Positions 1-64,000 of a stretch of DNA of 64,000 nucleotides are shown here, one piece after another. The notes under the pieces are model-generated. The model was not told the DNA's origin, did not search any database, and saw only the letters and a list, made by a program, of their open reading frames with translations. How positions within the stretch are numbered: the first letter of the stretch is position 1; every line of letters begins with the position of its first letter. The DNA comes from Liopterus haemorrhoidalis. Lineage: Eukaryota > Arthropoda > Insecta > Coleoptera > Dytiscidae. The translations under genes were made by a program, and so were the position numbers. Where the stretch lies: NCBI GenBank assembly GCA_963971575.1, contig OZ020616.1, positions 40,700,250 to 40,764,249 of the forward strand. Reading direction: 5' to 3'.

Positions 1-300
1 AAGAATTTCAGCTTAAAAGAGCTAGAACACACCGGAAATCATAGTTCGAAATTAAACTAGAATACTTTGGCGACAAATAAATGATTTATGCTCCACAGGG
101 AGAAAAAGCGAAGATGGCTGTAGCGTAGTTGGTAAGTGTCTGGTAAAGGCTCGCTACTAATGATTTTGTCCATGAAAATTTACCTAAAAACAAACAAAAT
201 TGTTTAGGAACACGTTAAACTGTAGGTCCCATTATTCTAATAGATGGCGTCTATAAAGCAATTTGTTTGTTTAGAATGACATAACAAATTCTTTATACAA

Positions 301-412
301 TTACAAATATCCTATTAGGTAGATAAAAATTCGCTGCAAATTTTGATTCATAGATTGTTAGTAATTTTATTTCAAATTGTTAGTTTTGTATAAGAAACTT
401 GTGAGTCTCTTA
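301..412 (-). repeat. Dispersed repeat, paralogue of the site around 31.1-32.0 kb
   Basis: This stretch is the reverse complement of sequence that flanks the mariner at 31194-31940. Here CCTATTAGG, TA and GATAAAAATTCGCTGC run without a break. At 31 kb the same words are split by the mariner between two TA dinucleotides. It is therefore an empty copy of that target. The identity of the repeat family is unknown and it has no reading frame. Confidence 0.7.
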
Positions 413-418
413 TATTAT

Positions 419-1893
419 AAGTTCAATTACTTCGCTGAACAACAGTAAAAGTAGAGATGCGTATGACTTAAATGCCGTATTAATTAAAAGAGTAAGAGAT
501 CTTTTGATTGACCCACTCTGCAAAGTTTTTAATTCGTCTTTAGTAACGCATACATTTCCGACAGCGCTGAAATTAACAAAAGTTATACCAGTTTATAAAG
601 GCAAAAATAAAGACGACTTAAACAACTATAGGCCAATATCCCTAACCCCAATTTTCTCAAAAATTTTCGAAAAAATTCTTCTTCGCCAGTTAATGGAACA
701 TTTTGAAAGCAATCACTTGTTGAATAGCAGTCAATTTGGCTTTAGACCTGGAAAATCTACTACTCATGCTATTTTAGAACTGGTTGAGTATATCACATCA
801 GCTATAGAAAATAGATCTCATGATATAGCAACGTTTTTAGATCTGTCTAAAGCTTTTGACTGCGTATCACATGATATATTGATTTCTAAATTATCCTGTT
901 ACAATGTTAGCCCTGACAGCTGTAAATTATTAAAAAGCTATTTGTCAAATAGAAAGAAATTTGTATGGATCAATGGAAGAAGATCAGATGATCTGGTGAT
1001 TGAGTCTGGTGTGCCGTAAGGCTCCATTTTGGGTCCGCTACTTTTCATAATCTTCATAAATGATCTACCATTATATATGAATACTGCAAAAACTATCTTG
1101 TATGCAGACGACACGACACTTTTAAACCATTGCCCAGATTATGAAGAGTTAGTGGAACAGAATCAGTGGAATATTGAGCGTAGTGTAATATGGTTTTCAG
1201 TCAACAAACTCTGCACTAATCAAGCAAAGACCCAACACCTTTCTTTTTCAAGACGAGCCCTGGACTGTGTTACCAGTGACTCAGTATGTTTTCTGGGTGT
1301 CACTCTAGGTATGAACCTTAGCTGGGAGAAACACGTTGATGTGATATCCATAAAAATATGTAAAGCAATATATTGTATCACAGAATTTAAGATGGAAAGT
1401 AAGTAAAGATGTTCTATTGACGGCATAATACGCGCTTTTTCAATCTCACGTTGCTTATGCGCTACTAGCGTGGGGACATTCCACGCATGCAGTGAGAATT
1501 TTTGCACTGCAACGACGTGTTATTAGAATTATCGGCGGAATAGGCTACAGAGAGAGTTGTAAACACTTGTTTATAGAACTTGGCGTTTTAACGTTCCCTT
1601 GCCTGTACATATACTATTGCCTATTGAATGTCCATTTTAACTTTAAAAACAAAAAGCTACAAAAAAATATTCATAGCTATAATACCAGAGGCAAAGAATT
1701 GATCAGGCCTGATTACACAAGACTATCGTCAACCAGATACTCGTTAAATTACTATGCCACCAAATTTTATAATGTGCTACCGAGTAAGGTCAAATGCCTT
1801 GATAAAAGTCATTTTAAAACAAAAATTAAAAAATTTTTACTCAAAAAGGCCTTCTATAAGGTGAACGATTTTAACTTGTTCTCTGACACCTGA
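419..1893 (+). pseudogene. LINE reverse transcriptase, broken
   Basis: The frame is open from about 419, upstream of any ATG, and reads into a non-LTR reverse transcriptase. Visible blocks are NYRPISLTPIFSKIFEKIL, QFGFRPGKSTTHAI, LDLSKAFDCVSHDIL (motif A), then SGVP-stop-GSILGPLLF and LYADDTTLL (catalytic YADD). The stop at 1017-1019 is TAA where the family has CAA (VPQGS), a C-to-T change. A second lesion near 1406 shifts the frame. In the new frame a TAA replaces a tyrosine codon before ALFQSHVAYALLAWGHS. The C-terminal thumb and tail then run to the natural stop at 1893. It cannot make an active enzyme. Confidence 0.85.
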
Positions 1894-2143
1894 TATCTTT
1901 TATCTTTTATTTATTTATTTATTTTTTTATCCTTTTTGATGACCTTTGTAAAAAATTGTAATTTTATTTACCTTACTTATTAATTTTAAATTTGTACTTT
2001 TTTTATATATTTTTTTATTTTAATTTTAATATGTTGTTTTGTACTATCTATTTTAAATTTGTACTTTTTAAATATTTTGACTTGTGTAAACATTTTTTAT
2101 AATGTATCAACATTAATAAATATTATTATTATTATTATTATTG
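419..2143 (+). mobile_element. 5'-truncated CR1/L2-like non-LTR retrotransposon
   Basis: The element keeps only the reverse transcriptase half of ORF2, an AT-rich 3' UTR and a terminal (ATT)n tract at 2121-2143. A short microsatellite tail instead of poly(A) is usual for CR1/L2-type LINEs. There is no endonuclease domain, so the copy is 5'-truncated, as expected from incomplete target-primed reverse transcription. I found no clear target duplication. A Jockey-group assignment is also possible. Confidence 0.8.
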
Positions 2144-3000
2144 TTATGCCTCCCCTTTTAAAACTTAAAATTGCAAGGAGACCAATAATTATAGGATTCC
2201 TATCATCTTAGTAGATATACAGGATGATGTTGGGAAATATAGAAAGAAAATGAAGAAAGGATTTGCAGAATATGATGAACAAGGACACGAAATACAACGA
2301 TCATTGCGATAGTAGTAAAGTCATCATTTTAAATTCCACTGTACTTTTTGTTTGTGTTTGTAGTAACAAACTATTTTAGTACTAAACACGACCAGTGTAT
2401 CTTAAAGTATTAACATTTTATTACCCATTATTTTCATTGTACTACATTAACTTTGTGGCGTTTTAAAATTGTTTTATTTTTAGAAATCAGTGATTTTTTC
2501 TGTATGTAATTCTGCGTTGAATTCCCAGATGGTGTTGGTGTCAAAACACTCTCTGGTTTACATAATTCCACTCTTTCTCTCTCTCTATCTGCACACATCT
2601 TTCTTTGCTTTCTGCTTTTCACGGTTAAACGAAAGCTTATCCTCATATATATTCATTTAGTTAATGCAATTTTTGCATTTCGCCTGACACCTTTAAAAAA
2701 ACATTTTATTCACCGAAGATTTTTAAATTAAAACTCTGGTGGAATGTTATAATGTTTGGTTGGAATTAATTTGGTATTCTGACAAACAATAAAATTAAAT
2801 TTCAGTTCTTGGTTTATGGAAAATATGGAATTATCGACCTGGATAAACAAAAGAATGATTTTGATAAGGGAGCAAGAGCAGAGGTCAGCAAAGTTTTTCT
2901 CTGAAGGGCTTGATAGTAAATTTTAATACGCTGTAAGAACCGAGAGAAAAATATATGGTATTACGTAGGTAAAAGTTGATGTAAAATGTAAATTCTCTTA
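2144..3000. other. Intergenic, nothing recognised
   Basis: AT-rich sequence with no reading frame that I can assign. A 70-codon minus frame at 2434-2646 has low-complexity composition and no recognisable domain. Confidence 0.5.
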
Positions 3001-3038
3001 CAATTTAGGGTTTTTTAAGTAAGAATAAATTGTAGGTA

Positions 3039-3097
3039 TACAAAAGAAGGCGAAAAACCTTAAAACACCTTAGTAAAAGTTTTATAATAAAAGAGAT
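3039..3097 (+). repeat. Dispersed repeat shared with 38036-38098
   Basis: The block AAAGAAGGCGAAAAACCTTA and the next 35 bases recur almost identically at 38040, just before a (GTCY)n repeat. The two copies share orientation and differ by small indels. The family is not recognised. Confidence 0.7.
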
Positions 3098-3440
3098 ATT
3101 ATTATTTTAATTTTTATAGTGAAGCAATAAATTAATGTTAAAAAAACTTGTAGTAACCTGCGAAATAACAAATTTAATTTGTTTTTCGGTGCACCCGTGC
3201 ATCTAACAGTTCTAACCAATTTTTTCTTTTATTCTCATAGATTACACTAGTTGTTTGATTTTATCGTATCACTTTTCCTATTCAAACTTGATTAGTTCAC
3301 AGATTATTTTTTCTCTAAGTTCAATGACTTCTCACATTATATGGACGTTAAATTTTATTTATCTGACCAATTTATTTTATTTTGTGACTTTTTAACCTAG
3401 GTATGTAAAAATCTTAATTTGTGATTTATTGTATTATTAT

Positions 3441-3475
3441 TTTATTTATCTATTTATTTATTTATTTATTTATTT
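3441..3475. repeat. (TTTA)n microsatellite
   Basis: About eight tandem TTTA/TTTAT units in an AT-rich stretch. It could be an old LINE tail, but no LINE coding sequence adjoins it. Confidence 0.8.
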
Positions 3476-3609
3476 TCATCTTTTAATATTACCATAATTT
3501 TCACATTTAGTTGTAGTTAGATATTGATAAATTGATATTGTAAAATAAATTTCTTATACTTTATATTGTAAAACAAATTGTATCATCTTAAATTATAGCT
3601 ATATTTTCA

Positions 3610-3656
3610 TTCTAGCTCTGATGAAGATTTCATATTAAATCGAAACGTTAGCGAAG
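3610..3656 (+). ncRNA. Hammerhead-ribozyme-like motif
   Basis: The strand reads CTGATGA (3618-3624), one extra A, GATTT, a 6-nt loop, AAATC, then GAAAC (3642-3646). GATTT and AAATC pair perfectly as stem II. After GAAA comes ACGT, a minimal self-complementary stem III, then a GUU cleavage-type triplet. The AGC that follows can pair with GCT just before CTGATGA as stem I. This order matches a type I hammerhead core except for the extra A before stem II. Such motifs are known in Penelope-like retroelements. Activity is not shown. Confidence 0.45.
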
Positions 3657-3762
3657 TTAAAATATTGTTTTAATTTTAATTTCTGACCAGTCCGAATCCC
3701 ATTACTTCCTCATCTTATTATATTTTACGGACGTAACCATCTAATTCAAAACTATTATTATA

Positions 3763-3905
3763 TTCACTTTTATAACATCTTGCCCGACAAAATTAAATGT
3801 TTGTCTTATAATCTGTTCAATAACAAGCTAAAGACTTACTTTAAACACGAATCATTTTATAATTTTAATGAATATATGTCTGATAATTTTAATAATTTAA
3901 TTTAA
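3763..3905 (+). pseudogene. C-terminal remnant of CR1-like LINE ORF2
   Basis: The frame reads FYNILPDKIKCLSYNLFNNK and continues to a stop at the usual place. It matches the C-terminal FYNVLPSKVKCLDKSHFK region of the LINE at 419-1893 in order and spacing. It is followed by an AT-rich 3' UTR ending near 4027 in AATAAATTATT. Only about 48 codons survive, so this is a short 5'-truncated copy of a related LINE. Confidence 0.7.
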
Positions 3906-4026
3906 TATTGTATATTGTATGTATAATCTATTGTTGTAGTTATTTTATATTATTGTAAGTTTTCAATTTATACTTACTTATGTTGACATGTGTAAAAATG
4001 TAGACTTAAAATACTAATAAATTATT

Positions 4027-4336
4027 TTGCCGTTTCGTTCGTCAACACTTAAACAACGCATTTGAAAATAAGCGGATTGGTCGGGGCGATCCAGTACCTC
4101 GGACTCCCTGTTCAGTAGACTTAACACCATTAGACTTTTTTTTATTGTGGCAGCATTTGAAGAACATGGTATACACCACCGAAATTATGGACTTGGAGGA
4201 TCTCCGTAACTGGGTAGAAGCAGCAGCGAAGGAAATTCGACAAGGCATGGGCCTTGCAGCATATGCTGATTCATGGATACGCCGAGCAAGACTTTGCATA
4301 CAACAGCAGGGTGATAACTTCGAACATCTGCTGTAA
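4027..4336 (+). pseudogene. C-terminal fragment of DD41D-like (mariner superfamily) transposase
   Basis: About 100 codons read in one frame from the LINE remnant's edge to a stop at 4336. SVDLTPLDFFLLWQHLKNMVY carries the third catalytic Asp and corresponds to the same region of the better preserved transposase at 59.3 kb (LTPMDFFLW). The ending RLCIQQQGDNFEHLL is the usual end of this family. The first two catalytic residues are absent, so this is a dead 3' fragment. A poly-T run follows the stop. Confidence 0.7.
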
Positions 4337-4439
4337 AAATGCTTATCGTTTTTTTTTTTTTTGATCCCATGAAACTATAGATCACAAATTTCATTTCGCA
4401 TGCTTCCATCTATAAATGTATTAAATTAATGCATACGCC

Positions 4440-5490
4440 TTAAGCCAGTTACCCAGCTAGCGATTTAAATGATATTGGCAAGGTATTGCAAAAATATTCG
4501 AAAGCTTTTGAAAATATAATCAGATCAAAAATTCTTGTTGTACTGTTCCGGTTCATATTAATGTGCAGTACAGACTAGTTTCGGATTATTCTAAAAATCT
4601 AATATTTTTTCTTTACAATGCACGTCTCAAGACCTTTCATTTGATACCCCACTCTTAATTTAAAAAAAAAAAACGTATTTTTCGTTTAATACATATTTGT
4701 GAAACAGTCTCAATATTTTCTCTATATGTGGGTGAAAGTACTGTGAATGAATGTCAGATTTCAAACAGTTGTTTGGTCATAATTTCTATCGAAATGTAAT
4801 TTTTTTTTCATACCTACAAAACCCTGTAAAAGTGACAAATAAATTGATTTGAAAATCGTCAGCACCGATTATAGGACACGTGAACTGTGATAAATCTTGC
4901 AGCATTCTTAAAACTTTTGAAATTCCGTCCGAGCCCAAATGCAAAAATAAATAGCACATCAATTTGCGTTTAGGAGTACGTATATTGCGGGCAATCAAAA
5001 ACAGCGGGATGATGGATGTGGCAAGCGAGCCATTGTTTGCCTCCCTTATTAACGCATTTTTAATAATTTATCGTACTACGATTATGTCTTAAATTTTTAT
5101 GAGAAAATCATAAGGAGCGACGTTCATTTTAACAACAGCGTTTATGTTAACAAACAATATAACCGCTATTGGGGCACTGAAAATCGACAAGTCGTCTATC
5201 AGGGACCATTACACACTCTCAAAGTAACAGTGTAGTGTAGAATTTGGTCTTGGAGCAATTGAACTTTTCTTTTCGAAGCCGGCGCAGGTACCGCTGAACT
5301 GGAAACTGCGTCCGCTACTGAGTTCAACATGTAGTTAAATAGTATATTATGCAATGAGCATGGAATGATGGTCATTTCACACGAGTATGAATGTTACGAG
5401 CTGCAGGCGAGTGGCGCAATCCATACAAGTGAGAAATTACTATTCCATGCAAATTGCTACGCTTTTTCCACGACTATAACTTTATTACTT
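4440..5490. other. Intergenic, nothing recognised
   Basis: AT-rich sequence without a supported gene. Short minus-strand frames at 4786-4998 show no domain. Confidence 0.5.
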
Positions 5491-5558
5491 ATTTAATTTT
5501 TATTCAGTTCCCTTTAAAAACTAACAATAATATGACAGTTGCTTTCAACCTACTTATT

Positions 5559-5691
5559 GCCGACCGGCGTAGCGTAGTGGTAACACGTGTGCTCTGCGTT
5601 GCTAAGGTCTCGGGTTCAAATCCCGTTCAAAATAAGAATTGTTCTGGCTAATTGCCGCAGCAGCAAAGGCCATTAAAATTTAAGAAAAAAA
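5559..5691 (+). mobile_element. tRNA-derived SINE with 9-bp target duplication
   Basis: It has an internal RNA polymerase III promoter: box A TAGCGTAGTGG at 5570-5580 and box B GGTTCAAATCC at 5613-5623, 33 bp apart as in tRNA genes. The 5' end cannot pair with the 3' side to form an acceptor stem, so it is not a working tRNA gene. It ends in an A-rich tail. CTACTTATT occurs on both sides (5550-5558 and 5692-5700). A related flank at 5855-5930 lacks the SINE and runs straight through, so it serves as an empty paralogous site. Confidence 0.85.
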
Positions 5692-5854
5692 CTACTTATT
5701 ACGTTGCTCAGCAACGGTCATGAACGTGTCATACAGAATGTAAATTCAGTTTAAATAACAATACTGGCGTCAGCTGATTAACTGATTGACCAAGACCAAC
5801 TCTATTAAAAAATATGTTTGCAAAATTCGACAACTTTAATTATATTATTTAATT

Positions 5855-5930
5855 TTAGTCCGGTTTCCTTTACAAACTAATAAAAATTTGACATAGGCTT
5901 TCAACCTATTAATTAGGTTGCCTGGCAACG
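5855..5930 (+). repeat. Duplicated SINE target sequence without the SINE
   Basis: It aligns to 5505-5558 joined to 5701-5722 (shared CTTTCAACCTA, TTGC..GGCAACGGTC). The SINE is missing here. The two copies are about 300 bp apart in direct orientation, so the target itself was a local duplication. Confidence 0.65.
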
Positions 5931-5965
5931 GTCGGCCATTGCTGCTTGTTATGTAATGAGCTCAA

Positions 5966-5997
5966 CCTGTTACGTAATGAGCTCATTACGTAACAGG
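5966..5997. repeat. Perfect 32-bp palindrome
   Basis: CCTGTTACGTAATGAG is followed directly by its exact reverse complement, with no spacer. A degenerate copy of the half-site lies immediately upstream at about 5947-5964. No gene or element end explains it. Confidence 0.9.
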
Positions 5998-5999
5998 TC

Positions 6000-7210
6000 A
6001 GGTCAGCGATGTGCAATAAAAAGGTGTGGGGAACGTGCTACATTTACTAATCACTGACATGCCTGTAATGAACGTATAACTATATAGTCGGGGAAAAATA
6101 TTATATTGGATTTAATATCAAAATTCACATATTTCCAAATCAAAAAGTACGTCTACTATATTAATTCTATTTAAAACATTACATTTATGTGATATTTTCT
6201 AGTATGGTCTGCTCATTCTAAAGCGAATTCACGTCATTCATAAAATTACTAAAATAACAAATCATATTTTCTATACAAAAGCTTCCTAAAAACTTTTCGT
6301 AGCTCGTGTGATACACGTCAAAACTTTGATCCCAACGGAGTAAGCCGTAGCATTTTTTTCACAGATTACGACAGAGTATAGCGTTTAAATTTTTAAATCG
6401 GTGACCTAAAAAGTTCACCTTTAATGTGGATATATTTCGTTTAGCAACTCCAAATTTGATATAAAAATACGGAAATCACTCTAAAATGCGAATGTTTGTA
6501 AATATAATTTATGTTAACCTATATGATTTTACATTTTTTTCGTTTTTGGAAAAACAGTTATTGTAAATTCAAATAAATGCGTCGAGATGATGGTCGGTGG
6601 AAGAAGAAGGTTAACTCTTTGAGGCACGGAATTTTAGAAAATAAAAAAAAAACATGTTGCACAGTAATTTTATTTTTCTAGATTTTAACAAAGTTGGTTT
6701 ATTTTAATTAAGAAGGAAGTAAAATTACGAAAGAAACAAAAAAATAAATAAAAAGTCATTCAAGTTTTTAATTATAGGATGGGACTCAAACATCCCGTTT
6801 TTCTTTTTGTTTTATTTTTATTTGGGATGAAAATTTCGTCATCGTCAGTCAAACCTGTATTAGTTTAAACAGGCGGGATTACTTTAAAATCTTTGTTCTG
6901 GTAGCACTGGTAATTTTTCGACGTGGTATAAGAAATATTCCACCGTGCATATTAAAGGAATGACATCTGATAAACAATTCGTCGGAATATCAAGAAAGCG
7001 ATGAAGAGATGATGTTTCAAAAAGTGCCGTACAGCTGTGGATGACAGCAACCACTGATGGTCAAATATGACAATGGGCAGAAGATAATGAAAAATACAAT
7101 TAACAATGACATACTCTTCCAGTTTTTGAGTTATGACCATTTCAAGTCAGTTTGTAGCCCACATTTTCCTTGATCTCAAAATAGGTCTAATTTGCATAAT
7201 CCATGATCCA
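6000..7210. other. Intergenic, nothing recognised
   Basis: AT-rich, with no assignable frame. A minus-strand CTGACGATGACGAAA near 6834-6848 resembles the hammerhead-like cores elsewhere, but has no stem II. Confidence 0.45.
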
Positions 7211-7220
7211 AAAAATATAA

Positions 7221-8129
7221 ATGAGCCACAGATGCGCATCCAGGCACTGCCAAGAAGCACTAAAAATGTTTTTGTCCCTAATCACAAACATCTACTCCCT
7301 TCTCGGCAGGCCTAAGGGCCATTTCAATAACCACTTAGCTGCTATTTCAAATATTCCAAATATTAACGAAGACCTTCAGTTTTTGCAAAACGTATCTACG
7401 GACCATAATCTAATTATTAACCCTACAAAATCAAAAGTTTTAATCTTTGGTCCAAAGAACGATCAGAATTTAATTAAGCCAGCTTGCAAACTGATTCTTG
7501 ACGGGTCTGCTCTGACAATATCCGACAGTGCGAAGAATTTGGGGTTGATTTTTGATGATAAATTAAAGTTCTCTAAGCATATCAGTTTCATAGTAAGAAC
7601 AGCCTTCTTTAAGTTAAAGATCCTCTATGGTAACAGACAATACCTGAACCAGGCAATTAGGATCAAACTATGCGACTCCCTTGTATTGAGTCTGTTTACT
7701 TATGGTAGTGTAGTTTACGGACCCTGTCTGCTTGCAGCTGATATAAAAAAAATTCAGAAGGTCCAAAATTCATGTTTGCGTTTCGTCTATGGTGCTCGCA
7801 TATATCCTCTTACCTTCATTTGTCTACATGGCTTAACATGAAACAAAGAAGACTTTTTCAATCTCTTGTATTTTATCATAAAGTGTTGATTCTCAAAACT
7901 CCCCCTTATTTGTACAACAAAATCACCTTCAGTGACTGACGTGCATAATGTTAATATAAGATTTAAGGGTACTCTTTCTCCACCTTCTTACAAAACTGCA
8001 ACATTTAAACATAGCTTCTCTTTTGACATTTGCGCTAAATATAATATTATTCCCGAAAACCTTAAATCTTTTAGCTTATTCTCTTTTAAAACACAAATAA
8101 AGAAGCTCATCTGGGATAAAAGTTTATAA
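7221..8129 (+). pseudogene. LINE reverse transcriptase C-terminal half, frameshifted
   Basis: LILDGSALTISDSAKNLGLI and FTYGSVVYGPCL are the post-catalytic and thumb blocks typical of CR1/Jockey LINEs. The frame is lost near 7835 and continues in another frame as WLNMKQRRLFQSLVFYHK. It returns to the first frame near 7930 and ends FKTQIKKLIWDK at 8129. Two compensating indels therefore separate three coding pieces. The first about 35 codons of the open frame (7221-7320) are probably not LINE. Confidence 0.75.
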
Positions 8130-8544
8130 AAGTTTATAAATGTTTATAAAAATTTAGAATAATTTATTAAAGTTTAATAAAGTCTTAACAAAGTAATATC
8201 TTCTAATAGGTTCATCTTGCCTTTTAATTTCATGTCTTTTTCAATGTTCTTTTCAGCCTTAATTCTGCCCAAGTTCGGGAATTTTACATATTTACATGTT
8301 TCAACGTTGGTTATAACAACTGTGGTATTATCAATCGCAAAGAACCCTGGTTATTTATGTGCTATATTTATATTTTTTATACCTTTTAAGGGCTCATGAG
8401 AAAGAACAGTCTTTGTATTCTTACAATGACTGATCATGGGCCTTTATCCAATGTACAAACTATTATTATTATTATTATTTGTAAAAAATCTAATTATTTT
8501 ATTGTACCTTGGATATAAATAAACAAATTAAATTAAATTAAATT
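7221..8544 (+). mobile_element. 5'-truncated CR1-like LINE, 3' part only
   Basis: It holds the reverse transcriptase region downstream of the YADD box, a 3' UTR with tandem TTTATAAAAG-like words (8118-8180), an (ATT)n run at about 8461-8478 and a final (AATTA)n tail at 8521-8544. Tail type and protein place it near the 419-2143 element, although it is a different subfamily. Confidence 0.75.
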
Positions 8545-8708
8545 TGCGGCCCGCTCTCACCTTTACATTTTGAAAATTTCGAATTTTAAAAATGTTTTCA
8601 AGAAAAAAAAGCTTTTTTGCCTTCTGAGCCATCCTAAGACTATTAATAGGTGCGCGCCTGATAGCCAATTTTGAGTTGAAATGAAAACGAAACAAAAAAT
8701 AGACCTTT

Positions 8709-8808
8709 AGTACAATTCTGGGCCAACATGTAAGCTTACAGACAGAATCTGCAAGAACCTCCTTAGATACAATCGTCTGTAGCTTACAGATTTACCCAGA
8801 ATTGCACC
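8709..8808. repeat. Imperfect inverted repeat
   Basis: CAATTCTGGG and TGTAAGCTTACAGAC on the left recur inverted on the right, with a spacer of about 30 bp. It may be a small decayed hairpin element; I found no flanking duplication. Confidence 0.5.
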
Positions 8809-8935
8809 ACTTGGTTGGCCGTAAACCATCTATCACAGATAGAGCATTTTAGCATGAGAGTGCTGTTATTTGATATACCGTGTTACCTCGCAATAACTTT
8901 GGCTGGTACGACTTGCTGTCTTTTGTATTCATACA

Positions 8936-8994
8936 GTTAGGCGCAAGTAGCCTTTGTTGCTGTGCGCCAAAAATATTAACTAACCAACCAACCA
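8936..8994 (+). mobile_element. 59-bp SINE-tail insertion with 17-bp target duplication
   Basis: TCTTTTGTATTCATACA occurs exactly at 8919-8935 and 8995-9011. The 59-bp insert has a GGCGCA...TGCGCC hairpin and ends in an AACC-repeat tail. A long perfect duplication plus a short repeated tail is the mark of LINE-mobilised SINE insertion. The insert has no box A or B, so it is a strongly 5'-truncated copy. Confidence 0.8.
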
Positions 8995-9011
8995 TCTTTT
9001 GTATTCATACA

Positions 9012-10530
9012 TGGATAATGCCTCCCGTGTAATTCTTCGCTTTCAATTCTTTACCTTTCTACTAATGGCTGCTTAAATTCGTATTAATATTTGTCTGTAG
9101 TAAAACGTCTTTATATCTTTTCCTTCGGGCTCCTACATACGAAAACCAATTTTCCGTTCGGAACAAAGTAACTGCTTTGAAAGGCTTTTATCGAGCAACT
9201 ATATTACATGTCCAACTCATCTGTGTTAGTTTTGCATAAGCAAACATTACATACAGGTGAAGTTGGTCCTGTTGAGAACAGATATATTGTAGACGTAATC
9301 CTGCTGTTTAACTTTTAAGATTGTGCTTAGGCATCCTTGATGAAATCTATCCAAAGTGCGAAAGTGTCGGTGGCATGGTGTCTATGTTTCTGACGCGTAT
9401 AGTAGTGTTGGTAGTATTACAGCTTTATTAATAGCAAAAAAACTAACATAGCGATCTTATCTTTGGATGCTATCGTTCTGAAAAAATATTTACTTGGACA
9501 TTCTGAATCAGTCTCTCAAGTTCCAAAACCAGGATATTTGACGTCGTTCTACTGATCTCTTGCCATTTATTTTTCCTTCCATTATTAACTGTAATAATAC
9601 CAACTTCCAGATATTCCCACTTCTTCTTTTTAATTTGGAACATTAGTTTTGTTCCCATCTTGGTGAGCACTTCTTCGTTCTGGTGGTCCATAATATGCGC
9701 AATATTTTCCTGTAAATCCACATTTCAAAGGCAACTATTCTCTTACTTAACTATTTGGTAGTATTATTTATATATTCTTAGTAATTTAGTTTGTATTAAT
9801 AGTATTTCCGTGGATTCTGTGCTAGTAATTCGAAATTTTTGGAATTAGTTAATCTGAAAATTACTTATTAACTCTTAACGCTTATGTGTTTCCATTCATT
9901 CTCAAACAATAACACTAACGACTCTGTTTCTTACTTGGCTACAGTCTCATTCTATTGTCTGGCTCGCTGCCAAAAGCAACAGAAATTTCACATTAGACAA
10001 GGCCCTATCCCCACCAACCTTTTCAGCCACCTCTCGTGAGCAACAATTGCTAATATATCAACATTTTGAATGGAACGCTAGCACGAGTTTCCGTATGACA
10101 AGACTTAAATATGTTATATATACGACACAGTGCATTTAAAAGGGTAAAATGATGTCTTAGAACGTGGCTGACATATTTTGTATTATTTATTATAGTGGTT
10201 TGTTAATTTTATATTAATTATCCTATGGGTTGGCATTACTGAATTAAAGTTATAAATTTGTTAAGTTGGTAGCAACCATGTTTAATAAAGTTAGAGTATT
10301 GATATGAATAGTTTATCGCATAGTTTAATTCAATCAATGGCGTACATAAAATAGGGTTTGGGGGCTTTTACAAAAACCGAATATTAAATTTAATATTTCA
10401 TTTACGATTTACAAGTTTTACACAAAACATATCTACTAGCATCATAAAATATATTTGAATTAGCTAACCGCTAAAAACGACTTCGTCAATGTAGTCTTAA
10501 TAACTTTTTATTATTTTATATTTATTTATT
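9012..10530. other. Intergenic, no gene recognised
   Basis: A minus-strand frame at 9470-9721 (83 codons) is rich in Lys and Glu. I cannot match it to a family, and it may be an old retroelement fragment. The rest shows nothing. Confidence 0.4.
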
Positions 10531-10537
10531 AAACATT

Positions 10538-11043
10538 CAGATTTGCATTGGGCGCAATGCGCTCCATGCCAACAAATGCCGTATTAGCCGAGGCCCAATT
10601 AAGTTATTTACATCTGAGACGTAAAATTTAATCGTTCAAATTCCTATTTCCACGCGTTTTTTCAAATTCAATTATTCCTGTATCAAACTTAGCTTCCAAT
10701 ATTCTTACATCTTCTTATTGGAAGAGTAAACCAACTCCAACCTTAATCGAAAGCTTCTTACATATCGTCGATGCGATTTCTCCACAACAGAGGCATCATA
10801 TTCTTCCTTGTTTCCCGGCTGATTATTCATCTTCGCTTCCTAATAATTATTTTATTCATGAGATTATGGTACCTAGCAACAATAAAGCTTTTCCTTGAAA
10901 AGGTTCAAGAGAGGTGGCCAAATAGTTATCATCTATATACTGACGCTTCTAAAACGGTCAAAGGAACTGGCTGTTCATTTCTGGATCATTTAAAAAAATT
11001 TCATCAAAAAATGAAACTTCCCGACTACAACTCTATTTATTTA
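10538..11043 (+). pseudogene. I-type LINE RNase H gene, part 1 (interrupted by Tc1)
   Basis: The start resembles the stretch before RNase H in I/R1-type LINEs (FALGAMRSMPTNAVLAEAQL). After frame changes it reads ERWPNSYHLYTDASKTVKGT, where YTDASK holds the first RNase H aspartate, and continues KLPDYNSIY. At 11043 the Tc1 element begins. Removing the Tc1 and one TA joins TCT-ATT-TAT-TTA directly to GCT-GAA-ATG at 13214, giving an in-frame SIY-LAEMIAIKLC. That is the correct RNase H continuation and includes the catalytic Glu. Confidence 0.8.
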
Positions 11044-11283
11044 CAGTTACTGACAAAATTGAACGTACAAAAGTTTTAGAAATATTCCTCTTAGGTAAAG
11101 ATGCCTATAAAACAGTTTATTTCAACCAATTATTTTTTATTTCTAAAATACATTTTAGAGATAGAAAACTATCATAAATAGTATAAAATTAAATAATATT
11201 TAGTAAACATTTGTTAAAGAAAACAAAAGATTTATACATTTTCAGAGACACAAAATTGAGCATACAAAAAGTAGTAATACTAA

Positions 11284-12316
11284 TTAAATAATTTGAAAAC
11301 AATCAGTCGCGTCACCTTTTGCTTCTATTACTGCTTCAAGGCGATTTGGCATAGACTGCACTAATTTTCCACAAACTTCTGCTGGTATATTATTCCATTC
11401 TTCTTGAAGTTTCGTTTTAAAATAATTTTAATTAGAAAATGAATTTGTTTTCATCCGAACTTATAATTCTCTCCATAAATTTTCAATTGGATTGAGATCA
11501 GGCGATTGTGGCGGTGTTTTGAGTAATTTTGATGCATTGTATAACAGCCATTCCTTTACAATAAGCGCGGTATGTTTGGGATCGTTATCTTGTTGAAAAT
11601 AATAAACTGGTGGCATATCTAATTTTTCTGCAGTAGCCGTAAGATTATTTTTCAAGATGTTTAGATATTTCCATTTATCCATGATCCCTTTTATAAATTC
11701 TAAATTACCTGGGCCGTTTGAGCCCATAGCACCCCACAACATAACTGATCCGCCTCCGTGTTTTACTGTCGGAACGGTATTAATTTTTTTAAATTCTGTA
11801 TTGGGCTTCCGCCAAATAATTTGTCTACCGTCCGACCCAAAAAAATTAATTTTCATCTCGTCAGAAAAAATAACTTTATTCCAGAAGCTAATTGGTTTGT
11901 TTACATACATTTTTGCAAATTTTAAGCGTTTCTTTTTATTCGTTTTTGAAATCAATGGTTTCTTGCGTGCAATTCGTAGTTATTTTTCCGGAGTACTCGG
12001 CGGACTGTTTCTACTGAAATTTGTTTATTTAATCTTTGTATCAATTCTGTGTTAACAGAGGTACAGTAATTTTAGGATCTTGCTTGATTTTTCGCCAAAT
12101 AAATCTTTCATCCACAGTTGATAACAATTTTTTTCTGCCTCTGCCCGTTTTGTTTTTGATAGTACCTTCATATTTAAATTTATTTATTATTTTTTGAATT
12201 GTGGAATGTCTTCGGTTTACAATATCACCTATTTCACGCATCGTATGGCCCCAGGCGTATAATTTAACTATTAGTTTTCGTGTAGATTCGTCAGTCTGTT
12301 TACGTTTATTTTCCAT
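11284..12316 (-). pseudogene. Tc1 transposase, frameshifted
   Basis: The frame starts with ATG at 12316. It has a helix-turn-helix region (KLIVKLYAWGHTMREIGDIV) and a GRGRKK basic motif, so it would bind the element ends. After a frameshift near 12050 it reads LIQRLNKQISVETVRRVLRK. A second shift near 11955 leads to VIFSDEMKINFFGSDG (first Asp), then YYFQQDNDPKHTALIVKEW (second Asp) and SPDLNPIENLW (Glu). The Asp-Glu spacing is 34 residues, the Tc1 DD34E signature. A stop at 11461 and more shifts break the tail, which resumes as LQEEWNNIPAEVCGKLVQSM. All catalytic residues remain, but the gene has about four lesions. Confidence 0.88.
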
Positions 12317-12380
12317 TATAATAGAAACAAAATCACTGTACTTGAATATGGCCTAATGCAAACTAAACTAATGAAAAAAC

Positions 12381-12904
12381 CAGGGCTTCGAACCGGAACT
12401 GAACCGAAAACCGAAAACCAAAAAAAACCGTTATTTTTGTAGGAACGAAAACCGGAACTGAACCGAAAAAAAATATCGGTTTATATCGGTTCAGATAACG
12501 TTTATATTAGTGAATATAAAATAAATTTTATTTAAGATTATTTTTTAAACTGATGAGCAGAAACAAATTGTAATTCGTTATTTTTTAACTGATAATTAAA
12601 AAAATGCGCTTCTATTATTTCGCGGGAGGGAGGTTGAACGCCCAGAACCCCCCTGGCAGCGACCTTGGTATGATTATCACAGAATAAGGAATAAAATGTT
12701 CTTCTAAATTATAGTAGAAAATAAATTTCTAATACAAATAAAACCATTTAAAAATTTATCACTCGGAACTGAACCGAAAACCGAAAACCGAAAAAAACCG
12801 TTATTTTTGCTGGAACGAAAACCGAAACCGAACCGATATATATATTTTTTTAATTGAACCGGAATGAAAACCGAAACGAAAAAAAATAACGGTTCGAAGC
12901 CCTG
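12381..12904. mobile_element. Non-autonomous hAT element inside the Tc1
   Basis: The terminal repeats are CAGGGCTTCGAACCG and its exact complement, 15 bp. Both sides carry the 8-bp duplication GAAAAAAC (12373-12380 and 12905-12912), the length made by hAT transposases. The interior has no coding frame and repeats a GAACCGAAAACCG-rich block near each end (about 12397-12460 and 12763-12830), likely subterminal binding sites. It lies between the Tc1 transposase start and the right arm, so it arrived after the Tc1. Confidence 0.92.
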
Positions 12905-13211
12905 GAAAAAACCATCTGTTGCAAGATAAAACCTATGCAATATAATTTCAGGAAAAGACAGGTCTTAAATCAATCAAAATTAACTAGCATGCTCAATTTT
13001 GTGTCTCTAAATAATTATTATTTTTAGTTTTCTTTAACAAATTTTTAACAAATATTACTATACTTTATACTAATTTGTAATAATTTTGGATCTGCAAGGT
13101 GTATTTTATAAATAAAAATTAATAGGTTTTAAAAAAATCTGTTTTATAGTCACCGTTTTATTAAAAAGTATCTTTGTCAAATTCTTGTATGCTCAATTTT
13201 GTGAGTAACTG

Positions 13212-13387
13212 TAGCTGAAATGATTGCAATAAAATTATGTTTAGAATATATAAAAAAACAACCTGGGAAATCATAATAGATATATAATCTTTACAGACAG
13301 CAAAACTACAGTACAAAAATTAAAATACACATATAGTTTATACACTGAATTCATCAGAAACTCATGGAATGAAGAATACGTAAAATA
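13212..13387 (+). pseudogene. I-type LINE RNase H gene, part 2
   Basis: It continues the frame broken at 11043: LAEMIAIKLCLEYIKKQPGK, with E as the second RNase H acid. A small indel near 13280 shifts to IIFTDSKTTVQKLKYTYSLY, where FTDSK is the third acid block. It ends at a stop at 13387. The downstream CCHC region is not attached here. Confidence 0.78.
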
Positions 13388-13667
13388 ACAGCGAATTTGG
13401 TATGTGTAAATGAAAAGAAGTTCGCTTTCGTTGAAGTACCGATCAGTATCCGTAATTCAATGAAAACTCGGGATCGATCTTATTCAGTATGAACACGTAT
13501 TTAAAATTTAAGTGACTTCACTTGCAAGAATGAACAGGTTTTAAGGTTAGAATATTGTAAAAAGAATTTTAGTTAATAGGAACATTTGGACGAATCTATT
13601 CCACCACGTTCACTCGCTGTCACCATTATTAGACCCAGTTACGAATAAACATGTCCGTTGTAAAATA

Positions 13668-13847
13668 GCACCGATACTAGAAAAATTAAAGGAGAACCGG
13701 TTAAGATGGTATGTACATATTATGAGATGGAACAATGACAACGTAGTCAGGAAAATAATGGACATGGAGGCTCATAAGAAAGATCTTGTCTACCCAAAGC
13801 AAACAAACATCAATCGAGAAACATCTCACGATGTTAAAATTAAATGA
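13668..13847 (+). pseudogene. C-terminal fragment of RTE-like LINE
   Basis: One frame reads APILEKLKENRLRWYVHIMR and VVRKIMDMEAH. This matches the RLRWxGHVxR and following region near the end of insect endonuclease-reverse transcriptase LINEs; the 49.5-kb element has WKWAGHVARM there. Gly-His is changed to Val-His. Only about 60 codons remain. Confidence 0.6.
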
Positions 13848-13849
13848 CA

Positions 13850-14600
13850 CTGAAACCCAAGTCAGAAATCTGTATTATAGCTTTGAAAATGGTGAACGTC
13901 GAGACATGCAACATCTTGCTGACTGTACAACGAATAAAAATATTAGTGAAACTTTAAAAGGCTTGATTTAAGAACCAATTACCGAACTAATCTCTTGACG
14001 AGTACGGTTTAGATACGTTCAACATACATGTTTTTAAATGCACCCAATGTGTTCTTTCGTTGAAGTGTTTTAAAGTTTATACGAAAAGAGCAAAGTTAAA
14101 TGGGTGAAGAATGTATATGGGTGGTTGAAAGAGAGTGCAGTTTTCAGTAAAGTTCGGATGAGAACAAGAGAACATCCTCAAACCGAGCGGAATGTTTGAT
14201 TCTGACATCTGCAGTAAATATGACACAAACAATGCAAGTGGAAAATAGGATTGCAGTAACACAACTTCCGGTAAACATCTGATTTGAAACTATACCTTGG
14301 AACAATGATTATTAAACTGTGGGACAAGGTTTAATTAATATCTGTTACATTTTACAAAGGGTTACAAACACTGACGTCCATATTATTTTCTCATAAACGT
14401 CCCACAGCAGTCTCTACGAAAGGTAGTGCTAAACTCAACCGTCAATACTGCTGATGAATAGATTTTTTCACTCCAAGAAAGAGAAGATCCAAGTATACAA
14501 CTCCTACAATATTTATGTCCAAAACCCAACATTTAGACTCAAACCGGTCATTAAGCGGAAAAATAAGACTTTTGTATTGAAAAGAGATGAAAAATATTTA
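13850..14600. other. Intergenic with one dispersed repeat
   Basis: 14370-14440 (TCTCATAAACGTCCCACAG and following) resembles 56270-56345 in the same orientation. No gene is visible. Confidence 0.45.
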
Positions 14601-14603
14601 TAT

Positions 14604-15549
14604 TAGGTGTGTGAATTAATTCGGTCCATTCTTGAGCCATTTCTCTATTTCTTCATAATTTTAGCTCGTGTACCATCGATCTGAACAAGTTTTAATCTGA
14701 TGGAGCAATGTCTGGTGAATACGGCGAGTCCGTTCCAGGTGAAAACGTCCCAGACAAGTGCTTCTAAGGTGGCGTTCATAATCTTTCCAACATGTGGTCT
14801 AGTGTTATCATGCTGGAGGATCACTTTGTCGTGTCTTTTTGCATATTCCGTCCACTAATTCTACAATACGTTGCTTGAACGGAGCAATTCGGCAGTGATG
14901 ATTTGGCTTTGTTTTAATAGATACACTACACCTTTCTGGTCCCACCATATACAGAGAATTACTTTCTTGCCGTGAATATTCCGCTTTGGTCTCGATTCGG
15001 ATGGTTTTCCTGGCTCGCAAATGGATTTCCTTCATTCGAAATATATTCACTTTTCGTCTCCAGGCACAATACGATAAAAAAACCTTTTCTTTTTTGCCTG
15101 GCAAGCAAGATTTCAGACATGGTTTAGCGCCTCTCGATGTCGCCTCTCAATTCGTCGTCCTCGAACTTCTTCGGCTGACCTGGACGAGGTTTGTCATCGA
15201 CACTGAAATCATCATTTGTGAAACGTCGAAAACATTCTCTGCATGATTTATCGGTGGTAGCACTTTCACCATAAGCTTCTACGAGCATTCGATGAGCTTC
15301 AGCGGCTGATTTCTTCAAATGAAAACAGAAAATGAAAACTTCTCGGAAATGAGCTCGTTTGGCTCGAATTTCGACATTTTCGAATCAGATAAATACGATG
15401 TTATTGTTACAAACCCAAACTTTATCAACTGAATATTATTGCCGTGTATCAAAACTAAAACATAAAGCCGGTTGCAGACATTAGAGGTTAGAAAATTACA
15501 TAGTACAGCAATTGACCGCCAGATGGATCGAATTAATTCACAAAACTAA
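14604..15549 (-). mobile_element. Mariner element, deleted and degenerate
   Basis: The ends are TTAG(G/T)TxTGTGAATTAATTC inverted repeats, with TA on both sides (14602-14603 and 15550-15551). On the minus strand the transposase reads KKSAAEAHRMLVEAYGE, then VILQHDN (second Asp) and YSPDIAPSD (third Asp), in three frames. The C-terminal domain is missing, which explains 946 bp against the usual 1.3 kb. TIR sequence and protein fit the cecropia/mauritiana side of mariner. It is non-autonomous. Confidence 0.82.
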
Positions 15550-15656
15550 TATGAACATTTGACAGAAAGATATGATGCAAGAGTAATACTAGAATTATTG
15601 AATTTAAGACACATGGTTCTTATTTTTTAGGATTTTTTGTTTTTTTTTGTTTTTGT

Positions 15657-16750
15657 TTAATTTTCAAAGAAGTTCCCTTCAACAACCATACACTTGGCGA
15701 TTTTTTTCCTTCTACTTCTTAAAAGCTAATCTACTTTCGTAATACCTTCAAAATAATCATGAACTGTAGCGTCAAACTCTTCCTCAGACGAAAACCTCCT
15801 ACCCAGTTTTTTTTTTTTTTTTTTATCCCAAAAATTAGCCAAAATTCGCATATTGCTAAAACATGGGAGTATAGCGGGTGTTCTATTACGTTTATATTTA
15901 TTCACACCAAAAACTAGAGAGCTCAAAAAAATTATTCTGCTGCTATTAAGAGTTGGGGCTCAGGAACTTGAGCGCCTCTCAAGAGTTCCAAAAACACGTG
16001 GTTTTTACGAGTTTTTGTCAAAATAGAAGTGAGGGCCATTTTATTTGTCATATATGGCAGTGTTTCCCAACCGCCGGTCTGCGAGATTTTTTTGCCGGTC
16101 CGCGTGTTTTTTTGCCTGTCCGCAGAATTATTTTTATGTGCAAGTTTATAAAACAAAAAATTATGTTAATTTATAAAATACAATAATAATTACTTTCCAG
16201 AATAAACGATACAAATATCAAAAACATGATGTTAGTGGTAAATTTTATTACCTTTAGTCTTGAAAAGGCTAAAAAGCCCTTTTGCGATACACATTACTTT
16301 CTAAACTAGCCGGTCCGCGAATATTTTCTAGGTCACTTGCCGGCCCGCCATGAAAAAAAGGTTGGCAAACGCTGATCTATGGTATTTTGTAAATGAGAAC
16401 CTTTCATAATTTAAATAATTTTGTCTTCTGATCCTCCCCAAATTCCTAAATGCAAGCCTCGTGTCATAGCAAATTCTTACACGCTCAGCTTTTTGGAAAC
16501 TAGAAAGTTGTGGTACAAAACGACTAACAACTTTTTAAATTCAGGTGATCATATATGATTCTGTTAATAGCTGAGGTTCTAATCTTAGGTTGATGCTCTA
16601 CTACCGCATAAGTGGCTTTATTGTCTTCTTTAATTATCTTCTTAACAGCAGCAATTTTTTTTTTTTTGTAACAGCTGTAGGAGCATTTTGGTACTGAACA
16701 GAATTCCTGTCATTCAAATTCTTTATCCAACACTAAATTGTAGTCACAGA
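15657..16750 (-). pseudogene. Irritans-like mariner transposase, split by a hAT
   Basis: Reading minus, the N-terminal helix-turn-helix piece is KIAAVKKIIKEDNKATYAVV (about 16600), then RVRICYDTRLAFRNLG. After the inserted hAT (16058-16374) comes HPLYSHVLAICEFWLIFGIK, where the usual SPDLAPCDF has become SHVLAICEF. The tail GRRFSSEEEFDATVHDYFEG ends GNFFEN-stop at 15657-15659. Several frameshifts and a run of about 17 T/A interrupt it. The third catalytic Asp appears lost. No terminal repeats were found. Confidence 0.7.
16058..16374. mobile_element. Non-autonomous hAT element
   Basis: The termini are CAGTGTTTCCCAACC and the complement of CAGCGTTTGCCAACC (13 of 15 match). The 8-bp flanks AT(A/C)TATGG (16050-16057 and 16375-16382) agree at 7 of 8. 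The interior is GC-richer near the ends (GCCGGTCCGC repeats) and has no frame. It interrupts the mariner at 15657-16750. Confidence 0.85.
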
Positions 16751-16789
16751 AAGCGCTTGTTTATTTAAAACTGAATCTAAACTTTTATT

Positions 16790-18208
16790 GCACACATAGG
16801 CGTTTAAACAATTTTTAAAATCATAATAAATCATGATTCTCTGGTTAATTCCATATTTTGAATCACAACGATACTTTAAAAAATTAATTAATTGAGTTCT
16901 AACTTGCCAAGGAGACTGTCAAGGAGAATTGGAAGACAACAAATATGGTATAGGGAAATCGGCGAAACAGTGCAGTTGCGTCACTTGAAACGTCACAATA
17001 AAATGTGACGTCAGGTTTAGTATGGTTATATGATATCCATTTAACGAATGTAATATTTGAACGCCGTGATCCGCAACCCGCTGTACAGAACTATTGATAT
17101 ATTACTTTTTAAACTACCTAATACGTAACAAAATATTGTTTTCGGATTTAATTTGATTAAAATAAATTCAATTTATTAAGTTACGGTTTTGAACAGTTTT
17201 GGTAGAAATAAAGACATATGTAAATATTTTATTTAGTTTATTATTACCAAAGACTAGGAAAAACATGTTTTTAATTGGCATAATGAGCGTGTGTATCATA
17301 GTAAATAAGGAATCTTTTATAAAAAATACTAACCTAAGTTTAAAAACTTAACTTCAAATCACAGGTAAATAACTGCATAAAATTATAGTGCTACTTTTGT
17401 ATTCCACGACATACCTGATTTTCTTATTCTCAATAATTCTAGGGTGATCCACGTATTAAAAATTTTAAGATATATTTCTTTGATATATCATTTTTTCGCT
17501 TTTCAGATTACCTGATTCTGTTTAAAAACTGTTTGAAACTACTTGTATTTTTTTAATCCAATTTTCCCGATAAAAACTATTGCTCGTGTATTGTAGAAAT
17601 AATTTAACAGATTTTGTTTGATGTTAGTAAAGAACTTTTTTCAACAAAACAAACTATATGACAGCGTTAAAATTGCACTCACGGGAACAATCGAATCTGA
17701 GATTATATTGGTGGAACAGCGACTGTGATTCATGCGAATTTGTAGTGAAAATAGTGTCGTCTAGTTTCATGTGAGAGCTTTATTCGCTACATATAATTGT
17801 AATTTTCTGAGAAATTAATTATTTCTTAGTTAAAATACTTGTTTCTGACGTTTATATTAAAATAGTAAGTCACGTGTACGTAAATTACATAATGTATTAC
17901 ATTGTCAGCAGTTTGACATGCGTCTATATGGGTATCTAACCAACATAGATACATTATTAACCGATATCTTTTTTTTAAGTAGAATACGTGTTTGTCCACA
18001 GCTAGTTATAGGGGGTAGTTCCAAGAAATCGAGTGTAACGAAATTATAATAGATTTAAAACGCTTACTATTACACGTACAATAGTCGGAGGCATATGGCA
18101 ACAGTATCACGTTATAGACCATAGATTTATGCATCATACTTACTGCGACTTATCGCGACTTTGAGTTTGAGAAGGCGCCGGAAAGTGTAAGTACGTGAAG
18201 CAACCTTA
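16790..18208. other. Intergenic, nothing recognised
   Basis: About 1.4 kb of AT-rich sequence with no frame over 60 codons and no clear repeat structure. Confidence 0.55.
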
Positions 18209-18770
18209 TGCCGGGTTTACATTGGTAGAGTAAAAGAGCTAGTAACTAGCGCAAGTAACTAAAAACTAGTTACTATCCCTGTGTAAACAGTTGACAATGT
18301 GACAAGAGTACTAGTTTCTAGTAATTGGGCTAGGATAGCAGCTAGCTCGTCGACGTATTTACTAGCTACTGTCTTTTCCCCCACTACGCAAAATTGATTT
18401 ATTTCAAATTGGCGGCAAGCGGTAACCTGTCATAACAAATAGGAAAAAAAAAACATATCTGGTAAGTTACAATTTATTTACATAAATTGCGTAACATTGA
18501 TTTATTAATTGATGATTTTTGAAATCATCTGTGAAATAACTGCCTTTGATACACGAAAAAGATGTTGTAGACTACAATAACTATTTCCTGTGGCTAGGAA
18601 ATAAAGCGTTAATTCCAATTTTATTTTTGCTGGAATCGCATCCCTTATTAGTGTATCAGTTCGTTGTATTAATGGACTAATTAAATTTAATAGCCTATTA
18701 AAATCATTTGGTATCATTCTTAAACACAGTCTGTACTTTTTTTGATCTACCACAGCTAATTCACGAAATA
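18209..18770. mobile_element. PIF/Harbinger element, copy 1, right end missing
   Basis: It starts TGCCGGGTTTACATTGGTAG after TTA, as for Harbinger's 3-bp TWA targets. The next 450 bp align with copy 2 at 53952-54440, including AGTTACTATCCCTGTGTAA. It diverges from copy 2 after about 18765, so the right terminus is lost. Confidence 0.8.
18505..18753 (-). pseudogene. Harbinger transposase N-terminal part
   Basis: The 82-codon frame includes RLCLRMIPNDFNRLLNLISP, IRDAIPAKIKLELTLYFLAT and YCSLQHLFRVSKAVISQMI. This is the region before the DDE domain of HARBI1-like transposases (FLRM..F..LL....RDAI....L..TL.FLATG.SY.SL...FRV). The DDE acids are absent. The frame is open, but only a fragment of a protein of about 350-400 residues is present. 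Confidence 0.8.
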
Positions 18771-18848
18771 GAAGAGATCATACAAATAGGAGAGATCAAA
18801 ATGATATTACGCGACTTGTATTAACCATACACTAGCTACCTATAAATA

Positions 18849-19068
18849 CAGAGTGATTATTTAATGGCGAGACGACGTCACTGGAAGTTTTAATAATTTG
18901 CCGTTTCATACACATCGTAGCAGGCGATTATGCACGCATGTGCGTAGTAGACACTTCCGCCATCTCCAAATTATTGAGTCAATGATTTCCTGCCATTCTT
19001 TTATTTGATTTTCTATTATTTTATTTGATAATTCGGTGACGTCGTCTCGCCATTAAATAATCACTCTG
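18849..19068. mobile_element. 220-bp MITE with perfect 33-bp inverted repeats
   Basis: Arms 18849-18881 and 19036-19068 are exact complements beginning CAGAGTGATTATTTAATGGC. TA flanks both sides (18847-18848 and 19069-19070). The TA target and CAG start suggest mobilisation by a Tc1/mariner-type transposase. There is no coding frame. The perfect arms suggest a young insertion. Confidence 0.92.
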
Positions 19069-19084
19069 TACATTGTAAAAAAGA

Positions 19085-19215
19085 AAATATCACAGAATGC
19101 CAGAACTGCAGAACAAGATTAGATGTTAAACATATAATTAACGTCTGTCCTAAATATCTGGCTGAGAGGTTAAGATATAAGGTGCCACTCAAAGAAGCTC
19201 TAAAGCCTGTAATAC
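19085..19215 (+). pseudogene. I-type LINE C-terminal zinc-knuckle fragment
   Basis: The frame reads ITECQNCRTRLDVKHIINVC and PKYLAERLRYKVPLKEAL. C-x2-C-x9-H-x4-C is the terminal zinc-knuckle-like motif after RNase H in I/R1-type LINEs. It directly follows the MITE, which probably inserted into this fragment. Confidence 0.65.
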
Positions 19216-19221
19216 ATGATG

Positions 19222-19460
19222 CGATTTCTCGTTTTGAATCTCGTACGAGTTATCGTACGATAAATATTCCTAACGGTATCGGCCACGTGACTATGCGCAA
19301 TAATCTACTGCGTCGATATCTGTTCATTTCTATACAATATTTCAGGTCTGGAGCATAAATATTGGATGGTTTTCAATATCGTACAAGATCTCGTACGAAA
19401 ATCCTGTAGTACACGATACAATAATTCTTGTACGATAAATCGTATTCATTCACGAGACTT
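19222..19460. repeat. Cluster of CGTACG-type palindromes
   Basis: CTCGTACGAG, ATCGTACGAT, CTCGTACGA, GTACACGATAC and TTGTACGATAAATCGTA crowd two short zones separated by about 120 bp. It splits two I-type LINE pieces and may be an inserted small element, but I could not define its ends. Confidence 0.5.
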
Positions 19461-20190
19461 TGATATACAACATATTGCACAAATTATATATGTAGCTCAG
19501 ACTAATGGTTTGTATTTATATTTCTGTGGATCAAATCTCATCAGGGAATATCTTTGGGGAACGATAAGGCTGATTATTTAGCAAAAGAAGCGGCAATTTC
19601 ACAAATTAATCAAGTGACATATAATGTATAAATTTCCCGTCGGGATATTTATAATACTATAAATAGTAATATAAATTCAGAGTGGGTAAAAGAATGGACC
19701 GCTTCATGTATTTATAAAGGAAGACAATACGCAGCCATTGAAAAGACACCATTAAAAAAACCTTGATTCTACAAAATTGCAGCAGAACGCAATCTTATTA
19801 CAACCATATGATTGCTCATCTCCATAGAATTGGTGTACTTTCATCGCCTTTTTGTAGCTGTGATAATACATCGACTGGTATCCTGGACCATATTTTTTCA
19901 ATGCCCGACATATGCACGTCACAGGCTAACATTTTTACAAAATTTATTACCAATTTAAAAAAAAACTCCAACCAAATTATTCGACATATTAAACGATAAA
20001 AGAACTTATAAACACATTTCAAAATTCATGAAAATTTCAAATATAACATAATTTATAATTTATTTGTTATGTATTATATATATATCCTTGTTATAAAATT
20101 TATAATTATTATTTATGTTTTGTAAATGTATATTGAAGCTGGCTAATATGGCGTCTTATGCCGATGGCCAATAATAAATGAATAAAAAAA
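19440..20190 (+). pseudogene. I-type LINE RNase H C-terminal part and 3' end
   Basis: SHQGISLGNDKADYLAKEAA is the last RNase H block, with the fourth catalytic Asp. It is followed by INSEWVKEWTASCIYKGRQY, then, after stops and a frameshift, MIAHLHRIGVLSSPFCSCDN and a zinc-knuckle-like C-C-H pattern. The element ends near 20190 in A-rich sequence. At least three in-frame stops are present. It is related to the LINE at 10538-13387. Confidence 0.75.
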
Positions 20191-21378
20191 AAAGTAACAA
20201 TGCAAGTCATCTCTCCAATTTTCTAAATTATTTAAAAGCAATACATTTATTCTACAAAATATAATAATACCAACAAAACTGCTACCCTGACACCTACTCA
20301 GAGAATGAAACAACGTTAATGGATGTTACGTTGTTCTTTTTTTGAACTGAATTTTTTGTTTTGACAAACAAAAAAGAAAAAACAACTTCAAACAATGCGT
20401 GACAGTGACTTAATAATTGGAGGTGAAAATGCAAAGCTTGTTTGTGCTTGCCCCGATCCAGTTCCTGTCTCCGCGATGTATCTAGAAACCCAGTATCATT
20501 ATTCAATAGACACACCTTGCATTAGATTAATATTGAATTGAGGTATCAAGGCATAAATATACCTCATCCAGACTGTCTATATTTGTATCGTTCTTTTGTT
20601 TAACGATATCTTGATTGTAGGTATTGTCTACAACAAATAGATCATATAATACATTACTCTACTCAATGTAATATATTGTTTAATAATTACAGTCATGCTT
20701 TAGAGGCCAATGGACTGTATGACGTATTATAGAACAATGCGAATATTGCAAAACCGATCCAGTATTATATTCAACACAAAAGGATAAAGCAAAAAATTAC
20801 AAGGCAGTCAGATAATAATATATAAGAAGGAAAATGCGACAAGCATGATAATGAAGATGCTATATTAAAATTATGTTCTGAAAGGAACATGCCACAAAAT
20901 AGAAAAAAATAGATGGATATTGCTAGGGGTGACTATAGACCTTTTTTTTTGGATTATATTAAAATTACAGTTTGAGTTTAATAACAATGTTTTGTAATTG
21001 TTATTATCTGAGGGCAGTACAATTAAATGGAAGGAATGTAGCAAATTGATAGTCGATGTATTATTACAAGTCATACTATGAGCACCGTCTTAGTGAAGTT
21101 GGCCCAACTATTTAAATCATGAAAATTGTGAATTTATGTTAAAATAAAGAAAGTATAATTTAAGATAAATGGTTTTTAATATAACAGTACTTTGTTAAAA
21201 GTATTTCACTAAAATATTTTCCGATATTTTCAATTATAAGTTATCATATATCCAGAAGAGAAGACTGCATGGAAAGGTAAATCAGGCAAGGGGTAGTAAA
21301 TAGACGTCGATTGAGGCAGATATCCCAAATCCTGGGTGAAACAAATGAAGCTGTAAGTCAACCACATACAAGAAACTC
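20191..21378. other. Intergenic, one dispersed repeat
   Basis: The block GTGAAGTTGGCCCAACTAT (about 21094-21112) recurs inverted near 23712-23735 with flanking similarity. No gene is recognised. Confidence 0.45.
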
Positions 21379-22250
21379 TGAGGTGTGTAAATTAAGTAAA
21401 TGGACTAATTTATTTATTATTTTTTTATTATTTGAATAGATTTACAATTCAATATTGTCTCCCTCAAAATAACTTCCTTGGGAAGCCACACAGCGCTGGA
21501 GATGGTTCTTCCAATCCTCATGGATATTGCTGAAACTCGGATACTGGAATAACATTCAGCTGGTCGGTTACGGACGTTTGAATTTCGAGTGTCCCAAAAT
21601 GACGTTCCTTGAGGTGATTTTTCAATCTTGGGAAGAGGAAAAAGTCACAAGGATTCAAGTCCAGTAAATAAAGAGGCTGAGGAGCCACAGGAAAGTTTTT
21701 ACTGGCCAAAAACTCGTTTATTGAAATTGCTGTGTAACAAGGCGCATTTTTCTCTACCCCAATTCATTGATCAAAATCTGATGAACGGTAGTGTGAGTCA
21801 AATTCAACTGTTCCCCGATTATTCTGACTGTAAACCGACGATCTGAACGCACAGGCTACCGGATTCTGTCGACATTATCATCGATTCTTGAAGATGAAGG
21901 CCTTCAGCTGCGTGATTCATCTTCAATCAAGTCTCTTCCTTCTGAAAATGTCTTAAACAACCAAAAACTTGGGTCAAAACACTGTCTCACACGTTGCACT
22001 CTGTCCAAGTCTGAAGCAAAACCTGATTGCACACCGTTGCTCTAAATGAATGACACTCATTTTTAGAACGCACTCGAAAAAACTGTTTCACGAAAAAAAT
22101 CGCTACGGACAATAAAATTACTTTAGCGAGTTGAAATTCGTACTGAAGGCGTATCACATGTTCACCTGCCGCTACTCTAAGTCCCGCATCCCAAATGTTG
22201 CCAGATCATACGCTATGTTGCTAGTCTGGTTACTTAATTTACACACCTCG
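21379..22250 (-). mobile_element. Mariner deletion derivative, copy A
   Basis: Inverted repeats (C/T)GAGGTGTGTAAATTAAGTAA bound 872 bp. Read on the minus strand, an N-terminal part is joined to a tail that reads NEFLASKNFPVAP, then NPCDFFLFPRLKNHLKERHF. Everything between the helix-turn-helix and the second catalytic Asp is gone. Copy B at 35672-36509 has the same architecture. The right flank is TA; the left flank is not. Confidence 0.82.
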
Positions 22251-22401
22251 TACACATCTGTTCAAAGACCGTGAAGCGCAAGCTCCAAAAACGAAAACTA
22301 TTGTGCCGACATGACGACACCAAATCCCCCTGTGAGGTAATGGATCGAAAAATAAGAAATAAAGAAAATGAGAGAGAGGGACAAATTTCCCTCCTAATAT
22401 A

Positions 22402-23683
22402 CCAGGTCTACAAGTATGAAATGCGGATTTTTTTTTAAAATAAAACACTTTAAACTCTAAAGAACAGGAAAAGTTTATTTATTCAAAGTATGCTCCATTA
22501 GAAGTTATACATTTTTCCCATCTTTCAGGCAATTTGTGAATACCTCGCCAGTAGAACTCTTCCTCTTTCCCCGCAAACCATTCATCTAGACATTCTTTCA
22601 CATCTTCATATGTACAAAAGTGCTGCTCAGCAAGTGCGTGACCCATCGATGCGAACAAGTGGTAATCTGAAGGAGCCAAGTCTGGTGAGTAAGCGGCATG
22701 GGGTAGCACTTCCCACTTGAGTGCCTCCAATGTGTTGCAAACTGCTTTTATCTTATGTGATGGAACGTTATCGTGAAGAAAGATTACCTTGTGCTGTCTT
22801 CTTTCGTATTCTGGTCGTTTTATGAGCAGCGAATGGTTCAATTAGATCAGTTGTTGTTGGTAGCGTTGGGTATTAACTGTTTCACCAGGTTTTAACAATT
22901 CATAATAGACCACACCCTTTTGGTCCCACCAAGTACAGAGCATTGTCTTTTTGCCAAAGCGATTCGGTTTTGCAGTTGATGTGGATGGTGAGCCTGGGTT
23001 CACCCATGATTTTTGCGTTTAGGATTTTCAAAATATATCCATTTTTCATCGCCAGTAATGATACGATGCAAAAAAGACTTTCTTTTGTATCGTGCAAGCA
23101 AAATTTCACAAGTGTTTTAGCGTTTTTCCATCTGCCTCTCATTCAATGCATGTGGAACCCATCTTCCGACTTTCTGGATCTTACCCATCTCTCGTAGGCG
23201 ATTGGAAACAGCTTGTTGACTAACGCCTAACTGCTCTGCTAGTTGTTTTTGTGATTGACTATCGTCTTCCTGTAGCAATGTTTCCAATTTTGTATCTTCA
23301 TATTTTTTTGGAGGTTTTCCATGTTCTTTGTCTGTAAGATCAAAGTCACCACTTTTCAAACGCGAAAATCGTTCACACGTATCTTGTGATGGAGCATATT
23401 CACTATAAGCTTCTCGAAGCAGTCGGTATGATTCAGCAGCAGTTTTTTTCAAATAAAAACAAAACAATAGTACTGTCCGCGAATGCTGTTTATTTGGCAC
23501 AAAATTTGACATTTTTAACACAGTAAAACAAAACTATATGATCACTTTTCAAATTATAACCTATACGCATTTGACACTTAATGATAACTTAACAAAACGC
23601 CATATGTGTTGAAACTTTGAACTATATACTCTGTTTGCGCGGCAAGTTTGAAAAAAATCCGCATTTCATACTTGTAGACCTGG
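22402..23683 (-). mobile_element. Full-length mariner with perfect 33-bp inverted repeats
   Basis: The ends start CCAGGTCTACAAGTATGAAA and match over 33 bp. TA lies on both sides (22400-22401 and 23684-23685). At 1282 bp it has the usual mariner size. It carries one broken transposase gene. Confidence 0.93.
22479..23521 (-). pseudogene. Mariner transposase, mauritiana-like, few lesions
   Basis: Reading minus: YLKKTAAESYRLLREAYSEY (first helix-turn-helix), LAEQLGVSQQAVSNRLREMG (second helix-turn-helix), IITGDEKW (first Asp), KVIFLHDNVPSHKIKAVCNT (second Asp), AAYSPDLAPSDYHLFASM (third Asp). The Asp-Asp spacing gives DD34D. The end is LPERWEKCITSNGAYFE, as in intact relatives. Lesions are a frameshift near 23115, a one-base loss near 23012 and an in-frame TAA near 22842. 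All catalytic residues survive. Confidence 0.9.
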
Positions 23684-23782
23684 TAAATATTTTCTTTGAA
23701 ACCAGTATTTATGATAGTTGGGCCAACTTCATTGAGACGGGCTCGTATATCGCCAAACTTTTTACCCCGTGACATACTATTA

Positions 23783-25150
23783 CTTAGACTTGATCCATAA
23801 AAAAATACAGGAAAATTTCAATATGAAAGTCTTAAGAAAGAAACTTGCATATGGAAAAAGACAGGTAATCCAACTGAGAAATATGCAAGGACACCTACCA
23901 AACGATCGAGCAGAAGTTTTAAAATTTGTGGTGGAGCTCTATGCAAATCTGTACAAATGTCGTTAACCACAATTCTCAACAAGCTCAAAAAAAGTAATAA
24001 ATCAAGGTTCTAAAGCAACCCAGAGATAAAGTTAAGAGAAGTCAAACAAACACTCTCAGGAATGAAATGGAACAAAGCACCAGGAAAAGACGACCTGGCA
24101 ATAGTTGTAATTAAACTAGGCAGTGATAAACTGCTTGAAGCCGTAAAAAACTTGTGCAATACATGTCTTCAAATAGGTACTATATCGAACGAATAGAATA
24201 AGGTGTTAGTAATTCTACTACATAAAAAAGGAGGCGCTTCCCAACTACGTAAGAGCAGGCCTATCAGCTTACTGAGCCAATTGTATAATCTATTAACAAA
24301 AGTCTTTACAAACAGGCTTACAACGAAATTCGATTTCAACCAACCTATGGAACAGGCTGGTTTCAGGGCAAGATTCGTTACAAACGGCCATCTACAAACT
24401 GTCAAAACCCTGATTGAAAACTGTATTGATTATAATAGACCACTGGTACTGATATTCGTCAATGTCGAAAAGCTTTTGGTACTCTTGAACTAGGGTCAAT
24501 ACTTTTATTGTATATAAATTTAGGGTATCTAAATGTAGTCCCAAATACCGCACAGTATTATCTTTTGTTATAATCCTAAAGTTTTATTATTGATGATAAT
24601 ATTATTTGGATTTCGGATTCTCTTTAGGGCAAATATTTTACCTCCGCACTTGTCCGTATTTAAAGTTATATTCCTGTTTGAGCCAACGACAAACAATACC
24701 AGCATTGGTCTGCAGCTCATGTATTGCTTGTTGTAGTTTAAAGTTTTGCGTGATAATTGCGGTATCATCCGCGTACATGGCAATTTCTGCTTGAGTTGTT
24801 GGGATATCGCTGACATAGATGTTGAATAAAACTGGGCCTAACATACTTCCTTGTGGGACTCCTGCTTTAATAAGCTTTAATTCCGAGATTTCGCTGTTAA
24901 ATGGTCAATACTAACAGTATTAAATGATTGCTGAATAGATTATCGCTACAAGCAGATAATACAATCAACACTAAAGTTCAAATCAAATTCAAATCAACTG
25001 CTAGTTTTGTGCTTCATGGGAGAATATAAGTAATCGAAATTGAACGAGGAGTAAGACAGGGAGATTTCCCCGAAACTGTTTACTGCAGTTTTAGAGTAGC
25101 TCTTCAAAATTCTATCCAGGGAAAACATGGGCATTCAAACATATGGTGTG
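23783..25150 (+). pseudogene. RTE-like LINE reverse transcriptase remnant
   Basis: Pieces in order: YGKRQVIQLRNMQGHLPNDR, LSGMKWNKAPGKDDLAIVVI, VILLHKKGG, then SRPISLLSQLYNLLTKVFTN, QAGFRARFVTNGHLQTVKTL, and the motif A remnant FVNVEKLFG. After a Jockey insert (24504-24902) the frame rejoins as LELGSILTVLNDC and continues to IEIERGVRQGD. The YADD/FADD box is not preserved. Stops and frameshifts are frequent, so this is an old copy. Confidence 0.8.
24504..24902 (-). mobile_element. Internal Jockey LINE fragment with 10-bp target duplication
   Basis: On the minus strand it reads AGVPQGSMLGPVLFNIYVSD, AEIAMYADDTAIITQNF (YADD) and, after a frame change, NTVRYLGLHLDTL. This is the same family as the element at 62114-63868. 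GGTCAATACT lies at 24494-24503 and 24903-24912. Both ends lie inside the coding region, so the copy lacks the 5' part, the C-terminus, the 3' UTR and a poly(A) tail. Confidence 0.85.
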
Positions 25151-25159
25151 AGGCTAAAT

Positions 25160-25940
25160 CTCCTGATGAAATTGTGCTCGTGCCACGTAGCCATATATAT
25201 TTTCTGTATTTATTATTGTTCTACTTTTATTTGGAGGGAATTTATGTGGTACAATCCTTCTGCGCTATACCAACTTAAATAAATATTCTATTGTAACTTT
25301 GTATTCAATATTGTTTTACTTAAATTGTACAAGTTATAATTCAATTGTTTACAAATAAATAATAATAACAATAAATTTATGTTAGAAGTTCTATTCCTAC
25401 TTGAGGTTTAATCTTCATATCATTTCCCACAATCAGTTTTTTTTATCCAATTCCAAAAATATTTGTTGACAAGTGCATTAAGATACTATCAAAACGATAA
25501 TAAAATAAATATTTCAGTAACACATTTGTTGATTAATCACCAGAAAACCATTAAAACTGACAATAAAATGTCCAAATTAATCTTAATGTATCATCAAGGC
25601 TACTATACAAACTGACCAACTTAAACCAAACAATTCAATTGCATGTTCTACAAGTTTTAACAATAAAACAACACTTAATAATTTATTAATCATGATATCG
25701 TACGCATTTCACGTGAGGAGAAATTGGAATATAATTCTAAATCTCTGATTTAGATATGTCAGGAACAGATTTTAATGCATAGTTTAGAACATAGATGTCA
25801 CTGACAGGTTGATATCACTTTAGCATTTAAGTGGCCATTTTATTGTTATATGGTAGTTAAATTATTATTAGATAGTAAAAATTCAAATGGTTCGTAAAAT
25901 TAAACATTTTCGTGGTAGGTCGTTCATAATTTTGAAAGAG
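25160..25940. other. Intergenic, nothing recognised
   Basis: AT-rich sequence without frames or defined repeats. Confidence 0.5.
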
Positions 25941-25941
25941 C

Positions 25942-26364
25942 TATAGGCCATTTCTTTGGTTTAAGCGGAACTAAATGGGAATTTCGTTCTTTTAGGTTGT
26001 CATGAGAAGGGATCTTGCTTCGGTTATTTCTTGTTTCATACTGGTATGTGAAAATTTAAAATTCCAACAGCAAAACCATCGAAACGAATGACAAACATAA
26101 ACATAATAAAATTAATATATTTTAAACACTTTTACATATTTTGAATACAAAAAATAAATAAATGAGAAATTTTTATTAAGAATGACACAAAAAATCAAAA
26201 TGTAATGAAAAGGACATTTTATAATGAAAGTCAATATAATCTAGAATCTGCATTGTGAGTATGATTTACGAAACTTAAACAAAATTACCAAAAGTCCGAT
26301 TTAATAGATAAAAATTACTAGATTTCAAAATATATTTCCGCCCGAAGGTTTGGAATAGCTTATA
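25942..26364. mobile_element. Non-coding TIR element, copy X
   Basis: The left end TATAGGCCATTTC then TTTAAGCGGAACTAAATGG pairs imperfectly with the right end TTTCCGCCCGAAGGTTTGGA then ATAGCTTATA. The same termini bound copy Y at 27504-27670. There is no coding capacity. The superfamily is not certain. Confidence 0.6.
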
Positions 26365-26579
26365 ACAATTAATTCAAGTTAAACAACTAATGCATCATTT
26401 TCATGGTAGTGTCAAAGGCGCGACAGGGGTGAGAGGCGTGGTGTTATATTTGCAATTTCGAATTTCATGGTGGGGTTGGAGGCGTGATAAGTGCGCCTTT
26501 TCGGTTTTGATAACATTTGTACCTAACCTAAAAGTTTATACAAGTATTTGGAGTAAACGGTTATTCAATTTCATTAAAT

Positions 26580-26877
26580 ATGTCGTCAAATCGAAGGAGA
26601 CGTCGAGCTCTTTTTTATGCATATTTAGACTCAATGCGATATGAAGAAAAGCGATGGTGGGTACGTCACATATATACATAGAAACAGAAGGCAACAGGGA
26701 GATTATTTTAACTTGTTGCAAAAAATTAGACACAAAAAACACAGACAGTTACTTCAATTACAAGAAAAGAATTTAATACACAATCTTTTTTACTTGACAT
26801 CACAGTTTAGAATGAAGATTCTGTTGGCGCCTGCTTGGGGGTGTATCATTAGTATTGAGAATAAAAATTACCTATAG
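26580..26877 (+). pseudogene. Harbinger transposase N-terminus, frameshifted
   Basis: ATG at 26580 begins MSSNRRRRRALFYAYLDSMR and then KRWWVRHIYI. A frameshift near 26645 leads to RNRRQQGDYFNLLQKIRHKK. The W-V-R-x-I-x5-R-R-Q-Q-G-D-x-x-N-L-L pattern is the conserved start of insect Harbinger transposases. The DDE domain is missing. Confidence 0.7.
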
Positions 26878-27024
26878 AGGCGCTGTTGTCACAAAATGGC
26901 GATTGGAATAGGATATTTTTGACATTTGCCATTTGATACACAACAATTCACATTGCAGTTAATTTTCTGTTGCGATTTTAAAGACATTTTATTAAAGTTT
27001 TCTTCACTTTAACACATACAAACA

Positions 27025-27417
27025 ATGCAATTAAATGAGCCACATCCAACTAAATCCTATGGTGTTAAGTTCCAAAATATTCCGCTAGGCGTCACTTCAG
27101 TTATTGTCAGTTCTCAATACCCACTGCATGACATTTTTGTGGACCAGATATTTGAAACCGAAACCATAATAATAAACTTTATGACTGCCGACAACACTGT
27201 AAAAGTCGCTATTTCGGTACATCAATTTACGTTTATTAAATTTTTTTTTAGAAAATTACTAGAGGTAAATGTACCGCTAAAGATCTCACCATTCCGAAAA
27301 AATATATCTGTTTCTATGGTTTCGACGGTGCGGCTAGCGCTAGAGTTGAAATTTCTGAACTTGCAACACCGCGCTTGTAACACCGCGGCTACAACACCAT
27401 GGTATGGGTTTTTTTAA
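27025..27417 (+). CDS. Hypothetical 130-residue protein
   Basis: The frame starts with ATG (MQLNEPHPTKSYGVKF) and is open to TAA at 27415-27417. I recognise no domain. The middle is hydrophobic and beta-like (VTSVIVSSQYPLHDIFVDQI), but there is no clear signal peptide or membrane segment. It lies inside the Harbinger element, and its last part overlaps that element's terminal region. It may be a chance frame or a remnant of the element's second protein. Confidence 0.25.
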   Translation: MQLNEPHPTKSYGVKFQNIPLGVTSVIVSSQYPLHDIFVDQIFETETIIINFMTADNTVKVAISVHQFTFIKFFFRKLLEVNVPLKISPFRKNISVSMVSTVRLALELKFLNLQHRACNTAATTPWYGFF

Positions 27418-27503
27418 AATAGAACGATCCTATTGGTTGAATTTCTTGTTCCACGCTTCCAGCACCAGAATGAAAATGATACATAATAGCCAAAACAAAG
27501 AAA

Positions 27504-27670
27504 CTAGAGCCTGTTTCCGTGCTTTAAGCGGAACTAGATTTCTATTATAGTAACTGTTAACGTTTGATTGAAGCTTTTGCTCATTTTGTTTAGCTACGAA
27601 ATAAGCTCGTGACAGCTTAAGAAAATTAAAATTCCATTTGGTTCCACTTAAAGATTTGGAATAGCCTATA
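27504..27670. mobile_element. Non-coding TIR element, copy Y
   Basis: The left end CTAGAGCCTGTTTCC then CTTTAAGCGGAACTAGA and the right end CATTTGGTTCCACTTAAAGA then TTTGGAATAGCCTATA match copy X at both ends. It is 167 bp, so it is internally shorter than X. It lies 20 bp from the Harbinger element. Confidence 0.6.
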
Positions 27671-28275
27671 AGACATACTCAAGAGAAAAAAAGTATGAAT
27701 TCTTCTTCTTCTTGTGGAGTTTCCGTGATGAAAATTGGCCAATGGAATGACAATTTACATTTTCGATTCTGCAGTTACGATGTTCTTACTAATCTTGAAT
27801 CATGTATCTTTCTTTTGATTATAAGTTTGAGAATCTATTGTTTCTCGTTCCTCGTAACATGTCTAAGGAACATTTTTTTTTTATACTGTACGTCAGATCC
27901 AAGTTGGGGTCCACTTTTTTAATTGGGGGAAGAGGATATAAAACCGGATACTGGAGTATAATCGGATACTTTTAATATCTTTAATAACTGGTTGTACCAT
28001 GATACGCACTAAGCTAAATTAGTTTAGAACGACACCGTTTCTTTTCTCAACTGAACATAAAATGTCATGACTGCCTTTGACCATGTGTACAAAAATACGC
28101 TTCCATTTTTTTCTACGACTATTAAATAAACTTTACAATATTTCACTTGATGTTGTGCTTAAAATGCGTATAAATCGTGGCTGTTAAAAAATGTAAAAAG
28201 TGTTAAAAAAAAGTCTCATAACCGTTTCAATTTTTGTCACTTTCTATAAGCATAATATATCGGCAGCGGCGGCCG

Positions 28276-28402
28276 GTGAAGCATGTTTGGGAAGGCAATT
28301 GGTATTATCGGACAAGCTCATAGTATATCGGTCAACAGTAGTATAGCAACGACAAAGCACGAGCGTGTTCGATCATGCTGATTGCCCACCCAAACATGCT
28401 TC
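28276..28402. repeat. Inverted repeat, 25-bp arms
   Basis: TGAAGCATGTTTGGG and GGCAAT pair with ATTGCC and CCCAAACATGCTTCA across a spacer of about 75 bp. It may be a tiny MITE. The flanks show no clear duplication. Confidence 0.6.
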
Positions 28403-28775
28403 AAAAATCTCAAATATTAATTTTGTCCTGGGTTTATTTTTCTAATTGCGGACAATTGTACAACAAATATTGTATGAAACTCATGCATAAAGCGTCAATT
28501 TTTCACTCATGGGATTGCTGCACTCGCCTATGGCCCGTGCAATCAAACTTCCCATTCGTGAAAAAAACTAAATCATTTTGATTTTAAACAACCGATCCGG
28601 GAATAAGATACTTACATTTTTTTCTTTATAATAAAATATATATTTTTTATTATTTTTATGCAAATAATGACAATCGTACTTATCACTGTAAAGATTAAAG
28701 TTACTATGGATGCAATATCCGACGTCAAATAAATAATTTAAAATAAAAAAAAGGTACTGCACATTACTGTCCAAA

Positions 28776-28831
28776 TTGAAGATGCATTTACTTCAATACA
28801 ATGCGAAACGTTCATCAAACGTTTCGCATTT
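28776..28831 (+). repeat. Perfect 13-bp hairpin overlapping a hammerhead-like core
   Basis: AATGCGAAACGTT is followed by CATCA and its exact complement (28800-28830). The left arm also closes TTGAAGA, T, GCATT, an 11-nt loop, AATGC, GAAACGTT, the same order seen at 3.6 kb. Here the first core base is T instead of C, and stem I cannot form. I call it a hairpin, with weak ribozyme resemblance. Confidence 0.6.
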
Positions 28832-29042
28832 TAAACCCACGTTGAAATAAATCCACTTGTTCTTTACCTACATGACGATTTAATTCTGACATCTTTATTG
28901 TCCTGACACGTAAAGATCATTCACTGATGACAAAAAAATAAATAAATAAAATAACACGTTTATATGTTCAGTCCCATCATCAGTCAGGCAAAATTATTTT
29001 AAAAACTACTAAGAAAGTAGCATATTAAAATTGAAACACTAA

Positions 29043-30154
29043 TGGCTGGTATTATAAAAACCTAACTAAAGGTCCAACTAACCAGTTGTAAACTAAATTT
29101 AATTGTTAACTAATATAACAAGTTATTTAATTTCGGTATTATAAATCAGGACAGCCAACTAACTAATTAGTTCACATTATCATTAAAACAATTTAGTCTC
29201 AAGATTTACCGACGGAACGGTAGTTATACAACTGACCGGTAGATGCCTATATTATATTTCGCGGTTTTTCTGTTCTAGTTTTAACACTTTAACGTTTATA
29301 ACCTATAATTTTGACAGTGAAAAAGAATTAGTAGAAATTAAAGAGTATTTCAAATGAAAAAAATAAATAAAAATGGGATAGAGACAAAAATTATACAGAA
29401 AAAGAACAATTAATAGATATAGTGCATAAATATAAAAATGTAGTGGAAAACAAAAAAACTGATAATGTTGAAAAATACAATTATTGGGACATAATTGCCG
29501 TAGAATTTAATTCGAATGCTCAAAATGGCGACACAAGCAGTATCCAATTAAAATTATTGTATGAAATATATCTGTTCGTTAAGGGCTTTATTTGATTATC
29601 AATTAATTTTAAAATAGACAAAACAGTATCTTTTTAAAACTGAAATCTGTGTTTAATATTCATCATCATAATAATTGAAAGAAGACACCCCTTCTTTCAA
29701 GAAATTCTCTAGGCTGACGTATTCTTGAATTTTCATCATTATTACTGTCAGAAATACTGTTTACGGATGGTGATGATACACTACTGACAGATGATACTAA
29801 TGACCTAACCTGTAAATTTTGTGTTGTTTATATATATAAATCTATTCATATGTTTTTTTTATGTACAATATTATTACTTATTTTGCAGTTATTAATTATC
29901 AAATATATATTTTAGTATAAATAGTTAGAACAAGCTATTTCAATGTAAACAAAATGCTTACTATTTAAATGTAATACAAATATAGTTGCCAACTATAATT
30001 TAGTATCCAGAAAATCTGTCAACTAATTTAGTTTGTAGATTTAGTTGGTAACTTTTTTAAACCAACTTTTATAATACCGAAATCTATGGAATAAATTAGT
30101 TTAACACTTAACTAAAATTTAGTAGCAAACTATTTTGCTTTATAATACCGGCCA
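29043..30154 (+). mobile_element. PIF/Harbinger element with Myb/SANT remnant
   Basis: The ends are TGGC(T/C)GGTATTATAAA in inverted orientation. TAA duplications sit at 29040-29042 and 30155-30157. About 100 bp inside each end a second TTTCGGTATTATAAA copy occurs (about 29140 and 30059-30073), so the arms contain repeated sites. The interior holds a Myb/SANT-like frame, as expected for Harbinger's DNA-binding second protein. Confidence 0.85.
29374..29595 (+). pseudogene. Myb/SANT-like DNA-binding domain remnant
   Basis: The frame has no ATG and reads WDRDKNYTEKEQLIDIVHKY, then ENKKTDNVEKYNYWDIIAVE and FNSN. This follows the Myb/SANT-like pattern (F-T-x-x-E-x-x-L-I-D-I-V-x-K-Y-x5-ENKKTD-x-W-x-I-A-x-EFN-S-N) of zeste/Msantd-type proteins that partner Harbinger transposases. 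The third helix is partly lost (SIQLKLLYE). It stops at 29595. Confidence 0.7.
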
Positions 30155-30159
30155 TAAAA

Positions 30160-31110
30160 AGGTTCGAAATTAAGTGTTTTTGTTTTGTTTTTCCGTTTTA
30201 ACGGAAATGCAGTGAAGATTTGTGCATGCGTAGTACGCACAGGTAGGCATTTTGTAATTTATTTTTAAAACATTTAGATATACTAAAAAAACCAAACAAT
30301 AACACATAAAACATTTGTGTTTACCCGACTTAACTGAATGGTGCACTCAACATGAAATCATGCGCGGAACGATAAAATACTGGTCGTGTTTGTAGCACTT
30401 CATATACTCTCCCACCACGAGCCTACTAGTGACATGATCGAAAATTCAAAGGATACCATCATATGCAATTGAGGAAAACTTCAATGCCAACGTTAAATTT
30501 GGATTTTATCTCATTGGCGAAGAGTCCCCGTTTCCAACGCAAAAAGAAAGATGGATAAACAAGATTATTGACAAGAGAGATGTTTATATTTTTACACAGT
30601 TATTATTTATTAGAAAAGTTAGCTTCTTTCCAATGTTGACTAGCGATTCTTTTCAACATCTTGCCAAACCCAGTAATAATCATTAAACAATCTTAAAATT
30701 TAACAGTCTTAAAATTTAACAATCTATGGCTATAATCCCAGAACTTTTATGCTATGAGTGGCTCTCAAACTATTTAAAGAAAAGCTTGGAAAGGGAATTT
30801 TATATACTCGTATTTTCGGTTTATATCCCTTTTTATTGCTTCTTTAGTTTTTAGAGAAAGTGGACTAAAGCAGATAGAATATATTTTTTCTTATTTATTA
30901 CCCTGGGAAAACGTCAAATACACTAAAACACGAGAAACTGAATAAAGGTTTTTTACTCCAAATTTTATCAATAAAGAAAATCTCTTTCGTTTGGTAACAC
31001 AGCTTTTTAGAAAATTTAAAAGATAATATCTCAAATAATGAAGTTCCGGTAAATACGATTGAAGGAATAGCAGTCAATAATAAGCTTTTAAGGGGAGGTA
31101 CAACAATAGA
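30160..31110. other. Intergenic, nothing recognised
   Basis: No supported frames. The last 100 bases are the left flank of the 31-kb mariner and match 301-412 in reverse. Confidence 0.45.
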
Positions 31111-31193
31111 TTTCTCAAAAGTTTCTTATACATAACTAATATTTTGAAGTAAAATTGATAACAAAATCAAAATTTGCAGCGATTTTTTATCTA

Positions 31194-31940
31194 CGAGGTA
31201 TGTTTCCAAAATTCTGGGAATTGTGCTATAATTAAATTACGCAGAACTTATAGGCAATGTTATTGGTGCCAGACAAGTCTTGACATGTTTATGCAACTAT
31301 CTAGTGCAATATTTTTCAGTCTGATTTAGGTGTTCGACTGATATAGACGCGTTTTTATAGCACTGTTTTTGTAACCATGGAAGACGCAGCAAAATCTCAA
31401 AGAGCAATAATTTTCTTTTTGTGGAAAGAAGGTGTGAAAACATCAGAAATTATTCAGCATCTGCAAGGAGTATTTGGTGAGTCTGCAGAATCCAAAAGTA
31501 CTGTTTATCGGTGGATCGATCGTTTTAAAACTGGTAGAACATCACTAGAAGACGATCCACGTAGTGGGTGCCCAAGCACGTAGGTAAATGAAAGAAACAT
31601 TACTGCTGTCGAAGACCTACTGAAAGAGGACAGGCGAATGACTATTCGTCAAATTAGTGTGCGTCTAGGGATAGGTACACGACAAGTTCATGACATCTTG
31701 CATGATTGTTTGGGCGTTAGAAAGGTTTCGCTGCGCTGGGTGCCAAGGCTGTTGGGACCAGAACAGAAACTCAATAAAAAAAGTTCTTTGAGGACGGCTT
31801 AAGAAAATTAGTTTATCTTTGGGATAAATGTATTCAGTTAAATGGAGATTATGTTGAAAAACTACATTGTAATATTGACGAAACTTAACAAAATAATAAA
31901 AATTATAGCTAAATTCCCAGAACTTTGGAAACGTCCCTCG
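31194..31940 (+). mobile_element. Internally deleted mariner with TA duplication
   Basis: The arms of about 42 bp start CGAGG(T/G)A(T/C)GTTTCCAAA and run into TTCTGGGAATT. TA flanks both ends (31192-31193 and 31941-31942). An uninterrupted paralogue of the target is at 301-412. The 747-bp length reflects a deletion of the catalytic core. Confidence 0.92.
31377..31888 (+). pseudogene. Mariner transposase, catalytic domain deleted
   Basis: ATG at 31377 starts MEDAAKSQRAIIFFLWKEGV, with ESKSTVYRWIDRFKTGRTSL (first helix-turn-helix) and DDPRSGCPST. A TAG at 31581-31583 interrupts. The second helix-turn-helix follows as RRMTIRQISVRLGIGTRQVH, and LRWVPRLLGPEQKL ends the N-terminal half. It then jumps to KFFEDGLRKLVYLWDKCIQL and NGDYVEK, the family's last 40 residues. 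All three catalytic aspartates are deleted, so only DNA binding could survive. Confidence 0.85.
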
Positions 31941-31944
31941 TACC

Positions 31945-32380
31945 TAATAGGATATTTTTATTGTGACAGGACTTGTATGAATTTTGGACAGTAGTAAAGC
32001 AACCAAATTCAGTGTAGTTTCGAAATCATCTATTTCTTCGCCGGAGCTACACTAGCAATGCACCAAACATGTGAATCTCAGACAGAGCACCAGAATATTT
32101 TTTTGTTCATAAAGTTTTAAGACATAAAAAAGAGGTTTCAGCTTGTGGAAAGATTTTCCGAACACGTTGCTGCAAATTAGACTTTCGTAAAATAAAAAGT
32201 GACAGAATTCTAAGCATTTATGATTTTAAGGAACTAATAACATATAATTTTAAACATTTTGCTTGATTTTAATAATTAAAAAAAAAAAAATAGGATCCCT
32301 GAGACTCATACAAACAGGACTATTTTACCATATACGACAAATCAATGGCGCATGTTATCCGCATTACAAATATTATACAT
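31945..32380. other. Flank of the 31-kb mariner, no gene
   Basis: The first 40 bases continue the dispersed repeat seen at 301-412. The rest is AT-rich with no frames. Confidence 0.45.
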
Positions 32381-32381
32381 A

Positions 32382-32925
32382 GGGGAAGCCGGGGCATAAC
32401 GGGCTCCCGGGGTATACCGGGCTCCTCTCTTTTTTATTGTTAAAGCATGCTGCCATATTTGGGTGCATTCCTATCACATTCAGTACTTCGCTAGTGTCTT
32501 CCGAGATTAGTTGTATGACTGACAGCTGACGTTTACTGACGTAATTTGGTGAAACGTGTTTTTTGATGTGTTGATATATTTTTCACATATATCCAGACGT
32601 TGATTGCTCCGACGTTTTTGCGCTGGAGAAGATAACGATGAGGAATGCACTCACGTGTGTTCGTTCTGCGCCAGATTTTAGCTGATTGCCCATTATACCC
32701 CGCCCGTGCTTATTCTGCCCCGTCACCGGGGCAAAATGAGCACAAGGAAGCTTTTTTTATATTGTCATAACTTTTATTTTTGTATTTTTCTAAGTTTTTT
32801 TACTGTCTGTAATAATTAAACAATAAATCATGTTACGAATAAAAGTATTTAAACTTTTTTTACGATATTCCTTAAGATTTTATTAAAGATAATCCTTAAG
32901 GTGCCAATTATGCCCCGGCTTCCCC
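32382..32925. mobile_element. MITE with GGGGAAGCCGGGGCATAA ends
   Basis: The 18-bp termini are exact inverted repeats with TA on both sides (32380-32381 and 32926-32927). The subterminal region repeats GGGGCA and CCGGGGTA words (CCCGTCACCGGGGCAAAATG). There is no coding frame. The TA target suggests a Tc1/mariner-type source. Confidence 0.88.
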
Positions 32926-32929
32926 TATT

Positions 32930-33740
32930 ACAGAAAATGTAAAAATAATTTTTATCTATGTGCAGTATTTTGTGACATCTGGACCGTAATTATCGTTTTT
33001 TGGAAGGATTGGGTGGAATTATTGTTTTCCCGGAGCCAGGACCGGAATTATTGTTTTACCAGGGCCCAAGTCTACCAGGTGTGAAGCTTCTACCAGTATT
33101 CAAGGGGACAGGCGCTGGAAACCCCTGATCTATATCTTCAGCAAATCAGTATGAATTTTACTAAAATTATCATTTATATTAAATTTTCATATAAGGTTTT
33201 TATTATGTAATTGAATTCAATTTGTATTAAAACATTAAGAGTTCAATAAAAGCAGGCAATATTAAATTTTCCTTAACATTGTTGAATATGGTATTGCATT
33301 GAACGTGGTGGAAAGCAATCATTTGAACGGAAATTCTAAAAGGAAAAGATGAAAATATTGGGTCTGGGAAAGCGATAACATTCAAGGGGAAACGGAGATC
33401 AAATAAGTGGATCGCTGTAATTGAGGATGGAAAATACGAGAAAATTGAGGACAGCCAGATTTGAGACAATGTATATATAAGAGAAAATTAATGATATTGG
33501 AATATTGCATATTTAAATAAAATTGCTTTAATTCAAATCAAAATCTGGGAAAAAATATTGAAATTATTCATAAATTGATTCGCAATGCCTAAGGTAAGTT
33601 CTCTATTTACAGATGTATGAAGTGTCACGAGTAAATTATTATCCTTTTATAAGAAAGTATTCACTCGTAAGTAGACCCTAGTACGCTCTAATGTGAAGAG
33701 TAGAGCGTCTTCACTCTTCCCATTCGAGCGGTAATGCGGG
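32930..33740. other. Intergenic, nothing recognised
   Basis: A minus frame of 80 codons at 33227-33469 has no recognisable domain. Confidence 0.4.
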
Positions 33741-33744
33741 TCGC

Positions 33745-34258
33745 ATTAGAACGTCTTCACATATACCGGCAAAACCGGATACAATGTAATCAAATGGACG
33801 GTTTCACACATAGCCCGACCCGGCAGATTTTCCGGTCCGATCGGCGACACAGATAAATAAAACCAACGTCAATCTCCACAAATCTCACGCCGGACCAGCA
33901 TCTTATTGGTCTCATTTTAGTATCCTGGAAAATCAAATAATACTCATATGAAAGTGATTGAAGAATTTAGATTGATCCTGTATAAGTTTTCCAAAAAACA
34001 TGTAACTTTTGTCTGAGAGTCAAAAGGACATGAACCTATTGTTGTATTTTGTTTTTGCCTCTTCGGTATTTCCTTCCAAGGTACAATAACCCAGGGAGAT
34101 GACGTCTGTTGATTATAGCACACATGTCCGGTGTCACAACCTCACATTCGATAACAGCAGGTGTGAAAGACTGCAATGGTGTGTGAAGGAATATAATGGT
34201 TCAAACGATGACGCCGGCAACGGCACTAGTTTTGCCGGTGTGTGGAAACGTTTTGAAG
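33745..34258. mobile_element. Putative TIR element
   Basis: The left zone AACGTCTTCACATATACCGG and CAAAAC pairs with the right zone GTTTTGCCGG and TGTGTGGAAACGTT. The arms are about 26 bp with four mismatches or gaps. Exact ends and target duplication could not be fixed, so the call is tentative. Confidence 0.45.
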
Positions 34259-34706
34259 GTTTTCGTATGCTCTAGGCACTCTTGCATTCGACTTCCCTTC
34301 CCTTGTCAGAAACTTATGTTTTTCTTCCCAATTCCTGTAAAATTTGTTGTTTATCTTGTTTTTGTTGGCCCTAAAATTTTTAACCTTGAAGATTTTAGGC
34401 ACCAATTAGGTGCCTTATAAATAAGGCAACCTTGTTCCTAAGTATTAAATACTTGGAACTGAATCAACCAAAGTGGAGTCCGTCGTTTCCTTTCTTGGTC
34501 TTTATCCATCGTATCAACTATTGTCGTCACTAACACAAACCCATCACCATGCTCTATTAAATGTCAGATCTTTCTCAGTATCTTATAATCCTGATCTTAT
34601 ATCAATCAGTTTTGCGAGAACTTACCACTGGTACACGGATGTTCAGTATTCCTTCTTAGATGCTTTTTAACATTCTAGCATCTTTCTGTATCACTTCGGA
34701 GCCTAA

Positions 34707-34844
34707 ACAACTGGAGTGGAGACCACGACCACAAAAACGACCAATCGAAAGGTCATAGAAAGATGGATGAAAGATATTAAAAAGTATACAGGACTTGATT
34801 GAATGATAAAGGCCATCACTAGAGAAGAATAGAAGGCACTAGGG
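34707..34844 (+). pseudogene. RTE-like LINE C-terminus, cut by a hAT
   Basis: Pieces WRPRPQKRPIERS, then RWMKDIKKYTGLD, then MIKAITREE and KALG, follow the GRPRKRW-x-D-I-x-G-x-x-W-M-x-x-A-x-x-R-x-x-W-x-x-LGEAY ending of insect endonuclease-reverse transcriptase LINEs. UGG codons appear as TGA and TAG. The hAT at 34845 begins directly after ALG. Confidence 0.6.
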
Positions 34845-35135
34845 CAGGGGTCGGCAAACCGCGGCTCTTTGAGGATATTTGTGTGGCTATTCAAATTAAG
34901 TTGATAAGGAATAAAATTTAGGAAATATTCACGCAGTAGTTCATTTTATTTTCATGCATTTTTATGCAGCATATCGGTAATACCAATAACTAAAATAAAA
35001 CATATTTATACACTACTCATTTTAGGAGGATAAAACAAGTCATGTATTAAAACAAAATTATGGCTCTTTAAAATGTTTCCAGATGCTATTAAGGGTGAAT
35101 TTGGCTCTTTAGCTTCTAAAGTTTGCCGACCTCTG
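34845..35135. mobile_element. Non-autonomous hAT element
   Basis: The termini are CAG(G/A)GGTCGGCAAAC, inverted. The 8-bp flanks CACTAGG(G/T) are at 34837-34844 and 35136-35143. The interior repeats GGCTCTTT words and has no coding frame. Confidence 0.88.
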
Positions 35136-35143
35136 CACTAGGT

Positions 35144-35669
35144 GATACTAATATCCGAAAATAGATGACAGTTAAAAAATTATGATGACGCTGATGCTGA
35201 CGAAGATATCTATTGCAATCTGACTTTAATTTACTGTATGATACTGATTTTTACGGACAGTGTTCCAATATCTTCATTTGAAGCCAAATTGCTTAATTTA
35301 CTATTAATTTAGATCTACCCAAAGATTGGAAGTAGTATCTTGTTTTTAAAAACTGAGGTGTTGTCGATCTCGGTGGAAAAAAGGTCCATAGAACTAAGTC
35401 TTATGAGCAAGAAACACTACAATGCGAGTATCGGCCAAAAATTGATTTTCCTCATAACTGTTGATTCTTTCTTCATTTTGATGTTGAGTCGTCGATTATT
35501 TCGAACGATATATTCGATTCACAGTATTGTTGAAATTTGAAGTTCTAGGGCATCTAAAACATTCGTCGACTTCAGACTTCACAAAATATTTTATACCTTT
35601 CGAACATACGCAAACGTGCCATGAAATTGTTTTCCGATACCTAAAAAAAGGTATTAACTACAAACAACA
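35144..35669. other. Intergenic, nothing recognised
   Basis: A plus frame of 66 codons at 35340-35540 has no domain and is probably chance. Confidence 0.4.
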
Positions 35670-35671
35670 TA

Positions 35672-36509
35672 CGAGGTGTGTAAATTAACTAACCGGACTG
35701 ATTTTTTTTTTTTATTCGAATTGAATTAGAATTCAATATTGTATCCCTCAAAATAACTTCATTGGGAAGCCATACATCGCTGGAAACGGTTCATCCAATC
35801 CTCATAACAGTGCTGGAAATCAGATACTGGAATAGTTTTCAGCTGGTCGTTTTTGAACGTTTGAATGTTTTCGAGTGACCCAAAATGACGGCCCTTGAGG
35901 TGAATTTCCAATCTTGGGAAGAGGAAAGAGTCACAAGAACTCAAATCAGGCGAATAAGGAGGCTGAGGAGCCACAGGAATGTTTTTACTGGCTAAAAACT
36001 CGTTTATTGAAATTGCTGTGTGACAAAAATTGTTCTCATCTCCAATTCATTGGTCAAAATCTGATGAACGGTAGTGTGAGTCAAATTCAACTCATTCCCG
36101 ATCATTTTGACTGTCAACCAATGATCTAAACGCACAAGATCCCGGATTCTGTCGACATTTTCATCGGTTCTTGAAGATGAAGGCCTTCCGCTGCGTGATT
36201 CATCTTCAATCAACTCTCTTTCTTCTGAAAATGCATTAAACCAACAAAAAACCTGGGTCCTTGACAAAACACTGTCTCCATAGGTTTAAGTTTTGCAAAA
36301 TTTTCCGTTGAACTGTACCCAAGTTGAAGAAAAACCTGATAGCAAACCGTCGCTCGAAATGAATGTCACTCATTTTTAGAACGCACTAGAAAAAACTGTT
36401 TCACGAAATGTGTCACATGTTCAACCGCCGCCCATTCAAGTCCCGCGTCCCTAATGTTGCCAGATCAAACGCTATGTTGTCAGTCCGGATACTTAATTTA
36501 CAAACCTCG
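35672..36509 (-). mobile_element. Mariner deletion derivative, copy B
   Basis: CGAGGTGTGTAAATTAACTA ends are flanked by TA (35670-35671 and 36510-36511). The minus strand reads MSRTQVFCWFNAFSEERELI and DHWLTVKMIGNELNLTHTTV (both DNA-binding helices). It then reads, in another frame, CHTAISINEFLASKN and QPPYSPDLSSCDSFLFPRLE (C-terminal half, third Asp region). The block with the first two catalytic aspartates is missing, as in copy A at 21379-22250. Confidence 0.88.
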
Positions 36510-36511
36510 TA

Positions 36512-37420
36512 TTTAATTTCACAAAAATTGTACCGTGTTCGATTGTCTAACTGATCCTTTTTCCGACACTTAGAACAAGTATAAAATACAAGCAATATGT
36601 AACAGCTAACTTATACCGCGACGTGACTGACAACTGCAGGGCATGCTTATGTTTGTCCAAGATAGATCTCCACGATCCAGTTTCAGCATGACCGATGTGA
36701 TCTCGTTATTTACTATCCAATCTTCGTACATATAAAATTCAATCCGATGTGCCTTAAAAGAGAGTAATTAAAATTATTTATGGATACTATATTCCACATG
36801 ATATTCTTTGTTTGAAATTGAAAAACATAAGAGCACTTTTAATCTAAATTAAAAGAAAACTAGTGACACAAAAACAGTTAATTTAAAAATCTTTTTCTTT
36901 TTCATAAAAATATTAACCTAGTTTGGACAGACAAAAGAACACTTCCATATTCTAGCATTATAATCACATGAGAGAATTAGGTAAAACTTTCAAAAACTTA
37001 GAAAGCTATTTTTATAAATTCTGCATTATACTTTCGAGCTCAAAACTTTTAAAATGAAAGTTTAACTACAGAAAAAATCTCAAGTTTAAAATCCGAGTTT
37101 TTAAAAAAAAAAACGAAAAAGTTTCAACAAAGAAATTCGAGAATAAACAATTAAAAATATTTAGAAGAATACTTTTCTGAATTAATAAAAGTTTTATCCC
37201 GAGGTTTTATTAAGAAATAAAACTGCATTTTAACAATTTATTATTAAAGCGAGTTTATGTTGACTATAAATTATAATAACGGCATTAAAAGCTGTAATTT
37301 TAAATCTAGGTGTTGATAATATTGATAAGAATAATTATAGTACTTTTTGACATGTAAGATTTATATTTCAAGGTGATCCACGCAATAAGAAATAAAAAAT
37401 ATGTATAAGAAACATTGTAG
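36512..37420. other. Intergenic, nothing recognised
   Basis: AT-rich, without supported frames. Confidence 0.5.
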
Positions 37421-37432
37421 AGTGGAAGACGC

Positions 37433-37512
37433 TAGCGCAAAATAGAACTGGATGGAAGAACCTATTTGAGAAGGCCAAGGTCCATAAGGGGTTGTCGAAA
37501 CATGGACCTTAA
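37433..37512 (+). pseudogene. LINE ORF2 extreme C-terminus
   Basis: The frame WKTLAQNRTGWKNLFEKAKV followed by HKGLSK and a stop fits the L-A-x-D-R-x-x-W-x-x-x-x-x-x-A-K-x-H-x-G-L ending of many endonuclease-reverse transcriptase LINEs. Only 26 codons survive. Confidence 0.5.
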
Positions 37513-38103
37513 CAAGCGGGATCGACCTTGCAGTTCTTGAAAACACAATACTTCGATGTGGTTTCATCAAAATCAGTTATAAATGGAAGAAACAAAAGAA
37601 TAAAGATATCCAACACACTACTCAAAGCATATTCTTGCACAAGGAAATTACAGTGGATAGGAAAAGTATCAGGGATGAAAAGAACATAATGAGAAAGATT
37701 TTCCGTAAAAAAGTACGACTAAATATCCTTTGGGAAGTGCGAAGACGTCGCAAGAGTTTAGCTACTCAATTAAAATCAGCTAAGAGAAAATCTAGCAAGT
37801 ATTTGTACTCAAAAAGTCGAACCCAATATCAACAATAAAGTAAATTATCAGCTTTTAAATGGAAAAATTATAATTATTTGGTGATAAATATTTAGGTCCA
37901 TTAATATGTGGTATAAATGCGGCTTGTAAGCCTGATCTGTATTCTTATTCGCGGACTTCAAGGCGGATTTTAAATGGATTATCAAGTAAAAAGTGTTTAT
38001 AGTCTTCTTATTTCTTTTTTAATGGGTGATACTACAGGTCAAAAGAAGGCGAAAAACCTTAAAACACCTTAGTAAAAGTTTTATATAAAAGAGATTATTT
38101 TTT

Positions 38104-38480
38104 ACTGACCGACAACATATATAAGGGAGGTATTGTGATCATACCGATTTTGACATTTCGAGATTTCAATGGATCTCCACGAATTGAGGTCCCTACTAAC
38201 GTTTTGACTATTTTAGGCATGATGTCTGTCGGTCTGTCTGTCCGTCCGTCTGTCTGTCTGTCGGTGTACACGTGCAGAGGAAATTCGGCTGAAAGGGTTT
38301 TTATGAAACTTCATATTTAAGCTTCTACCATCAATGGCATGATTTGATCAACTTTTGGTAAAACTCGGTTGACTAAAAATGGGAGTTTACTCGTGTCGAT
38401 TTTACGATTTTTGTGAATATTTCACAACACAAAAATATTTCGAAAAAATCAGCTGTGGCCACCACCGAGGACCGACCGCG
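38104..38480 (+). repeat. (GTCY)n-core dispersed repeat, copy a
   Basis: CATATATAAGGGAGGTATTG, ATCCACGAATTGAGGTCC and a tract of GTCTGTCTGTCC-type units lead to GTGTACACGTGCAGA. The same order occurs inverted at 38770-39125 and direct at 57765-58090. It is non-coding. The conserved flanks around a (GTCY)n tract resemble mini-me/INE-1 (Helentron-associated) elements of Diptera. That link is an inference. Confidence 0.7.
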
Positions 38481-38639
38481 ATCAAAAGTACTTGTATAAA
38501 ATACATTCTAGCAGCAGAGTAGAAATAACTTGGCCTAATATTATTTACATTCTTATTATTTATCTTCTTACAGAGATATTATTTATCATGATCATGGAAA
38601 CGTTACATATAAGTATGAAAAAATTGAGACTTCGAAATT

Positions 38640-38964
38640 TTTTTTTAAATTTTACAAATATTTGTCGAAATTTTTCGTTTTATCAAAAAACGTCTCAAAT
38701 AAAAGTTATTAGTTATTGCATTTATAGCAACTTTTGTTAAATAAATTTTTTCGAAATATTTTTCTGTTGCTAAATATTCGCAAAAATCTTAAATTCGACA
38801 CGAGTAAACTCCCATTTTTAGTTAACCGATGTTTACCAAAAGTTGATCAACTCGTCTCATTGATGTCAAAAGCTTAAATATGTAGTTTCATAAAAATCCT
38901 TTTAGCCGAATTTGCTCTGCAGGTATACACAGACAGACAGACAGACGGATGGACGGACAGACAG

Positions 38965-38998
<34 letters not shown>

Positions 38999-39215
38999 CG
39001 ACAGACATCATGCTAAAAATCTCTACATAACGTTTTGACCTCAATTCGTGGAGATCCATCAAAATCTCGAAATGTCAAAATCGGTATGATCTGAATACCT
39101 CCCTTATATATGTTGACGGTCGGTAAAAATTTATTGCACAAAAGTTGCTATAAAAGCAATAACTAATAACTTTTATTTGAGACGTTTTTTTATAAAACGA
39201 AAAATTTCGAATAAT
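38640..39215 (-). repeat. (GTCY)n-core repeat, copy b, with inverted ends
   Basis: The core (38770-39125) is the reverse complement of copy a. It is bracketed by inverted copies of an 85-bp block (CTCAAATAAAAGTTATTAGT at about 38692, complement at about 39159). In copy c at 57.8-58.4 kb the core is followed by the same block, so core plus block is one unit and the second block may be a terminal repeat. Confidence 0.65.
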
Positions 39216-39729
39216 TTCTGTAAAATTTTTCAATTTTTCTCAATTTTTTCATACTTATATCAACGGCAGTGTATAAGTAGACAATATGACTTGCAATATA
39301 AAATTAACAACAATTTCTACAAATACCTTTTCAATTGCTTCAATTTTGGTCTCCATGGAGTCCAAATACAAAAGTCCACACTATAACACACTTTTTCACT
39401 CTGCACTTATGTATATCACTTAAAAATAAGTAAAAACGACAGACAAAATGCAAACACAACTTGTAAAATCTCGCGTCACTACTAATCAAGATGGCTAACT
39501 CTGATAAAGATCATTAAGGAATATAGTCATTAAAAATTAATAGATAAGGAACAGAATTGTCTAAAATAATTATAAATGAGACTAACACATACATACATTC
39601 ATGTTTTATCAATACTATACAGGTGAAGTTATATTTCCTAATGCCCAATTTTTTTATTATTTTTTATAATTTAGATACACATTTTGTACGTAGAGCGCTA
39701 GGAAAATTTTGAGATACAAGCTTACTTTT

Positions 39730-40745
39730 TAAACTTTTTTAAAGTACATCCCATCATTTTCAATACACTGCCTCATACGTATTAACCACATGTTAGAAAT
39801 GTCTCCCCACTTTTCAGTTCGTACTTCTGCACAGCTTATGACAGCTTTTAAAATGAGGGCCTTTAAGCTTATCCTTGTTGAAAGGGAAGAGTCAAAAATC
39901 AGAAGGAGCAAGATCTAGACTATACGGAGAGTATTCTAACATAAGATTAATAAATAAAACACTCGGTAAGTTTCACAAATATAAGTTTAATATACTCTAT
40001 ACGTAACTTCTTTTATAAATCGGACAATCTTGCTTCACTAGCATTTAAAATATAATTGACAGAGGAGTCCGTGTATTCTCGGTGAAACATATTTAATATA
40101 AGATTAATAAATAAAACACTCGGTAAGTTTCACAAATACAAGTTTAATATACTCTATACGTAACTTCTTGTATAAAACGGACAATCTTGCTTCAGTAGCA
40201 TTGTTTTATTTATTAATCTTGTGTTTTATTTATTAATCTTATATTAAATATGTTTCACCGAGAATACACGGACTCCTCTGTCAATTATATTTTAAATGCT
40301 AGTGAAGCAAGATTGTCCGTTTTATACAAGAAGATACGTATAGAGTATATTAAACTTATATTTGTGAAACTTACCGAGTGTTTTATTTATTAATCTTATA
40401 TTAAATATGTTTCACCGAGAATACACGGACTCCTCTGTCAATTATAATATTCTAACACTTGTAGTCAAGAATTATTTAAAAATTCTTTAGTTAATTGAGC
40501 TCGATGCGCGGGTGCATTATCTTCATTCAAGCGCCAAGTGTCAAGGCGTGACAATGGCAATAAGTTTTTAAGAGACTGAATCAACTGAGACAAACAAAAC
40601 TCAACTGTTTTTTACTCTTCTAGAACAATTCTGGTAATAACCCCTTGCTTACCGAAGAATGCAACAAGCATTTACTTTTTCATAGATCTTGATTGTTTTA
40701 CTGCGGTTGGAGTTTCATTGCCTTCAAAGAGCCATATCTTATATA
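39730..40745 (-). pseudogene. Mariner-family transposase, split by a palindromic element
   Basis: Reading minus from 40745: WLFEGNETPTAVKQSRSMKK, then a stop, MLVAFFGKQGVITRIVLEE, and later LDTWRLNEDNAPAHRAQLTK (second Asp in EDNAPAH). The frame reaches LQVLEY at the insertion and resumes at 39931 as SPYSLDLAPSDF (third Asp). It ends WLIRMRQCIENDGMYFKKV. Removing 39942-40457 restores the LEYSPYS junction. There are at least four stops or shifts. Confidence 0.78.
39942..40447. mobile_element. Palindromic repeat-unit element with 10-bp target duplication
   Basis: TATTCTAACA is found at 39932-39941 and 40448-40457. Between them lie a 157-bp unit (TAAGATTAATAAATAAAACA start) once complete and once cut at 105 bp, then about 1.6 units inverted. 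The whole is a broken palindrome centred near 40203. It has no frame. Direct plus inverted terminal units recall Penelope-like elements, but no reverse transcriptase is present, so the type is unknown. Confidence 0.8.
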
Positions 40746-40905
40746 TGTAACGTTTCCATGGTCATGATAAATAATATCTCTGTTAGAAAATATTAGGCCA
40801 AGTTATTTCTACTCTGCTGCTAGAATGTATTTTATATAAATACTTTATGATGGCGGTCGATCATGTGGTGGCCACAGCTGATTTTTATTTTCAATTTTTG
40901 AGGTT
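40735..40905 (-). repeat. Inverted copy of 38455-38620
   Basis: GAAACGTTACATATAAGTAT and TAGCAGCAGAGTAGAAATAA of 38.5 kb reappear here as complements, ending at CAGCTGTGGCCACCAC. The two are 2.2 kb apart and could form a large stem. Confidence 0.7.
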
Positions 40906-41375
40906 TCTCCGCCATAACCCTCCAAATATTTATCCAATCAAAAAAATGTATTTGGATAAAAGGTTTTTCTTCTTATTCTTAACAATATTTGTAATACAAG
41001 TTTGGCTGTTAAGTCAATAATAAAGGAGCAATTAAAATTTTTAATTTTTAACCTCAAAAAATTAAAAATTTAAATAACTCCCTAATTATTGACTTAGCAA
41101 CAAAATTTTTTATAACAAATATTATTAAGAACAAGAAGGCAAATCTTTTATCCAAATGCATTTTTTTGATTGGATACACATTTGGAAAGTTATGGCGAAA
41201 ACACCCCAAAAAATTTAATTTTAAATTACTCCCTTATTGATTTAACAGCAAAACCTTATATTACAAATATTGTTAAGAATAAGAAGAAACATCTTTTATC
41301 TAAATGCATTGTTTTGATTGAATAAATATTTGGAGAGTTTGCAAAAACCCTAAAAATTATAAACTTAAAAACATA
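40906..41375. repeat. Three-unit array, one inverted and two direct
   Basis: A unit of about 155 bp (CTTTTATCCAAATGCATTTT, with ACAAATATTGTTAAGAATAA) occurs inverted at 40906-41060 and direct at about 41060-41215 and 41216-41375. No coding sequence is present. Confidence 0.7.
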
Positions 41376-41379
41376 AAGT

Positions 41380-42207
41380 ACCGCAGAAGTTTTACTAATC
41401 GAGTAAGCGAGTTTGTCTAGCTTTGAGTAATCGACACTTGCTGAGCTAGTTACAATACGCTCAAGTCAATAATTATATTTGGCTAAGTACTGATGATACA
41501 GAGGACATAAAGGGCCGCTGTGTTATTAACGTAGCTATCGGAATTCTTCATTCTGCTCTCCCATAGAAACCGTATTTAATAGAAACTCGCGAGAATAAAA
41601 GTTTAATGCAGAAAGAGTGGCAGATGTAGTGTTTTAACTCGTGAGTTCAATAATTAATAATGATCCGAACAAAGTTATTCGTTTCGGATGGTGCAGTATA
41701 TGTAAAAACAGGACATTTATTAATTCAAAAATTTCCACATATGTTACATATATACAAATATGTTACATGACACAGAAGACGGTTAATATTTTTATATTGT
41801 TTAGAAAGTAGGTAAAGTATCAATGCAATCAGTTAACGAACCCAGAAAGTTCATGTCCGTAACCACTCGCAGATATTGAATAATATGTGAGAGACTTCGA
41901 GTTTTAGGTATGTAGAAATTAATGACAAACAAAGAATATAAATATCAATGTATTATATTTAACCAGCCAACCTTAATTTTCATTCTTATATAAGGAAGGG
42001 TCCCTCACAGACACCATATTTGAAAACAAAAAACGTTGAGAAAATCCTCTAACGTGAATGAGAATGAAAGATGTTAGAATGATAAAGAAGAACTGAGAAG
42101 GAAGATTGATTATTACATATTGAACTGGATATTCTTGAACATTTTCATTCGGTGTGACTTTTGACCTCATTTACACTTATCCTCTATCTTGCTCTCTCAA
42201 ATATTAG
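41380..42207. other. Intergenic, nothing recognised
   Basis: No supported frames or defined repeats. Confidence 0.5.
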
Positions 42208-43147
42208 TGTAACAGTTCACGTGAAACACTAGATTTTTAACAAAAAATATTAAAATTATAAATTCATGAACATTCCCCAAATATTTCAGCTAGATTCAAA
42301 ATAGATAAAGAAATTCAATTGATAATAGAAAATAACATATTAATTAGAAAGTTTTAAGATAATCGCACATTTTTCAACTAATAGATTTGTTTTTAATAAA
42401 GTAAATTAATACCGTTCAATTCCTAGAAAAACCTTTTAAACTTGTTTTCGGGAATTGATGTTTTTTCGTATAAATACACGGCCCCCCTGTTAGGGATAGG
42501 ACAGTTGACAGTTGACAGTTGACAGTAAGACAGTTCCACAGTTCGGGCTATAATCGGGAATTCGCCGGGGTATTCTGTGGCGATATCTGGTGTTCCACGT
42601 GAATCGGTTTACACTTATTATTAAATGTAACTATATTTTGTTTTATTAATATTTGATAGAAGTTAACTCACCATAATCAAATTTCTTTAATTACGGTGAA
42701 TTGTTTAATAAACTTTAAACTTAATTTTGTGTTAACATTTTGTAAACCCGTCTCATTAAATGCCAAGTGTTTAGCAACCTAATACGACTATAAGATGGCC
42801 GAGCCGTCGGTTAGTGAGTACCAAATTGTATCATTGAATACACGTATCATATTGTTGAACTCTGGATATAACTCACTCCTAATACCTAAACTCCTTAATC
42901 AGGAATCCTATTTTAATTTGAGAATATCATTATTCTTATATTCTAGTTTTGGCTTTGATAACAAAATTGTCTTTGGACACTGGCTTCCGGTTTAACGGCC
43001 CCTTCCGTCCGGCACGAAGGCTGACAATAGTGTGGTGTTGCCACATTGGAGGCTGGATTGGACGTTAAATCGCCAAAATTATCAAAATCATGTATGTAAA
43101 CATTTCGATATGTCTACATAGGTACCACTGAGTACCGGCTCGCTACA
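42208..43147 (+). mobile_element. Probable LTR of an LTR retrotransposon
   Basis: It begins TGTAACAG and ends GCTACA, the TG...CA rule with complementary TGTA/TACA. It has TATAAATA at 42469-42476, a tandem GACAGTT run just downstream (42508-42530) and AATAAA at 42707-42712, a usual promoter and poly(A) layout. TATTTGG(T/C)-GGCAGCG, a primer-binding-like leader common after Ty3/gypsy LTRs, follows. No gag or pol and no second LTR lie in the window. Confidence 0.55.
42469..42476 (+). promoter_or_regulatory. TATA box of the probable LTR
   Basis: TATAAATA sits about 260 bp into the LTR, with a tandem GACAGTT tract 35-60 bp downstream, where transcription would start. Confidence 0.45.
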
Positions 43148-43253
43148 TATTTGGCAGTAGCGGTGCGATATAAAAGTAAGAATATCAAGGGTACGCTACA
43201 TATTTGGTGGCAGCGATGCGATATAAAAGTAAGAGTATCACGGGTACGCTACA
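43142..43253 (+). repeat. Tandem 53-bp repeat of the LTR/leader junction
   Basis: GCTACATATTTGG and GCGATATAAAAGTAAGA repeat with a period of 53 bp (43142 and 43195), with a third partial start at 43248. The repeat unit carries the LTR end plus the primer-binding-like leader. Confidence 0.75.
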
Positions 43254-43299
43254 TTAGGTATCCAGGTCTCTTGTATCTCCATATGGTTTGCTTATCAGA

Positions 43300-44280
43300 T
43301 CTATCCAGTTTCTAGTTGATCTTTACATTTTTTGCGAGATCTTCCTACTGGTTTACAGATGACCAATTCCCCTCAAATCTTCTTATGCAACATCTCAAAA
43401 CATATTGTAAATGTCACCTTACAGAACATCTAGCGAGAATTGCAAAAGACAAGAGATGAACACAACAAATCAAGATGGAGGATTTGCATGAGTGATGCCA
43501 TTCACCCCGACTGTATTACTCAAGAAAAGAGAAATTTTATAACATGCAAAAACCAAGCTTAAGAAATTTAATAAAGAGTTTCAGCCAAAAGTCGTTAAAG
43601 GATAACATTCCAACAAAAAATAAGGATTTTACAAAATAGCTCTTGAATCCTCGTAGGAACATAATCCTTTTAACAAGATTTTATTTAAAATAATACGCGA
43701 TTTTTTTAATATAAATACTTTATTTAATTCACTTTTTACCCTCCAGCAAAATTTTATAAAACAATACTCTTATTCTCTTACATGAGATTGCTCTATATAT
43801 TTTTGTTTTTAATATAGTTTATTTTTTTCTTCATCCATCATATAAATCCATTTATTTCACTCTCTTTTAGAGATTTATATATTTTTTTTTATAAATAATA
43901 TATTTGTAAGAGTTTTTAAATAAAATTTTACTATAATAAAAAGTTCCAGAAAATGAGTGGAAATTAATGAATATAAAACAAAATACAATGTACTGTTGGT
44001 TCTCGAACGGCTTGTTTTTTAATCAATTCGATTCGCGACTAACATTTTAGTGAAAATAAAGCCTCAGCTGGGGCGAGTATCATCAGTTGTTAGTCACTTA
44101 TAACCATTTTTAAGCTCCTATTTTATTAAATTTTAAAACATTTAAGTACAACATTTTGATAAATACAGTAGAAATACCTCAAATAATAGATACTGATGTT
44201 ATAACGATTCATAAAAATAAATTTTGTATGTTTATAAAGACTGACCCAATTTTGACTCTAGGATTTGTTTTTTTGAATAA
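43300..44280. other. Intergenic, nothing recognised
   Basis: AT-rich sequence without frames over 60 codons. Confidence 0.5.
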
Positions 44281-44289
44281 AACACAACA

Positions 44290-45165
44290 TATTGAAAAAA
44301 TCCGAATTTTATTGTTATTAGCGTAAAGTACAGACTTGGTACTTATTTATGAAATATGATATCAGCCAAATGCCCTCCACGACTCCACTAACATGATACC
44401 ATTTTTTTAGTGAAGTTTTTCGTAATCGATTCCAATAAATACGGTTCGATTTCAGCAATTGCAGTTTTGATGTTCTTTTTAGGGTTTTGTAGGTATGACC
44501 AAAAAACCCTTATAACGTCATTTTGTCGCAGAGAATAGCCCCAGAGAAAAAAGTCTAATGGGGTTAGATCGCAAGACCTCGCTGGTCAATTGATGTCACC
44601 CTTCTGAGAGACAACATGACCAAGAAATTTGGTTTTTAATTAAAGTGAGTGTTTCACTGTGCCGTGTGACATGTGGCTCCATCCTGTTGAAACCGCATGC
44701 CATTTAAGTTCAAATCGTTGGTTTCATTGAAAAAAAGTTGTTTAGCATTTCCCGATAGCGTACACCATTGGCAGTAACAACCTTACCAGCTTCGTCCTCA
44801 AAAAAGTACGGGCCAAAGATTCCTCCATGCCCTAATGCACACCAAACAGTGCATTTTTGTGGTTGCATTGGTTTTTGTTGAATGAAATGTGGATTTTCAC
44901 CACCCCAGATGCGACAATTTTGGTGATTAACAAACCCATTGAAAAGAAAATGAGCTTCATCGCTCCATATGATTTTTTTTTTGCAAAAATCAGCATCAAC
45001 TTCTGTGTTTTCTAAAACCCAGTCCACAAATGTATGGCGTTTCTGGTGGTCTGCTGATGAATTTGCAATGTGTTTAGATACCAACTGTAAAAATGCAAAC
45101 TTCCAACATTCACTGAACGAAAATGGCCCGCAATTCAAATCCCGGAGTCCAATTTGGATCACCCT
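44290..45165 (-). pseudogene. DD41D-like (mariner superfamily) transposase, broken
   Basis: On the minus strand a 150-codon frame carries KIIWSDEAHFLFNGFVNHQN (first Asp) and GHGGIFGPYFFEDEAGKVVT, closely like the transposase at 59.3 kb. It then loses frame. MRFQQDGATCHTA (second Asp) and LTPLDFFLWGY (third Asp) follow in other frames. The second-to-third Asp distance is about 40 residues, as in rosa-type DD41D elements. The N-terminal DNA-binding half is missing, and no terminal repeats were found. Confidence 0.78.
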
Positions 45166-45530
45166 TGTGAGAAAGACGAGATAAGTGACTCACTTGGAGA
45201 AAAACCTAAAAACTAAAGGTTAAATATTGCTACTAAGAATAGGACAGACTGGAAAATAATTCTTGAAAAAGCCAGAAAGACATCTCGAAAAGGATGACGA
45301 GCCAAAATTAATGATGAAGCTGTTTTTATTTTCTTAAGTTTTGTCTTTTCAAGGTCTGGTTAAGGGTGGAATACTTATCTGCCGGTTAACCATAGAAATT
45401 CACAGCAAAAAAAAAAAAAACCTAACTACTAGTTATCACTAATCAATACATAACCGAAGATGAAAATAAGATCTTAATAATATTAATTGAATTAGTTGAA
45501 GGCACTCGTTGAAACATTTTAAAAAAGTAT
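45166..45530. other. Intergenic, nothing recognised
   Basis: Contains a poly-A run near 45406-45420. No gene or element is defined. Confidence 0.4.
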
Positions 45531-45532
45531 AT

Positions 45533-45725
45533 AAATAAAAACACTCGGTTTATTGTTTCAAAAAAATTATTTATATTTATTATCTTGTTTGTTGTACCTA
45601 CTTGCGGGTATATACATATCAGTTATGTATGTGATCTATTTATTCTGAAGATGACTTTGTAAGTCGAAATACGTATAAATACAGTAAATACATTTTTTGA
45701 AACAATAAACCGAGTGTTTTTATTT
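45533..45725. mobile_element. 193-bp element with perfect 33-bp inverted repeats
   Basis: AAATAAAAACACTCGGTTTA and 13 more bases at 45533-45565 are exactly complemented at 45693-45725. The interior holds a hammerhead-like core. The start AAAACACTCGGT is shared with the 157-bp units at 39942-40447. No clear target duplication was found. Confidence 0.75.
45638..45686 (+). ncRNA. Hammerhead-ribozyme-like motif
   Basis: CTGAAGA (45645-45651), one extra T, GACTT, loop TGT, AAGTC, then GAAA (45666-45669). Stem II is perfect. AUACGUAU after GAA forms a minimal self-complementary stem III, followed by an AUA cleavage-type triplet. AATA after it pairs with TATT directly before CTGAAGA as stem I. As at 3.6 kb, one extra base before stem II departs from the consensus. 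Activity is untested. Confidence 0.45.
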
Positions 45726-46744
45726 TTAAACTTTAAGATCTTAATGTTCTTAAATAATGTTTTCAGCCAGTACATTTATTCATTTCTTTTTTTTTTAATT
45801 TTGCTAGGCGTCTGTTATATTCTCATATAAATTTTTTTGCATCACGGAAATAACTAATATGAAATTAGTAGCAAATTGTCCAATTAATGCACGGAACTAA
45901 CCATACGTGCAGTTTCCGTAAAATGAACGTCAACAGAACTGCAAGTCTGAATGTAGCTGCCGGATGAACATATATTCACAAAGGAAGCTTTTTTACGATC
46001 GGTCAGTCGAGAAAAACTAAATTTATTGACCTAAAGATATATTTTTCATTTCCGCAGGTATTGTAATTTTAATTTATATGTGATATATTACTTGTGTTGT
46101 AACAAAAAATCAGCAAAATTGGAAAAATTCCGAAGCACGTTGGGATAAAAAATAAATAAACAGAAAACTAGTGATTCAACTTAGGGAAAGAGAATTAACT
46201 GTTGTGATGCATTTTATTTAAATTATAGTGAAACTTGCATGGATTCCTGTTGCTTCCATTTTCTTAAAAATGCCGTGTTATTTGGTCCAGGAATTATAGT
46301 AGCGCGCAAGAGTGGTTTTATTCGACATGCTGTTGGACATATAATAATAATAATAGTAATCTATTTTGCTCAGTTAATCATTACGATGATATATGAGAAG
46401 TCAGGAACTTAAAATACAGGTCTAAAATACTTATAAACCAGTGGCAGAGGGAGACCTCCGATAGACTTGCCCTCCCATAAAAAAAAATAATAATAATAAA
46501 AAAAAATACATAAAAAAAAAAAAAATTTTAATTTAAAAGAATATTTAGGTAAATATTCAAAAATACGTCAAATTATGTCCTATACAAATTTTTGTCCAAG
46601 GCTTGGTTTACTAGTTACGAATTTTTTTAAATTTCAAAGTTTAATAACTTCTGTTTCCGGTTTTGGATTTTAATAAAAAACAATAGGGTTCTTCCCAATT
46701 ATTAGGAGAATTTTTTAATACCAAATCGAACTCTTTAAATTAAA

Positions 46745-46965
46745 CCATTTTTGAGTTATCGTGTATACACACTCACAGACACACACACAGACACACACAC
46801 ACAGACACACACACATGCGGACGGCACTTCGAAATTAGGTTTTTTGGATTGCCTGGACCATGAAACGTGGTCATCAATCAAAATCTCGACATCGAAAATT
46901 TTCGCGATTACAATACTTGCCCCTTATATATATTAAGGTCGGGCAAGTAAAAATTATTATTACAG
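46745..46965 (-). repeat. Repeat related to the (GTCY)n family, with (CA)n core
   Basis: Reading minus, TTTTTACTTGCCCGACC then ATATATAAGGGGCAAGTATT, a CGAGATTTTGAT block, a (GT)n tract and GTGTATACACGATAAC follow the same plan as copies at 38.1 and 57.8 kb. The tandem core is GTGTCT/GTGT instead of GTCY. Confidence 0.55.
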
Positions 46966-47780
46966 TCATATAATCATTTACGGAATACAATAATTAATTA
47001 TCTGTCATTAGAAAAATTAAATTAAATTAAAATAAAATTAAAACATAATTAAAATAGTAAAATAATCAATACATTAAAATAAGTTTAAATAAATGAATGG
47101 TAAAATTAATAAAAACATTATATTTGTTCGTAGAGTCATTTTCAACGGTTTGTTACCATCAGAATTAGAGATGGACATATCGTCTCAGTGCGCGGAACCA
47201 GGTCAATGGATATAATGTAATTTACTGAATCGGTTCAATAAACGGTTCCCCGAGAATTAGCTTCTCAGAATATCAGCCCGTTTCCCCACTTTTTTTTTTT
47301 TTTTTCAACGAAGTTGTAAATTTCCAATATACACGTGGAAAAAGGCTCTACCATTGCAAAATTATGGCAACACCATCACAAATTAATCATAGAAAAGCTT
47401 TCATTTTCTTGAAAAATACCTATAAATACAAATAAACATAATTTCGTTTAAGTACAAACGCTGCTATTGGCATGCATTTGAGGCGACGAATCACGCTTTG
47501 TATTTATTTATACAGGCGAGCCAAATCAAAACTGGCTCTGGTTTCAGACGGTTTGAAGGCCTCCACAGGGTTGGCGGGGATAGCGGGTGGTTATTTCATG
47601 TGGTAGAATTACATTAATACAAGCCAGCTTGATTTTGGCACGTTAGTTTGAGGTACGGTTGCATGTAGAAAGCATTGCGTATTATAGTGTGTTTTTTACT
47701 GTATCCTGTCGTGTGTGTGTGTTGTTTTGTATTACTATTAGAAATAAACAGTATCAGTAGCCCTTTGAAAAAACATTTTT
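46966..47780. other. Intergenic, nothing recognised
   Basis: Contains AT-rich tandem AAATT/AAAATT words at 47020-47060 and a poly-T run near 47291. No gene is visible. Confidence 0.4.
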
Positions 47781-47784
47781 TTCG

Positions 47785-48240
47785 TATTTCCTCGAGGAAA
47801 AACTCGAAATAAAACAACTGGGAAGACCACTACCGGATTTTAACATTTCAAAAAAGAACGTTTCTGGGTCTGCTTCTAAGACACGAACAAGAAAATTGAA
47901 TAGACACATTTACTTAAAGAACAATTGGATTTGTGGATGCGACGAAAAGCAAGCATTTTTTTGTTTTCATTACGTTTTATTTGGAAGAGAATTAACATGG
48001 ACGAAGAACGGTATTACGGATTTAGTGCACATCTGGGAAAAAATTAAAACGCATGAGAAATCGAAGGTACATATGAACAATGTTTTTAGTTTTTCTATGC
48101 TTGGCAAATCAAATATTTTAACCCAGTTGAACTTAGCCTATAAAAACGCAATAGTAGAATACAACGAAAGAGTTGACAAAATGTATGTTTTAAGCATAAT
48201 CAAAAATTGTATTCGATTTACAAGACACCCTGCTACCTGA
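47785..48240 (+). pseudogene. hAT transposase N-terminus (TTF-type zinc finger)
   Basis: The frame, with no good ATG, reads EKLEIKQLGRPLPDFNISKK, NNWICGCDEKQAFFCFHYVL and KIKTHEKSKVHMNNVFSFSM. EKLEIKxLGRPxPD, then W-x-CGC...FC-x-x-C-x-LF and HEKSxxH, is the TTF-type zinc finger at the start of ZMYM1-like hAT transposases. It would bind the element ends. One zinc ligand is changed (C to H in CFHYVLF). The frame stops at 48240, about 150 residues into a protein of usually 600 or more. The catalytic and dimerisation parts are absent. Confidence 0.72.
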
Positions 48241-48439
48241 TATTTTGGTAAGTCACTTCCATTTAATTTAAGTATCCATATTAAGGTAGATAAGTACCTG
48301 CGATAAGTACTTAATGCATTTATCATTTTTAAATGACTTCTCCATTTGTCTACATTAAATTTTTTTGTCGATGTTTTTTTAATGGGTAATAAACAAGGTA
48401 GTAAATTATTGCAAGCTGAGCTGATTCAAAACTTTGTGT

Positions 48440-48499
48440 AAAATGGGGAGAGGGTAGAGGATTGGCCCTACCACTTAATATTGTCACGAGCCGCCACTG
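48440..48499 (-). mobile_element. hAT-type right terminus
   Basis: The complement reads CAGTGGCGGCTCGTGACAAT, a common insect hAT end. It may belong to the hAT fragment 200 bp upstream. A CAGTGGCAG word at 46439 could be a left end, but its 8-bp flank does not match. Confidence 0.5.
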
Positions 48500-49381
48500 C
48501 TAGAGGTTGTTTTGCCGCTGTGATCAAATAATTGCACGGTCAAAACCGCTCATTCGCTCTAGGCATAAAAATTAGTACAAAAGGGTCATTGTCCAGAACA
48601 TCTGTTTATACAAACAGAAAAAAGATAGTGTTGTGATTCTTAGGTTATTTTTGTGCTATGGAGCTATCATAAATAAGGCGTTGGTCTCATACAAATAAGG
48701 TTTACTAAATTTTTACTGTAACTGTCTTTTAATGGCATAGTTATGAGGGTTTCGCGTACTACATTTTAACACCTCAGCATTCAGAATCTATAAAAAAATA
48801 TGTTTTATATATTTGACGTCAATCAAAAATGTTAAACTTTGATCAAATGCTCTGTATCTTCGATACGTGGTACTTAAATCCCAATTTGTTTTGTCTGTTT
48901 TCATTTCTTGTTCTGTTGTTTTTCCTGTAATTTTTATATTGTACGAAAATGTAAACTCACCATAATTACTAATCGTTTTGAAAATAAATGGAATTGGATC
49001 ACTTACCTGAAAAAAAGAGAAAGATAATTAATTAAAAACATTGACATTTTATCAATACTAAACAAATTATAAAGTAAGAAGTTTGTTTGAGAACAGAATT
49101 CTCCTGAGTTTAAATGTCTGTATGATTGATTTTACGAAGATATAAATTTGCACCAATGCCTTCTAAATAATATTCAAGGTTCTATGTCTTTGATATTGTT
49201 TAGAACAGTAATTATTATTATTTTACTGGGAACTCGGGTAATATCCCAGAAAACACAGTTATAACGGCTGAAACAAAGTAACGGCTCTGCTTCAGTTGTT
49301 GCAGGTCATTCCGAATTGTCGTATTGCAGAAGATGTGCATCATGCCTCGTACATATTGATGCAACAAAACGGCGAACGGAT
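48500..49381. other. Intergenic, nothing recognised
   Basis: No supported frames. The last bases are the target of the Harbinger copy. Confidence 0.45.
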
Positions 49382-49526
49382 TGCCGGGTTTACATTATAA
49401 TAATAATAATAATAATAATAGCCTTTATTACATTACCTATTTACAATATATTTTTAGTAAGGTTATAACAAATATAATTAGTACAATTTTATTTTAATTT
49501 AATTTTATATTTATTTATTTCTTTTC

Positions 49527-52500
49527 TCAGGTAAGTTGAGCCCATTTTTGAGCATAGGCCTCCCCTGCTTTTTTCCATTCTAGTTTATTCGTAGCATTCT
49601 TTTGCCAGAATATTCCTGCTTCCGCTACTACACTATCCACCCATCTTTTTCTAGGTCTTCCTTTCTTTCTTTTTCCATCAGATGGAAACCAATTTGTGGT
49701 TTTTAGTGTCCACCTATCATCTCTCATTCTTGCCACATGACCTGCCCACTTCCATTTTTGCATATTTGCGGCTATAAGCACGTCTTTAGCTTTTGTTTTT
49801 TGCCTTATTATGTCGTGCCGTATTTTATCTTTTAGTTTCACACCCACTATACTTCTTTCCATCGCCCTTTGACAAACTTTTATTTTGTTGGCTTGTCTTT
49901 TTGTCAGCGACCACGTTTGGCTACCGTAGGTTAGGATAGGCATAATACAAGTATTCAGTACTTTGGTTTTTAAATTTACTGATATATTACCTTTCATAAT
50001 CTTTTTCAGGGACCAAAAACCTTTCCAGGCTTTTGAAATCCGGGTATTAACTTCCTTTGTTTGGCTGTCACTGAATGATATTAATTGGCCCAAGTATGAA
50101 TATTCTGTCACTATTTCAAGAATGTTGTCGTCAATATTTATCACAGGTGTTGTGTGCAGATTAGATAGTATTTTAGTTTTTTCCATGTTGATTTGTAGGC
50201 CTGCTTCGGCGCTTGCTGTACATAGTTGGGAGAGCATTTCTTGGAGATTTTGTTCTGTTTCTGCAAATAGCGCTATATCGTCAGCAAATCGTAAATTTGT
50301 CAGAATGGACTTGTTAATTTTTATGCCGTATTTTTTAATGTCTATATGTCGAAATACTGATTCCAAAGCGCAGTTAAACAGTTTTGGTGAAAGCGGGTCG
50401 CCCTGTTTTACACCTCTCTGTACCATAAATGGCTCCCCCAACTTTTCTAATGATATTTTTGCAGTGTTTTCATGGTATATATTCTTAATTAATCTTATAT
50501 ATTTCTGTTCAACATCTTGATCAGCTAGCGATTTCCAAATATAGTGGTGTTCGAGTGAATCGAATGCTTTGCTGTAGTCGACGAAGGCTATCAGAAGAGG
50601 TTTGTTGAATTCGGTGTATTTTTCAATGATTTGCTTCATCGTGTGTAGGTGGTCGGTGGTAGAAAATCCGCTTCTAAAACCTGCTTGATCGTGTGGTTGT
50701 TGTTCATCCAAAACATGTGTCATTCTATTAAGAAGTATTTTGCTAAAAAGTTTATATATGTTTGAGGTTAAGCTAATGGGTCTGTAGTTTTTTATGTCTG
50801 CCTGGTCGCCTTTCTTATGCAGCAATATAATTTTAGACTCCTTCCATTGTCGTGGGATATATTCTTCTTCTAATATTTTATTAAAAATGCTTCTTAAGAC
50901 AGGTGTTATATTTTCTTTGCCTAATATTATTAGCTCATTTGGGATGTGATCAAGACCTGGACTTTTTTCATTCTTGAGTGACTTTATTGCTTCTTTTATT
51001 TCACAGTCCATTATGGGTGGTATGTTGTCCTCGTTATGCAAATCAACTTGAGTAGTATCGCTGTTTAGTTCATCATTTGTAAGTGCACTTTTGTATAGTT
51101 TGGTATAGAACTCAGTTGCAGTTTTCATTATACTAGAGCGGTTATATTCTTTTTGACCATTGTTGTTTTTTAGTGTTGTTATCCAGGTTTTTTCTTGATT
51201 CATTGCTTTATTAATTCTTTTTATTGATCCTCTATTTTGTAATTCTTCATTTATTATATTTTCTTCGTGGTTTATTAAATTGTTTCTTATTTCTTTTCTT
51301 ACTAATTTTTGTATTTCCGCAAGTTCCGCTCTATCATTCGTAGTCTTTTTTCTTTTGTTCTTAATTTTTTCCCTTTTTTGTATTAATTGCAATGTATTTT
51401 GCGTTAATTTATTTTTATTTATTTTTTCTACTTTATTTTCTTTAATTTTCTTGCTAATATTGTTTAGAGTTTTTTGAAGTTGCAATTCCAGAGTATTGTA
51501 GAGATTTTGTATGTCATTGCCATCGACGATTGGTGGAATTATGATGTTCAGGTTATTCTTCAGTTCAGCGTTGACAAGGGGCTTGGTATTTGATGGAAAG
51601 TTGGTTGGGATGTTTGTACCATAATTAATTCTAGATTTTTTCTTATTTTCAGTACTAATGGTTGCTCTGACTAGTCTGTGGTTAGTATAAAAATAAAATT
51701 GATTTAGAACCTCTATATTTAATAATTTTCTTATGTCGTTCATTAATATGTAATCAATTTCATTTTTTACTGTCCCATTAGGCGAGAGCCATGTCCACTT
51801 TTTTGACATTCTTTTTTTGAAAAGAGTATTAGTTAATATTAATCTATTTTCTACTGCAAAGTGAATTAGTTGCTCACCTCTATCATTACGCTGTCCGTGT
51901 CCAAACTGTCCCATTGTTGTCCCTTCGAATTCTCTTTTTTCTCCTATTTTACAGTTAAAGTCCCCGAGTATAATTCGGTATTTTGTGTTACATAGATTAA
52001 TAGCTATCCTAAGTTCTTCGTAGAAGTGACTGAGTGTGCTCTCATCATGCTTGGAAGTGGGGGCATAGGCTTGTACAATGGAATACGTTTCCTCCTTATT
52101 GAACTCAAGCTTCAGAACTGCAACTCGGTCCGAGATACCTATTATATCTGTTATATTATTTTTATACTTCTTGTTTATTAAAAATCCTACTCCGTATAAT
52201 CCTTTTATTATTCCTTTGTAATATAAAATATATTTTTTGCGTTCAATAATTTTTTCTCCTTGTCTTCGAACTTCAGCTAGTCCTAGTATATCGCATTTGA
52301 TGTGCTGTAATGCATTTTCTAGCTCTAACAATTTTTCTTCATTGGAAAGTGTGGTTACGTTTAGAGTTGCTATATATAATTTATTTGTAGTTTTCCTTGT
52401 TCTGGTTGAGTCTATGATTTTTCTGGCTGGTATTGATGCTGATGCTGTAGCTTGGGGGTTTTGGTCATTATTGTCCACGGTGACCAACCGGCTTGGACAA

Positions 52501-52616
52501 TTGTTTAAGTTTTTTTGAATATTTTTTTTATTTTGGTTTATGGTTTGTGATTTATTATCTCTCGTTACCTGATTCGTTGCGTTGTTTGTCTTCGTTGTTT
52601 CCTCTTTTTTCGACAC
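49527..52616 (-). CDS. LINE ORF2: endonuclease and reverse transcriptase
   Basis: It would nick target DNA and copy the element RNA at the nick. The APE-type endonuclease spans residues about 75-320: LYIATLNVTTL, ILGLAEVRRQGE (metal-binding Glu), RIILGDFNCKIG, NEIDYILMN and a final TNHRLV. Usual relatives have SDH there, so the Asp next to the catalytic His is Asn. The reverse transcriptase spans about 540-840: NYRPISLTSNIYKLFSKIL, FVDYSKAFDSLEH, RGVKQGDPLSPKLFN, and LRFADDIALF with FADD near 776-779. The C-terminus has WKWAGHVARM and KGRPRKRWVDS. The first codon of the frame as drawn is GTG, and the first ATG lies inside the endonuclease (TTMGQFG). The frame is the same as ORF1, nine bases downstream, so readthrough is the likely route of expression. 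Confidence 0.93.
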   Translation of the reverse strand: MSKKEETTKTNNATNQVTRDNKSQTINQNKKNIQKNLNNCPSRLVTVDNNDQNPQATASASIPARKIIDSTRTRKTTNKLYIATLNVTTLSNEEKLLELENALQHIKCDILGLAEVRRQGEKIIERKKYILYYKGIIKGLYGVGFLINKKYKNNITDIIGISDRVAVLKLEFNKEETYSIVQAYAPTSKHDESTLSHFYEELRIAINLCNTKYRIILGDFNCKIGEKREFEGTTMGQFGHGQRNDRGEQLIHFAVENRLILTNTLFKKRMSKKWTWLSPNGTVKNEIDYILMNDIRKLLNIEVLNQFYFYTNHRLVRATISTENKKKSRINYGTNIPTNFPSNTKPLVNAELKNNLNIIIPPIVDGNDIQNLYNTLELQLQKTLNNISKKIKENKVEKINKNKLTQNTLQLIQKREKIKNKRKKTTNDRAELAEIQKLVRKEIRNNLINHEENIINEELQNRGSIKRINKAMNQEKTWITTLKNNNGQKEYNRSSIMKTATEFYTKLYKSALTNDELNSDTTQVDLHNEDNIPPIMDCEIKEAIKSLKNEKSPGLDHIPNELIILGKENITPVLRSIFNKILEEEYIPRQWKESKIILLHKKGDQADIKNYRPISLTSNIYKLFSKILLNRMTHVLDEQQPHDQAGFRSGFSTTDHLHTMKQIIEKYTEFNKPLLIAFVDYSKAFDSLEHHYIWKSLADQDVEQKYIRLIKNIYHENTAKISLEKLGEPFMVQRGVKQGDPLSPKLFNCALESVFRHIDIKKYGIKINKSILTNLRFADDIALFAETEQNLQEMLSQLCTASAEAGLQINMEKTKILSNLHTTPVINIDDNILEIVTEYSYLGQLISFSDSQTKEVNTRISKAWKGFWSLKKIMKGNISVNLKTKVLNTCIMPILTYGSQTWSLTKRQANKIKVCQRAMERSIVGVKLKDKIRHDIIRQKTKAKDVLIAANMQKWKWAGHVARMRDDRWTLKTTNWFPSDGKRKKGRPRKRWVDSVVAEAGIFWQKNATNKLEWKKAGEAYAQKWAQLT

Positions 52617-52637
52617 CTTTAGTTGCTACTGGTCGCC
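52611..52637 (-). promoter_or_regulatory. Candidate stop-codon readthrough signal between ORF1 and ORF2
   Basis: The minus strand reads GGC-GAC-CAG-TAG-CAA-CTA-AAG. UAG followed by CAA-CUA fits the UAG-CAR-YYA motif that drives 1-5% readthrough in tobamovirus-type RNAs. The frame is open on both sides, and no stop separates it from ORF2. A chance nonsense mutation of CAG in a formerly single ORF is the alternative. Confidence 0.6.
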
Positions 52638-53480
52638 AAAAATTCGTATATCATAGTAAGAACCTCTGCCTGGAATGGAGTTCGTTCTCTTCCTGTTGGA
52701 AGTTTTTGGTTGTTTCATTACTCTTTTGATTTCTTCATTTGTAGGCAATGGTAGCTGTTCTCCTTTCTTCGGACTCTCTTCTTCTGAGAGCATGCGTTTT
52801 TTCTCGTTCTTATTTTGGTTATCTTGTTTTGGATTGACTTCTTCGTCATCTACAATTTCGATTAATTTGTCATATTTAAGAATAATTTTTTTGCCTTTTT
52901 TTCTTTGTTCTTTCATGATAGGTATAAGCATCTTTCTTCTTTCCAAAACTTTTTTGGGGAAGTCATCTGATATAATGATATTGCTTTGTTTTAATTTACG
53001 TGTATTTTTCATAATTTCTTTTTTCTTTTCTAGTGTTGTTAATGCCACTACAATAGGTCTAATATTATTTTCCTTCTTTCTTCCAATTCTGTATATAAAA
53101 TCTATATCTTTGCTGTTTACCTGAGTTTCCATATTGTTCGCTATAATATCTGTAATTAGCGACATTAGCTCGCCCTGGGTTTTTTCATTTTCTTCTACTT
53201 GATAGAATATTATGTTTTTCCTACGTAATTCCTTGTCCTGGTGTTCTTGATTTTTTTCTAATTCTTCTATTTTTTTGTTCTGCTCATGTATTTGAGTTTC
53301 TTGTTCCAGAATCATTTTTTCTTGTTTTGTGATCTTTTGTTTCAGTTCTTTTTGATTTTCCTCAATAGCTTGAAATTTTACTTCAAAAGTTTCTTTAATT
53401 GTGAGAATTTCTTCTTTCATATCTTTTTTTAAATCTAAACGTAGTTCTAATAACAATTTTTTCATCTTTTCTTCGTCCAT
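52626..53480 (-). CDS. LINE ORF1: coiled-coil RNA-binding protein
   Basis: The 284-residue protein begins at ATG 53478-53480, with an in-frame TAA a few codons upstream. Residues about 1-90 are a highly charged coiled coil (KITKQEKMILEQETQIHEQN) for self-association. Residues about 95-205 resemble the L1 ORF1-type RNA-recognition and C-terminal domains: RRKNIIFYQVEENEKTQ, FIYRIGRKKENNIRPIVVAL, IIISDDFPKKVLERRKMLIP and KIILKYDKL. The tail is basic (KKRMLSEEESPKKG). It should coat the element RNA and escort it with ORF2. It ends ...IFGDQ-UAG. Confidence 0.88.
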   Translation of the reverse strand: MDEEKMKKLLLELRLDLKKDMKEEILTIKETFEVKFQAIEENQKELKQKITKQEKMILEQETQIHEQNKKIEELEKNQEHQDKELRRKNIIFYQVEENEKTQGELMSLITDIIANNMETQVNSKDIDFIYRIGRKKENNIRPIVVALTTLEKKKEIMKNTRKLKQSNIIISDDFPKKVLERRKMLIPIMKEQRKKGKKIILKYDKLIEIVDDEEVNPKQDNQNKNEKKRMLSEEESPKKGEQLPLPTNEEIKRVMKQPKTSNRKRTNSIPGRGSYYDIRIFGDQ

Positions 53481-54239
53481 TGTTTATAATTCACTGATCT
53501 ATTACTTACTGTATGTATGCAACTTTTATAGTACTTGTGTAGTGCGGGTGGTAGTATCAAAAAAGATCGGGCGTCACAGATTCAGTTTAGTTCCCCCTTT
53601 ACTCAATTCAAGTTGGAACCCAAATCTGTGCTAGCTAGATCTATTTTCTACTATTCTATAATAGATGTCGCTTTATTGAAAAAAACCCATTCGCTCTTAT
53701 CAGTTTTTAATTATTTTAATTATAACCTAAAAAACTTTTATGATAAATATAGATATTGTAATTATTACTTTAAAAAAGGATACACTTGATATTGAGCAAG
53801 GATAACAGTTTCAGTTGCTCCTTGTATATTATGAATCGTATTCAAAGCACACTTTTTATTTTTTTTAACGCAATTTCTTCAATATTCGACGATTTTTGTC
53901 ACACTCCAAAACCAACAAACACTCACAATCTTTAAACGTATCTATTACATTGGTAGAGTATAAGTGCTAGTAACTAGCACAAGTAACTATAAACTGGTTA
54001 CTATCCCTGTGTAAGCAGTTCACAATGTTACTAGTAGAGTACTAGCTTCTAGTAGTTGCGCTAGGATAGCAGCTAGTTCGTCGACGTATTTATTAACTAC
54101 CATCTTTTCCCCCACTACGCAAAATTAATTCATTTTAAATTGGCGGCAAGCGGTAACTTGTCATAACATTTCACTGATCATTTATTTACTGATAACTGAT
54201 CATTTATTTACATAAATTGCGTAACATTGATTTGTCAAT

Positions 54240-54662
54240 TGATGATTTCTGAAATCATCTGTGAAATAGCTGCCTTTGATACATGAAAAAGATGTTGTAG
54301 ACTACGCTTTATTTCCTGCGGCTATGAAATAAAGCGTCAATTACAATTTTATTCTTGCTGGAATCGCATCCCTCATTAGTGTATCAGTTCGTTGTATTAA
54401 TAACCTATTCAAATCATCTGGTGTCATTCTTAAACCCAGTCTGTACTCTTTTTTCTTTCACAGCTAATTCCCAAAACAGAAGGACTGATGCGCCATGGGT
54501 AGCTCTTCTATCAATCCATTTTTTAACCCATTTTCGTTTAGGCTTATATTCTGTACCGATTTCTTCAGTAAAACGATCAGTTATTTCCTCCACAAGAAAT
54601 GAGGTATTACAAAATACCATTTTTAAAGGCACCACGCCGGCGAGGTGTATATTCATATTCAT
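54240..54662 (-). pseudogene. Harbinger transposase N-terminus, frameshifted
   Basis: KPKRKWVKKWIDRRATHGAS then VLLFWELAVKEKR match the R-K-W-V-x-x-W-x-x-RR-x-x-HGA-x-x-x-L-x-x-EL start of HARBI1-like proteins. The continuing part, found whole in copy 1 (18505-18753), is here split by indels and stops. ATG codons at 54662 or 54629 (MVFCNTSFLVEEI) could start it. Confidence 0.75.
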
Positions 54663-54867
54663 AAACTATATTTTGCAAAAAGATAATTGCACAACAAAAT
54701 CACAGTGAAGATGTCAAATGTGTTTTGACACTTACTATCCAGAAAATAAGATAGTATGCCAATTGTGTATGAACACCTACTATCCCGAAAATAAGATAGT
54801 AGAGTAAAGCGCGTAGTACTTGCGCTAGTTACTAGATCTTTTACTCTACCAATTTAAACCCGGCAGA

Positions 54868-57330
54868 ACAGCGAAACGATCAACGAACTGAACAGCGAAA
54901 CGATATCCGAATAGTTCGTCGAACAATATGGCGAGCACTAGCAGATGGTGGTGGATGAATATTTGTCCAATTTCCATTTGTTACAAATATAGATATTGTG
55001 TAATTTGCAAATAATGGATCTTCAATCAGTAGCATGCAGATACGAGTATATTAATTTATTTTTAAAGAAACGAAAAAAATAGACGATGGTAGCAATGTAA
55101 AATGTGTGCCATTCAGACAGTTACCTTTAGGGCGAAGAACTGTAGAAATGTAATGTAACAAAAGATATATTGATAGATTGTTTCAAAAATAAAATATCAT
55201 ATTTAAATTGAATATATTTATCTAAATTAGAGTAAAATTATTAAATAATAAAAAACAGTTTATTTCTCAGAAACAAATGTGCAAACATGTTTATTCTTTT
55301 AACTTGAAATCGCAATATCATGAACAAGAAAAGGAAATCGTAAATTCTATATTATTTAACTTGAGTGTCAAATAATTAAAACATTAAACAAGTTTCAGTT
55401 ATATTGCTAGTGAGAAAATAGAACATAGATTATTAGCGATGACTGTCATTTTTGAAAGTGTTGAGATATACCATATGACTAGGGATGATATATGACATTC
55501 TGTGAGTTGGTACTAGTAGATCTCATGGCAGTCGGATTTGGTACGTCATGGGTTAAATACATCTTTAGAGTACTTGGACGAGTCGAGTTATAATATCAAA
55601 GTAATTTCGGATATACGTATTGCAGTGTTAAGCTCAAGACATGGAGAGACATTATTCTTAAATTTATGTGAGTCAATTTGTTTTCGGAGACGTTAGTGAA
55701 GGCCTTGCTGTCCAGTGGAATAATTAGTGTTGTATGTAAAAAGTTCTCTTCTGTGTAATTGTAAATGTGTGTCTCTTTTAGATAAGCTGTTATCATCGTT
55801 GAACTGTCAGTCCCTTTTGTATATACAATGATATACAATGATAATTTAACAACCCTTAACTCTCCTTAAAAATCATTGCAACCAGCTAGCGAACGAAAGC
55901 GAATGAAAGAGAGTGCGGAACCGCTCGTGGATTTTAATTTCATCATATTCGAAAACCTCTTAGGTATGTACAATATAAGTAAAACCATGAAGAATTAATA
56001 TATATGATGTATTAATTAATAAATTGGTCAAAATGAATTGATCGATCATTATAACGGGGCGCCCACAATGGAAAGGGATATAAACATATTGAGAGTCCGA
56101 AATTGAAGGGAGAAAGCAATGGATTAAACAGTGTGAAAGACTTTGTTCAGACGGTTAACTGTTAAGACAGTCTCTGTTAAGAAGGCCTCTGTTAAGAATA
56201 TGCGTGCTCATAAGACTTGTAGGACCGCAGATGATGAGATGATGAAAATAAAGCGAACACTTTTGCACCTATCTAATATTATTAGCTCATAAACGTCTTA
56301 CAGTAGTTCTGATCTTCACTGAGTTGTAGTGTTGATCATTACGATACTCTTGCTTTGTTGGCCTATTCACTCTATGAAAGTGAAGGCCCACTCTGTTATA
56401 ATCTAACGTGTTGTAAAAATCTTATTTTGTGACGTTCCCATTTGTTTTATTTTAGATTATTTAATTTAATGAAGATGAGCCAAAGAAGAATACAATCTTC
56501 CATGCCTGGGAACGAATTAGAGTCTCTTGGTACGCGAAGCAGCCACCCCTACTCTACGGAGGCGGACTAGTATAATACAAAATTCAGAATTGTTCATTTT
56601 TATTGACCGTAAATTTTGCATAATTGGATTAAATTATAATTGTATACACAATAATATTATTCCGTTAAAATTTTTAAATTGACACCTTGAATAAGCTGTC
56701 ATATGTTTCGATATTAACAAATACACAATGGGACAAAATGTAATAAATTTTATGAATTTGCACATTTGATAATATTTAATGCTTTTTATCGCCATAATAT
56801 TTGATAATATATAATTAAAACTGTTCTAATGTACACTCGGGGTAAAATTTTGAATAATTTATATTACCCCTATTATTTACGATTATTTCAGAACAATTAA
56901 AGCAAGTGCACATAAATGACAATATTGTCAGATAATATATATTAGTTTAATTTTAAGCATTGTTCAGTATATTGCCCTAACGAACGACTATAAACGAAAA
57001 GAAAATAACGAACACAGGGGTCAGAGGAGGTGGAGGACGAGATAGATGAAGGTATGGTAGAAGAATGTTTTGTTTCACATTAGAATAGTTTGCCGCTTTA
57101 GAAAAAGTATTGTTCTATGCACAGCAGCAAACAAAAACTAATACATTGTACGTGTTACTCCTAAAGCGGTGGAGGGACATTGAAGTTAAAAAGGGGGCCC
57201 AGTAAGAAACAAACTTGAATTGGCAGTTTCTTCAGTGCTTTGTAATGTGTACCTATGTATGTAAATACATATATATATATCTGTATACAATGCATGTATG
57301 AATACATTTAAAATGTGTATGTTCATATTT
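54868..57330. other. Intergenic, nothing coding
   Basis: 2.4 kb with no supported gene. 56270-56345 (CTCATAAACGTCTTACAG) matches 14370-14440. The rest is AT-rich with short chance frames. Confidence 0.5.
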
Positions 57331-57335
57331 AAGTA

Positions 57336-57425
57336 AATTTGTTTAATTTCCACACACCGCTGTGAATTGACAGTAACTGGTCGATGGTCCTCCTCAAAAA
57401 AATAAGGACCAACACATACCATACT
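57336..57425 (-). pseudogene. Tiny DD41D-like transposase fragment
   Basis: The minus frame reads VCVGPYFFEEDHRPVTVNSQ then RCVEI, aligning with IIGPYFFEDERGRAVTVNSE then RYVEI of the 59.3-kb transposase. About 25 codons match. The surrounding 159-codon frame is otherwise unassigned. Confidence 0.6.
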
Positions 57426-57764
57426 GTCACATAAGAGCTGCAAAACTACAGCACCCCCAAAATTAACAGTCGCGTCGACTACAGTCGCGCCTCGTGCGTA
57501 AAATAAATATTTAGTTTCCAAGTTATTATATACAATGACTGCTATGGTATTGCGACGATTGGTATTGATTGGGGGTAGCGGCAGAATACATACTTTCGGA
57601 TCTGCAGCCATTTGCAGGTAAAAGCCAGCGAAGTGGAAATTTAAATGTATATCTAATATACACACAACACTGTAAATTAGACATTGAGATGGCAGGTTTT
57701 AAAATGTTTTTACTTTAAGCAATGAAACATTTTATTAAAATCGGTATTACATATTATTTTTACT

Positions 57765-58480
57765 GACCGCCAACATATATAAGAGATGTATTGTGATCAT
57801 ACCGATTTTGAAATTTCGAGATTTCAATGGATCTCCACGAATTGAGGTCCCTACATAACGTTTTGACTATTTTTAGCATGATGTCTGTCGGTCTGTCTGT
57901 CTGTCTGTATGTCTGTCTATCTGTCGGTCTGCCTGTCGTCCGTGTACACGTGCAGAGCAAATTCTTCTAAAAGGATGTTTATGAAACTTTATATTTAAGC
58001 TTTTGACAATTTGGTTGTTTTTACCAAATTGATCAACTTTTGGTAAAAATCGCTTAACTAAAAATGAGTTTACTCGGGTCGCTTTTAAGATTTTTGCGTA
58101 GGGTGACCATTCATCCCGCATTTTGATTTGGTGTCCCCAGGGCCGAATTTTGCTCTGTAGTTATATTTGGGAGGTGAATACCTTTTTTTTGCTCTTTATT
58201 TATATTTGGGAGGTGAGGACCTTTTTTTTGTTTGCTCTTCACTTATATTTCGGAACTGACGACCTTTTTTGCTCCGTCCCGCATTGCCTTCTCCAAGAAA
58301 ATGGGCACCCTATTTTTGCGAATATTTCACAACAGAGAAATGAACAAAAGTTGCTATAAAAGCAATAACTAACAACTTTTATTTGAGACATTTTTTGATA
58401 AAGCAACATAAATTAAACAAGTACTTTGTGATGGCAGTCGGTCCTGTGGTGGCCACAGCTGATTTTTTATTTTGACTGTA
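57765..58480 (+). repeat. (GTCY)n-core dispersed repeat, copy c
   Basis: It follows copy a from ACTGACCG(A/C)CAACATATATAAG through a GTCTGTCTGTC tract to GTGTACACGTGCAGA. It then carries the 85-bp block (AGTTGCTATAAAAGCAATAA) and ends with TGGTGGCCACAGCTGATTTT, the inverted form of the block ending copy a. It is interrupted by a hAT-like MITE at 58099-58312. Confidence 0.7.
58099..58312. mobile_element. hAT-like MITE with 8-bp duplication
   Basis: The termini are TAGGGTG(A/C)CCAT, inverted. TTTTTGCG lies on both sides (58091-58098 and 58313-58320). The other copies of the host repeat (about 38408 and 38768) run through this point without the insert. The interior repeats ATATTTGGGAGGTGA words and is non-coding. 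Confidence 0.88.
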
Positions 58481-58489
58481 ATCTGATAA

Positions 58490-59181
58490 TATCGAAATAT
58501 CTAAAAGTCGAAGGTCGGACAGTCAGGATCATATACCTGGCGATGAACGTCCTACAGGAGCATGACATTTTTAGCAAATATTGGGGTCAAATTAAGATTT
58601 TAGCGCGCAATAGACCGAAGGAGATTTAGAAATCAATATATAAAATGATAGAAAAATAGGCACTCAAACACCATTTTATCCTTTTTTATGCTAAAATTTA
58701 CATTTATTAATTAATACCTTTGAAATTCAATACTTTGCGTATATTTTTCTATTAATTCTCGTCTCAAAAACAACTTTAAACAATGCGGTGTTCCACATAA
58801 TCCTGCCATCTTATCAATAAATGAAAGCACGTCTTCTCTTTCCACTCTCCACTTTCATGAAATTTAATAATATTATATATTCTGACTGAAACTTGACTGT
58901 TTGGTTATTCATTAAAACATTTGGGTTAGCTGTGAGTCCGGGCCTCGACGCCGACGCTTGCAATCGACCGAGGCCGTCTACATTCGCCACTGAAAGCAAG
59001 ATCCTATTTGATATCGGTTAAACTCATGTATGATAACTGTAGGATTATAGCACATTGTTCATATATTTAAACATTTATTCTGGTGTTAAAATTTTAAACT
59101 GGATTAGTAAGGTTTGCGCATTAATTGTGCGTAGATGTAATATACAGGAGGATAATTTTTATTTTCACATATGTGTATATA
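58490..59181. other. Intergenic, nothing recognised
   Basis: No supported gene. A minus frame at 58814-58999 has no recognisable domain. Confidence 0.45.
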
Positions 59182-60492
59182 CAAGGTGTCTCAAAAGAAA
59201 TTTTATATTTATTTAGCTTACTGCGTGAACGCAACGTATCCGAGGGGCGCGGGGGTTATGTCAATCGGTAGCCTGACTCTTGGGAATTCAGTCACTATGG
59301 AGCGTTTCTCGGGAGCAGACCGCGCGTTATGCGTGCGAGAGTTTTACAAAAACGGTGATTCGGCGACTGTAGCGCGTAGAATATTCTGCAGTATTCGAGG
59401 TTTTCGCCACTTAAATGATGCGCCAAGCATTCCTCTCATTCGACATTGGGTTAAAAAGTTTGAAGAGACTGGTACAACGCTGGATAAATCAAAATCCGGG
59501 CGACCTAGGTCATCAAGAACGGTAGAAAACGTGGAGAATGTTAATCAGTCTGTTCGTGACGACCCGAACCTTTCAATTCGGAAGCGCGCAAGTGCTTTAA
59601 ATGTGCATAGATCATCATTACAGCGCATTATGCACAAAGACCTAAAGCTGCACCCCTACAAAATTCAATTGGTGCAAGAATTAAAGCCCCAAGATGCCAG
59701 TCAGAGGCTTAGTTTCGTAAATCAGGTGATTGAGCGATTTTCAACGTTTACCAACATTTTGTTTTCGGATGAAGCTCATTTTCATCTTAATGGCCACGTA
59801 AATAAGCAGAACTGCCGCTGCTGGAGTGCAACGAATCCGAAACGCAAACATCAGAAACCCCTACATTCGCCTAAAGTGACCGTATGGGCTGCGATGTCGG
59901 CGCGAGGAATTATCGGCCCTTACTTTTTTGAAGACGAAAGGGGGCGTGCAGTTACAGTGAATTCAGAGCGTTATGTGGAGATATTACACAACTTCTTGGT
60001 ACCTGAACTGCAAAACTTTCCTGGCTATAACCAAAGAACATGGTTCCAACAGGACGGAGCAACTTCACACACGTCCAATATGTCTCTGCCACGTGTTCGT
60101 GAAATTTTCTCAGGCAAATTGATCTCCCGGAGAGGTGACATAAATTGGCCTCCACGCAGTCCATATTTAACCCCTATGGACTTTTTCCTATGGAGTTATC
60201 TTAAATCTAAAGTTTACGCCAATAAACCGACTTCACTGGCGCATTTGAAAGAGAATATCCGTCACGAAATGGCAGCCATCCCTGAGTCCACCTGCCGAGA
60301 CGTCATAAGTAATTTTACTGTTTGATTAAATGAGTGCCGAGAAGGCGAGGGTCTACATTTAGACGATATTATTTTTAAGAAATAAATCCCCAAAAAGTGT
60401 ATTTTAATAATTAATAAACATTTTTTCTATATACGGCTTACGTTTTTTTTTTAATCGATCCACTAAATATAAAATTTCTTTTGAGACACCTT
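59182..60492 (+). mobile_element. Near-intact DD41D (rosa-like) mariner-superfamily transposon
   Basis: The 29-bp ends AAGGTGTCTCAAAAGAAATT... (59183-59211) match exactly at 60464-60492. TATA lies on both sides, with one terminal base (C/G) missing at the right. The 1311-bp length and single long frame mark a young or recently active copy. Confidence 0.92.
59297..60325 (+). pseudogene. DD41D transposase, 20 residues short of the family end
   Basis: I take ATG at 59297 (MERFSGADRALCVREFYKNG). The open frame continues upstream into the terminal repeat, which is not expected to be coding. A helix-turn-helix and GRP linker (HWVKKFEETG, SGRPRSSRTVENV) and a second helix-turn-helix (NVHRSSLQRIMH) bind the ends. 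Catalytic residues are LFSDEAHFHLNGHVN (first Asp), TWFQQDGATSHT (second) and SPYLTPMDFFLW (third). There are 41 residues between the last two, the DD41D signature. A TGA at 60323-60325 stands where CGA is expected; past it the frame reads LNECREGEGLHLDDIIFKK to a stop at 60383. This is one C-to-T change away from full length. Confidence 0.9.
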
Positions 60493-60796
60493 TATATTGC
60501 AATACCAACATAGGGAATTTATTTAATCGCTAACATTATTTTCGTAGGTATAGGGATATTCTAAATAATATATAACGGCTACGGCTAATCAATTACAGCA
60601 CTTCGCTACTAAAAGAAAAATATTTCACAAATTTTGACGAGACTGGGCTTGTTCACGAATAAAGAGGTCAATTCTGGATACGAACATTTTGCTACAAATA
60701 GCGCTTTAATTATAGGCAGAATCAGGCAACAGCGTCTGGAGTCTGGATTTGCGTTTATTGCGTACTAGTGTGGCACGCTTTATACGTGTCCGTTTG

Positions 60797-61018
60797 TTAT
60801 GCTGTATTCCGTTTGACAGTAGACTGCACCATGTACCTCAACAAAGGAGTAGTTCTTCCCAGTCTGGGCTGAGCAGCTAACATAATTTGAGATTTATTGT
60901 TTAACTTGTCTTTGTAGCGTTTCTTAGTATCTACCACACCTCTGCAGCCTCCTTCCAACTCTGAGTACAGTAATCTTTTGGGTAACCTACTATTTAGCAT
61001 TCTTATGAATGGTCTCAA
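60797..61018 (-). pseudogene. LINE C-terminal fragment
   Basis: RMLNSRLPKRLLYSELEGGC then RGVVDTKKRYKDKL resembles the R-x-LP-K-x-x-x-Y-x-E-L-x-x-G-x-R-x-x-G-x-x-KKR-x-KD motif near the end of many animal LINE ORF2 proteins. It is about 70 codons with no catalytic part. Confidence 0.55.
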
Positions 61019-61254
61019 TACTGACGATATCAGCTTGAGCCAAAACTTTTATATTTGGCACATAATTTTTCCATTTGACTCAATATCGTTCTATGACCTC
61101 TTTGGTGAAATTTTTTTAGCGTTTTAATATGCCGTAAAAAATTACAAGGAGTACAGCTGCCTTGTTTTAAGGTGTAAATCTCAGCAACTCCAAATAGATG
61201 TTCTTAGAGTAGCGAAGGTTTTGTATACAACAGATATTCTTTATGACACTTCAT

Positions 61255-61690
61255 CATGAAACTGTTACAACTGTATTCTCAATAATACACAAAAAATATT
61301 TATTTGCTGGCTTGTGACCATTATAAAAGTTATTAAATTTTTTTACAGAATCGCTTTTGTGTTTTTCGAAACCGAAAATTCCGAGTTTTAAACAATTTTT
61401 GGTTATTGACAACATTCTTTTCAGATTATCAGGCCCTCTTGATCTCAAGGGCCTCCTAAAATTTCTATTCAATACCGTTGCCTTCACATTTCAGTAACTT
61501 CTTCTTTGTTAAATATATGGTTTTCTTTTGCATGCAGTGTTAGCTGAAACCCATTTTGCCATTATTCTTATTTATGTAGTTTCTATGTTCAATAATTTTG
61601 ACATTGAGTGATCTCACGTCCTTTCGAAATATATCGCGTCACAATCTCCACATGGAATTTCATAAATTCCACTTTTATCAAAATTTTCGT
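61255..61690 (-). pseudogene. Penelope-like element endonuclease remnant (GIY-YIG)
   Basis: The minus frame FDKSGIYEIPCGDCDAIYFG then RT is the start of the GIY-YIG endonuclease with the linked CCHH-like motif of Penelope-like retroelements (K-S-G-I/V-Y-x-I-x-C-x-D-C-x-x-x-Y-x-G-x-T). After a frame change it reads VKIIEHRNYINKNNGKMGFS, a stop, HCMQKKTIYL and further fragments. The reverse transcriptase is absent. Confidence 0.62.
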
Positions 61691-61722
61691 AGATGCAGCT
61701 AAGAAATCCCTATATTGTCATT

Positions 61723-61783
61723 CATATGTCTCGCTGTCCGTCGTTTATCTGTCTATCTGTCTACCGTTTGTCTGTCTGTCGAA
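61723..61783 (+). repeat. (GTCY)n-like tract
   Basis: TCTGTCTATCTGTC and TTGTCTGTCTGTC tracts lie 20 bp apart without the conserved flanks of the copies at 38 and 57.8 kb. Confidence 0.6.
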
Positions 61784-61789
61784 GAAATG

Positions 61790-62103
61790 TACCTCGGTCG
61801 AGCATCACGACTAAATATAAATTTAAACGTCAGAATAAAATTTGCTCCTCCTTGAGCATTTTTAGACTCAAGCTTATATTATAACTAATTCAAATGTATC
61901 CATTTGAGATCCTTTTAAGATCCACCTTGGAGAAACTTATACGGGCCCGGATTTTTAGTTTTTACGGATCATCCGCGGATACGGAGTTCCGGCACACCAC
62001 TAGTTCTCATCGCCGAGTTTACTGTCACACAGTTGACCATCGTAGAATTTGCGTTGCAGAGTTGATCCGTTCCGACTTTCATAGATGATGAATATCAAAC
62101 CTA
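61790..62103. other. Intergenic, nothing recognised
   Basis: No supported gene or element. Confidence 0.45.
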
Positions 62104-62113
62104 CGGTATTCTT

Positions 62114-63868
62114 TTTTTTTTTTAATCTGTTTATTGCTGTTTCAACAAAAGGAATGTTATTCACAGCAGTGGTAACAAGTAAAAGAAACTAACTTAATAA
62201 CATGGGACAAACTTAACTATCCTAATAGTACTTAAAATGTAACTTATAATGTATCACTTCTGTTCTATGTATAGTTTCGGTATCTATGCTAAAATTTAAT
62301 CTTAAATTAAGTCACTGTCACTGTCATTGCTGCTGTTATATATGTCTTGGGGTAGCTGTCTTTTCAGTCTAACGTGTATACCTTTTTGGCCAATGTTGTA
62401 GGTTATCGCAGCTTCACATTTTTTTATATTGTTTATAAAACGTTTGGTAACTTTTCTAATAAATGTTTCAATAGTTGGCATGTTTAATTCCTGGTGAAGT
62501 TGCTTATTCCGGATGAACCATTGACTGCTATTCTTAGAATTTTGTTTTGCAGCGTTTGTAATTTGAGGATATTGGTTTTGGAGGTGTTTCCCCAGACTTC
62601 GCAAGCGTACATAAACAGAGGTCGAATTAGCGATTTGTAGAGTAGCAAGGCACATTTAACTTTGAGATTTGATTTTCTGTTTATCAAGGGGAAGAGCTGG
62701 TATAGTCTTTGATGAGCTAGCTGAAGTTTAATTTTAATATGAGATGTCCATGTAAGCCGTCCGTCGAGGTGCACTCCGAGATATCTTACTGTTGTTGAGT
62801 TCCAACATATTGGTTGTTCGTTTATTCGAATCTGTTGTGGATGTGAGATTCTCTTAAGTGAAAATATTTTGCATTCGCATTTGTCAGTGTTAAGCAAAAT
62901 ATTCCACATTTTGAGCCATTGGCAGATGGTTGTCACTGCTTTTTGTAATTAGTTAATAGCTATGTCAAGGCATTCGTCCTGTGTTATAATCGCTGTGTCA
63001 TCGGCAAACATAGCAATCACTCCCAAATTAGATGGAATGTCCATGGCAAAAATGTTGAATAGTGTCGGGCCTAAAATGCTTCCTTGTGGAACCCCTGCCC
63101 TTATCTGTTTTAGTGGTGAATGTGTGTCGTTAATTTTAACTGAGAACGTTCTGTCCTCTAGAAAAGAAAAGGGTATTCCATTGAGGTAGTTTGGTAGATT
63201 TAGTTTTAATAGTTTGTATTTCAATCCATCAATCCAAACTTTATCAAATGCCTGTGCAATATCAAGAAATGCGACAGTAGTATGAAATTTGTCTTCAAAG
63301 CCTTTTTCTATTAATTCGGTTAGCCTTAATAGTTGCTGAGTTGTGTTGTGCCTTTTTCTGAAACCAAACTGGAAAGTTGGTATTGCGTTTATGGATTCTA
63401 GTTCTCTTTCCAATCGGACATGTATAACCTTCTCCAAAAGTTTAGAGAAAGTATTTAATAGACTGATCGGGCGGTAACTGCTGAGAAAATGTTTGTTTTT
63501 GCCAGGTTTATTAAATAACAAAATTGTTACTGTTTTCCATTGTTTTGGAAAGTAGTTTAACATTAAGCAGGCATTAACTGAGCATTAACATTAAGAGGCA
63601 TTAAACAACGATGCAACATAGGCTAGGAGTTTAGGGGTGAGATTTTTTAGAACGATGTTGGGTATTAGGTCTGGCCCTGGTGACTCTTTGACAGGTTTAC
63701 TGATTAAGGATTTCAGTGCTGAGGGAGTTGTTGGCTCTATATTTCCGCAATAAGGGAAGTGGGTCTCGATATAATTATTAATGAAATTCTTGTGTGCTGC
63801 AGTTGAGGAATTAGTTGGAGAAAATACTTTTTCTAAGTATTCTGAAAATTGATAAGTTTTATCTAAAT
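62114..63868 (-). mobile_element. 5'-truncated Jockey LINE with 10-bp target duplication
   Basis: CGGTATTCTT is present at 62104-62113 and 63869-63878. A poly-T run at 62114-62123 is the poly(A) tail on the minus strand, as in Jockey. The endonuclease and ORF1 are missing. The 1755-bp copy carries the reverse transcriptase to the natural ORF2 end. Confidence 0.92.
62302..63868 (-). pseudogene. Jockey reverse transcriptase, few lesions
   Basis: In order: KHFLSSYRPISLLNTFSKLL, QFGFRKRHNTTQQLLRLTEL, TTVAFLDIAQAFDKVWIDGL (motif A Asp), RAGVPQGSILGPTLFNIFAM, MFADDTAIITQ (FADD), KCECKIFSLKRISH, STTVRYLGVHLDGRLTWTSH and the C-terminal VTKRFINNIKKCEAAI. Upstream, ESPGPDLIPNIVLKNLTPKL is the block before motif 1. 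Lesions are a short local duplication near 63560-63600, one TAA at about 62948 and a frameshift near 62530. The catalytic residues remain. Confidence 0.88.
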
Positions 63869-63878
63869 CGGTATTCTT

Positions 63879-64000
63879 ATACCTGTTGGTATCCTACAGC
63901 TGGTACACCAGGACAAAGTGTACGGCTGAAATGGATCGGATAGACGACGTTTATCCTGGCCAAAGATTCTTCGACAGCGATTTACCACCACAATAAAGAA
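63879..64000. other. Window edge, nothing recognised
   Basis: The target side of the Jockey insertion. Too short to assign. Confidence 0.4.

Follow-up and report, generated by a model that had tools for sequence, protein, structure and literature searches.

A single in-frame UAG separates the two open reading frames of a LINE in Liopterus haemorrhoidalis and is a candidate site of translational readthrough

The window analyzed here, a 64,000-nt stretch of the Liopterus haemorrhoidalis genome, carries on its minus strand a two-ORF element, the extent of which was defined as the similarity (99.8%) that it has in common with the copies at C3 (L099) and C12 (L098). Six copies were seen to terminate in one and the same (TAT)n tail with different flanks, and no clear target-site duplication was found in the ranges compared around the element. 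The downstream frame, ORF2, matches Exo_endo_phos (PF03372, 6e-07) and RVT_1 (PF00078, 3.5e-37) in Pfam; its PDB matches include the reverse transcriptases of L1 and R2. With an endonuclease and a reverse transcriptase in one ORF, the element is an APE-type non-LTR retrotransposon (LINE); its motifs suggest that it is RTE-like. The first-pass annotation had placed ORF1 and ORF2 in one frame, divided by a single TAG and otherwise open over more than 1300 codons, and this was confirmed on the minus strand: 1318 codons run from the ORF1 start to the terminal TGA, with TAG and TGA the only stops.

Table 1. Positions of the LINE and of its coding and RNA features in the window.
Feature	Position	Strand	Remarks
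Whole non-LTR element	49397..53937	-	~4.54 kb, (TAT)n tail
ORF1	52626..53480	-	284 aa, ATG 53480-53478, stop TAG 52628-52626
ORF2 frame	49527..52625	-	1032 codons, stop TGA 49529-49527; Pfam PF03372 and PF00078
Junction CAG-TAG-CAA-CTA-AAG	52617..52631	-	fits UAG-CAR-YYA
Linker from TAG to endonuclease	52380..52625	-	82 codons, open, no in-frame AUG
First in-frame AUG after TAG	51912..51914	-	mid-endonuclease
Conserved RNA hairpin (putative)	52470..52501	-	8-bp stem, 3-nt bulge, 4-bp stem, loop UGGUC
GACCA, could pair with loop (H-type pseudoknot)	52462..52466	-	pairing possible, no covariation

ORF1 had no match in Pfam or the PDB, the only row being a sub-threshold one to SlyX (E 0.74). A single-sequence AlphaFold2 model (mean pLDDT 60) places a coiled-coil-like helix over residues 3-116, with pLDDT block means of at least 90 only across residues 1-80 and low values elsewhere; the model is thus confident about the N-terminal helix only, at about residues 1-80. 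Several other elements were seen in the window. Immediately beyond the LINE on its 5′ side are inverted 41-bp arms (53945-53985 and 54817-54857, 88% alike), which may belong to a MITE-like element adjoining the insertion. Fragments of reverse transcriptase from different LINE families, with 27-33% identity to ORF2, are located at 414-1046 (+), 23858-24472 (+) and 62577-63743 (-), and a 384-codon ORF at 59171-60325 (+) presumably encodes a Tc1/mariner-type transposase.

The junction lies in the context GGC GAC CAG TAG CAA CTA AAG GTG TCG, in agreement with the tobamovirus-type context, CAG-UAG-CAA-CUA, read by the first-pass annotation, which had found the right place (52600-52640) but had given plus-strand coordinates for a minus-strand feature. 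CARYYA directly follows 8 of the 1316 codons of the ORF1-ORF2 frame, the TAG being among those eight, which puts its chance occurrence at about 0.5% per codon. No in-frame ATG occurs between codon 254 (52718) and codon 522 (51914), so that the first in-frame AUG past the stop, at +714 nt, falls within the endonuclease, as had been claimed; the GTG at 52616, also proposed as the apparent start of ORF2, is a start only by the convention of the ORF lister. AUGs in the other frames of the 760 nt after the TAG open ORFs of at most 20 aa, and no stop close to or overlapping an ORF2 AUG, the SART1-type arrangement, was found at the junction. Methionine is absent from the 237 codons after the TAG versus 16 in the next 795 (p ~0.01, calculated by hand), and the 82-codon linker stayed open in 333 of 20,000 dinucleotide shuffles.

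A search of the same genome (1.02 Gb, 91 contigs) with 303 bases around the junction gave at least 16 matches, and after exclusion of L110 (also L095), which carries no junction, the junction codon could be read at 14 loci. It is UAG at 11 of them, UAA at L111, CAG at L105 and UUG at L106, and CARYYA follows it at all 14. The first-pass annotation had named a sense codon in most copies or in the consensus, or an AUG for ORF2, as a finding that would speak against readthrough. Sense codons are confined to two loci, both of which are damaged and have lost ORF2. ORF2 sequence is retained at four of the junction loci (the window, L098, L099 and L100); all four have UAG, and in none of them is there an in-frame AUG from the TAG to the endonuclease. 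The window copy and L099, seven substitutions apart with no indel, are open throughout apart from the UAG; L098 has lost 4 bp within ORF2, and L100 is a partial copy with indels and a linker stop after 62 codons. In the other three of these copies the linker is open. Being 99.8% identical, the open copies are few independent witnesses. Eight further loci (L101-L108) keep ORF1 and have lost nearly all of ORF2, their similarity jumping from base 1312 (1301 in L108) to bases 3962-3973 of the 4204-base query; they are internally deleted, non-autonomous derivatives. UAG is found in six of these eight, and the 284-codon ORF1 is open in three. Two more diverged loci extend the comparison: L109 (~74% identity), also deleted, reads CAA-UAG-CAA-CCA, and L111 (~70% identity), old and rearranged, has UAA followed by CAACCA. 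At the nine ORF2-deleted loci among the 14 (L101-L109), UAG need only end ORF1.

The UAG-CAA-CUA block had been expected to be more conserved than its neighbors, and this expectation was not borne out. Over 12 copies, with L109 and L111 excluded, only 2 of the 108 cells of TAGCAACTA hold a minority base, but among 124 windows of nine bases 95 were conserved at least as well. The TAG itself is altered in two of the 12; the hexamer is invariant in all of them, but the 30 bases preceding the stop are likewise unchanged at 29 positions. L109 retains eight of the nine bases of the block, and its CARYYA offers weak support, because the chance of keeping it at such divergence is about 0.3 (calculated by hand).

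A protein search of the genome identified relatives at 38-45% amino-acid identity, here called the sister family, and further families at ~30% identity. Most of L115-L141 are 5′-truncated loci with ORF2 only and carry no junction, and L122, which has no sister junction, was likewise excluded. The four sister junctions (L134, L126, L142 and L143) all have UAG, which is shifted about a dozen codons downstream relative to the window. All four copies are decayed, L134 and L126 having further stops; since the linkers of L142 and L143 have frame-breaking gaps, the frame was judged in L134 and L126 only, in both of which the ORF1 and ORF2 matches share one frame across the junction and the linker is open. 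The sister UAG is followed by GAU in two copies, by GAA via a one-base gap in one and by UAU in one, so that CARYYA, present at 14 of 14 loci in the window's family, is found at none of the four. The hexamer therefore cannot be the shared cause; what the two families have in common is the UAG and a downstream hairpin. An AUG shortly before the endonuclease is present in L134 and L126 and is AAG in the other two copies.

When the window was compared with L134 in 60-base bins, similarity was highest (0.71, against 0.70 for the second-best bin) at 120-180 nt past the TAG, where a putative hairpin with the pattern CCAANCCGGNTGGTCNCCGTGG is found. It begins 124 nt past the UAG in the window, 94 nt past it in L126 and L134, and 93 and 87 nt past it in the gapped copies L142 and L143, respectively. 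The same 12 pairs can form in L134 and L126, folding of L134 gives the same shape, and the exact 12-pair geometry occurs twice in the 64-kb window (both strands), once at the hairpin. Between the families, three outer-stem pairs and one inner pair have changed on both sides with pairing kept. In a set of eight distinct sequences, pairing is kept in 94.6% of cells versus 87.0% in shuffles, for a structure that was derived from the very sequences tested and a set that includes the decayed L109 and L111 (the alignment places the gap of L109 in the pseudoknot strand); slid pairing partners gave 35-52%. Double-change cells numbered 11 versus 4.8 in shuffles, a value that none of 500 shuffles reached, while the four pairs with double changes and the eight further pair types did not exceed the shuffled background (counts as high arose in 272 and 342 of 500 shuffles, respectively). 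Because nearly all of the compensatory changes fall between the two families, they represent few independent events. All 12 pairs are present in seven of L101-L108 and 11 pairs in L106. The pairing of the loop with GACCA is possible in the window and in all four sister copies, without covariation, and covariation therefore says nothing for the pseudoknot.

Folding of the 139 nt after the TAG gave no structure (z +1.9) because that stretch ends inside the hairpin. For the hairpin region itself, 11 of 200 and 12 of 200 shuffles folded as well or better in two window stretches, and 52 of 200 did so in L134; since folding energy alone is weak, the case for the hairpin rests on compensatory change. 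A search of window positions 49300-54000 against Rfam 15 gave no match at E up to 1. Coding constraint in the linker was seen neither by codon-position mismatches, which between the families number 13, 11 and 11 over the three positions, nor by frame comparison of the linker protein with L126 (frame 0, z 6.7; frame 1, z 9.5). Because the mismatches are even over codon positions, the conserved part of the linker looks RNA-constrained rather than protein-constrained. The hairpin, with its candidate pseudoknot, is kept in both families with compensatory changes; it is a new observation, which the first-pass annotation had not made.

The best explanation for the production of ORF2 in this two-ORF, presumably RTE-like LINE is readthrough of the ORF1 UAG, which we consider probable, and the UAG is not a private mutation of the window copy. 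Reinitiation at an AUG is unlikely because ORF2 has no in-frame AUG, leaving readthrough or non-AUG internal initiation. Two features favor readthrough: in both families the two ORFs lie in the same frame, interrupted where they meet by a single UAG, and no stop interrupts the linker on the 5′ side of the hairpin. In the window the stop is also in a known leaky context. Ribosomes would initiate at the ORF1 AUG, and most would halt at the UAG to release free ORF1 protein; a minority would decode it and continue through the 82-codon linker into the endonuclease and reverse transcriptase, giving an ORF1-ORF2 fusion of 1317 residues at low ratio. CARYYA would promote readthrough in the window's family, and the hairpin or pseudoknot, 124 nt downstream in the window and 87-94 nt in the sister family, is proposed as a shared stimulator; it may matter more than the hexamer. 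We infer the occurrence of readthrough, its ratio and the role of the hairpin, all three, from sequence. The distance of the hairpin from the stop (87-124 nt) argues against readthrough, as does the fact that TAGCAACTA is no better conserved than its neighbors. The readthrough fusion first suggested by the annotation is partly supported, by the stop codons of the copies, the missing ORF2 AUG and the UAG at all four sister junctions; the conservation test does not discriminate, and the hexamer is kept throughout the window's family but not in the sister family.

The main alternative is that the hairpin or pseudoknot recruits ribosomes and ORF2 starts just after it at a non-AUG codon (in some sister copies an AUG), with the UAG merely ending ORF1. 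The position of the hairpin shortly before the endonuclease, the AUG shortly after it in two of the four sister copies and the RNA-constrained appearance of the linker all suit such internal initiation. That AUG is AAG in the other two sister copies, however, and internal initiation does not need the linker to be open 5′ of the hairpin, as it is in the window, L098, L099 and the two judged sister copies; known IRESs, moreover, are larger than a hairpin of this size. Internal initiation is accordingly regarded as unlikely. Less likely still, the hairpin might serve packaging or recognition and have no part in translation, with readthrough directed by CARYYA alone. In favor of this, the non-autonomous L101-L108 retain the hairpin, and in tobacco mosaic virus ~25 nt around the stop are enough, with CARYYA essential (PMC2754532); the sister family, though, has the hairpin without CARYYA. 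If the element once encoded a polyprotein in a single ORF, a nonsense mutation carried along by a young subfamily mobilized in trans would account for the CAG at one junction (L105) and for the near identity of the copies that are open throughout, but it is very unlikely given the UAG in L109 at ~74% identity, the UAA stop in L111, UAG in four of four sister copies and sense codons in damaged copies only, no intact sense-codon copy being found at the 14 loci with a readable junction. Other LINEs, such as SART1 and L1, are described as reinitiating at an AUG after termination, which in SART1 needs a downstream structure (PMC5972666), but with no in-frame AUG until +714 and only ORFs of up to 20 aa in the other frames termination-reinitiation is very unlikely here.

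LINEs are known to reach ORF2 by routes that include reinitiation, frameshift and separate starts. The proposed readthrough resembles the tobamovirus type (type I) in its UAG followed by CAACUA and its in-frame extension containing the polymerase; it differs in that its host unit is a non-LTR retrotransposon and in the extra, distant hairpin. Readthrough of a UAG with the help of a pseudoknot is described for murine leukaemia virus gag-pol (PMC5009743). As in that virus, a first protein is followed in the same frame by the polymerase, with a UAG and a downstream pseudoknot candidate. The viral pseudoknot adjoins the stop, whereas here the structure is 87-124 nt away and the element is not an LTR element. 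SART1, a silkworm LINE, couples its ORFs by termination-reinitiation with a downstream RNA structure, its stop-start overlap being UAAUG according to the title of a reference in PMC5972666; the present LINE shares the coupling of ORF1 and ORF2 and the downstream structure but has no AUG at its stop. VdLTRE5 and Tca2 also have an in-frame stop between two ORFs, but they are LTR/Copia elements, said to use stop suppression and reported to lack CARYYA, and a reporter built with the junction of Tca2 showed no readthrough (PMC3441728, PMC7175516). ORF2 of Zorro3 is reported to require its own AUG (PMC1965478).

Searches of viral contigs, genome contigs, plasmids and phages found distant elements only, L002 and L068 being among the loci compared, and 55 pattern-derived stretches from viral contigs gave no tblastn match. 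The other plasmid and phage rows listed, for plasmids 20 of 77 records, are, where annotated, mostly reverse transcriptases of the group II intron type. L068 (NZ_JASJAV010000043.1), filed as a Breoghania MAG, holds two eukaryote-type LINE-like elements, which are probably contamination. The L068 element compared, which we take to be an RTE-type LINE, encodes an endonuclease/reverse transcriptase protein 37% identical to that of the window over a 959-column match; unlike in the window, an AUG precedes the endonuclease in its frame, and because that frame closes ~165 bases upstream of the match, there is no in-frame ORF1. L002 (NZ_CP104070.1), which is filed as an Alicyclobacillus 'plasmid' and has catA1 and an IncFIA type, carries a eukaryote-type LINE with in-frame stops, perhaps a cloned insert or a misassembly. 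No LINE with UAG-CARYYA readthrough was found in the literature searched, which took in only a minority of subscription papers and not the key older ones; novelty is thus unproven.

How ORF2 is translated in LINEs is a long-standing open question. We put forward, tentatively and as something short of an even prospect, that this LINE lineage ancestrally makes a Gag-Pol-like fusion by UAG readthrough stimulated by a conserved distal hairpin or pseudoknot, and that the tobamovirus-type hexamer was a later addition in one branch. If a LINE does use UAG readthrough, non-LTR elements would have converged on the retroviral Gag-Pol solution, and the element would offer a compact junction in which stop, hexamer and hairpin are each open to mutation.
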